Source of the DNA: a virus
Virus record (IMG/VR): IMGVR_UViG_3300018476_000029
Coordinates: 1 to 33,030 of that record
DNA length: 33,030 nucleotides
Strand: one strand, 5' to 3'
The position numbers and the translations under genes are program-made. Positions 1-33,030 of the stretch are shown in pieces. Under the pieces are notes generated by a model that was given only the letters and a program-made list of their open reading frames with translations, was not told where the DNA came from and did not search any database. The first letter of the stretch is position 1. The number at the start of each line of letters is the position of its first letter.

Positions 1-70
1 CCCAAGGGTAACGACCAGATCTACGAAGAATTCCGTAATGCGCAAGCCAAACACTTTCATCCATGAGCAT
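1..70 (-). CDS. Partial gene (N-terminal 23 codons), conserved phage protein
   Basis: Only the first 23 codons lie in the window; the gene runs off the left edge. The start ATG at 70 overlaps the TAA of the nuclease gene before it (TAATG); a second in-frame ATG sits at 64. The N-terminus contains LAHYGILRRSGRYPW. I recall this HYG-x-x-RRSGRYPWGSG opening from a group of actinophage proteins that often continue into a helix-turn-helix region, but nothing past the opening can be seen here. The function is therefore left open. Its position after two nucleases suggests it belongs to the same early operon. Confidence 0.6.
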   Translation of the reverse strand, partial: MLMDESVWLAHYGILRRSGRYPW

Positions 71-627
71 TACAGTGCCTCCTCCCTGATCGCATTGATT
101 CGCTTATCGAAGACCACAATCCTATCAATGATGTGATAGATGTGATCCGCATCTGCAGGCTCGACAACTACTTCGTCGTTCTGATAGATGCGAAGCTCAG
201 TCTTGATGTCGAACGGTTTGTATCGATACTCGAGACAGAACAAAGCAGCATAGACATAAAGCTGCTCTATGGAAGCTGGCACTCGACCAGTCTTTAGGTC
301 ATGAATCCTCAGGAGATTCCTGTTGAACTTGATTGCGTCCGGTGAGCCGTAACAGTTGTTGGAATAATACAACGTCTGCTCAGTTGCCATCTTGTATCCA
401 ATGGCGTCGTTGACGTACAAGTTCAACGTCTTAGTGCTAGACGGGAGTTTAACACCAAGACGGATCAAGTCATGAGCTAAAGCATGAAGTTCTGTACCAC
501 GCCTAGCGGCCATAGACGCGTAGAACATCTGGTCGAGCTTGTCCTCGCCATAGTTAACCCAACTATGATTACTAGGACTGAGAAACGCGTGAGTCCCGGT
601 TAAGTTGGAATGCGAGTTGAAGCGCAA
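70..627 (-). CDS. Cas4/RecB-like PD-(D/E)XK exonuclease, TTG start
   Basis: A 185-residue protein with the layout of the Cas4/RecB-like nuclease superfamily. Seen in order: RGTELH near residue 43, GSPDAI near 94 (motif II Asp), HDLKTG near 109 (Asp then Lys, motif III) and QLYVYAAL near 122 (motif IV Gln-Tyr). Family members cut or resect DNA ends with a metal ion; in phages they usually act in replication or recombination. I place the start at the TTG at 627 because AGGAGG (634-639) lies exactly 6 bases upstream, while the upstream ATGs at 669 and 645 have no comparable site and lie inside the previous gene. With this start it overlaps the VRR-NUC gene by 56 bases. I see none of the cysteines that bind the iron-sulfur cluster in true Cas4, so 'Cas4-like' refers to the nuclease core only. 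Confidence 0.8.
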   Translation of the reverse strand: MRFNSHSNLTGTHAFLSPSNHSWVNYGEDKLDQMFYASMAARRGTELHALAHDLIRLGVKLPSSTKTLNLYVNDAIGYKMATEQTLYYSNNCYGSPDAIKFNRNLLRIHDLKTGRVPASIEQLYVYAALFCLEYRYKPFDIKTELRIYQNDEVVVEPADADHIYHIIDRIVVFDKRINAIREEAL

Positions 628-889
628 GGAACACCTCCTGCTCATTCTCAGGGTAGATGAATGCGGCAAACGACATTTGATTCAGCTGATCCACGTAGTA
701 CTCTTGGTTCGGCTGTTGGTCTGCGTTTGCACTAGCTTTCACTTCCAGCATGGCCCAGTGGTTCTCGTAAAGAAGAATCAGATCCGGAACGCCTTGCATA
801 TAGCTCGAGTCGTTCTTCAGGATCACACAGCCTGGGAACATGCGACGGAGCTTCTTAATGAGTTGCGCTTGGTATCTGCGCTCTAACAT
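572..889 (-). CDS. VRR-NUC domain nuclease
   Basis: A 105-residue protein that is essentially one VRR-NUC domain, the compact PD-(D/E)XK fold found in phage nucleases and at the C-terminus of FAN1. Residues 33-37 read GVPDL (metal-binding Asp) and 49-51 read EVK (Glu and Lys of the active site), followed by a Gln-rich helix (QQPNQEYY.DQLNQ) typical of the family. Such proteins may resolve branched DNA or nick it. The ATG at 889 has GGAG 7-8 bases upstream. A promoter-like sequence lies just before it at 935-964. The gene's 3' end contains the ribosome site and TTG start of the Cas4-like nuclease, so the two nucleases are translationally linked. Confidence 0.85.
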   Translation of the reverse strand: MLERRYQAQLIKKLRRMFPGCVILKNDSSYMQGVPDLILLYENHWAMLEVKASANADQQPNQEYYVDQLNQMSFAAFIYPENEQEVFLALQLAFQLNRDSRVSQS

Positions 890-934
890 AATAGGCTCCG
901 TTCATAAAAACAGGAAGCTTATCTTATCCCTTCT

Positions 935-969
935 ATTATAGCATGCGTTTATCACGCGTGTTAGTATAG
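935..969 (-). promoter_or_regulatory. Candidate promoter for the nuclease operon with an overlapping half-operator
   Basis: On the minus strand a perfect -10 TATAAT (935-940) follows a -35-like CTAACA (959-964) after an 18-base spacer. The nonamer CTATACTAA (961-969) overlaps the -35. The same nonamer is one arm of the perfect palindrome at 1570-1587. This suggests one regulator acts at both sites; the promoter itself is inferred. Confidence 0.5.
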
Positions 970-972
970 GTT

Positions 973-1497
973 TTAGTTTCTAAATACGACATTGAACCTT
1001 TGCAGGGTTGGCCACACTAGCTTGCGTGCTTCGTCTTGTGTGGTGGCTGCGTTGATGATGTCCTTGAGCAGAAGACCGTATTTCATCGATGCTTGCTTCG
1101 CAGTGAGAGTCAGACCGGGAGGAGAGACACGAACAACAGATCGCTCTCCGTTGAAGACTTCCTCGAACTGTTTGTGGAATTCGATGGCAAACCAACGTGG
1201 ACGCCACATCAGGTTATGGGCAGCGCAATCTGTCCTGTCTCCGTTCAAATGAATGGGTGTAGTGAACGTCTCCTTCTCTGGTGCGGGAAGAAAGATTTCA
1301 GCTACCAGAACAGGCAACGACTTATTAAACTGCTTGCCCTGTCGACTGAACGCTACGTAAGGAGTATTGTTCTTGTTGACGAAGATACTAAGAACGCGCT
1401 TAGTGCGACAGTTACGAACTGTTCCGGCGTTACTCACCTCGTATCCGGGGAACTCATCGATGAGGCGCCATTCTCGTCCAACCATCTCGGTTATCAT
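973..1497 (-). CDS. HNH homing-type endonuclease with NUMOD4 domain
   Basis: A 174-residue protein. Residues about 7-38 form a NUMOD4 DNA-binding domain (REWRLIDEFPGYEVSN.G.VRN). Residues about 60-100 form an HNH_3-type nuclease core with HLNGDRTD (His83) and HNLMW (Asn95). The first histidine of the family pattern (usually VHRLVA) is not obvious: the matching stretch reads LPVLVAEIF. Activity may therefore be altered. These free-standing endonucleases cut related genomes lacking the gene and spread by repair. The ATG at 1497 has AAGGAAGG 6 bases upstream. Similar sequence elements lie on both sides (933-969 and 1556-1587), which could reflect insertion into a duplicated control region. Confidence 0.8.
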   Translation of the reverse strand: MITEMVGREWRLIDEFPGYEVSNAGTVRNCRTKRVLSIFVNKNNTPYVAFSRQGKQFNKSLPVLVAEIFLPAPEKETFTTPIHLNGDRTDCAAHNLMWRPRWFAIEFHKQFEEVFNGERSVVRVSPPGLTLTAKQASMKYGLLLKDIINAATTQDEARKLVWPTLQRFNVVFRN

Positions 1498-1569
1498 CGA
1501 AAACCTTCCTTGAAAGTGGATCTGTCAAATGTCAAAAAAAACGCCAAAAACTTTTCTATAATAGCGTAC

Positions 1570-1587
1570 TTAGTATAGCTATACTAA
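1570..1587. promoter_or_regulatory. Perfect 18-bp palindrome, candidate operator
   Basis: TTAGTATAGCTATACTAA equals its own reverse complement. A TATTAT -10-like hexamer lies 6 bases beyond it on the minus strand (1558-1563), so a bound protein would cover the promoter of the HNH gene. One arm recurs at 961-969 beside the nuclease-operon promoter. Confidence 0.55.
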
Positions 1588-1658
1588 CTTGAGTTCTCTA
1601 GAGGGTTTATGTGTGAGACGTTTTTGGCAGCGTTTTTGACAAGAATATAGTAACACCA

Positions 1659-1680
1659 ATTAGGACAAGATAGTCCTAAT
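1659..1680. repeat. Inverted repeat ATTAGGAC-6-GTCCTAAT
   Basis: Two perfect 8-base arms (1659-1666 and 1673-1680) are separated by AAGATA. No T-run follows on either strand, so a second operator or an origin element is more likely than a terminator. Confidence 0.45.
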
Positions 1681-1706
1681 CCTCTGTCAAATCTGTTTTC
1701 ACTTTT

Positions 1707-2873
1707 TTAAGCACTAAAAAAATCTCGCTCGTTAAAAGAGCGTTTTTCCACTAGTGCTTTGCGCACTGCAAAATCTATGACAGAATTTGACAGAAGGCTA
1801 TAGTAGTATAGGTCCTTGTATGGGGTATTTAACCTATCGATCCTACCATGTGCCTGATGCCACAATTTGTAACTGTAGGTTAAAGAGTAGAACGCCATCG
1901 TATTTGTGGTGATGCAGTTCCATCCTTCAGCCCCAGCGGCGTACTGAACAAGATAAACCCACTCATTCGTTGTAGGGAGGGGTTCGTGCTTGTGCCCATT
2001 CCATTCCGCTACTAAAGTGGTACTGGCAAGCGATCGAAGGGCGTCCAGCTCGTAGTCGAAATTGTAGTAGACAATAAGCATAGGATTCTTCAACGTCAAA
2101 TTTCGGATTGTCTCCAAGCGTGAGGGGGAAGAGTTGACAACTCTCCTCATCACCCCGAAGAACTCGGCGACATCCTTCAGGGGCCTTTCCTCGAAGACGT
2201 TCCAACGCTTTTTCACCACCTTTTCCAGTAGCGCTTCGTCGTAGTCGACCTTGATGTTCTCGCTATGCCTTACGGTGTGACGCTTCATCGGCATCTCCAC
2301 GAGCAAGGAATTCCTGTACTTCGCGAGAACACCGGTACCAACAAAGCGATCGATCTTCGGGAACTTCACGTAGGGAACGTAGACGATATGCTCTCGCGAG
2401 AACTCGGACTTGTTCTTGAAGAAACCGTTCGCGATGAATACCGGAACGTAGTCCAACCAAGTATCCCCTGGCGTCGCGGATAAAAGGATCCAGTGGTTCT
2501 TCTTTGCTATCTTCAGGAACGATTTCGTCCATTTCCCGCTCCCTACGAGTCGTTGTTCGTCGAGGATGAAGAAGGCTCCGTGGACGTTGTTGTACTTGGC
2601 GATGTTGTTCCACGAGTCGACAGTGAGTAACCCAGCGACACTTCCTCCTTGCTCCTTCCCGACTCCGAACTTGGCGAACTCTCCCTCCCAGTCGAGGCTG
2701 TCTCGCTTTTTGGCTGTGGTGATGACGTAGACATCGCGGGGGGCTTCTTTTTCGATGTAGTAGGTTGCCGCCGTGAGCGACTTGCCGGTCCCAACTCCAC
2801 CCCAGAGGATCTTACCGTTGGAGAGTTTGTTGACCGCGTCTCGTTGGTGTGGATATAGGGCCATGGGTCCCAC
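1707..2873 (-). CDS. SF2 (DEAD/SNF2-like) DNA helicase
   Basis: A 388-residue ATPase with superfamily 2 motifs in order: Walker A GGVGTGKS (25-32), Walker B LDEQ (104-107, with Gln where DEAD/DEAH has Ala), motif III SATP (132-135), motif V-like AAGAEGWNC (312-320) and motif [10 protein letters not shown] (340-347) with its arginines. [11 protein letters not shown]-motif-like opening precedes Walker A. It should unwind or translocate on DNA during replication or recombination. The GTG at 2873 has AAGGAGG 7 bases upstream; an ATG at 2864 is too far from that site. A well-initiated short frame overlaps the start (2862-2944) and may be a displaced N-terminus (see that entry). Confidence 0.85.
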
Positions 2874-2944
2874 GATGGTTCCTCCTTCCAGACAGGGGGT
2901 GTTCCAAGGTCACGACAGACCTCTTCATAGATTGACAGTCTCAT
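2862..2944 (-). other. Overlapping frame that may be the displaced helicase N-terminus
   Basis: A frame starts at ATG 2944 with AAGGAG 5 bases upstream and an ATGA overlap with the DUF3310 gene. It opens [15 protein letters not shown] and reaches PSWDPW. Beyond about 2862 the frame continues to 2543, but there it is low-complexity Ser/Thr/Arg/Pro sequence, typical of a wrong frame. A -1 shift at the TGG codon would give [16 protein letters not shown] and join the helicase exactly at its Q-motif. This may be a one-base deletion, a sequencing error, a programmed shift, or a 5' leader peptide. The helicase keeps its own GTG start and ribosome site, so it can be made without the shift. Confidence 0.45.
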
Positions 2945-3225
2945 TTCTTCTCCTTAGCCTTTGTTAGACGCTCGATCTCCTTGGTGATGTACCACCTAGC
3001 CTTTTCTAGGTCCTCCAGCTCCTTCTCAGGGGCCTTAAAACCCGCCCTGCAGATGTACTTCACTGCGTTGCCGCGGCAGAAATTCATGTGTTGCGTGATC
3101 TGGATAACCTCTACGCCAGGATACTGGTTGTAGTGGGCTGGGTGATCGATGACCTTCTCTAGTTCGGTTGCGTTCCGCTTCACCACAAGACCAGAAGGAA
3201 GCATCATCGCGTCTGGGTCCTGCAT
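2941..3225 (-). CDS. DUF3310 family protein
   Basis: A 94-residue protein matching the DUF3310 (SaV-like) family across residues about 25-88. Seen are IDHPAHYNQYPGVEVIQIT, then NFCRGNAVKYICRAG, then EKELEDLEKARWYI. Members are common in phages and are sometimes labelled nucleotide kinase, but no P-loop is present here. Biochemical function is unknown to me. The ATG at 3225 has GGAGGA 3 bases upstream. The gene follows a strong terminator (3236-3270) and overlaps the next frame by ATGA, so it either has its own weak promoter or is expressed by read-through. Confidence 0.8.
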   Translation of the reverse strand: MQDPDAMMLPSGLVVKRNATELEKVIDHPAHYNQYPGVEVIQITQHMNFCRGNAVKYICRAGFKAPEKELEDLEKARWYITKEIERLTKAKEKK

Positions 3226-3235
3226 GTCTCCTCCA

Positions 3236-3270
3236 AAAAGAAAAAACAGAGCACCTGTTAGGGCACTCTG
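3236..3270 (-). terminator. Rho-independent terminator
   Basis: On the minus strand CAGAGTGCC (3262-3270) pairs with GGTGCTCTG (3247-3255) around a 6-base loop. There are two G-U pairs, and TTTTTTCTTTTT follows. It ends the transcript carrying 3280-3540. Confidence 0.8.
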
Positions 3271-3279
3271 CTTTTGAGG

Positions 3280-3540
3280 TTACTTTCGTAGGTCCTTATC
3301 GATCTTATCGAAGAGTTCTGCTTGGGCAGCATCATGCAGCATGGTCAAACGACCGATCACAATTGCTTGAGTAGTGTCAGATGCCCAGGGGTGCTCCTGC
3401 ACAACCAAGAGGATCGTCTTGTAGAAGACGACGTTGGCGTACAGGGACTCCTGTAGCAGTCCGCACTGCCTGAAGAATTCTGGACGATAGTCTTCGAATG
3501 CCTGCATGGCTTGGGCAGCTAGCTCCTGATGGCGATCCAT
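3280..3540 (-). CDS. Small conserved-type phage protein, unknown function
   Basis: An 86-residue, probably helical soluble protein (MDRHQELAAQAMQAFEDYR at the start). I recognise no domain, and there is no signal or membrane segment. It is the only gene between a copy of the repeated promoter-leader element (3546-3590) and a strong terminator (3236-3270), so it appears to be its own transcription unit. The ATG at 3540 has AAAGGA, part of the conserved leader, 5 bases upstream. The isolated, dedicated promoter suggests a protein made early or in large amount; that is inference. Confidence 0.75.
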   Translation of the reverse strand: MDRHQELAAQAMQAFEDYRPEFFRQCGLLQESLYANVVFYKTILLVVQEHPWASDTTQAIVIGRLTMLHDAAQAELFDKIDKDLRK

Positions 3541-3545
3541 GACGG

Positions 3546-3590
3546 TCCTTTCGTAGGGGTCTCATCATAGGCGATGTTTTCCCTGCGACC
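3546..3590 (-). promoter_or_regulatory. Repeated promoter-leader element, copy 1
   Basis: On the minus strand: GTCGCAGGGAAAACATC, a -10 TATGAT (3564-3569), then GAGACCCCTACGAAAGGA, which ends in the ribosome site of 3280-3540. Three related copies lie at 13975-14020, 17179-17224 and 17661-17700. This copy has TATGAT instead of TATAAT. Confidence 0.65.
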
Positions 3591-3607
3591 ACATTGGACA
3601 CTGGCGA

Positions 3608-3645
3608 GGAGAGGCCTAGGATCCCGTTAAGTCCTAGACCCCTCC
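3608..3645 (-). terminator. Strong hairpin upstream of promoter copy 1, possible terminator
   Basis: GGAGGGGTCTAGGA (3632-3645) pairs with TCCTAGGCCTCTCC (3608-3621), a 14-bp stem with two wobble pairs and a 10-base loop. No T-run follows, so termination is uncertain. It isolates the 4.1-kb genes from the next promoter. Confidence 0.45.
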
Positions 3646-3661
3646 CCTATTCAGTTGTGTC

Positions 3662-4066
3662 CTAACCCTTCTCAGGGAGGTCTTCGTTTTCTGCCGGCTT
3701 GTCCCAGGTGAGGATCACGGGAGCTTCTGGCTCCTGGTCAAGCTCTTTGACAAGAGCAGCGTGACCAACCGACAGAGCTTCGTTAGCCTGCATCTCAGCA
3801 GTCTGGAAGTCCAGCTTCAGCTGAGAAGTAGTCTCAGAAACGGGCGAGATGTCATTGAGGGAGTGCTTAGCCCAGAGGAAACAGTCCTCGAGGTAGGTCA
3901 TAGAGACCGACTTCGCACGTCCATCAGGAAGCGCCTTGTCAAGCGCCTCAGCAAACCACTTGAAGTTCTGGCGAACGACAGCGCTCAAGTCCGCGTTAGT
4001 TGGAGAACCGTCCGGGGTCAGCCAGTTCGCACCGAAACGCTTGTTGATCTCGTCCTTACCCAGCAT
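3662..4066 (-). CDS. Acb2/Tad1-hairpin domain protein, probable anti-CBASS cyclic-nucleotide sponge
   Basis: A 134-residue protein whose residues about 8-70 match the Acb2 (Tad1-hairpin, DUF7681) pattern. It has KRFGANWLTPDG, then a helix with VRQNFKWFAEALDKAL, then PDGRAKSVSMTYLEDCFLWA; family members typically read PxxREKSLALTKLEEAxxWAN. Characterised Acb2 proteins form hexamers that bind cyclic di- and trinucleotides and so block CBASS (and related) host defence. Residues 71-134 form an acidic, extra C-terminal tail not present in short Acb2 proteins. The ATG at 4066 has GAAGGAG 5 bases upstream; the longer frame reaching 4189 has no such site. The domain call rests on recalled family patterns; the activity is inferred. 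Confidence 0.65.
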   Translation of the reverse strand: MLGKDEINKRFGANWLTPDGSPTNADLSAVVRQNFKWFAEALDKALPDGRAKSVSMTYLEDCFLWAKHSLNDISPVSETTSQLKLDFQTAEMQANEALSVGHAALVKELDQEPEAPVILTWDKPAENEDLPEKG

Positions 4067-4109
4067 TGCATCTCCTTCAAGACGAAGTGAAGGCTGATAC
4101 CTCCAGGAA

Positions 4110-4140
4110 GGAGCCAGAAACCCTCCCAAGTTCTGGCCCC
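4110..4140 (-). terminator. Hairpin between small genes, weak terminator or leader structure
   Basis: GGGGCCAGAA (4131-4140) pairs with TTCTGGCTCC (4110-4119) with one wobble pair and an 11-base loop. Only TTCC follows. It may reduce read-through or shield the ribosome site of the Acb2-like gene. Confidence 0.35.
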
Positions 4141-4157
4141 AACCTGCAAGAATCGGA

Positions 4158-4289
4158 CTACTTCTCCTTCTTGCGGTGTTTCGGCTCATCGGGCTTAACC
4201 TTGCCCTGCTTCTGAAGCTTCTCTTTCAGCTTCTGATGCTCCTCGAGCTCTTTCTTAGTGGGCTCGTACCTATTCGGATTCGTCGGCAT
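4158..4289 (-). CDS. Small Lys/Glu-rich protein (43 aa)
   Basis: A 43-residue, highly charged protein beginning MPTNPNRYEPTKKELEEH, with a continuous Lys/Glu/Gln helix and a basic tail (KHRKKEK). No known domain is seen. The ATG at 4289 has GGAAGGGA 6 bases upstream and lies inside the last codons of the preceding gene (20-base overlap), a normal arrangement here. The composition suggests a DNA- or protein-binding helix, but function is unknown. Confidence 0.65.
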   Translation of the reverse strand: MPTNPNRYEPTKKELEEHQKLKEKLQKQGKVKPDEPKHRKKEK

Positions 4290-4629
4290 CCACGTTCCCT
4301 TCCTGTGGGATGCTTTCCAGCTTTACGTACCAGGCGTACTGCGAGGACAAGGACATCTTACTCTTAGTGCCATCGTCATAGACAGCGACGAAACGAACGA
4401 GCGGGCTAGAGGCCATCGCGTAAGTCAGCTCAGTGATTGTGCACCAGCGGTTCCACTTCAAGGCCCTGGCAAATCGGGCCTCGTCCATGAAGATGTTTAC
4501 TTCCTCGCGGTGCATGGGGTCCTCGACAAGGACAACCATACCTTCCTTGAGCTTGTTACCGTTTGCCAGAAGATCCTCGGTGTCAGGATCCATTCGATAG
4601 TACTTAGGTACGAGCTTCCAGCTGTCCAT
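4270..4629 (-). CDS. Conserved phage early protein, unknown function
   Basis: A 119-residue soluble protein with mixed alpha/beta composition. It starts MDSWKLVPKYYRMDPDTEDLL and contains LKEGMVVLVEDP, which looks like a beta-strand segment, and ends with an acidic tail (DADESE). No catalytic motif is evident. The ATG at 4629 has GGAAGG 8 bases upstream; that site lies partly within a small hairpin (GACC-ATGGAA-GGTC), which could slow initiation. It is followed by the overlapping 43-codon gene. I do not recognise the family. Confidence 0.7.
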   Translation of the reverse strand: MDSWKLVPKYYRMDPDTEDLLANGNKLKEGMVVLVEDPMHREEVNIFMDEARFARALKWNRWCTITELTYAMASSPLVRFVAVYDDGTKSKMSLSSQYAWYVKLESIPQEGNVDADESE

Positions 4630-4667
4630 AATAGCGACCTTCCATGGTCATAATAGAACAGGATTTG

Positions 4668-4988
4668 TTAGCCTAGAACCTGAGCCCAGGCCTCTTCGTT
4701 GCTCTCGTTCACCTCAAGGAACACAGCGAGGAATGCGAGATGGGTGTAGATCTTGCAGCCGCTCTCTGACTTAAGCACCCAGTCACCCGGGAAAGCCTGA
4801 GTCTGACGGTTGTTGCTGGCTCGGATCACGTTCACACGAATGAACGAGATAGGCTTAGTGACAGGGTTCTTAGCGGCGATTAGCTCAATTCGTCCGCCGC
4901 ACCAGTCAGCCACCTCCTGCATGTTAGACTGAGTGACAAGCACCGCGTCCACAAACATCGGCTTCCTGACAAACTTCTGGACCTTCAC
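4668..4988 (-). CDS. Conserved phage protein of unknown function (106 aa)
   Basis: A 106-residue protein of a type common in phages of Gram-positive bacteria. It has an opening strand KVQKFVRKPMFVDAVLVT, then EVADWCGG, and later PGDWVLKSE..CKIYTHLAF..VF. The pattern suggests a small beta-rich domain. No enzymatic residues can be named. The start is a GTG at 4988 that overlaps the TGA of the membrane protein gene before it (GTGA), so translation is probably coupled. Confidence 0.7.
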   Translation of the reverse strand: MKVQKFVRKPMFVDAVLVTQSNMQEVADWCGGRIELIAAKNPVTKPISFIRVNVIRASNNRQTQAFPGDWVLKSESGCKIYTHLAFLAVFLEVNESNEEAWAQVLG

Positions 4989-5128
4989 TTGTCGTCCCTC
5001 TTATCGCAGGCCTCAACCGACCCGCGGTCAAGGCACTCTTGGGCGCTCTGGATCTTGTTCTTGAACACGCCGAATAGGCATGCAAGACCGATCAAGAGGA
5101 GTAGATAATACAGACCCTTACGAGCCAT
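4985..5128 (-). CDS. Small single-pass membrane protein (47 aa)
   Basis: A 47-residue protein: MARKG, then a hydrophobic stretch YYLLLLIGLACLFGVF (residues 7-22), then a charged tail with two cysteines (C33, C42). It is probably a single-pass membrane peptide or a lipoprotein-like anchor. The ATG at 5128 overlaps the end of the preceding 50-codon gene by 11 bases. Its ribosome site is weak, so coupling is likely. Overlap with both neighbours supports a real gene. Function unknown. Confidence 0.6.
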   Translation of the reverse strand: MARKGLYYLLLLIGLACLFGVFKNKIQSAQECLDRGSVEACDKRDDK

Positions 5129-5270
5129 TGCGCTTGGGCTTCTCATCAGAGGCAATGACACCCTCGTCGAAAAGCTCATTGGTGGCGTCCTGAGCCTTCT
5201 GGTCGTTCATCCCGTGCCGTCGCAGCACGCTGTAAGCGCGGTGCCAACGGTTCCCGTCCTTGCGTGGCAT
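5118..5270 (-). CDS. Small protein (50 aa), unknown function
   Basis: A 50-residue soluble protein beginning MPRKDGNRWHRAYSVLRRHG, with an acidic middle and a basic end (KPKRNGS). No domain recognised. The ATG at 5270 overlaps the TAA of the preceding gene (TAATG) and the stop overlaps the start region of the next gene, so it fits the chain of overlapping early genes. The basic N-terminal half could contact nucleic acid; this is only a guess from composition. Confidence 0.6.
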   Translation of the reverse strand: MPRKDGNRWHRAYSVLRRHGMNDQKAQDATNELFDEGVIASDEKPKRNGS

Positions 5271-5485
5271 TACTTCGGACGCTCCGTTACTGAGTGGTCG
5301 ACAGGACAGCTAGACGTACTGACGTAGTCCACCTCAATCTCGTCTTCGTCCACCGTGTATGCCGACACGTTAATTTCGCTGAAGTTGATAGCCATGTCGG
5401 ACGCCAACCTAGTCACAGCACGAACGGCATTCGCTTGTGTGTCTCGAGTTTCCGTCATGATTGTGAGTGACACGCCGTATTTCAT
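5270..5485 (-). CDS. Small early protein (71 aa), unknown function
   Basis: A 71-residue protein with alternating strand and helix character: MKYGVSLTIMTETRDTQANA, then a helix, then NVSAYTVDEDEIEVDYVS. It resembles a compact alpha/beta fold, but I cannot name the family. The ATG at 5485 overlaps the TGA of the candidate ssDNA-binding gene by ATGA; an earlier GTG/ATG at 5509 has no better ribosome site. It is co-transcribed with the replication genes. Confidence 0.65.
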   Translation of the reverse strand: MKYGVSLTIMTETRDTQANAVRAVTRLASDMAINFSEINVSAYTVDEDEIEVDYVSTSSCPVDHSVTERPK

Positions 5486-6012
5486 GACTCGATCGCCCTC
5501 GGCTCCCAATCAACGACCTCTCCGTCGACATAGTCCATAGAGGCACCGATCTCGGGGATGTCTGCGTACTTGAGCTCGAACTCGTCTTCCTTGATGGTAA
5601 CGTACATCAACTTGAGGTAGGCAGAGATGCCGGTCTCCCCCTTGATCGTCCAGTGGTAAGGACGCACCACAAGGTCCACGCTTGCGATCTCAGGAAGGTC
5701 AAGCAGTTCGACAAGGTCCTCCGTAAGCTCGGTACGACCCTTCGAAGTGACCATAACGATCTTCGGCGGACGAGACTTAGCCGAGTACTTGACATTGACC
5801 TTGATGTACAGAAGGTCGGGGTCTCCTTCGTCCCTAGACACGCGACGCTTGACGTTCCAGCCGTCCTGCACCAATTCCTCAGCAAGCTCCTCACCGAGAG
5901 CAAGACAGAAGTTTCGATCCCCAAGACGGTTGTAGTCAGTCTCTCGTCCAGTAAAGTTTCGGAACAGGATGCGGGCACCCTCCATCCGAAGCTCGCCGTC
6001 ATTCTGCGGCAT
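5482..6012 (-). CDS. Candidate ssDNA-binding protein (conserved phage replication-associated protein)
   Basis: A 176-residue protein of a family widespread in phages of actinobacteria. Seen are RMEGARILFRNFTGRE, then GDRNFCLALGEE, DGWNVKRR, RPPKIVMVTSKGRTEL and KGETGISAYLKLMYVTI, ending in an acidic tail after KYADI. Relatives are often annotated as ssDNA-binding proteins with an OB-fold resembling phage Enc34-type SSB. An acidic C-terminus is usual for SSBs and is seen here. Its place a few genes after the polymerase supports a replication role. The ATG at 6012 has AAGGAA 8-9 bases upstream. The SSB call is from recalled annotation, not a visible catalytic motif. Confidence 0.6.
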   Translation of the reverse strand: MPQNDGELRMEGARILFRNFTGRETDYNRLGDRNFCLALGEELAEELVQDGWNVKRRVSRDEGDPDLLYIKVNVKYSAKSRPPKIVMVTSKGRTELTEDLVELLDLPEIASVDLVVRPYHWTIKGETGISAYLKLMYVTIKEDEFELKYADIPEIGASMDYVDGEVVDWEPRAIES

Positions 6013-6190
6013 TACGCTCGTTCCTTTCTTGAATGATTTGCGCTGTCAGCACCAGGTTATGATTCAGTGCTTGCGCGACCTTGATCTGGGCCCTGATCGT
6101 GGCTTCCAGGACAGAGACGGCCTTGGTGAGTTTCCCCACCGAATCCGTCAAGTAGTCCATTCTGATTTCTAGCTGAGTCTTGTTTGTCAT
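5999..6190 (-). CDS. Small coiled-coil protein (63 aa)
   Basis: A 63-residue protein that is almost all amphipathic helix, with hydrophobic residues at heptad-like spacing from about residue 8 to 55 (MDYLTDSVGKLTKAVSVLEA), so it probably self-associates. No further domain. The ATG at 6190 overlaps the stop of the preceding gene (TGATG), and the gene's 3' end overlaps the start of the candidate ssDNA-binding gene. Function unknown; partner binding in replication is possible. Confidence 0.65.
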   Translation of the reverse strand: MTNKTQLEIRMDYLTDSVGKLTKAVSVLEATIRAQIKVAQALNHNLVLTAQIIQERNERNAAE

Positions 6191-6492
6191 CAGCCCTCAC
6201 CCAACAAGTGGTCTCTTGGAAAAGGCTCGGTGCCAAACAGCGAAAGATGTTTGAGCTCGTTAGGAGGCAGTACAAATGGAAACCTACCGATCGAGAACTC
6301 ACCGAGACCCCGATCGATATAGTTTACCAACTTCTCACCCACGTCCTCCCCAACAGAGCCGTAGATGGTTTCCCCGTCCACAACTGCTTCCCCGATAACT
6401 TTGCGTTCCCCGTCGACGTAAACAACGAGAGGGACCTTTATGGGATCCAGGTCTCCCGTATGAGCGCGAGGGTGCTTTGCGATAAAGTCCAT
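6190..6492 (-). CDS. Small early protein (100 aa), unknown function
   Basis: A 100-residue protein: MDFIAKHPRAHTGDLDPIKV, then strands VPLVVYVDGERKVIGEAVVDG and a helix EKLVNYIDRGLGEF, ending in a Pro/Leu-rich tail. The N-terminal half looks like a small beta domain. No family is recognised. The start at 6492 has CGGAG 5 bases upstream; a longer frame reaching 6654 has no site and overlaps the previous gene heavily. It is part of the tightly packed operon after the polymerase. Confidence 0.65.
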   Translation of the reverse strand: MDFIAKHPRAHTGDLDPIKVPLVVYVDGERKVIGEAVVDGETIYGSVGEDVGEKLVNYIDRGLGEFSIGRFPFVLPPNELKHLSLFGTEPFPRDHLLGEG

Positions 6493-6494
6493 GC

Positions 6495-6773
6495 TTACTC
6501 CGTTCCAAGCTCGATCTTGACGTTCTCGAACTTCTTGTATGCGTCCAGGTAAACCTCGTTCTTGTCCCCGTTGAACGTGACCTCGTAGTACATCTGGTCC
6601 GGCAGAGTCGTACTGACAAGTGCCTTCCAGTTCTGCAGGGTCTTGGCGAACCACACCACAAAGGTGTCGAACGCAGGAACCGGCTCAGACTTGTCCAGCT
6701 TGTTGAGGACATAGTCGTAAACGTGACGCATGGCCTGACCCTGGAAAGTCTCGGCCTCTTCGCGAGTTGTCAT
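6495..6773 (-). CDS. Conserved phage early protein (92 aa), unknown function
   Basis: A 92-residue protein of a type I recall from several actinophages. It contains EAETFQGQAMRHVYDYVLN, then VWFAKTLQNWKALVSTTLPD, then MYYEVTFNGDKNEVYLDAYK. The first part is helical, the last a beta hairpin. No catalytic site is visible. The ATG at 6773 has GGGAGAA 3 bases upstream. It lies two genes after the replication polymerase and just before the 100-residue gene, with only 2 bases between them. Confidence 0.7.
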   Translation of the reverse strand: MTTREEAETFQGQAMRHVYDYVLNKLDKSEPVPAFDTFVVWFAKTLQNWKALVSTTLPDQMYYEVTFNGDKNEVYLDAYKKFENVKIELGTE

Positions 6774-6781
6774 GCTTCTCC

Positions 6782-6991
6782 CTAGGATACGTTCTTGTAA
6801 ACTTCGAGTGTGTTTAGCATCTCGATCAAGGGGCGTGCCCTCTTACGACAAGCCTGCAAGATCCTCATACGAGTGACCGCATCCGCAACCAGAAACTGCT
6901 GAGTCTCTTCTGGCGTTGGAATCTGGCGCAGCTGTACTACTAGCTGATCAGTAAACGTCTTGAGCCTAGCCTCGTTGCTGTTGTTGGCCAT
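6782..6991 (-). CDS. Small helical protein (69 aa)
   Basis: A 69-residue, mainly helical protein (MANNSNEARLKTFTDQLVVQ at the start) with a basic patch CRKRARPL near residue 48. No domain is recognised. The ATG at 6991 has AGGGA about 9 bases upstream, a weaker site than its neighbours. It directly follows the polymerase gene (11-base gap) and could be an accessory factor, but nothing in the sequence shows this. Confidence 0.6.
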   Translation of the reverse strand: MANNSNEARLKTFTDQLVVQLRQIPTPEETQQFLVADAVTRMRILQACRKRARPLIEMLNTLEVYKNVS

Positions 6992-7002
6992 CTCTCGAAT
7001 CC

Positions 7003-10000
7003 CTAGGCGTTAAAGGTTGCGTACGGTCCGAAGTAATCGATCGTATTGATTGCCTCATTGATAAGGTTCTGGAAGTAAGCCATATCAATGTCCTCAGGCT
7101 TAAGGTTCTTAGCCAGTTCAGCCTCGAGCCACAAGTGACCCTTGGTGCCAGTGACCGAGTACTTCTTGTCTTCCTTGACTCGGTAGAGCACGCCCCCTCC
7201 GACGCCCTCTCGCACGGGTACGAAACGACCGGTACGACCGACAAAGGACATACCTTGCTCGTCCTGGAAGTCTAGGTACATTGCTCCCTGGGTAACCGAC
7301 TTGGTCTCGCAGTAGTCATCGAACGTGACTTCTTCTTTGGTGAAGAGCGTCTTGTAGACGACCGGGTGTTGGAACTGAGCTCCAACAGCTGTCCACTGTG
7401 GAGGACCAGCGCACTCGTTCTTACGAGCGATATACACCGCGTCATTCACAAGACAGAACTCGTCGTAAGTAGCCTCGTGCTCGAATACGTACCCGTACTT
7501 CTCTCCGAACAATATGACTTCCTCAATGATCTCAGGGGTAGCGTCTGGGATCTTGATGGAGTCAGTCTTGATGTGAGCAACCGTGAAGCCTCTGTCCTGG
7601 ACAAAGTGCTTCAGATCGATCATGAAGAGGGCGCCTCGTTTTGCAACGATATTATCCTTATTCCGGTTGTCCCGAAACGGATTGTCGAACTTAGCGGATG
7701 TGAGTCCGTAGACGATATTGATGACGATCTTAAGAGCGAAAGACAGCGCGGAAGAGTCTTCATCAGATCCCAGAAACTCGCTGAGTTTACCTCCAAGCAT
7801 TTTCTTGGCTCGGTCGTAGTCCTTAGCTTTAACAGCCAGACGGGCCTCAACCAAGTCACGGAAGCGTCCTGTGTACTCATCTCCGAATAGGTTAAGCTGT
7901 ATAGCACTCGTCGGATGCATAGACGCCACGTCCAGAAGCGCCACATTCTGATACATGCCTGGCTCTGCATAGACGTAACCTCCTTCTCCGGTTGTCTCAC
8001 CCTTGTAGGTGGACTTACCACGTTCGTGAACGTAGCCCGGAAACTCCTTCTCGAGCTTTGTGTAAACGAAGCTTCTTTGAGGATTACGGTCATCTCCAAA
8101 GACGATCTTCGCAGTGTGTTTCTGTGTGGTGTCGTTCACTGACAAGCCACTCAAACTCGCAAGGATCTTCCTAGCCACAAAGTCCTGAGCACGCTTCTGG
8201 AACACCACCTTGGTGGACAGAACATCATTGGCACAGTACTCAGCCACACGCTCCCAGTCCTTCTCATCGACCGGCTGGTCCCAAGGAAGGTCCATCTCCA
8301 TGTGGTGGATTCCGTACTCGATCTGGAACTTCTTCAAGCCCTGCTTCTTAGAGCTGAAGTCGTAGATGTCTGCGTAAGAGAGGTTGTAAGCCTCTCCGAA
8401 CATCGCAGCGACAGTACCCTCGATGATCTTCTGAGACAGCTTGTAAAGCTGCTCGTTGTCGTACCCGAGGTAACGAGCCCACAGGATGTGGTTGTCGTAC
8501 CTACGGTTGTTGAACCCCACCAGCTTGAACTGGAACAACTGCTCTACTTGCTGACCAGTTGGGTTGATCATGCGAACGACGTTATCGTCATTCTCATAGT
8601 TCCAGCAAACTATGAACAGGTTCGGGTACACCTCGACGTCAAAGAACACCAGGCGTTCGTCCTTGGGTGGTCCCGTCTCCCAAGGGGGATCTTCCCGGTC
8701 TACCGGCTCCTCAGACTTGAAGCGCATGGTCTGCATGACCTTAAGCGCTTGGAGAGGCTGATTAGAGCTGTTGTTCGCGAAGGCCATGATCTTAGACCGA
8801 AGATCTGTGACGTCATAAGTCATCCCCGAGAGATAAGCCTCTTCAAGGATATGATGAATGAAGTCGATCGAGGGCTTCGTCCCAGGGTGGATCTCCTTCC
8901 GCAAGTTTCGAGCGATGAGTTCACGTAGACTCTTCTCGCTCTTAATAGTGTCGGAATTAAGCACCTTCTTCTCCTTCAACGGCAGCCCACTGCTTATCTC
9001 TGCGATTGGAACGTTGTTGCATCTGCTAAGTAAGCGACGGAGAGAAGCGTCTCCGGTGAAGCATTTGACTTCAATCCCGTCACTGTAATGTGTAGCAAGT
9101 CGGGAGGAGTCTTCACCAGTGTAATTGTAATGGAGGTGGATTCCTGATCCGCTTTTACTAAGCTCGGCATAAGTGGGAGGCCATAGAGAAGCCGCATTAA
9201 GATTTCGTTCAAGAGATTTTCGTCCATCATCGTCCTTAATGTCGAAATCTATGACGATATGATTAGTCGGAACTTTGACGTAATGGAGCTTTCGTGAGTC
9301 TACCTCTGAGAGATTTGTCTTAACCAAAGCCCAGCGTTGCGACGGAGTCCCATCCTCTTTGGCTGGTTGTGCTGGATAGTCAGCAAGCTCCAGATCGAGA
9401 AGGGATATCTCCTCGTCCAGTACAAGAGAAAATACCGATCCGTCTTCCTTTTTTGGACTCTTAAACGGTTGTGCCGTAAACCCACGGTAATAACTCCGCA
9501 CTGGCGTTCCGTCCACCGTGTATCGGTCAAGGAACTCGGAGAAATAGTTCCTGAGTTCTTCTCTGACCTTGTACTGAGGCAACGTAAACTCCAGACCCGT
9601 CTCACTGCAGTACTCCTTATACAGTGCGTAAGCCTGTTTGAGACTTACCCCGTCTTGCTGCTTGAAGATATCGTAGTGGGCCTCGACGAAGTTGAAGAAC
9701 ACGTCGGTCTGCAGCATCATCTCGATGGGGCGGTAATTGTTGTAGTAGTTCTTCCCCATGTGACGATAGGTCTCGAGGCAGTGATGTGCGATGGCGCCAA
9801 GCTCGAAGTCCACTCTAGACATCAGCGTGTGGTAGTGACTGGGCTGGAACTTGTTACCCGTTGGTTGAACAACAATCAAGCGCCGGATAATACCTGACTT
9901 GGCGTCTGTAATGCGCACGGGCTTGTTAGTGCCCATGAAAAGAAACGCGTTGACTCGAGAAGAATAACTAGGCTTGTACTTCTCGTTGATCAGCATGTCC

Positions 10001-10749
10001 TCGTGCGCGATTATAGAGTTCAGCTTGGTGTTGTCTTCGATCTTCGACAGATCCCCATCGTGCTGGATAGCAACTAGAGGGTTGGATCGGAAGATCTCGG
10101 TCGCGAACGAGTTGTTGTTTCCCACTAGGGCCTTCGCCTCGAATGAGACGTAGTAACCCTCGAACAGCTTCTGTATAATGTTCAGTATGGTAGACTTCCC
10201 AGTCCCCGCGAGTCCATAAAAGACTAGGAACTTCTGGATCTTTTTCGCGTCCCCCGAGAGAATCGCTCCGATCGCCCATTCGATCTTTGCCCTTTCTTCA
10301 GGATCGTACAGAACACCAATCAGTTCGTCCCAAGCACTGAAGTCGCCAGGCGCTAGGGCGTATGGTAAACGTCGGCTGACATAGTCCGTCTTCTTTGTCA
10401 TGGTGTTGGCGAACGTCAGCTGTTCGTCGAGTTGGTGAGAGTTATCACTTACGTTTTGCAGGAACTTCCTGAACTGAGACCAGCCATTGCTTGTGAACGA
10501 TTGGAGGTATTTAACTACGCATGTAATTCCTTCAGAGGTGAGCTTCTCCGCGTGTTCACGGAGAGCCCGATCTACAAAGCGCTGGACATCGTACTCGTCT
10601 GTAGACCACAGACCTTCCTGCTCATCCCAGATAGCGTAGAACGCACGACCTCGGATCATTAGATCCTTTGCCCGTCCGACCCTGAAATCCGCATAGATCT
10701 CAGTTACGCCTTTGTTGTTCTCTCTGGTGCAGATCTGAAAGAAATCCAT
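7003..10749 (-). CDS. Single-chain SF3 helicase - PrimPol primase - family B DNA polymerase/exonuclease
   Basis: A 1248-residue protein with three replication modules. Residues about 130-330 are an SF3 (D5-like) helicase: Walker A GLAGTGKST (179-187), Walker B region VAIQHDGD (226-233), and motif C FMGTNKP (271-277) followed by the arginine pair at 289-290. Residues about 435-600 look like an archaeo-eukaryotic primase/PrimPol core: IVIDFDI (DxD at 501-503), SGSGIHLHY (533-541) and GIEVKC (558-563). Residues about 700-1240 are a family B polymerase: Exo I FDVEVYP (D704, E706), Exo II FNNRRYD (746-752), Exo III YCANDV (838-843), Pol A LDVASMHP (939-946), Pol B KIVINIVYG (1007-1015) and Pol C IKTDS (1060-1064), where Lys replaces the first Asp of the usual DTDS. 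It could unwind, prime and copy DNA in one chain. The ATG at 10749 has GGGAGGG upstream. Motif assignments are by eye. Confidence 0.85.
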   Translation of the reverse strand: MDFFQICTRENNKGVTEIYADFRVGRAKDLMIRGRAFYAIWDEQEGLWSTDEYDVQRFVDRALREHAEKLTSEGITCVVKYLQSFTSNGWSQFRKFLQNVSDNSHQLDEQLTFANTMTKKTDYVSRRLPYALAPGDFSAWDELIGVLYDPEERAKIEWAIGAILSGDAKKIQKFLVFYGLAGTGKSTILNIIQKLFEGYYVSFEAKALVGNNNSFATEIFRSNPLVAIQHDGDLSKIEDNTKLNSIIAHEDMLINEKYKPSYSSRVNAFLFMGTNKPVRITDAKSGIIRRLIVVQPTGNKFQPSHYHTLMSRVDFELGAIAHHCLETYRHMGKNYYNNYRPIEMMLQTDVFFNFVEAHYDIFKQQDGVSLKQAYALYKEYCSETGLEFTLPQYKVREELRNYFSEFLDRYTVDGTPVRSYYRGFTAQPFKSPKKEDGSVFSLVLDEEISLLDLELADYPAQPAKEDGTPSQRWALVKTNLSEVDSRKLHYVKVPTNHIVIDFDIKDDDGRKSLERNLNAASLWPPTYAELSKSGSGIHLHYNYTGEDSSRLATHYSDGIEVKCFTGDASLRRLLSRCNNVPIAEISSGLPLKEKKVLNSDTIKSEKSLRELIARNLRKEIHPGTKPSIDFIHHILEEAYLSGMTYDVTDLRSKIMAFANNSSNQPLQALKVMQTMRFKSEEPVDREDPPWETGPPKDERLVFFDVEVYPNLFIVCWNYENDDNVVRMINPTGQQVEQLFQFKLVGFNNRRYDNHILWARYLGYDNEQLYKLSQKIIEGTVAAMFGEAYNLSYADIYDFSSKKQGLKKFQIEYGIHHMEMDLPWDQPVDEKDWERVAEYCANDVLSTKVVFQKRAQDFVARKILASLSGLSVNDTTQKHTAKIVFGDDRNPQRSFVYTKLEKEFPGYVHERGKSTYKGETTGEGGYVYAEPGMYQNVALLDVASMHPTSAIQLNLFGDEYTGRFRDLVEARLAVKAKDYDRAKKMLGGKLSEFLGSDEDSSALSFALKIVINIVYGLTSAKFDNPFRDNRNKDNIVAKRGALFMIDLKHFVQDRGFTVAHIKTDSIKIPDATPEIIEEVILFGEKYGYVFEHEATYDEFCLVNDAVYIARKNECAGPPQWTAVGAQFQHPVVYKTLFTKEEVTFDDYCETKSVTQGAMYLDFQDEQGMSFVGRTGRFVPVREGVGGGVLYRVKEDKKYSVTGTKGHLWLEAELAKNLKPEDIDMAYFQNLINEAINTIDYFGPYATFNA

Positions 10750-10765
10750 TTACCCTCCCTTCGTT

Positions 10766-11311
10766 CTATACACGTTCCAGGACATATTCGCTCATCTGGT
10801 ACCAGAGCTCTATATGTCTCTGATCGTTAGGTGTGTTTTTAAGTGGGAACAGACCACCATCTCCGCTTGGGTGGTAGGTCCTGTATATGATTCGCTCAAG
10901 GATCTCATCGACCTCTAGTTCGGTATACCGCATAGCCCTCGGGTTAAGGCGTTCGTCGGTATAGCCGCCAAGACCAATGTTCTCCATGAGATGCCAGAAC
11001 CATCCCGAAGGTTCACCCTCGGCCACAAAGGCAAGCCTTCGGGACAGTCCGACTAAAAGTTCCAGCATGGAACACCCAAGGTGCAGCCAATCTGGATCTA
11101 CATCATTGAGTCCTTCGTCATGGACGAACTCGTATCTTAGCTCTCTTCCGTCTTCGACCCGGTTATCGTCATTAGGGACGATCCATACGAACTCTTTTGT
11201 GAAGAGCTTTTTGAGGACCTTCCAATAGGTGCGATGCAGACCTTTGATTCGAGGATCGCCGACTTGACTGTAGAGCCACACGAAGTAGGTCTCATCAAGC
11301 GGCTCTTTCAT
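10766..11311 (-). CDS. Conserved phage protein of unknown function (181 aa)
   Basis: A 181-residue soluble protein of a family I recall near DUF6353 genes in Gram-positive phages. Conserved-looking stretches are FVWLYSQVGDPRIKG..RTYW, EFVWIVPNDDNRVEDGRELR, WLHLGCSMLELLVGLSRRLAF and GLFPL..TPNDQR..ELWYQM. The many Trp, Asp and Arg residues suggest a folded domain, possibly an enzyme, but no known active site is evident. The ATG at 11311 overlaps the stop of the membrane-anchored gene before it (TGATG), which links the two. It is the last gene before the replication protein. Confidence 0.7.
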   Translation of the reverse strand: MKEPLDETYFVWLYSQVGDPRIKGLHRTYWKVLKKLFTKEFVWIVPNDDNRVEDGRELRYEFVHDEGLNDVDPDWLHLGCSMLELLVGLSRRLAFVAEGEPSGWFWHLMENIGLGGYTDERLNPRAMRYTELEVDEILERIIYRTYHPSGDGGLFPLKNTPNDQRHIELWYQMSEYVLERV

Positions 11312-11961
11312 CAGGACTCGTTAGTGATTGGGAGATCCAGAACGAACTGAGCATAGCCGTGCTCGTTCAGATTGATCTCGTAGTCGGTGCGATGTTGGAT
11401 GTTACGAATATAAATCGTCTGCTCTCCGTCGAACATGTCGAGAGTGATCCTCCCGAGAAGTTCCTCATGCCGATGAATAACCTCATCCTGCATGTCAGCG
11501 ACAGTATCGTCACCTGCAAACCAGATCAAAGACCCTTGGACGTAGCCCTCGTCCTCGTCGTAACTGAAAGTGTCTTCGCTGATCTGGTAAGGACCCATCG
11601 CATCGGCGCCTCTGGCAGAAGAAGGCTCAGGAACCATCCCGTAACCGTTCTGCTTCTTAAGTCCGTTGAGAACCCGCTCTAGAACCTCCGTAGGAGGCCC
11701 CTCGTGCTCCGAGTCATCCACGCCAACAGGACGACTAGGAACGCGCTTCTCGTAAGCGACCTTCTCAGGACTTGAGTACTCGTCACCCTTGTAGAGGGTC
11801 TTGTAGTACTCCCTCGCCATCTTGATCTCTGCGTCTGCTACGTCTTCATACTGCTTACGGTACTTCTCGTCGAAATGCTTCTTCGCCAGGAAATAACCGC
11901 CGACGCCACCCGCGGCAAGCCCCAGAAGGCTACTGCCAGCGACCAACACCTTTGTGTTCAT
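11311..11961 (-). CDS. N-terminally membrane-anchored protein of the DUF6353 neighbourhood
   Basis: A 216-residue protein. Residues about 5-25 form one hydrophobic, glycine-rich helix (VLVAGSSLLGLAAGGVGGYF), followed by a charged helix, a Pro/Ser-rich linker (about 75-120) and a C-terminal domain containing PYQISEDTFSYDED, DEVIHRHEELLG and TIYIRNIQHRTDYEINLNE. I recall this C-terminal pattern from phage genes that sit beside DUF6353 proteins. It is probably anchored in the membrane with the domain in the cytoplasm. The ATG at 11961 has AGGAGG 4 bases upstream and follows the DUF6353 gene by 8 bases. Confidence 0.7.
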   Translation of the reverse strand: MNTKVLVAGSSLLGLAAGGVGGYFLAKKHFDEKYRKQYEDVADAEIKMAREYYKTLYKGDEYSSPEKVAYEKRVPSRPVGVDDSEHEGPPTEVLERVLNGLKKQNGYGMVPEPSSARGADAMGPYQISEDTFSYDEDEGYVQGSLIWFAGDDTVADMQDEVIHRHEELLGRITLDMFDGEQTIYIRNIQHRTDYEINLNEHGYAQFVLDLPITNES

Positions 11962-11969
11962 CGTGCCTC

Positions 11970-12860
11970 CTAGAAGTTGTCCCAGATAACGCCGTCGACG
12001 TTGAAGTCGAGCCAGATTGAATTCTCTTGCCCGGTTGCGAACAGCATTCCCGCGGCCGAGTCTCCGTCGAAGAACCCGAAGTCCACGTGGTCATCGCCCT
12101 TGCCGAGGAACCACCCAACCGCCTGACCTGCCTTTGTGATAGGCAAGCCAAGGAAGGTCAAGACCTCATTAAGGAAGATATAGCCTCGAGAGTTCAGGAG
12201 GTCGTTCGCATAGTTCTGCTGGCACTGCAGGAACAGCTGGTTTCGGAAGTGCTCGGACGACCAGCTAGCTGAGGTATCCCTGGAGAACAGCACCGCGTAG
12301 CCAGAGAGTCCATTAGGCCCGACACCCTTGCTGGTGCGAACCACTGGGCCTTCCGCAGTCTCCTCGACATACTCTCGGTCCACCAGACCAAGACGTAGAT
12401 CACGAGCCTTCTCGGGTCCGTATTCGCTCTCCACCCGCTTCTGGAACTCTCGGTAACCCCTGTCGAGAGCCGCGTAAGCCGCGGTGACAGCCATGTTCCT
12501 ACGAGTAAGAACAAGATGAGCCCCGGAGAGAGAAGCGATAGAAACAACACCCACGGCAACGGCAGGTGTGTACATGACCGCGACACGAAGTCCTCCACGA
12601 ACCTTCGCCTTGAGGATATCCCGATGACGATCCTCGTCGCTGTAGTCCCGGTCCTCGAAGGCCTGGATCTTCTCAACCTCGCGGTCCGTCTCATCGAGAA
12701 CATCGCTCAGCTTGAGGGTCGCCCGACTAGCCAAAACGACAGTGCTCACGACTCCCACGATGCCTGCTGTAAACAGAATAGCTGGAGAGTGCTTTCGGAC
12801 GGACAGAAGCTGCCGTCCAACTTTGCTCGTGACCACGTTGGCCAGAGACTTGAAGTCCAT
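11970..12860 (-). CDS. DUF6353 family membrane protein, paralogue A
   Basis: A 296-residue protein with two clear hydrophobic segments, SPAILFTAGIVGVVSTVVL (about 25-43) and MYTPAVAVGVVSIASLSG (about 96-113), followed by a helix TRRNMAVTAAYAALDRGYRE and a C-terminal domain ending VDGVIWDNF. The arrangement matches DUF6353, a phage family of unknown function. A second member is encoded at 15100-15855: both share an NSP/HSP-x-ILxxxxxVG opening and a VAAMTAAY / MAVTAAY helix, but the C-terminal halves differ. The ATG at 12860 has AAGGAG 5 bases upstream. It is probably a membrane protein whose large C-terminal part faces the cytoplasm. Confidence 0.75.
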   Translation of the reverse strand: MDFKSLANVVTSKVGRQLLSVRKHSPAILFTAGIVGVVSTVVLASRATLKLSDVLDETDREVEKIQAFEDRDYSDEDRHRDILKAKVRGGLRVAVMYTPAVAVGVVSIASLSGAHLVLTRRNMAVTAAYAALDRGYREFQKRVESEYGPEKARDLRLGLVDREYVEETAEGPVVRTSKGVGPNGLSGYAVLFSRDTSASWSSEHFRNQLFLQCQQNYANDLLNSRGYIFLNEVLTFLGLPITKAGQAVGWFLGKGDDHVDFGFFDGDSAAGMLFATGQENSIWLDFNVDGVIWDNF

Positions 12861-12869
12861 GATTTCTCC

Positions 12870-13010
12870 TTAACCGATCTTACCTTGTTGACGAAGTCTC
12901 ATATAGATGGCGACCACTTGGGTGATGGGCATCTTCTTTACTTTGTCTTTCCATTTACGAGAGGACTTGTAGGCTTTCAGAATAGCCTCTCGCATTAGTT
13001 TCTCGTTCAT
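12870..13010 (-). CDS. Small basic conserved phage protein (46 aa)
   Basis: A 46-residue basic protein: MNEKLMREAILKAYKSSRKW, then KDKVKKMPITQVVAIYMRLR, ending QQGKIG. The KWKDKV.KMP..QV.AIY.RL pattern is one I recall from short phage proteins, with no known role. The ATG at 13010 lies 2 bases after the stop of the preceding gene and has no clear ribosome site, so translation is probably coupled. The stop lies 9 bases before the start of DUF6353 paralogue A. Confidence 0.65.
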   Translation of the reverse strand: MNEKLMREAILKAYKSSRKWKDKVKKMPITQVVAIYMRLRQQGKIG

Positions 13011-13012
13011 CG

Positions 13013-13657
13013 CTAGTCGAGAACGATAGGCTTCGGAAGGTCGAGCAAGTATCCGTCCCTTACTCGTTCAATGTCTGAGCCTTGTAGGCTTGTCCAGCCG
13101 TACTTCTCGTCCGTGAAGTTGCTAGAGATCCCCACCAGTTCATACAAGTCTGTGACAGTCACCTGACCGTACTTGTCGATTAGGATATACATCTGGTCTA
13201 GAACTTCGTTCGCTTCTGGCCTCGTGGTGAGGATGATCTCTTTTAAATCGTGCGTAGCGCGTGCCCTGCGACTAATGTCGGGACGAGAACTCTCGCGAGC
13301 GCTTCCGCGCCTCCAGGGCGGCGAAGAATCCGGCCGATTATAAGCAACATATGTCCCACCTCCTACTGGTCGTTGACCTGTGCGACGACTCGTTGAGCGC
13401 GCGTCCCCGTAAACTAGCTTTTCTGTGCCCTGCGATACGATGTCGGAGATCAGATCCTTGAACGCAGGGACCAGAATCTCCATCAGGACGTACTGTCCGA
13501 CGCTGTGACCATCGCCCGCAATGAAAGTCCTGAAGAATCGCTTCCCCAAGGATGGTTTCCGCACGATAACCTTGCCGACAGTGACCTGCTTTACGTCCTT
13601 AGTCTCTTCTTTCTCCGTTTCGCGGCTAGATTTACTGTTAGACGGAAACTGTTCCAT
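13013..13657 (-). CDS. Conserved phage protein with disordered middle, unknown function (214 aa)
   Basis: A 214-residue protein of a family I recall from many Gram-positive phages (openings like MExFPSNS). Residues 1-30 are charged. Residues about 33-80 form a helical part (KRFFRTFIAGDGHSVGQYVL). Residues about 85-135 are an Arg/Ser/Gly/Pro-rich disordered linker with SSRRTGQRP and SRRARATHD. Residues about 136-214 form a folded end with VTVTDLYELVGIS and DEKYGWT and a final GYLLDLPKP. The last part resembles a small regulatory or binding domain. No enzyme motif is visible. The ATG at 13657 has CGAGGA 5 bases upstream. It follows a terminator-like hairpin. Confidence 0.7.
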   Translation of the reverse strand: MEQFPSNSKSSRETEKEETKDVKQVTVGKVIVRKPSLGKRFFRTFIAGDGHSVGQYVLMEILVPAFKDLISDIVSQGTEKLVYGDARSTSRRTGQRPVGGGTYVAYNRPDSSPPWRRGSARESSRPDISRRARATHDLKEIILTTRPEANEVLDQMYILIDKYGQVTVTDLYELVGISSNFTDEKYGWTSLQGSDIERVRDGYLLDLPKPIVLD

Positions 13658-13676
13658 TAATTCCTCGTTTCGGAAG

Positions 13677-13712
13677 CAAAAACTAAAAGACCTTTTTACG
13701 GGTCAATTAGTT
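13677..13712 (-). terminator. Terminator-like hairpin
   Basis: On the minus strand AACTAA..GACC (13701-13712 side) pairs with GGTC..TTAGTT (13681-13692 side) around an 8-base loop, with a TT/TT mismatch in the stem, and the T-run TTAGTTTTT overlaps the base of the stem. It lies after the 81-codon membrane protein gene. Confidence 0.5.
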
Positions 13713-13718
13713 CGAGGT

Positions 13719-13964
13719 TTACGCAGCCTTCTTTTCTTTGATTTCGTTGTAAGCGTCAACAATTTCGTCGATTAGTATATCCGTGTACTTAGAGGCGGCA
13801 TTACCAACAGCACCGCTGATTGCGAATACGCCCACCGTAATGCCAACTTTCTGGATGACATTAGCGGGAGCAACATTCGAACGAACGATTCCTGAGATAA
13901 TTAGGCCGCTACCATACTGGATAGTGAAACCGACGACCTTCTTGGTGAGCTCAATCTTATTCAT
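13719..13964 (-). CDS. Small membrane protein (81 aa) under promoter copy 2
   Basis: An 81-residue protein with two moderately hydrophobic segments, about 10-26 (VVGFTIQYGSGLIISGI) and about 39-56 (KVGITVGVFAISGAVGNA), and a charged C-terminal helix ending EIKEKKAA. It is probably membrane-embedded. It resembles short phage membrane proteins that I know only as hypothetical. The ATG at 13964 lies 9 bases after AAAGGA of the shared promoter-leader element, and a hairpin follows the gene, so it looks like a one-gene transcript. Confidence 0.7.
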   Translation of the reverse strand: MNKIELTKKVVGFTIQYGSGLIISGIVRSNVAPANVIQKVGITVGVFAISGAVGNAASKYTDILIDEIVDAYNEIKEKKAA

Positions 13965-13974
13965 TGAAGTTCAG

Positions 13975-14020
13975 TCCTTTCGTAGGGGTCTCATTATATG
14001 AGGTGTTTTCTACGCGATGG
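13975..14020 (-). promoter_or_regulatory. Repeated promoter-leader element, copy 2
   Basis: On the minus strand: ATCGCGTAGAAAACACC, TATAAT (13993-13998), then GAGACCCCTACGAAAGGA. It drives the 81-codon membrane protein gene. The leader is identical to copy 1 over 18 bases. The remainder of the gap (14021-14144) holds no gene; I see only a short GCAAG-AG-CTTGC palindrome near 14104-14115. Confidence 0.7.
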
Positions 14021-14144
14021 TAGGGGCGCATGTTGTAGCCACTCACGGCTGTCGTTTAAAGCCAGCATCCGGAATAAAGCTCGCTAAGGTTGAGACCCCC
14101 ACCGCAAGCTCTTGCTGACTCCCCATTCCCCATCAGGAGTTACG

Positions 14145-14234
14145 TTAGTGTGTGATGTGCTTGACGAGCAGGTACACGAACCACAGACCGCCGGTAAGGA
14201 AACCCAGCGTCATGTGTCCAAGAACCTTCAGCAT
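14145..14234 (-). CDS. Tiny single-pass membrane peptide (29 aa)
   Basis: A 29-residue peptide, MLKVLGHMTLGFLTGGLWFV then YLLVKHITH, that is almost entirely one hydrophobic helix. The ATG at 14234 has AAAGGAG 6 bases upstream, as good as any site in the window, and the gene fills the space after 14246-14818 with an 11-base gap. Small as it is, the strong ribosome site and transmembrane composition support a real gene. It may act with the other membrane proteins here, or as a holin-like peptide; neither is shown. Confidence 0.65.
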   Translation of the reverse strand: MLKVLGHMTLGFLTGGLWFVYLLVKHITH

Positions 14235-14245
14235 CGTCTTCTCCT

Positions 14246-14818
14246 TTAACTCTTCATACGCCTCTGAAATGCCACCTGCAGCACCTCGTGAGACATCTTG
14301 GCTGGATTGGTACCGGCGAGCCGGTTGAACTCGTGCTGAGGCATCTCCAACAGCTGTGCTGTGGTGTAGTCTTCCACGGTCTTCTCCTTGAGCGGCTCTG
14401 CTGCCTCGGGAAGAGCGACGGTCTGCTGTGGAGCGTCCTCACTGAGCTTTGTAATTTGATCGCGAAGCTTCTTGGGCATAACACCGTTAATGAAGTTCGC
14501 ACCTGCGTTTGCGTCCGACACAAGCTTGAGAAGGAACTCGGAGTAAGCCTCTGAGGTTGCGAACTCGTCGCGGATCTGCTGAGTCTTGACGAATCGGTTA
14601 CCCTCTCGGCGCCCGACAGTCATCATAACGAGCTCTTGGAACGTCTTGATGAGGGCCGCGGAGTCCTTAGACCGCATGATGGCTTTGAGGTGGTCCTGGA
14701 ATCCCTCGCCCTTGCTGAGACTCAGATCCACCAGCTCCGCGGTTGTCAGGTTGAAGTAGAAGGTCTCCGTGACCTCTTCGTCATCGAAGTTGGTGTACGT
14801 GATGGGCATCTCGAGCAC
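14246..14818 (-). CDS. Conserved phage protein, unknown function (190 aa, GTG start)
   Basis: A 190-residue protein of a family I recall from Gram-positive phages. It opens (GTG)LEMPITYTNFDDEEVTETF, then has FYFNLTTAELVDLSLSKGEG, a helix IKTFQELVMMTVGRR.GNRFVK, and FATSEAYSEFLLKLVSDANAG. The C-terminal third is helical. Homologues often lie near structural genes, and the pattern resembles small tail-chaperone-like proteins, but function is unknown. The start is a GTG at 14818 with AAGGAC exactly 6 bases upstream; an ATG three codons later lacks spacing, and the longer frame to 14923 has no site. Confidence 0.7.
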   Translation of the reverse strand: MLEMPITYTNFDDEEVTETFYFNLTTAELVDLSLSKGEGFQDHLKAIMRSKDSAALIKTFQELVMMTVGRREGNRFVKTQQIRDEFATSEAYSEFLLKLVSDANAGANFINGVMPKKLRDQITKLSEDAPQQTVALPEAAEPLKEKTVEDYTTAQLLEMPQHEFNRLAGTNPAKMSHEVLQVAFQRRMKS

Positions 14819-14861
14819 TGAAGTGTCCTTAGCGTTGTTTTTGGATAGATCTCGGTAGGAC

Positions 14862-15083
14862 TCAGACCTCGGTGTTCTCGTCCACGACAACGACGGTAGT
14901 GTTACGAAACCTCCGGTAAGCAACGACGGCGCCCGCGGTCAGAACAAGAGCCGCACCAGCGACGATGAGGTTCTTGGTGGTGAACAGGGGCGACTTGCCC
15001 ACGATGTGAGCGACCTCAGACGCGGTGTCCTGGGCGTTCTCGACGACAGTCTCAACGACCTCGACAGCGGTGTTCTTAGCCAT
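14862..15083 (-). CDS. Small membrane protein (73 aa)
   Basis: A 73-residue protein with an acidic helix (MAKNTAVEVVETVVENAQDT), then one transmembrane segment at about 41-60 (NLIVAGAALVLTAGAVVAY), then RRFR and a Val-rich acidic tail. The positive residues just after the helix suggest the C-terminus is cytoplasmic. The ATG at 15083 has TAGGAG 8 bases upstream, whereas the longer frame to 15164 lies inside the upstream DUF6353 gene. Function unknown; it belongs to the membrane-protein island. Confidence 0.7.
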   Translation of the reverse strand: MAKNTAVEVVETVVENAQDTASEVAHIVGKSPLFTTKNLIVAGAALVLTAGAVVAYRRFRNTTVVVVDENTEV

Positions 15084-15099
15084 TTGTTTTCTCCTATTA

Positions 15100-15855
15100 C
15101 TAGATTCGGTCGTAATTACGGAGTGGAACCGTGTGATACTCGATGGATACGCACGGGCGTCCATCAGAGGCGATAACGCCTGTGAACTTCAGTTCGAGCT
15201 GTTTGTCGAGGTTCCAACCAATATCGTCCGAAACACTAGTGTGAGCCAGTTCGATCAGGTCGTAGAATTCCGACAGTGAAATATGGTGGTCGTGGTTCAG
15301 TCGGTAGTTGATCCGGTTTTCAGCCTTACGTAAAGCCTCTACGTTACTGCTGAAATATCGTCCCGTATACGCCTCGTAACAGAGAACATCGCCGTACCCA
15401 ATCATCATGATTTCGGAGGAGGTAGGAGGCTTAGAATTCACTTTGTCTTGAGTGATCTCAGCTCTTACCTGCTCCTCTTTTTGAGACCCGATCCTTTCGA
15501 CGATCTTGTCTTGATACTGTTCGAAAGCTTTCTCTGCTAGCGAGTACGCTGCGGTCATAGCTGCAACTCGACGGACACCAATACGGTTCCCTAGAATTAT
15601 GCAGGTAACCGTCAGCAAACCAGAACCAACCGCTGGAATATAAAGCTTCCAAGTTAGGTCCACCTTGTCTCTGCCAGTTAAGGGATCGCTAGACATTTCG
15701 TTCTCGGCGAGGATTTCGCAGGCTTTGTATGCCGCTTTCCCTGTCAGAAGGGCTGTAGTTACAGTTCCGACAACTGCTATTCCGGTGAGGATGGTCGGTG
15801 AGTTATCAGTAAGGAGCTTTCCAGCTCTCTTAGTAAACTCACGTAAAATCATCAT
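15100..15855 (-). CDS. DUF6353 family membrane protein, paralogue B
   Basis: A 251-residue protein with two hydrophobic segments, SPTILTGIAVVGTVTTALL (about 19-37) and YIPAVGSGLLTVTCIILG (about 72-89), followed by RRVAAMTAAYSLAEKAFEQY and a C-terminal domain with LSEFYDLIELAHTSVSDDIG, which occurs in other DUF6353 proteins. It is homologous to 11970-12860 in the N-terminal half and differs after it. The ATG at 15855 has GAGGAG 4 bases upstream; a second ATG follows at once and has 7-base spacing. It overlaps the preceding gene by 17 bases. Function unknown. Confidence 0.75.
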   Translation of the reverse strand: MMILREFTKRAGKLLTDNSPTILTGIAVVGTVTTALLTGKAAYKACEILAENEMSSDPLTGRDKVDLTWKLYIPAVGSGLLTVTCIILGNRIGVRRVAAMTAAYSLAEKAFEQYQDKIVERIGSQKEEQVRAEITQDKVNSKPPTSSEIMMIGYGDVLCYEAYTGRYFSSNVEALRKAENRINYRLNHDHHISLSEFYDLIELAHTSVSDDIGWNLDKQLELKFTGVIASDGRPCVSIEYHTVPLRNYDRI

Positions 15856-16060
15856 AAATCTCCTCGTACCTAGTCCAGAATATCTTTGTGTCGTAGACTT
15901 CCGTTTTCTGTTCTTCCGTCCTCTTTAGTTCTTTTCCCTTTTTAACAGGCCACCAGTCGGGAATGCAGATAATAAGAAGGATTGTTGCCAGAGCCACGTT
16001 AATGAGAACTAGAATTCCCAGGACCTTGACGACAATCCAGAAAATCTCAGCTAGCGACAT
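15839..16060 (-). CDS. Small membrane protein (73 aa)
   Basis: A 73-residue protein with one long hydrophobic segment, about residues 5-31 (EIFWIVVKVLGILVLINVAL), a WWPVKKGK boundary and a charged C-terminal tail rich in Glu, Lys and Thr ending YEEIYDDFT. It is probably a single-pass protein with a cytoplasmic tail. The ATG at 16060 has AAGGAGG 6 bases upstream. It overlaps both neighbours by 14-17 bases, which argues for coupled expression with DUF6353 paralogue B. Function unknown. Confidence 0.7.
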   Translation of the reverse strand: MSLAEIFWIVVKVLGILVLINVALATILLIICIPDWWPVKKGKELKRTEEQKTEVYDTKIFWTRYEEIYDDFT

Positions 16061-16415
16061 TGGTTTCCTCCTTAATCCTGGGAATAAACGTAGTCTTGTG
16101 GTCTGATCCAGGTACAACCGAGTACATGATTTGAGTCCTGTCGTCCATTCTCTTTAGAGTGAGACTGACAGGTCCTGACGGCGCAGGTGGGGGTGACATC
16201 GGCTTAGTCGCGGGCTGTGGCGCTTTAGGAATCCTCAACTTGAGCGGGTTACTCTCAAATCGGGCCTTCTTCGCATGACGTCCACGACTAGGCTTGTCAA
16301 GGGGCCGAAAGTAGATCCAGTGAAGAATGTAGATGGTTGCCCCTATACAGGTCGCCACCGTACTCAGCCAGAAAATGACTAGGTGTATGAGCGATACTGT
16401 GTAGTCGTGTGTCAT
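16047..16415 (-). CDS. Membrane-anchored protein with Pro-rich linker (122 aa)
   Basis: A 122-residue protein with one N-terminal membrane helix at about 8-32 (SLIHLVIFWLSTVATCIGAT), then a basic stretch (SRGRHAKKAR), a Pro-rich linker (PKAPQPATKPMSPPPAPSGP, about 64-83) and a short C-terminal beta-like end. The positive residues after the helix place the C-terminal part in the cytoplasm. It looks like a tether that holds a small domain away from the membrane. The ATG at 16415 has AAGGAG 5 bases upstream. No family recognised. Confidence 0.7.
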   Translation of the reverse strand: MTHDYTVSLIHLVIFWLSTVATCIGATIYILHWIYFRPLDKPSRGRHAKKARFESNPLKLRIPKAPQPATKPMSPPPAPSGPVSLTLKRMDDRTQIMYSVVPGSDHKTTFIPRIKEETNVAS

Positions 16416-16424
16416 GCCTTCTCC

Positions 16425-16646
16425 TTAGGCGAATGCGTTGGTCTTCTGGTTGCTTAGTGAGAGCGGATCGTTGCGGAAGTCGGTGATCAGGGCATCCCAG
16501 AAATCGACCAGGGCCTGTTCACTCTGGCGTCTCGAGGGTTTGTTCCACTTATGCGCGGCAGCAGTCTCGACGTTGATAATGAACGCCTCAAACCGAACTC
16601 GGATCCGCTCAGCGATTGTCAGCTTGACCTTACGGTGACGTCCCAT
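16425..16646 (-). CDS. Small basic helical protein (73 aa)
   Basis: A 73-residue soluble protein: MGRHRKVKLTIAERIRVRFE, then IINVETAAAHKWNKPSRRQS, then a helix with VDFWDALITDFRNDP. The N-terminal third is strongly basic. No domain is recognised. The ATG at 16646 has AAGGAG 7 bases upstream. It is the first gene after the long inverted repeat at 16669-16772, whose centre contains a TATAAT on this strand, so it may be the first gene of a transcript that includes the DUF6353 genes. Confidence 0.7.
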   Translation of the reverse strand: MGRHRKVKLTIAERIRVRFEAFIINVETAAAHKWNKPSRRQSEQALVDFWDALITDFRNDPLSLSNQKTNAFA

Positions 16647-16668
16647 AACAGTTCTCCTTTTTTGTGGT

Positions 16669-16772
16669 TTGAGCGCCTAAGGCTCTGCAGGGCTAAACAT
16701 TATACACACACCTGCTATCCTCAGAATGCATGCATAGAGTATATAAAGCCCTGCAGAGGCTTAGGCGCTCAA
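16669..16772. repeat. Long inverted repeat (26-bp arms) enclosing a promoter-like sequence
   Basis: The arms are 16669-16694 and 16747-16772 and match at 25 of 26 positions. Each contains the palindrome CTGCAG and the block GAGCGCCTAAG. The 52-base spacer holds TATAAT on the minus strand (complement of 16699-16704), TATATAAAG on the plus strand and ATGCATGCAT (16727-16736). It fills the gap between 16425-16646 and 16778-16969. It could be a two-site operator around a promoter, a terminator for the upstream gene, or a replication element. Confidence 0.7.
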
Positions 16773-16777
16773 TAGGG

Positions 16778-16969
16778 TTAAATGAACTTCTTCTCGATAA
16801 TCTTGCAGGCCGTCTTCAGAAGAATAAGACCCGCAGCAAGAGCGGCCGCCCGCTCGATCAGTTCTGTCGCGAGGCTGGCAATATGATCTGGGTCTAGGTG
16901 GTTACACGCTTGAACATCGACCTTTGCGTCCTTAACCATCTTCACTTGTAGGGAACGGTTCTTCCACAT
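16778..16969 (-). CDS. Small membrane-associated protein (63 aa)
   Basis: A 63-residue protein: basic start MWKNRSLQVKMVKDAKVDVQ, a polar middle, then a hydrophobic helix at about 38-55 (LIERAAALAAGLILLKTACK) and a basic end (IIEKKFI). It is probably peripheral to or anchored in the membrane. The ATG at 16969 has GGAGG 4 bases upstream and lies only about a dozen bases after a terminator stem, so it may use read-through. It is followed by the long inverted repeat. Function unknown. Confidence 0.65.
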   Translation of the reverse strand: MWKNRSLQVKMVKDAKVDVQACNHLDPDHIASLATELIERAAALAAGLILLKTACKIIEKKFI

Positions 16970-16981
16970 TATGCCTCCAAA

Positions 16982-17018
16982 TAAAAACCTAAACCCATGT
17001 GTGGCAGGGGCTTAGGTT
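16982..17018 (-). terminator. Rho-independent terminator
   Basis: On the minus strand AACCTAAGCCC (17008-17018) pairs with GGGTTTAGGTT (16986-16996) with one G-U pair and an 11-base loop, followed by TTTAT. It ends the short transcript of the 47-codon membrane protein. Confidence 0.75.
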
Positions 17019-17024
17019 TGCGAG

Positions 17025-17171
17025 TTAGTCAACGATCTTGTCTAGGGTCTTGACGACGACCTTGTTGACTCCGTACCCGATGGCACTGACAACGACGCTG
17101 TACACGATAAGTGCGGCAACGCCCTTGGCAACAGCCACGGTGGTGGAGTTAGGGTCAATCTTCTTGAACAT
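17025..17171 (-). CDS. Small membrane protein (47 aa) under promoter copy 3
   Basis: A 47-residue protein, MFKKIDPNSTTVAVAKGVAA then LIVYSVVVSAIGYGVNKVVV, ending KTLDKIVD: one hydrophobic helix (about 14-34) with charged ends. The ATG at 17171 has AAAGGA of the repeated leader 6 bases upstream. A frame running further to 17261 crosses the promoter and terminators and is not used. With a terminator directly after the stop, it is a one-gene transcript. Function unknown; it resembles the 13719-13964 protein in size, layout and promoter. Confidence 0.7.
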   Translation of the reverse strand: MFKKIDPNSTTVAVAKGVAALIVYSVVVSAIGYGVNKVVVKTLDKIVD

Positions 17172-17178
17172 TAGATGT

Positions 17179-17224
17179 CCTTTCGTAGAGAGGGTCTCAT
17201 TATAGCCGTTGTAATTTCTGCGAC
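17179..17224 (-). promoter_or_regulatory. Repeated promoter-leader element, copy 3
   Basis: On the minus strand: GTCGCAGAAATTACAACGGC, TATAAT (17199-17204), then GAGACCCTCTCTACGAAAGG. Compared with the other copies the leader carries a short change (CTCTCTACG for CCCTACG). Two terminators lie just upstream, so this unit is insulated on both sides. Confidence 0.7.
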
Positions 17225-17233
17225 CCTTTTTCG

Positions 17234-17256
17234 AAAAAACCCACCCGGGAATTTTT
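17234..17256 (-). terminator. Second, weaker terminator-like hairpin
   Basis: CCC-GGGT-GGG followed by TTTTTT on the minus strand, with flanking A-rich and T-rich arms that can extend the stem. It lies between the main terminator and promoter copy 3. Confidence 0.45.
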
Positions 17257-17286
17257 AGCAAAAAAAATCAGGCTTTGTGTTGGGTG

Positions 17287-17331
17287 CGAAAAACAGAAGA
17301 CGCGTAAGGGATTAATCTTACACGCCTTCTG
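17287..17331 (-). terminator. Strong Rho-independent terminator
   Basis: A 15-bp stem joins 17317-17331 with 17294-17308 (two wobble pairs, 8-base loop), followed on the minus strand by TTTTTCG. It ends the transcript of 17362-17646. Confidence 0.85.
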
Positions 17332-17361
17332 AATCTCGGCCTGGTATGAATCGAGTGCTTG

Positions 17362-17646
17362 TCACTTAGCTTTCATCACGAAGCTCAGGGCTTTCGAGGT
17401 TACGATGCCTACACGCTCATATCCGAGGATGAGTACGATACCAGCAAGGTTCCCTGCAATGATTGCAATCGTGTCCGGGCTTACGCGACGGGAAGTGTTA
17501 GCTTCCTTCATCTTGTAGAGCTTAGCCAGATTGTCAACCAGAATAGGGTACTCTTTGGTATAGCAGTCAGTCCTGCGAATGTGTTCCTGTAGTTCTTCAA
17601 TAACCATGTCAAGCCCCGTAGGTTCGGGGGTCTTCTTGGTGAACAT
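17362..17646 (-). CDS. Phage membrane protein with C-terminal helix (94 aa) under promoter copy 4
   Basis: A 94-residue protein: MFTKKTPEPTGLDMVIEELQ, an amphipathic helical region with VDNLAKLYKMKE, then SRRVSPDTIAIIAGNLAGIV and LILGYERVGIVTSKALSFV. The last part is one membrane segment (about 63-80) and a short tail. I recall closely similar proteins (VSPDT.AI.AGN.AGI..ILGYER) from Gram-positive phages, always with unknown function. The ATG at 17646 has AAGGAG 6 bases upstream; the frame reaching 17673 runs into the leader. It sits between promoter copy 4 and a strong terminator. Confidence 0.75.
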   Translation of the reverse strand: MFTKKTPEPTGLDMVIEELQEHIRRTDCYTKEYPILVDNLAKLYKMKEANTSRRVSPDTIAIIAGNLAGIVLILGYERVGIVTSKALSFVMKAK

Positions 17647-17660
17647 AACATTCTCCTTCA

Positions 17661-17700
17661 ATAGGGGTCTCATTATAGGAGATGTTTTTCGCGCGAAGTT
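17661..17700 (-). promoter_or_regulatory. Repeated promoter-leader element, copy 4
   Basis: On the minus strand: TTCGCGCGAAAAACATC, TATAAT (17672-17677), then GAGACCCCTATTGAAGGA. The last part differs from the CTACGAAAGGA of other copies but keeps the ribosome-site spacing. It touches the stop of the holin gene, so the late and middle transcripts abut here. Confidence 0.7.
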
Positions 17701-18064
17701 AGACTTTCGAACGAGTCACCTTGAAAACAATTTCGCCCTTGGTATCCAGAGTCTTTGGATCCACATCGGTAAGCCGGAGCGTCGAGTGATCCTCGAACTC
17801 CTCGATAAATAGAGTGCCATCGTACTTTGCCCCTGTTACTTCGTTAACCTTCTTTGCGGCGAGAACAACCGCGCCCACAAACGTATTAAGAACTACAATA
17901 GTTCCGCTAATCTCTTCCTGGTGTGGAAACTTCCAGATCTGAGCGAGTCCGAAATATAGAGAGCCTAGCAACGGCAGGATGATGATTGCCATTTTCTTGA
18001 GGAAGTTGTACTTCCTGTCACTAAGCAGCTTCATCCTGGTCGAAAGATCCATTGGGACTGTCAT
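17699..18064 (-). CDS. Holin, r1t-type family
   Basis: A 121-residue protein. Residues about 24-42 are hydrophobic (MAIIILPLLGSLYFGLAQIW), followed by PHQEEISGTIVVLNTFVGAVVLAAKK, the second segment (about 53-70). The YFGLAQIW..P..EEI.GTI..L.TF.G pattern is that of the phage r1t holin family (PF16945). Holins form lesions in the cytoplasmic membrane that time lysis. The C-terminal 50 residues (charged, beta-like) extend beyond the usual short family length. The ATG at 18064 has AGAGG 8 bases upstream and lies within the preceding gene (44-base overlap). No endolysin gene follows. Confidence 0.75.
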   Translation of the reverse strand: MTVPMDLSTRMKLLSDRKYNFLKKMAIIILPLLGSLYFGLAQIWKFPHQEEISGTIVVLNTFVGAVVLAAKKVNEVTGAKYDGTLFIEEFEDHSTLRLTDVDPKTLDTKGEIVFKVTRSKV

Positions 18065-18419
18065 TTTCTGCGCCTCTCAGCTTTACGGCATTAACGAGCT
18101 CAGCATATTTGGCACGAGACCGGATGGGGAGACTTTCTACCTCTGAATGCAGCCTACCAGTGATCCCATTGCCGCCAAGTTCCTTATAAGGTTCGTAAAG
18201 ATACCTTTTGTAATCATCGTACTCGTCTTGCGTGATCCAGCCTCGTTCGATATACCGAAAGGCGAGAGACATGATCTGTTCATAGGCAAGACCCATCACG
18301 AGCCTGTCCATAGCTTTTCGAGTCTTATCCCTATGTTGGATATAAGCCCAAAAACCAGATGTAGACAAGATCGTAACTACAGAGGTAATTAGAATTTGCA
18401 CAAAAGCCTCCGTGCCCAT
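18021..18419 (-). CDS. Single-pass membrane protein of the lysis region
   Basis: A 132-residue protein. Residues about 7-27 form one membrane helix (VQILITSVVTILSTSGFWAY). Then comes a helical soluble part containing YIERGWITQDEYDDYKRYLY followed by EPYKELGGNG, a pattern I recall in phage proteins next to holins of Gram-positive phages. The C-terminus is acidic (GSFDQDEAA). It may be an antiholin or a lysis-accessory protein; another possibility is a minor structural protein. The ATG at 18419 has TAGGAG 6 bases upstream. It overlaps the holin by 44 bases, which supports a shared role. Confidence 0.65.
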   Translation of the reverse strand: MGTEAFVQILITSVVTILSTSGFWAYIQHRDKTRKAMDRLVMGLAYEQIMSLAFRYIERGWITQDEYDDYKRYLYEPYKELGGNGITGRLHSEVESLPIRSRAKYAELVNAVKLRGAENDSPNGSFDQDEAA

Positions 18420-18441
18420 TATGTCTCCTAAGTCGGCAATG

Positions 18442-19521
18442 TTAAGTTGTGTCCTTCCACACCCCTAGGACACGAACGAAGGGTTTTGCGAGTTTCCACA
18501 CTCCACCATCTCGGACGTAGGGGACGGCATTCTTCCAGACGCCAGCGTCTTTTACGCGAGCCCCGGCAATGGTGTATGCCGAAGCTACTCCAGACCATCC
18601 GCTAACACCGTACGTGTTATAGGCCCTTGCGTAGAAGTAGTACTGTGTGCCTGGCAGCAAGCCGGTAATGGTTTTGTTTGGAACTGATGTTACAGACGAG
18701 TTTGGTGGAGGCAAGGAAGGCGATGTGCCCCACCACACGTCATAACCTGTAATGCCAGATCCCCCATCGAAGTTCGGGGACCATGTAGCAATCACCGAGT
18801 TCTGAGTAATGCTAGATATAACTGGCGTGCTTGGCGCGTCAGGAACCCTATGCGTCGTGGCTTGCGCCCTAGGCGACCAAGGGCCATAACCCGCGGCATT
18901 GTGCATGCGGGCCCAGAAATAATACGTAACTCCCGATGTCATACTTGTGATGGAGGTGGATCCATCAGAAGATATGATTGTGTTAGCAGTAGGACTTGAC
19001 GGATCTCCGCCATAAGCAATCTCACGTCCGTCTGGGGTGGCACCGCCAGTACCGTCCGTGAACGTCACGAAAACGCTTGTGTTTGTTATGGAGGATATAA
19101 CCGGTAAGCCGGGTGCACTATTAAGACGAGGGATGGTGGTCAGATTCCAAGACTGTGTAGCCTGTGAAAGCTGACCCTCCCATCCCGTCATCTTGATGAA
19201 GAACTGGCATGATTTTGTTCCGTCAGAGTTATGCGGAACATTGATGTTACCGGATGCTGTGGCAAGCTCGCCGTGATCGTGACCAGAGTTATAGGCGTGA
19301 ACTCCGTCTCCACCATCAGTGTCGTTATAGACGGTGGTTCCGTTTACCTTAGCTTGCCCAAGACGGAGGCCTCGACAACTAAGAGTGCTGAACCGCCAAC
19401 CGGCTTCCCAGTGAATTGTGGAGTAGTTCCCTGCAACGTTCTGCGACGTAATATCCCACTCGAGATAACTACCTTCGCCGTCAGCTCCGTTGTTGCCGTT
19501 TAGCTGAGCATTATCAGTCAT
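18442..19521 (-). CDS. Minor tail protein with two fibronectin type III domains
   Basis: A 359-residue protein. Residues 1-130 look like a DUF859-type siphovirus domain (NGNNGADGEGSYLEWDIT, then WEAGWRFSTLSCRGLRLG), common in Gram-positive phage tail proteins. Residues about 136-224 and 228-318 are two FN3 domains, each with the W/Y-rich pattern TSGVTYYFWARMHNAAGYGP and PGTQYYFYARAYNTYGVSGW. Residues 320-359 contain three copies of a short VKDAGVWKNAVPYV-like motif. FN3 domains in tails usually bind carbohydrates at the cell surface. It is the last tail gene before the lysis region, so a role at the tail tip or in adsorption is likely. The ATG at 19521 has AGGAGG 6 bases upstream. Confidence 0.8.
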   Translation of the reverse strand: MTDNAQLNGNNGADGEGSYLEWDITSQNVAGNYSTIHWEAGWRFSTLSCRGLRLGQAKVNGTTVYNDTDGGDGVHAYNSGHDHGELATASGNINVPHNSDGTKSCQFFIKMTGWEGQLSQATQSWNLTTIPRLNSAPGLPVISSITNTSVFVTFTDGTGGATPDGREIAYGGDPSSPTANTIISSDGSTSITSMTSGVTYYFWARMHNAAGYGPWSPRAQATTHRVPDAPSTPVISSITQNSVIATWSPNFDGGSGITGYDVWWGTSPSLPPPNSSVTSVPNKTITGLLPGTQYYFYARAYNTYGVSGWSGVASAYTIAGARVKDAGVWKNAVPYVRDGGVWKLAKPFVRVLGVWKDTT

Positions 19522-19531
19522 CGTTCACCTC

Positions 19532-19771
19532 CTATCCGATAATCTTGAAGTAGATATCTCCATCGTTTCCGCCAGACGGATCCGCAGAGCCGGAGGAGAT
19601 GCCAGCAGCAGTTCGATAGGCCGCTTTGCCTGAAGGAATAAGAGCCTTTACTTGCGCAACGAAGTCTCGGGCCCTGTTGATCTCTCGTGCACCCCAACGA
19701 ACGCGTCCTTCCTCGCCCGTGTCGGGAACGAGAGGATATCCCGCGGCAGCAGCGTCATCGCCAACAGCCAT
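19532..19771 (-). CDS. Small tail-region protein (79 aa)
   Basis: A 79-residue protein with an acidic, Ala-rich opening (MAVGDDAAAAGYPLVPDTGE), a helix REINRARDFVAQVKALIP and a Gly/Ser-rich end closing in GDIYFKI. I recall similar short proteins ending in GDIYFK beside tail-tip genes, with no known role. It could be a linker for a fibre or a small structural part. The ATG at 19771 has AGGAGG 6 bases upstream, and the stop lies 10 bases before the FN3 protein start, so they are co-expressed. Confidence 0.65.
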   Translation of the reverse strand: MAVGDDAAAAGYPLVPDTGEEGRVRWGAREINRARDFVAQVKALIPSGKAAYRTAAGISSGSADPSGGNDGDIYFKIIG

Positions 19772-19786
19772 ACCACACCTCCTTCT

Positions 19787-20959
19787 TTACGGTTGGTCTT
19801 CCCAGTACTCAAACTCTCCGACGTCTTCCCACTCCTGGTTGAAGTCCCAGGAAGCCCAGGAACCAGGCGTGATGAATGTGTTGACAGTAAGAGTTGGGTA
19901 AGAACGTTCTCCTTCGGCGTCAGATATGCGAATCTGCTCTGTCACCTGCATGACGGTAGTGGTTCCTTCGTTGTCACGAACCTCTACCAAGTCGCCCAAG
20001 TAGTAGTGCAACTCGTAAACATACTGGCTGTACTGAGTTACCTCACCATCGAAGCCAACAAGAGCCCTCGCCTTGGCTAGCTCTTCTTTACCTCGCTGGA
20101 TCATCTTGTCCGATGCGTCAGGGTCGCCGACCTCAATATCGTCTGCCTTGATGAACAGAGCTCTTCGCTCAAAGCCCTCAACGAGAGGGTCGATGTCAAG
20201 ACCGTACACGATTTCGCTACCAGCTTTGGAGAACACATACGCCACGTTCTTGTACGAAGCTATGGATGACAAGTTCGTAGTGTTCTGCAAGTTGTCCAAG
20301 TCTGGACTGAATACAACCGCGGCTAGAGAAGTCTGACTGGTAGTCCTATTACTTCCCGTATATACGTCCCAGTACAACTCACCTGTGAACTCGTAGTAAG
20401 CCAAGCGGAAACCGAAATCATAGATCTTACACAGGTCTTGGATGGCCTTATAGACCGACATCATATCGATCTCGTACACGATAGTCTCAGAAGGCTCAGG
20501 GATGGTGTCTTCTGGGAATATAACATCGTCCTCGACCACGTTAGGGATAATGTCCCCAGCGTCTAGAATGCCCGTAACGCAAATATCGTGGAAGATTTGT
20601 TCTGCGACGGCCACGGGCTGACCCGTTAGGATCCACTTTGGAACCGTGTCCAAGTCGTCTAGAGTTCCCCTTGCGAGGCGATCCTCGAGAATCGATACGA
20701 TTTCTAGACCTTTGACGATGAGGATTTTCTTACCATCTTCGTCTGAGGTATCCTCGACAGTCTTTACCGTCATGATGCGAATCGAGTCGGTTACGGTGAT
20801 GTTAATGCCGTTTGGAAAACGATTCCTGTTCTCCAAAGTCGAGTTAAGCCTCAACTCGAAATCGCCGTAACCCTGAAAACGCTCAGTCCAGATAAGAGAC
20901 TCGTACTTGTCTACCATCAGGATTCGACGGTAAAGACTGTCGAGGATATACACGTCCAT
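19787..20959 (-). CDS. ReqiPepy6 Gp37-like minor tail protein (tail tip)
   Basis: A 390-residue protein that matches the siphovirus ReqiPepy6 Gp37-like family (PF14594). Seen are an opening DVYILDSLYRRILMVDKYES, then IWTERFQGYGDFELRL, then an acidic middle and DMMSVYKAIQDLCKIYDFGF, with YHYLGD-type strands (YELHYYLGDLVEVRD) near the end. These proteins form the hub at the tail tip, corresponding to the N-terminal part of tail-associated lysin proteins, and follow the distal tail gene. The C-terminal 25 residues are very acidic and Trp-rich. The ATG at 20959 overlaps the TAA of the distal tail gene (TAATG). Confidence 0.8.
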   Translation of the reverse strand: MDVYILDSLYRRILMVDKYESLIWTERFQGYGDFELRLNSTLENRNRFPNGINITVTDSIRIMTVKTVEDTSDEDGKKILIVKGLEIVSILEDRLARGTLDDLDTVPKWILTGQPVAVAEQIFHDICVTGILDAGDIIPNVVEDDVIFPEDTIPEPSETIVYEIDMMSVYKAIQDLCKIYDFGFRLAYYEFTGELYWDVYTGSNRTTSQTSLAAVVFSPDLDNLQNTTNLSSIASYKNVAYVFSKAGSEIVYGLDIDPLVEGFERRALFIKADDIEVGDPDASDKMIQRGKEELAKARALVGFDGEVTQYSQYVYELHYYLGDLVEVRDNEGTTTVMQVTEQIRISDAEGERSYPTLTVNTFITPGSWASWDFNQEWEDVGEFEYWEDQP

Positions 20960-21780
20960 TACAAGCCTCCGTATCGAGCCATGTAATCCAAGGTGTACGG
21001 AATCGGATCCCCGGTGGCGTAGAACCTAAATGCGTTTTCTCCTGGCAGGAACTCAACCCATTTAGACTGGGGGGATAGTGCGTACAGAATGGACGTCTGT
21101 GTAAACGCTCGTGTGAGGTAAACGTGTTTATCTCCAGTAATCGTGCTGATTGAAATTTCGTCGCCTGCTTCAAACTCCCCAACAAAGTCCATGTAGTGAC
21201 TAGTACTACCCGCAGCTGGGGTGTTATAAATAGTGAATTCGGTCAAGTCCCGATCCACAAACAGAGACAAAGTAATACCAGTCTCTACCGTTCCCTCGTA
21301 ATTGTATATGGTGTCCGTCGAGTCGTTGACAGTGAAACCATCGATTGGGATAGAGGATGGGTCCCTGAAGTCGGGATCGAAACACATGATTGAAACAACC
21401 GCTTTTGGTTCCTTGGTAAACTGAGGAGTGTCAAGCGATTCAACAATGCCTATAATCACAACTTCTAGATCGTCCAAGATAAAGTTGACGTACAGCTCGG
21501 ACTTAGGCATGAAGAACGAATATAGACGCTTTCTCAGATCCCAAACCGAAGTGGTTGTGTAGTCTGGGTCCAGACCAAGGTGGATAATCAGGTTCCTTGG
21601 GTCACGGCGTGCCGCGTGGAACTGAGCACCATCTTGCTGGGCGAAGTTTGAGGACGTCAAAGTGGCCTTTACGGGGTCCATTCCTTCAACGTCCTCAAGC
21701 ACCAGACCGTCTGTGAAATCGTCCAACGCAAGGGTGAGAAGATCGCCGCTGTTGTTGTAAATTTCTAGTCTGTTTAGCAT
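20959..21780 (-). CDS. Distal tail protein (Dit/Sipho_tail family)
   Basis: A 273-residue protein directly after the tape measure, the usual place of the distal tail protein. It has the family layout: an N-terminal strand set (RLEIYNNSGDLLTLAL, EDVEGMDPVKATLTSSNFAQ), a belt region with ARRDPRNLIIHLGLDPDYTT and VWDLRKRLYSFFMPKSELYV, then a central VVSIMCFDPDFRDPSSI stretch and a C-terminal galectin-like part. In the virion it forms the ring that joins the tail tube to the tip. The ATG at 21780 overlaps the stop of the tape measure gene (TAATG). Confidence 0.8.
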   Translation of the reverse strand: MLNRLEIYNNSGDLLTLALDDFTDGLVLEDVEGMDPVKATLTSSNFAQQDGAQFHAARRDPRNLIIHLGLDPDYTTTSVWDLRKRLYSFFMPKSELYVNFILDDLEVVIIGIVESLDTPQFTKEPKAVVSIMCFDPDFRDPSSIPIDGFTVNDSTDTIYNYEGTVETGITLSLFVDRDLTEFTIYNTPAAGSTSHYMDFVGEFEAGDEISISTITGDKHVYLTRAFTQTSILYALSPQSKWVEFLPGENAFRFYATGDPIPYTLDYMARYGGL

Positions 21781-24700
21781 TATGCGGCCAACGCTCCCTT
21801 CGCGACGGACAACTGGTTCTTCGTGTTCCTATAGATTTCTGCCGCAGACAGAGCCTTCGGCGAGGTGTTGTTCTGAGTGAACTGGAACGTGTCTCCAGTG
21901 GATACTGTTGTTGCCGAGGCTTCAGCATTCTCTTGCACTCCAACGGAGGCTGTCGTAGCTGATGCCGAAGTAACGCCGATCTGGAGTGGGTTGGATGCTA
22001 GCGCACCAGGAATCTGACTTGCATCTCGCCTGAACTGCGCCAGGTCCAACACAGGTGCGATGGTTGGTGACGTGTCTACTTCACTGCTAATTGCCTCAGA
22101 CATGCCAGATAGAGTGTTCCTCATTGTCTCCATAGCAATGTCTGCAACTCCAGCAGCCGACTTCTCCACAAGATGAGAGTACTTGTCGAGACCAATAGCC
22201 AAGCCCTCGTCAGAGAACTTACCGACCTTGATGAACTCCGTGGCCGGTGAGTTAATACCCAAGACGTCCATGGCGGCGTTCAAGGCACTCTGAGCCACGT
22301 TCCTTGCAGCGTTGATGATTTGACCTATGCCTGAGTTAAGACCCTTGATCATGCCTCTAATGATGGCAATACCTAGGTCTGCTCCAGCTTTACCTAGCTT
22401 CTCCGAGTTATCATCGATGGCCTTAGTGATGCCCTTGATGAACTTGAAGATAAGGTCGACACCGGACTGAATAACCTTTGGCAGATTGTCACCAACAGCC
22501 TTGAGGTATGCTTGAATAACCTCTGTTGCGACTGTAACAATCTTACCAATATTGTCCCGGATACCCTTGAGTATACCAAGGACGATCTTAAGTCCTGCGT
22601 CGACGAACTTGGGTATCGCTATGATCATCGCGTCAAGAAGCAGAATAAGAAGATCGACCACAGCCTTCACAAGCTTAGGTGCGATCTTAGCTATTCCATC
22701 GATAAGGGCTACGATGATCTTTACTACCGCAGCCACAATCTCTGGCGCCGCTTCTGCAATGATCTTGATTAGCAGAATAAGAGCTAGTCCAAGCTGCTCT
22801 ACTAGCATCGGTATCATGCCAATAACAGCACTAACCAAAGCCACGATAGCTGCCGTACCTGCTGCTCCTGCAATGCTCAGGGCTGTTAGACCCGCGGCGA
22901 ACAAGAACACGCCGGCCCCTGCGAGAGCAAGTCCAGCGCCGATAAGAGCGATTGCAATGCCCAGACCAAGCATGGCCGGAATAACTGGCGTTAGTAGAGC
23001 GGCCGCCACACCAAGGACAGTGAATGCCAGAGCCAAGGCGCCTAGACCCTTGAGGATCTCACCCCATGACATGTTGCCTAGCTGCAGGAGAACCGCTGTG
23101 AGGATCGTCAGAGCCCCAGAAACGATAATCAGAGCTAAAGCGCCTGGGATAGCTCCAGACATGGCAGTAACAGCAACTCCGATAATAAGAAGAGCTCCGG
23201 CAAGAGTAACCAACCCCTTGGCTATCTCTTCCCAAGACATAGAGCCCATCTTCTTTACTGCATCAGCAATATAGCCTAGAGACAAGGCCACGATGAGAAT
23301 AGCAGCTGCAGATAGAGGTGCTGTTGGTGCAAAGTCAGATAGAACAACTAGCGCGGCCGTAATAAGCGTAAGTGCCGTAGCTAGTACAACTAGACCCGCG
23401 CCAATATCGGCCCAGCTCATTCCACCCATCTTGGCTACCGCGTCGGCAATCATGCCTAGTGAGGCAGCTACGATGAGAATTGACGCTGCTGATAGAATTG
23501 CCGTTGGCGCCGCATCTGACAGAATAACCAGTGCTGCAGATATCAAACCGAGAGATACTGCCATGATGGCCAGACCCTTGCCGACGTTCTCCCAGGATAT
23601 AACTGAGAGATCGGCTATTGCGCTTGCGAGGATCTTTATGCCCGCGGCTATAAGAATAAGACCGGCGCCAGCGAGTATCCCTCCGGCATTGACCTGAGCG
23701 AACTTGGTGAACAGAGATAGGCTAGCAAGGATGGCCCCAACGCCGACTAGACCCTTAGACATTTCCTCCCAGCCTAGACCGGAAAGGTCTTTAACTGCAC
23801 TTGCGAGTATCTTGATCCCCGCCGACAGAATAACAAGTCCGGCTGCTGTGGACACAAGCCCTGCTGATGGAGGCATGAATTTAACTGCGGCAACTACAGC
23901 GGCGAGAAGGGCCGTGACACCAACCAAGCCTCTGGCTAGTTCCTGCCAATCAAGCTCCGATAGCTGCTTAACAGATATAGCAAGGATTCCTACCGCCACA
24001 GCTAGAGCACTCAAAGTGGCAGCAGCCACCATCACTTTCAGCACATTGGTTGTTCCGAATTTCTCCAGAACAATCAACGCACCGATAAGCTGAGTGAACA
24101 TAACACCAAGCGACGTGAGAGCTCTGCTCAGACCCGCGGCATCCACCTGAGACAGTACTAGAACTGCTGCTGCAAGAACACCAACAGCAAGCGCGATCTG
24201 CAGAAGCGTTGCGGCACGCAGAGTGTTCTGCATGGCGCCCAGCGTTCCAGTAAGACCGTCGATGATGCCTCTAGCTTGGTCCAGAATTCCTTGCCGACCA
24301 AATATCTTTGTCAAGGCGATGACCAGTGTAGCGATCAGACCTGTATTGACTATCCCGAGAAGGTCCTGGAGATTAAGACCTCCGACACCCGAGTTGAACT
24401 GGCTAAAGAACTCTGCGAACTTAGAGGCCAAGGGAGCAAACATGTCCCAAACACGGCCGAATACCGATACGACCTTGTCCCAGACATAAGCCACAGTCTC
24501 GCCGAGACCTGTCAGGGGATTAAGACTGGCAGTAAACTTGGCTAGGTTGTCTACAGCCTCAGTAGCGTCAAAGCCGTCGAAGAGCTTTGCTACGTAGCTG
24601 GTTAGTTGGCCTATGAGTTTGATCGGGATAGACAGAACGGCCTTTAGACCGGAGAAGAACTTGTTAAGTCCTTCGCCATCGTTAATGGCCTTCCTCAAAG

Positions 24701-26171
24701 CAACTAGGAAATCTCCGATGTTGGCTGTGATCTCGAGGAAGGATCCACTTCCATCGAACATCATCCCAATAAGATCGAAGAACACACTAGCTATACGCTT
24801 TACAATATCCCAGCCAATACCCAAGATCGAAAACAATCCGGCGAAAGTCCTCCGGAGGTTATCCATGGTATCTTCACCGAGACGGGCTCCGCTGAAGAAA
24901 TCACGGATAGCGACTGTGATCTCGTAGAGACGCTGACCTGTGGTGGCAGGGAATACGTCCCTAAAGGCTTTTCCAATGGGGACGAGAATTTCCATCAAGT
25001 CATTGAATGCGAGACTAATGGCCTCGATTATGACTTTACGTCCGCCAAGCTCTTTCCAGTCTCCAAGAACTTTGTTGCGGGCGTCGGCAGAAGCCTCGAT
25101 GAACCCACCGAGAACATCGTAGACACCCGTGAACAGAGACTTAGCTTCCTCAAAATCTCCAAATATAAGCTGCCAAGTCTTAGACCAGCCAGATCCAGCT
25201 GCTTCCTGAAGCGTGTTGAGAAGCTGAGAGAAAGTCTTGATCTTCGTCGCAGCATCCTGAGCCGTTTGGCCCATTCTGATGATTCCTGCGATTTGATCCT
25301 TGTTGTAGCCCATTGATTTCAACTGGGCTTCAGACAAGTCACCGGTGAACTTGGCTAGGGTCTCGGTGAGGATCTCTCCTGTAAGCCAACCGTTTTCAAG
25401 CGTTGACCGGAAGCTTCCGGCCTCCTTGACCATCTTGTCTACCGCTACGCCATGAATACGCGCGGTTTCCATCAAGGCGTCCTGGAAAACCTTTCCACCC
25501 ATGCCAGCATTGACGACTGAGTTCCAGTCCATCAATGTTACCTTACCCGCGGCTAGTGCCTGGGAAAGCTGGTACATAGCGGTGGAGGCTTGTTGGGCGT
25601 TAGAGCCCGATACAGCGGCAAGGTTCGCAATGCCCTTGATGGCTTCTGTAGCAACATCCAGACTTACACCGGCAGCCGTGAAGGTACCGATGTTTCGGGC
25701 CATCTCACCGAAGTTATAGATGGTCTTGTCTGAGTACTCATTAAGAACTCTCAAAGCCTCGTTGACGTCATCGAGGCCGGTATTTTCCCATTGAGTATTC
25801 GAGAGGATGGTCTGGATCGAGTTTAGGTTTGTTTCGTACTCGTCGAGACCTGACTTGATCGGATCAATCGTCAGAGATTTGACTAGATTTCCGCCAACAA
25901 GCACAGCCTGATGCGCAATGGTAGCCAGTGCCGTAATGGCAACCACAGACATAGCTTTGAAGCGACCAGCGATCTCGTCTACTGCGGTAGCAATATGCCC
26001 GAGCTTTACGCCATTCGCAGCTGCAGAAACGTCCGTGAGGCCTTTGGTGGCTCCCTCGAGCTTAAGGCTCTTGTTCAGAGCGGACAAAGAATCTGTCGTT
26101 TGCTTAACGCCGCTCTCGAACTGAGCATTGTCGAACGACATATGCACGACGCGATCGTCAATGCTGCTCAT
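21780..26171 (-). CDS. Tail tape measure protein
   Basis: A 1463-residue protein that sets tail length and is ejected with the DNA. Residues about 1-350 carry the tape-measure core (DPIKSGLDEYETNLNSIQ, TFTAAGVSLDVATEAIKG, and GMGGKVFQDALMETARIHG), common to Gram-positive phages. Residues about 675-1095 hold strongly hydrophobic tandem repeats (separate entry). Residues about 1130-1330 are long amphipathic helices. Near the C-terminus, GINSPATEFIKVGKFSDEGL matches the usual SPSxxFxxxG.yxxeGLxxGL end. I place the start at ATG 26171, which overlaps the TGA of the gp10-like gene (ATGA); a GTG 21 bases upstream lies inside that gene. Confidence 0.9.
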   Translation of the reverse strand: MSSIDDRVVHMSFDNAQFESGVKQTTDSLSALNKSLKLEGATKGLTDVSAAANGVKLGHIATAVDEIAGRFKAMSVVAITALATIAHQAVLVGGNLVKSLTIDPIKSGLDEYETNLNSIQTILSNTQWENTGLDDVNEALRVLNEYSDKTIYNFGEMARNIGTFTAAGVSLDVATEAIKGIANLAAVSGSNAQQASTAMYQLSQALAAGKVTLMDWNSVVNAGMGGKVFQDALMETARIHGVAVDKMVKEAGSFRSTLENGWLTGEILTETLAKFTGDLSEAQLKSMGYNKDQIAGIIRMGQTAQDAATKIKTFSQLLNTLQEAAGSGWSKTWQLIFGDFEEAKSLFTGVYDVLGGFIEASADARNKVLGDWKELGGRKVIIEAISLAFNDLMEILVPIGKAFRDVFPATTGQRLYEITVAIRDFFSGARLGEDTMDNLRRTFAGLFSILGIGWDIVKRIASVFFDLIGMMFDGSGSFLEITANIGDFLVALRKAINDGEGLNKFFSGLKAVLSIPIKLIGQLTSYVAKLFDGFDATEAVDNLAKFTASLNPLTGLGETVAYVWDKVVSVFGRVWDMFAPLASKFAEFFSQFNSGVGGLNLQDLLGIVNTGLIATLVIALTKIFGRQGILDQARGIIDGLTGTLGAMQNTLRAATLLQIALAVGVLAAAVLVLSQVDAAGLSRALTSLGVMFTQLIGALIVLEKFGTTNVLKVMVAAATLSALAVAVGILAISVKQLSELDWQELARGLVGVTALLAAVVAAVKFMPPSAGLVSTAAGLVILSAGIKILASAVKDLSGLGWEEMSKGLVGVGAILASLSLFTKFAQVNAGGILAGAGLILIAAGIKILASAIADLSVISWENVGKGLAIMAVSLGLISAALVILSDAAPTAILSAASILIVAASLGMIADAVAKMGGMSWADIGAGLVVLATALTLITAALVVLSDFAPTAPLSAAAILIVALSLGYIADAVKKMGSMSWEEIAKGLVTLAGALLIIGVAVTAMSGAIPGALALIIVSGALTILTAVLLQLGNMSWGEILKGLGALALAFTVLGVAAALLTPVIPAMLGLGIAIALIGAGLALAGAGVFLFAAGLTALSIAGAAGTAAIVALVSAVIGMIPMLVEQLGLALILLIKIIAEAAPEIVAAVVKIIVALIDGIAKIAPKLVKAVVDLLILLLDAMIIAIPKFVDAGLKIVLGILKGIRDNIGKIVTVATEVIQAYLKAVGDNLPKVIQSGVDLIFKFIKGITKAIDDNSEKLGKAGADLGIAIIRGMIKGLNSGIGQIINAARNVAQSALNAAMDVLGINSPATEFIKVGKFSDEGLAIGLDKYSHLVEKSAAGVADIAMETMRNTLSGMSEAISSEVDTSPTIAPVLDLAQFRRDASQIPGALASNPLQIGVTSASATTASVGVQENAEASATTVSTGDTFQFTQNNTSPKALSAAEIYRNTKNQLSVAKGALAA
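23055..23954 (-). repeat. Tandem hydrophobic repeats inside the tape measure
   Basis: Five to six units of about 56-60 residues. Each opens with a Trp-containing block: LDWQELARGL, LGWEEMSKGL, ISWENVGKGL, MSWADIGAGL, MSWEEIAKGL, MSWGEILKGL, with intervals of 59, 59, 60, 60 and 56 residues. Each continues with a hydrophobic stretch rich in Ala, Leu and Ile. A weaker unit seems to precede the first. The repeats are best read as protein-level repeats; DNA copies have diverged. Confidence 0.75.
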
Positions 26172-26545
26172 GCAGAGATCACCACCTTCCACACCTCGGC
26201 TGCGAGTTGATCAAATATAGGTCTCATTGCGGGGTTGATGTAATCTCTCCCTTGGACGTATCCGCCGGTTCCTGTGCCATGGCCGAATTGAATCGCGATA
26301 GCCACAAGGTGTCCGTTCTCAATATCGCTGTTGGTCCAGGATATCGTGTACTTCCCGCCCTTACCGCTGATAACAAACCCCCAAGATCCTGCTGCAATTC
26401 CAGAGTCCCTAGGTGTTGCTGCGGCAAGAGCGGAAACGCCCATTTTTCCGTAACTTCGCATTACGGCCTGAATATCCGCTTTACCCAACCTTTTCAAGAA
26501 CGCCTCCGTCTTGGCGAAGGAGCCACTTGTAGTTACTTTGATCAT
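26168..26545 (-). CDS. HK97 gp10-like tail/neck protein
   Basis: A 125-residue protein of the HK97 gp10-like family. Seen are VMRSYGKMGVSALAAATPRD, SGIAAGSWGF, then SWTNSDIENGHLVAIAIQFG and HGTGTGGYVQGRDYINPAMR, the usual GHGTxxGGYVxGxDYINPA end. Such proteins act in head-tail joining or tail completion and usually lie right after the capsid genes. Here the gene lies immediately before the tape measure, more than 4 kb from the other connector genes. The ATG at 26545 has AAAGGAGG 4 bases upstream. The stop overlaps the tape measure start (ATGA). Confidence 0.75.
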   Translation of the reverse strand: MIKVTTSGSFAKTEAFLKRLGKADIQAVMRSYGKMGVSALAAATPRDSGIAAGSWGFVISGKGGKYTISWTNSDIENGHLVAIAIQFGHGTGTGGYVQGRDYINPAMRPIFDQLAAEVWKVVISA

Positions 26546-26566
26546 GGCGCCTCCTTTGAAGGTTGA

Positions 26567-27487
26567 TTAGGTTTGGACAGCGATCCAGAAAACGCTCGTT
26601 GAGGTCGTGTTGGTTCGGTAAATATAAGCGTCGAAGCCGGAAGTATTCACGTTAGCTGCCGCACATTCGATGACTGTGGAACCAGGAACGCTTGTGCTGG
26701 CCGATACCGTTACTGCTGGGTTAGACGTGAATCTACCGACTGGGAAAGTAACGTGCCCTAAGGTGGGCGTGTTCGCAACCGGCGTGATGGCAACGACACC
26801 TGAGGCAATTCTAGGAAACACACCACCAAACGCGTTAGCAACGTTCGCTGGAGTGGACGCCCGGCTAGTGTCTGTTCCTGCTGCGAATTCAGCGTTTGTT
26901 GCCAGTTCTACTTTCCCCTGAGTGGTCTCATTAGCAGAAGGAACGGCAGCTGCAGCATTAGCAGTGATAGCGGCAGCAACACCAGCCGGAGTAGTCGCCC
27001 TAGTGGTGTCTGTGCCTGTAGTAGTTTCAGCATTAGTTGCAAGCTCGACTCTACCTTGAGTGGTGTCGGTGGCTGTAGGAACTTGACTCTGAACGGCGGC
27101 AGCAACACCTGCTGGAGTTGTAGCTCTTACCGTATCCGTACCCGTGATGGTTTCTGCGCTAGTAGCAAGCTCAACGATGCCCTCGACGGTCGTAGAGGCA
27201 TCTGGGACGGCGGGGATCGCTCCGATAGCCGCTGCGACACCTGCAGGTGTAACAGCTCTCTCAGTATCTGTTCCCGTAGTAGTTTCCGCCGTTGTCGCAA
27301 GTTCGACGATTCCCTGAACCGTCTCGGATGCAACTGGTATAGTGGCCAAAGCAGAGCCCGCATCTATCTCAGTCCCATCGTGTTGGACTAGGATAAGGTG
27401 ACCCGAACCATCGATATGCCCGTCCACGACTGAGGTATCCTCAATCTCCTGCATTCTTTCCGAGTCAAAGACTTGTACGGTACCCAT
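26567..27487 (-). CDS. Tail fibre protein with four tail-fibre repeats
   Basis: A 306-residue protein. Residues 1-50 are an N-terminal part (FDSERMQEIEDTSVVDGHID). Residues about 53-219 are four tandem repeats of about 42-46 residues with the core TVQGIVELAT.AETTTGTDT.RA.TPAGVAAA, the phage tail-fibre repeat pattern (PF03406-like). Residues about 222-306 are a C-terminal beta-rich domain (TFPVGRFTSNPAVTVSASTS, then TVIECAAANVNTSGFDAYIY) that resembles fibre-tip or H-type-lectin-like binding domains. It is probably trimeric and involved in host contact. Its position upstream of the tape measure is unusual, as fibre genes normally follow it. The ATG at 27487 has GGAGG 4 bases upstream. Confidence 0.75.
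   Translation of the reverse strand: MGTVQVFDSERMQEIEDTSVVDGHIDGSGHLILVQHDGTEIDAGSALATIPVASETVQGIVELATTAETTTGTDTERAVTPAGVAAAIGAIPAVPDASTTVEGIVELATSAETITGTDTVRATTPAGVAAAVQSQVPTATDTTQGRVELATNAETTTGTDTTRATTPAGVAAAITANAAAAVPSANETTQGKVELATNAEFAAGTDTSRASTPANVANAFGGVFPRIASGVVAITPVANTPTLGHVTFPVGRFTSNPAVTVSASTSVPGSTVIECAAANVNTSGFDAYIYRTNTTSTSVFWIAVQT
26831..27331 (-). repeat. Tandem repeats encoding the fibre repeats
   Basis: Four DNA-level imperfect repeats of about 126-138 bases. The codons for TTTGTDT and TTPAGVAAA recur in near-identical form, for example around 27000, 27130 and 27260. They could allow recombination that changes repeat number. Confidence 0.65.
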
Positions 27488-27499
27488 GAGGCCTCCTTC

Positions 27500-28216
27500 C
27501 TAGAACGAACTTATCGTATAAGTGTGGGTGTCGATTTGAACAACGGAAGACCAGGATATAGTCCATAGATTAGGATCGGTCTCGAAGACGACATCGTCCG
27601 GACCCTCTATCTCCCATAGACCACCACCGAGATCAGTAACTCGAAGCGTGGCGTTAGCTTCGAACAGCGTTAGAACTTCATCAGGCAATGGAAGACGTGC
27701 GTCAGCAGAATCAGACCCATAGATGATGTCTTCTAGAGCTTCTATTGCTGAGTCATATGCAACATCTGTGTCTATGACCAAATGCGAGATCCTACCATAC
27801 CCGGTCATTGCTTCTGGCTTACAGGTGAAGCCCCATCTATGAATCTCCGGGTCCAATGGGGACTGTCTGTAGGAATATCCCTCCGGGGAAATTCGCACAT
27901 TGTAAACCAGATGAATATAGGAACCAGTCCGATAACTGAATCCAAAATTACTAGGGCGAACCGGCACTAGAACGTTGGAATAGAAAGTTTCAGGATATGA
28001 GTAAGCCTCAATAGACCCGGCGAACTTTCCAGCACCTCGGTGGTTCCTATAGGCGACTCCATCAATATACAGAGTCTTATCGTCGATGTCTTCTGGCTGC
28101 TCTATGACTGAGGTCAACCCATTCCAGACTTCGCCTGAGCCCGAAAGCGGATAATACACGCCTTGGTCTAGATCAGCCTGATACGGCCTTGTTTGATCCC
28201 AAATAAGCCTGGAAAT
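27500..28216 (-). CDS. Third major-tail-protein paralogue, probable AUU start
   Basis: A 238-residue protein homologous to the major tail protein: VWNGLTSVIEQPED, LYIDGVAYRN, GSIEAYSYPETF, FGFSYRTG, IHLVYN, HLVIDTDVAYDSAIEALEDI and IYGSD...LPLPDEVLTLF. It ends in an unrelated tail of about 50 residues (RVTDLGGGLWEIEG...). The first normal start is a GTG at 28159, but reading upstream continues the alignment: SRLIWDQTRPYQADLDQGV aligns with ARLVWD...ETGVDRGV of the second paralogue. The codon that aligns with the paralogues' Met is ATT at 28216, with AGGAGG 9 bases before it and no ATG, GTG or TTG near. A CTG at 28222 is the alternative. Role: tail tube, decoration or fibre base. Confidence 0.7.
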   Translation of the reverse strand: MSRLIWDQTRPYQADLDQGVYYPLSGSGEVWNGLTSVIEQPEDIDDKTLYIDGVAYRNHRGAGKFAGSIEAYSYPETFYSNVLVPVRPSNFGFSYRTGSYIHLVYNVRISPEGYSYRQSPLDPEIHRWGFTCKPEAMTGYGRISHLVIDTDVAYDSAIEALEDIIYGSDSADARLPLPDEVLTLFEANATLRVTDLGGGLWEIEGPDDVVFETDPNLWTISWSSVVQIDTHTYTISSF

Positions 28217-28230
28217 GGTCAGTCACCTCC

Positions 28231-28869
28231 TCATGGAGTGAACAGGGTTAGAAGCTCGTCTGGATCTGGTAGTCTAGACGCCTCAGCATCGGTTCCGTAC
28301 AGAATATCTTCGAAGTCAGCGAGGATCTCTGGATCTGAATAACGGGAATCGACAAACAAATGAGCGGTTCTCCTATAACCTGTAATGACAGGTGGAAGAC
28401 ACGTAATATCCCAGCTGAAATCTGTCGGCTCAACCGTATTCGTTCTAGTCTTGTTGTTCCTAGTTGGCGGGGAAGCTAGAGCGCCGTACACTAGATGAAC
28501 TTTGTAAGCGTAGTCAGGCCCGTCAATGCCACGGCCGATGTTGGTCCTGTAGGAGAATCCGAACGCAATTCGCTTCTGGTGTGGAACAAACAGTCCGTTT
28601 TGAGGCTGAACTGTTCCATCACAAAAGGCAAACTCAGTGGGAGTCGAGAAAGCCACGATTGTAGCTTCGAACTCTTCAGCCGTTGCGAGATTCCCGTACT
28701 TGATTCCATCGATGTAAAGAGGGCGAGGTTCGCCTCCGTTAGGGTTCTCAGTTACCGAAGTAAGACCGTTCCAAGGAACCCCATCGAAACTTGGGGCGAA
28801 AAGAACGCCTCTATCTACGCCGGTTTCGTAATAGCGTTCCGTCATGGTGTCCCAAACAAGACGTGCCAT
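28231..28869 (-). CDS. Second major-tail-protein paralogue (212 aa)
   Basis: A 212-residue protein clearly related to the major tail protein. The N-terminal 26 residues (MARLVWDTMTERYYETGVDR...) match that protein at 16 of 26 positions, followed by PWNGLTSVTENPNGG, YIDGIKYGN, EFAFCDGT, FGFSYRT, YKVHLVYGALASP and LYGTD...LPDPDELLTLF. It ends at LLTLFTP and so lacks the C-terminal Ig-like domain of the first copy. It may form part of the tail tube, the tail end or a decoration. The ATG at 28869 has GAGGGGG 5 bases upstream. Its stop lies 14 bases before the next paralogue. Confidence 0.8.
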   Translation of the reverse strand: MARLVWDTMTERYYETGVDRGVLFAPSFDGVPWNGLTSVTENPNGGEPRPLYIDGIKYGNLATAEEFEATIVAFSTPTEFAFCDGTVQPQNGLFVPHQKRIAFGFSYRTNIGRGIDGPDYAYKVHLVYGALASPPTRNNKTRTNTVEPTDFSWDITCLPPVITGYRRTAHLFVDSRYSDPEILADFEDILYGTDAEASRLPDPDELLTLFTP

Positions 28870-28881
28870 GTCTACCCCCTC

Positions 28882-29421
28882 TCATCCAGAAGTTCCTAGT
28901 TGTGCCTTACGTTGGGCATTGAGTTCCGCATTCCTACGAGACACCTCAGCCCTACTCATCTTCTTGGCTGGAGCGTTTTTCTGATTGCAAACCTTTACCA
29001 GCGTTAGAAGTCTGTTCAAATGCCAGTTCTCACACTCGAACGGGATGTTCAACGCGATCAACCAGTAATAGATGACCTCAGCAGTGATGATCTCTCGACT
29101 AGGCTTAGAAGCTTTGTCACTGAACCACGTTGCGGTCATCTTGTGATTGATGTAGGTATCTATAGCCTTTATGTTGTCCTCAGAGAGTCTGAGAAAAACT
29201 TCGTCTGGAACTTTTTGGGTCAAAGTCATTGCTTTAATGTAGAAAAGCATCTCTTGCGGCGTCTTGTCCGCGGTGGACAAGAACGGTTTACAAAAGAATG
29301 ACTCCCATTTTGACAAAGAAACCAGAGAATGCTCTAGCTCCAAGTCGTACTGTTCGCCTTTGACGAACTCTTGTGTTGATTCGTCGAAATCCTCGGCGAT
29401 AACAACTGTAAGCTGGAGCAT
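28882..29421 (-). CDS. Tail assembly chaperone
   Basis: A 179-residue protein in the position of the gpG-type chaperone, which coats the tape measure and guides tube assembly. The protein opens [20 protein letters not shown], then [20 protein letters not shown], and near residue 117-150 has [20 protein letters not shown], which fits this family in Gram-positive phages. The C-terminus is basic ([16 protein letters not shown]). Normally a programmed frameshift adds a GT extension, but only 12 bases separate its stop from the next gene, so no dedicated T frame is present. The ATG at 29421 has AAAGGAG 8 bases upstream. Confidence 0.7.
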
Positions 29422-29442
29422 CCTCTGGTCTCCTTTCTTCTA

Positions 29443-30309
29443 TCAGCTGAAGTCGATCAGCCAGTCGTCGTCCGCACCCTCTGGGAAGTAGTAACCAACC
29501 GCCGGGTGTGCAGTAACCATGGTGTCCGCGGTGATGTGCACGTCGCCAGTGACGACCTCGCCCGCGATCTTGTAGATGACACCAGTAACCGACGGGATGG
29601 TGATGTCGTCGGTGGTGCTGTTGTAGGTCGGCTCCGTCGGGGTGACCGAGGTAATCGTGCCGTCGAAGATCGCGAAGACCTCGTCGGGCAGGGGCATCCT
29701 CGGGTCAACACCGGTAGTGCCGTACAGGATCAACTCAAGCGCTGCCAAAGCAGTTGCATCCACCTGGTTCGACTGAATCGTCAGGCTGGCCGTTGGCTTG
29801 TGGTCGGTGACTGCCACGGGAACCGTGGTGACCTCCCAGCTGAAGGTGATGGCCTCAGGCGAGTCGTTGACGGTGTTGTAAGCCTTCTCGGAGGGAGAAG
29901 CAGTAGCACCGTAAATCAAGTGCAGCTTGTAACCGAGCTCGGTCGCCAACACATCGTTGCCGACGAGAGAACGGTAAGCAAAGCCGAACGTGCGGCGAGG
30001 CTGCTGGCCAATGAGAACACCAGGAGACAGCTCCGCAGAGCCATCACACTGACCGAACTCGTCAGGGTAGGTGTAGGCCTCGATGGTTGCGCCGAACTCC
30101 TCCAGCGAAACCAGGTTCAGGTACTTGATGTTGTCAGCGTAAGTCGGAGTCACCTCAGCGCCGGTGGGCGCCTCAGTAACAGACGTCAAGCCATTCCAGG
30201 CGTGACCGATGATGTACTCACCATCGTTGTTCGGAAGGTAAAGGACCCCGTGATCGACACCTGTCTCATAGAAACGCTGGCCGGTCAGGTCCCACTGCAG
30301 AGCAGTCAC
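29443..30309 (-). CDS. Major tail protein with C-terminal Ig-like domain (GTG start)
   Basis: A 288-residue protein forming the tail tube. Residues about 1-215 are the tube domain: MTALQWDLTGQRFYETGVDH, HAWNGLTSVTEAPTGAEV, FGFAYRSLVG and YKLHLIYGATASP, ending LPDEVFAIF. Residues about 225-288 are a separate beta domain (ITIPSVTGVIYK, HITADTMVTAHPAVGYYFPE, DDDWLIDF), which resembles the C-terminus of the capsid fusion at 30955-32976. The start is a GTG at 30309 with GAGGAG 7 bases upstream. It is followed by the chaperone and two paralogues. Confidence 0.85.
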   Translation of the reverse strand: MTALQWDLTGQRFYETGVDHGVLYLPNNDGEYIIGHAWNGLTSVTEAPTGAEVTPTYADNIKYLNLVSLEEFGATIEAYTYPDEFGQCDGSAELSPGVLIGQQPRRTFGFAYRSLVGNDVLATELGYKLHLIYGATASPSEKAYNTVNDSPEAITFSWEVTTVPVAVTDHKPTASLTIQSNQVDATALAALELILYGTTGVDPRMPLPDEVFAIFDGTITSVTPTEPTYNSTTDDITIPSVTGVIYKIAGEVVTGDVHITADTMVTAHPAVGYYFPEGADDDWLIDFS

Positions 30310-30320
30310 TGGTTATCTCC

Positions 30321-30623
30321 TCAGTAGTAGAGAACGAAAACGTCGTGGTTGAGGTTTTGTACCACAAAGTTCCTTTGGTAGGAACATAGCGGCAGAGCAG
30401 CGACCTTGTAAGCGATCGTGCCATCTGGATCCCTGTCAATGACTGTGACCTCATACCGAGTGGATTGGTAGAATGGTCTGTTGTCAGCGAAATCCGTATC
30501 GATGTTGTCTCGCTTGTAGACGATACAAGGATACGCCATTTGCACATTGGCAGGAGGTTGGAAATATACGTTATCACTGCCCAGAAGTGCCCTAAGGGCC
30601 GTCTGGAGCTGGGGTTGGCCCAT
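30321..30623 (-). CDS. Tail terminator protein
   Basis: A 100-residue protein of a family often annotated as tail terminator or minor tail. Seen are QTALRALLGSDNVYFQPPAN, YPCIVYKRDNIDTDFADNRP, then RYEVTVIDRDPDGTI and LPLCSYQRNFVVQNLNHDVF, ending VLYY. Tail terminators cap the tube and join it to the neck. I use the ATG at 30623, which has GGGAGG 8 bases upstream; a GTG three codons earlier lies within that ribosome site. It overlaps the stopper gene by 32 bases. Confidence 0.75.
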   Translation of the reverse strand: MGQPQLQTALRALLGSDNVYFQPPANVQMAYPCIVYKRDNIDTDFADNRPFYQSTRYEVTVIDRDPDGTIAYKVAALPLCSYQRNFVVQNLNHDVFVLYY

Positions 30624-30936
30624 GATAGACACCTCCCAACCTCAAGAGGAGACGGGGACGCTGCACATCAACGTCTGAGACGATCCACAGCGCCCCCATC
30701 CACTCGACATACCGAATGGCAAATATGTTTTCATTCGCGAAGTTGTCAGCGACAATGCTTATGGAGTTGCCGACCCTAATATCAGAGTTGACTTTCTCAT
30801 CTTCTTGTAGTCTGCGGGAGTTTCTGACGACATCTCCGAAATATGATTTCTCAGTGATGACATCTTCCCACTTTCCACTGTCAGAGGGAGTCTCCGCTGC
30901 AATGCCAAAGCCAACTTTCCCTGAGAACCTTGCCAT
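30592..30936 (-). CDS. Head-tail connector / stopper protein
   Basis: A 114-residue protein after the capsid gene. It contains KVGFGIAAETPSDSGKWEDV, FGDVVRNSRR, VGNSISIVADNFANENIFAI, RYVEWMGALWIVSDVDVQRP and LLLRLGGVYHGPTPAPDGP. I recall the final GGVY.GP motif from head-tail stopper (DUF7253-like) proteins of actinophages. It would seal the portal after packaging. The ATG at 30936 has a weak AAGGGA 9 bases upstream. No separate gp6-like adaptor gene is visible between it and the capsid gene. Confidence 0.7.
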   Translation of the reverse strand: MARFSGKVGFGIAAETPSDSGKWEDVITEKSYFGDVVRNSRRLQEDEKVNSDIRVGNSISIVADNFANENIFAIRYVEWMGALWIVSDVDVQRPRLLLRLGGVYHGPTPAPDGP

Positions 30937-30954
30937 GTCGGAGGTCCCTTCAGT

Positions 30955-32976
30955 TTACGCAGCGTCGCGCGTGAAGGTCCACTCGTCATCGACGTTGTTG
31001 GCCAGGTAGTAACCAGAGTCAGGAGTCGCCACGACGGTGACACTCGCGCCAGCCGCCAGTGCAGTCTGCGCACCGGTCGACAGAGTAGCGCCAGTCAGCT
31101 TGTTCTTGTAGACCACGCCAGTGGTGGCAACGATCGTCACAACACCCGTGCTGGACACGAAGGTCGGAGCGTTCGGAACCACGAGCACGTCCGTACCCGT
31201 AACCTTCTTGAAGATGAGGGCAGACTTCAACTTGGTCAGTGCACCAGACAGACGAGTCTCCATCAGGTACTTGTACTGGTTGTAGTCGATGTCGAAGTCG
31301 TCAAAGGTCGAGATCTCGCCACCCTTGTTGGTGCCCACGTTGTAGTCGTTCAGGTTCACGACGATCGCGAGAACGTCGTCATCACCCTCCATGACCTCAA
31401 CCGGAACGATAGCGGCCACGCGAAGCTCAGAGGCCAACTCGTCCAAAGTGCGGTACAGACGACGGCCAGTGGCGTCACGAAGAGTCAGCATCTTGGCGAT
31501 GACAACCTCGGTCGTGAACATGGTCGGCGTGCCAGTGCCCTTGTAGAACCGACGGGAAGAGATGAACGCATCCACAAACTCCAGGTAGCTGGAGCTAGCG
31601 TCGTCCAGGTTGACGTTGACCGTCATCGCGTAGTAGTCGTGATCGTTGAGGATCGACCGGATACCATCGCCAGTGGAAGCACCGGCCGGGTCCTTGATCT
31701 TGTCCTCGTCATCCACGGCCCGACCGTCACCGATCAGGATCGCGCGCGCGAGCTCCTCCTCCAGCATGAGACGGATCTCACCCCAGAGCCAAGACACAAC
31801 GTCGAAGTCCTGAATGTCGATGATGTCATCGCGGTCCAGCTTCTGCTTCTTGTAGATCGTGGTCGGACCGGTGGTCCGCTTCGAAATTCCGAACCACTCC
31901 TCCTTCTTCAAGGCGCCCGTGACGTAACCCTTGGCGCGAGCCTCGTCCAGGGTCAGGTCAGCCACGAGGGACTTGATGCGGGAGAACGGGGTCTTGTGGG
32001 TGCCATTCAGCACGACCGAGACCCACTCAGTCCGACGCTTGTCGAAGTCCGGACGGTCGGTAACAGCCTTGGCGTCCGGGAACAGCAGGTCGATGTCGTT
32101 GATGCCGTGCTGAAGCGCGTACTCAGTGATGCCTTTATCCTGTGCCAGCTGAGACAGAGCCTTCTTCAGCGAGCCGCACTCACGCGCGTTCTTGAAGACG
32201 CCCTGGATCTCACTGTGGGTGAGGGAGAACTTCTCACCCGTCGACGACTTCTCGCCGTTCTGCTGGTCGAAGACGTTGCGAGCCATCGAGTTTCCTTCCT
32301 GGTGGGTGAGGTCGCCCTCGTTTGTCTTATCGTCCGAGTCCGCGGACTCTTCCTTGTTGTCATCCGGCTCTTCGGACTGAGCCATCGACGAACTCTCGGA
32401 TTGATCTAGAGCAGCACCAATCATGAAATGCACAACCTGCTTCTGCTCATCAGTGAACGAGTCGTAGATCTCCTGGACTGTTGGGTCCTCGGCGGAGTGT
32501 TCTACGATCGTGTCGAACTCGAGCATTAGGCCGGTGTGGATGATGGCCTCGTCGTCCAGCTCCATGATGTCGCCATCGCTGTGCTGAACAGAAACGTTGT
32601 CGATCAGGGCACCAGGATTCGCACCAGAAAGAACCAGACTAACCTCACGAATCATTCCGTGAAGAACCTGCTTCGTCTTCTCAATAAGCTGGTTGGCGTA
32701 GATCGACAGCTTATTGATGTCTCCGTGCTGAACCAGAGCCTTTGCCGTCTGGCCTGCAGGAGTCTCGTTGAAGAATCCGTAGGCGTAAACGCCGTCGGTG
32801 CGAGCCTGAAGGACCGCGTGACCGAGAACATTGGTAGGCTCGTTGTGGCCATGCTCCCAAACAAGAGGAACCCGCTGTCCGTCCATGTGCTCGAAAGCCT
32901 TAGGACTGATGGTTCGACCGTCGGAGCACTTGAGCCCAGCCTTGGTGGCGTAGCCGCTAAAGTCAGCTGCTTCCAT
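30955..32976 (-). CDS. Fused capsid maturation protease and major capsid protein
   Basis: A 673-residue fusion. Residues about 1-135 are an HK97-type (S78) prohead protease: PLVWEHGHNEPTNVLGH (His42/44), KLSIYANQL (Ser91) and MIREVSLVLSGANPGALI. Residues about 135-230 are acidic and scaffold-like (EEPDDNKEESADSDDKTNEG). Residues about 231-600 are the HK97-fold capsid: KGYVTGALKKEEWFGISKRT, DFDVVSWLWGEIRLMLEEEL, SRRFYKGTGTPTMFTTEVVI and DDDVLAIVVNLNDYNVG. Residues about 602-673 are a beta domain like that at the major tail C-terminus. The ATG at 32976 has GGGAGGAG upstream, rather far (about 10 bases). An internal start at 32286 may give capsid alone. Confidence 0.85.
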   Translation of the reverse strand: MEAADFSGYATKAGLKCSDGRTISPKAFEHMDGQRVPLVWEHGHNEPTNVLGHAVLQARTDGVYAYGFFNETPAGQTAKALVQHGDINKLSIYANQLIEKTKQVLHGMIREVSLVLSGANPGALIDNVSVQHSDGDIMELDDEAIIHTGLMLEFDTIVEHSAEDPTVQEIYDSFTDEQKQVVHFMIGAALDQSESSSMAQSEEPDDNKEESADSDDKTNEGDLTHQEGNSMARNVFDQQNGEKSSTGEKFSLTHSEIQGVFKNARECGSLKKALSQLAQDKGITEYALQHGINDIDLLFPDAKAVTDRPDFDKRRTEWVSVVLNGTHKTPFSRIKSLVADLTLDEARAKGYVTGALKKEEWFGISKRTTGPTTIYKKQKLDRDDIIDIQDFDVVSWLWGEIRLMLEEELARAILIGDGRAVDDEDKIKDPAGASTGDGIRSILNDHDYYAMTVNVNLDDASSSYLEFVDAFISSRRFYKGTGTPTMFTTEVVIAKMLTLRDATGRRLYRTLDELASELRVAAIVPVEVMEGDDDVLAIVVNLNDYNVGTNKGGEISTFDDFDIDYNQYKYLMETRLSGALTKLKSALIFKKVTGTDVLVVPNAPTFVSSTGVVTIVATTGVVYKNKLTGATLSTGAQTALAAGASVTVVATPDSGYYLANNVDDEWTFTRDAA
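32284..32300 (-). promoter_or_regulatory. Internal ribosome site and ATG inside the protease-capsid fusion
   Basis: On the minus strand AGGAAGGA (32293-32300) lies 6 bases before an in-frame ATG (32286; codon 231, opening MARNVFDQQNG). The site falls exactly at the end of the acidic linker, so it would give a 443-residue capsid protein without the protease. The spacing is better than that of the main start. Confidence 0.6.
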
Positions 32977-32994
32977 TTTGACTGTTCTCCTCCC

Positions 32995-33030
32995 TTACTT
33001 CTTTTTGGTTCCGGCCCCGACGGGGACGGG
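32995..33030 (-). CDS. C-terminal end of an upstream gene, probably the portal
   Basis: Eleven codons without a stop (PVPVGAGTKKK) and a TAA enter from the right edge, and the ribosome site of the protease-capsid gene follows the TAA directly. By gene order in HK97-type phages the upstream gene is expected to be the portal protein; the visible residues do not identify it. Confidence 0.4.
   Translation of the reverse strand, partial: PVPVGAGTKKK

Follow-up and report, generated by a model that had tools for sequence, protein, structure and literature searches.

A predicted viral helicase-primase-polymerase of the HelPrimPolB family resembles phage 1706 GP55 in architecture and active sites

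Results

The replicase gene and its neighbors

The DNA analyzed here, which we call the window, comprises the 33,030 bases of a virus record of the IMG/VR type, and one of its genes encodes a protein of 1248 residues (Table 1). This ORF had been picked out earlier, with the correct length but no strand, in a reading of the sequence alone. It lies on the minus strand, and the plus strand over the same positions is broken by many stops. The motifs named in that sequence-only reading occur in the order it gave: the Walker A sequence GLAGTGKST begins at residue 179, DFD occupies residues 501-503 and SGSGIHLHY residues 533-541. Farther along the chain, exonuclease motif I (FFDVEVY) begins at residue 702, and the family B polymerase (PolB) motifs A (LLDVASMHP), B (ALKIVINIVYG) and C (HIKTDS) are found at 938, 1005 and 1059, respectively. 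Residues 1-1246 matched PHROG 4210 ('DNA polymerase') with a score of 2021.9 bits. Given this score and the presence of the protein as a full-length single ORF in 84 of 88 related viral loci, the ORF and its fusion are far beyond chance.

The predicted tail, holin and head-protease genes of the window mark an ordinary tailed phage. Also encoded are an exonuclease, a phrog_62 DNA helicase and an HNH protein, and the putative single-strand binding protein (SSB) belongs to the same Pfam family as GP66, the SSB of phage 1706. The genes searched in this 33 kb record, which is possibly incomplete, included no further polymerase or primase.

Table 1 Replicase gene, its domains and the adjacent genes
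Feature	Position	Strand	Basis
HelPrimPolB-type replicase gene	7003..10749	minus	single 1248-codon ORF, uninterrupted
N-terminal region and SF3 (D5/P4-like) helicase, residues 1-435	9445..10749	minus	profile and structure matches
AEP/PrimPol catalytic domain, residues 445-595; D501-x-D503, S533-G-x-G-x-H538, E560	8965..9417	minus	model matches, invariant residues
Alpha-helical domain (aHD), residues 596-690, four predicted helices	8680..8964	minus	model and GP55 alignment
Family B DNA polymerase with 3'-5' exonuclease, residues 693-1248	7006..8673	minus	PHROG 4210, structure matches
Putative SSB (PF24083)	5482..6012	minus	downstream of replicase; Pfam match; homologue in 85/89 loci
Gene of unknown function (phrog_4678)	10766..11311	minus	directly upstream of replicase; homologue in 84/89 loci

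The helicase domain

By Pfam and NCBIfam the helicase part alone was recognized well, the Prim-Pol and PolB signals being weak. Pfam DUF5906 matched residues 177-290 above its cut-off, and TIGR01613 (the P4-type primase C-terminal region of NCBIfam) matched the helicase part below its cut-off. Residues 101-415 of the structural model matched the SaPI5 primase-helicase with a Z score of 21.1, and nearly the same part of the model also matched the African swine fever virus (ASFV) PrimPol and the pox D5/E5 helicases. The Walker A residues K185 and T187 and Walker B D231 are in place, and their positions suggest N275 as the sensor and R289 and R290 as arginine-finger candidates; these residues are invariant in the 86 sequences compared. 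Thus, the SF3 helicase proposed from the sequence was borne out by profiles, structure and conservation.

The AEP and helical domains

The assignment of an AEP/PrimPol core was the least certain part of the sequence-only reading, which had named the absence of a structural match to AEP primases as grounds for giving it up. The replicase scored 14.5 bits against the Pfam Prim-Pol profile, below the cut-off of 22.8, and a PDB sequence search with residues 430-692 matched nothing. Hence, confirmation of the AEP fold had to come from comparing structures. An AlphaFold model of residues 430-692, built with 45 relatives, had a pLDDT of 89, and its best matches among solved structures were those of NrS-1 PrimPol (Foldseek E value of 1.6e-6). 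A VIA comparison of the model with NrS-1 PrimPol gave a Z score of 8.8 over 143 residues at 3.8 A, and comparison with pRN1 ORF904 gave a Z score of 6.2. The structural match was therefore found and the AEP call stands. In the model DFD ends the strand 497-502, HLHY of motif II lies on the strand 537-543 and E560 lies on the strand 559-563, predicted placements that agree with the expected AEP arrangement. D501, D503, H538 and E560 are invariant in the 86 sequences.

Between the AEP domain and the polymerase lies an alpha-helical accessory domain that the earlier reading overlooked. Its residues Y645 and F657 correspond to Y655 and F667 of GP55, in which this domain is required for priming (PMC12205980). 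On structure comparison of the AEP-aHD model the helical part had no convincing relative, a result that says little by itself.

The polymerase domain and the whole chain

Model residues of about 697-1245 matched KOD, Pol alpha and E. coli Pol II with Z scores of about 15-16.5, and Foldseek agreed on a PolB assignment. The residues expected of a proofreading enzyme are present in both the exonuclease (D704, E706, D752 and D842) and the polymerase (D940, K1007, Y1014 and D1063). Together with the PHROG 4210 match and residue conservation, these matches upheld the earlier call of a PolB with a 3'-5' exonuclease, as well as the order of helicase, AEP and PolB on one chain. Only 67 residues separate D940 of motif A from K1007 of motif B, which would leave little room for the TPR1 insertion of a protein-primed PolB of the phi29 type; we take the phi29 spacing to be about twice that length. 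The model of residues 101-1248 had a mean pLDDT of 80.6 and a pTM of 0.49, its domains being linked by poorly predicted stretches at about 431-457 and 681-693.

The sequence of motif C is KTDS rather than DTDS, and we considered whether this might signal inactivation. This was rejected because K1061, T1062 and D1063 are present in all 86 sequences and the active GP55 also has KTDS.

Relationship to HelPrimPolB and GP55

HelPrimPolB is a group of family B DNA polymerases named in 2020 by Kazlauskas et al., in which an SF3 helicase and a PrimPol domain precede PolB on the same chain and motif C is divergent (PMC7544198). The window protein has the same fusion and its own divergent motif C, and we found no difference from the group. 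In 2025 Zhang et al. purified a member from Lactococcus phage 1706, GP55 (ORF55), which has helicase, RNA primase, polymerase and 3'-5' exonuclease activities; its unwinding is driven by UTP or dTTP, it forms dimers, and its primase and polymerase act in trans (PMC12205980).

We took the ORF55 sequence from the phage 1706 record and aligned it to the window protein. The two are collinear end to end, with 499 of 1221 aligned residues identical (41%), and share the order SF3 helicase, PriS-like AEP, aHD and exonuclease-PolB as well as the KTDS of motif C. They differ in length (1248 residues versus 1317), the longer C-terminal polymerase region being that of GP55. The GP55 mutant residues K189, D509, D712/E714 and D949 map to K185, D503, D704/E706 and D940, and all residues of the GP55 mutational work that we mapped, Y655 and F667 included, are identical in the window protein. 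Across the 86 sequences the mapped positions are invariant save Y645 (tyrosine in 75 and phenylalanine in 11). Among all the catalytic residues checked, substitutions were seen only at S533, G536, Y645, N747 and K1007.

The features by which we recognized a HelPrimPolB/GP55-type protein were an N-terminal SF3 helicase with intact Walker motifs, a central AEP/PriS-like domain with DxD, sGxGxH and an acidic third motif, a helical domain after the AEP with the conserved tyrosine and phenylalanine, and a C-terminal PolB with 3'-5' exonuclease and every motif present, all on one chain collinear with GP55. Each was found. A protein of the NrS-1/ORF904 type would have its AEP N-terminal to the helicase and would lack PolB, whereas here the helicase (101-415) precedes the AEP (445-595) and PolB (693-1248). 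The AEP fold is shared with NrS-1 PrimPol and pRN1 ORF904 and the D5-like SF3 helicase fold with SaPI5 and NrS-1. In NrS-1 PrimPol, ORF904 and the SaPI5 primase-helicase the primase presumably precedes the helicase and no PolB domain is present; in contrast, the window protein has the helicase first and a proofreading PolB after the AEP.

Judged by its domains and its end-to-end similarity to GP55, the window protein is an unexceptional HelPrimPolB, a kind already known and with one relative tested biochemically. The rarity implied by the earlier reading was mistaken, as the family has a name (PMC7544198), a tested member (PMC12205980) and hundreds of sequenced relatives.

Conservation and spread

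A tblastn search of phage records gave 385 matches at an E value of 1e-5, 252 of which extend over 80% or more of the query. Many of the matches, from phages of Gordonia, Arthrobacter and Streptomyces, bear the annotation 'DNA primase/polymerase'; among the matches listed, those of Enterococcus and Pseudomonas cover the polymerase part only. The Gordonia and Rhodococcus phage copies are 63-65% identical to the window protein, and the phrog_4210 proteins Gordonia phage Perkunas gene 64 and Rhodococcus phage ReqiPepy6 gp072 align over their full length at 64-65% identity. From these actinophage proteins the window protein differs only in host and in sequence divergence, a matter of degree.

IMG/VR holds more than 500 relatives. 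The whole protein was a single ORF in all of the 88 IMG/VR loci read except four, which are cut by contig ends. Relatives also occur on contigs of bacterial genomes, mostly clostridial, where 67 of 80 form full single ORFs (48-61% identical); most of the other 13 are truncated at contig ends. A search of plasmids yielded a single match, partial and confined to the polymerase part. Full single ORFs thus occur among phage, IMG/VR and bacterial-contig relatives, and on these sequences the helicase-primase-polymerase fusion is widespread and stable.

Discussion

By analogy with GP55, which it matches in architecture and active sites, the window protein is in all probability the genome replicase of its own phage. 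The same analogy makes it very likely an active, self-sufficient replicase that would share the activities of GP55, and we infer for it the part of main replicase in its phage. The SF3 helicase would open the duplex, the AEP and helical domains would lay short RNA primers on the single-stranded template, the PolB domain would extend these primers with proofreading and the phage SSB would cover the single strands. There is some chance, well short of even, that the actinophage-like branch is a self-contained replisome of one or two subunits with a biochemistry unlike that of GP55, such as ATP-driven unwinding or another priming site.

The protein might instead serve only initiation or repair, with the host PolIII doing most of the replication. 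We found no genetics for the replicase family and the 33 kb contig is possibly incomplete, both of which leave room for such a role. However, a proofreading PolB with all its catalytic residues kept stands alongside a helicase, a primase and a conserved SSB gene, and 50 nM GP55 fully replicated 10 nM ssM13 DNA (7249 nt) in 0.2 min (PMC12205980). We consider so restricted a role quite unlikely.

Still less probable is that the AEP domain is a degenerate remnant, so that another protein primes and the chain acts as a helicase-polymerase only. The Prim-Pol score below cut-off and the lack of a PDB sequence match for residues 430-692 would fit a decayed domain, but the catalytic D501, D503, H538 and E560 do not vary in the 86 sequences, the model matches PrimPol structures and the GP55 counterpart of the domain works as an RNA primase, D509A having served as the primase-deficient mutant of GP55 (PMC12205980). 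That separate helicase, primase and polymerase genes were joined by an error of assembly or frame is scarcely credible: the window is an IMG/VR-type record and not an isolate, but the protein is one ORF throughout most viral and bacterial loci, and the cultured Gordonia, Arthrobacter, Streptomyces and Rhodococcus phages that match over the full length refute an artefact.

A phage replicase that unwinds, primes and copies with proofreading on a single chain is attractive both as a model of a minimal replisome and as an enzyme for isothermal amplification, a point already made with GP55. The present case broadens the picture: phages of Gordonia, Arthrobacter, Streptomyces and Rhodococcus, together with contigs from bacterial genomes, carry a large branch. 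The GP55 paper stresses human-associated phages (PMC12205980); given this branch, the family is not confined to them. The branch also provides many diverse enzymes for comparison.

Additional observations on the window and its relatives

An Rfam search of the window found nothing. Enrichment of CCAAC, the GP55 priming site, was considered and rejected as composition: there are 91 matches versus 59 expected from dinucleotide shuffles, but a null of this kind gives z > 4 for 42 of the 1024 pentamers, and with a third-order background 82 are expected (z of 1.0) and the excess is gone.

Several other genes, all on the minus strand, deserve mention. The 175-residue product of 3662-4189 matched the Pfam Acb2/Tad1 hairpin domain with 29.7 bits (cut-off 27). 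Acb2/Tad1 is a family of phage sponges that bind immune signaling nucleotides, and the product is possibly an anti-CBASS or anti-Thoeris protein. The gene at 973-1497 encodes an HNH endonuclease with a NUMOD4 motif, likely a homing endonuclease. Three nearby genes (27500-28159, 28231-28869 and 29443-30309) match the major tail protein family phrog_2645. The genes at 11970-12860 and 15100-15855 are phrog_2152 paralogues, both with homologues in more than 80 of 89 loci, and the former also matches DUF6353.

In two bacterial-genome relatives (L146:6347-7489 and L129:2267-2802) the replicase is split between exonuclease and polymerase, at about query residue 899, with an insertion. The upstream halves both end in YTDLATGEQS, and Rfam gave no intron match. 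The L146 insertion contains a 203-residue ORF that by eye looks HNH-like and a 144-residue ORF that looks BRO-like. In a third relative, L161, the replicase is also split near residue 899, by a stop only.
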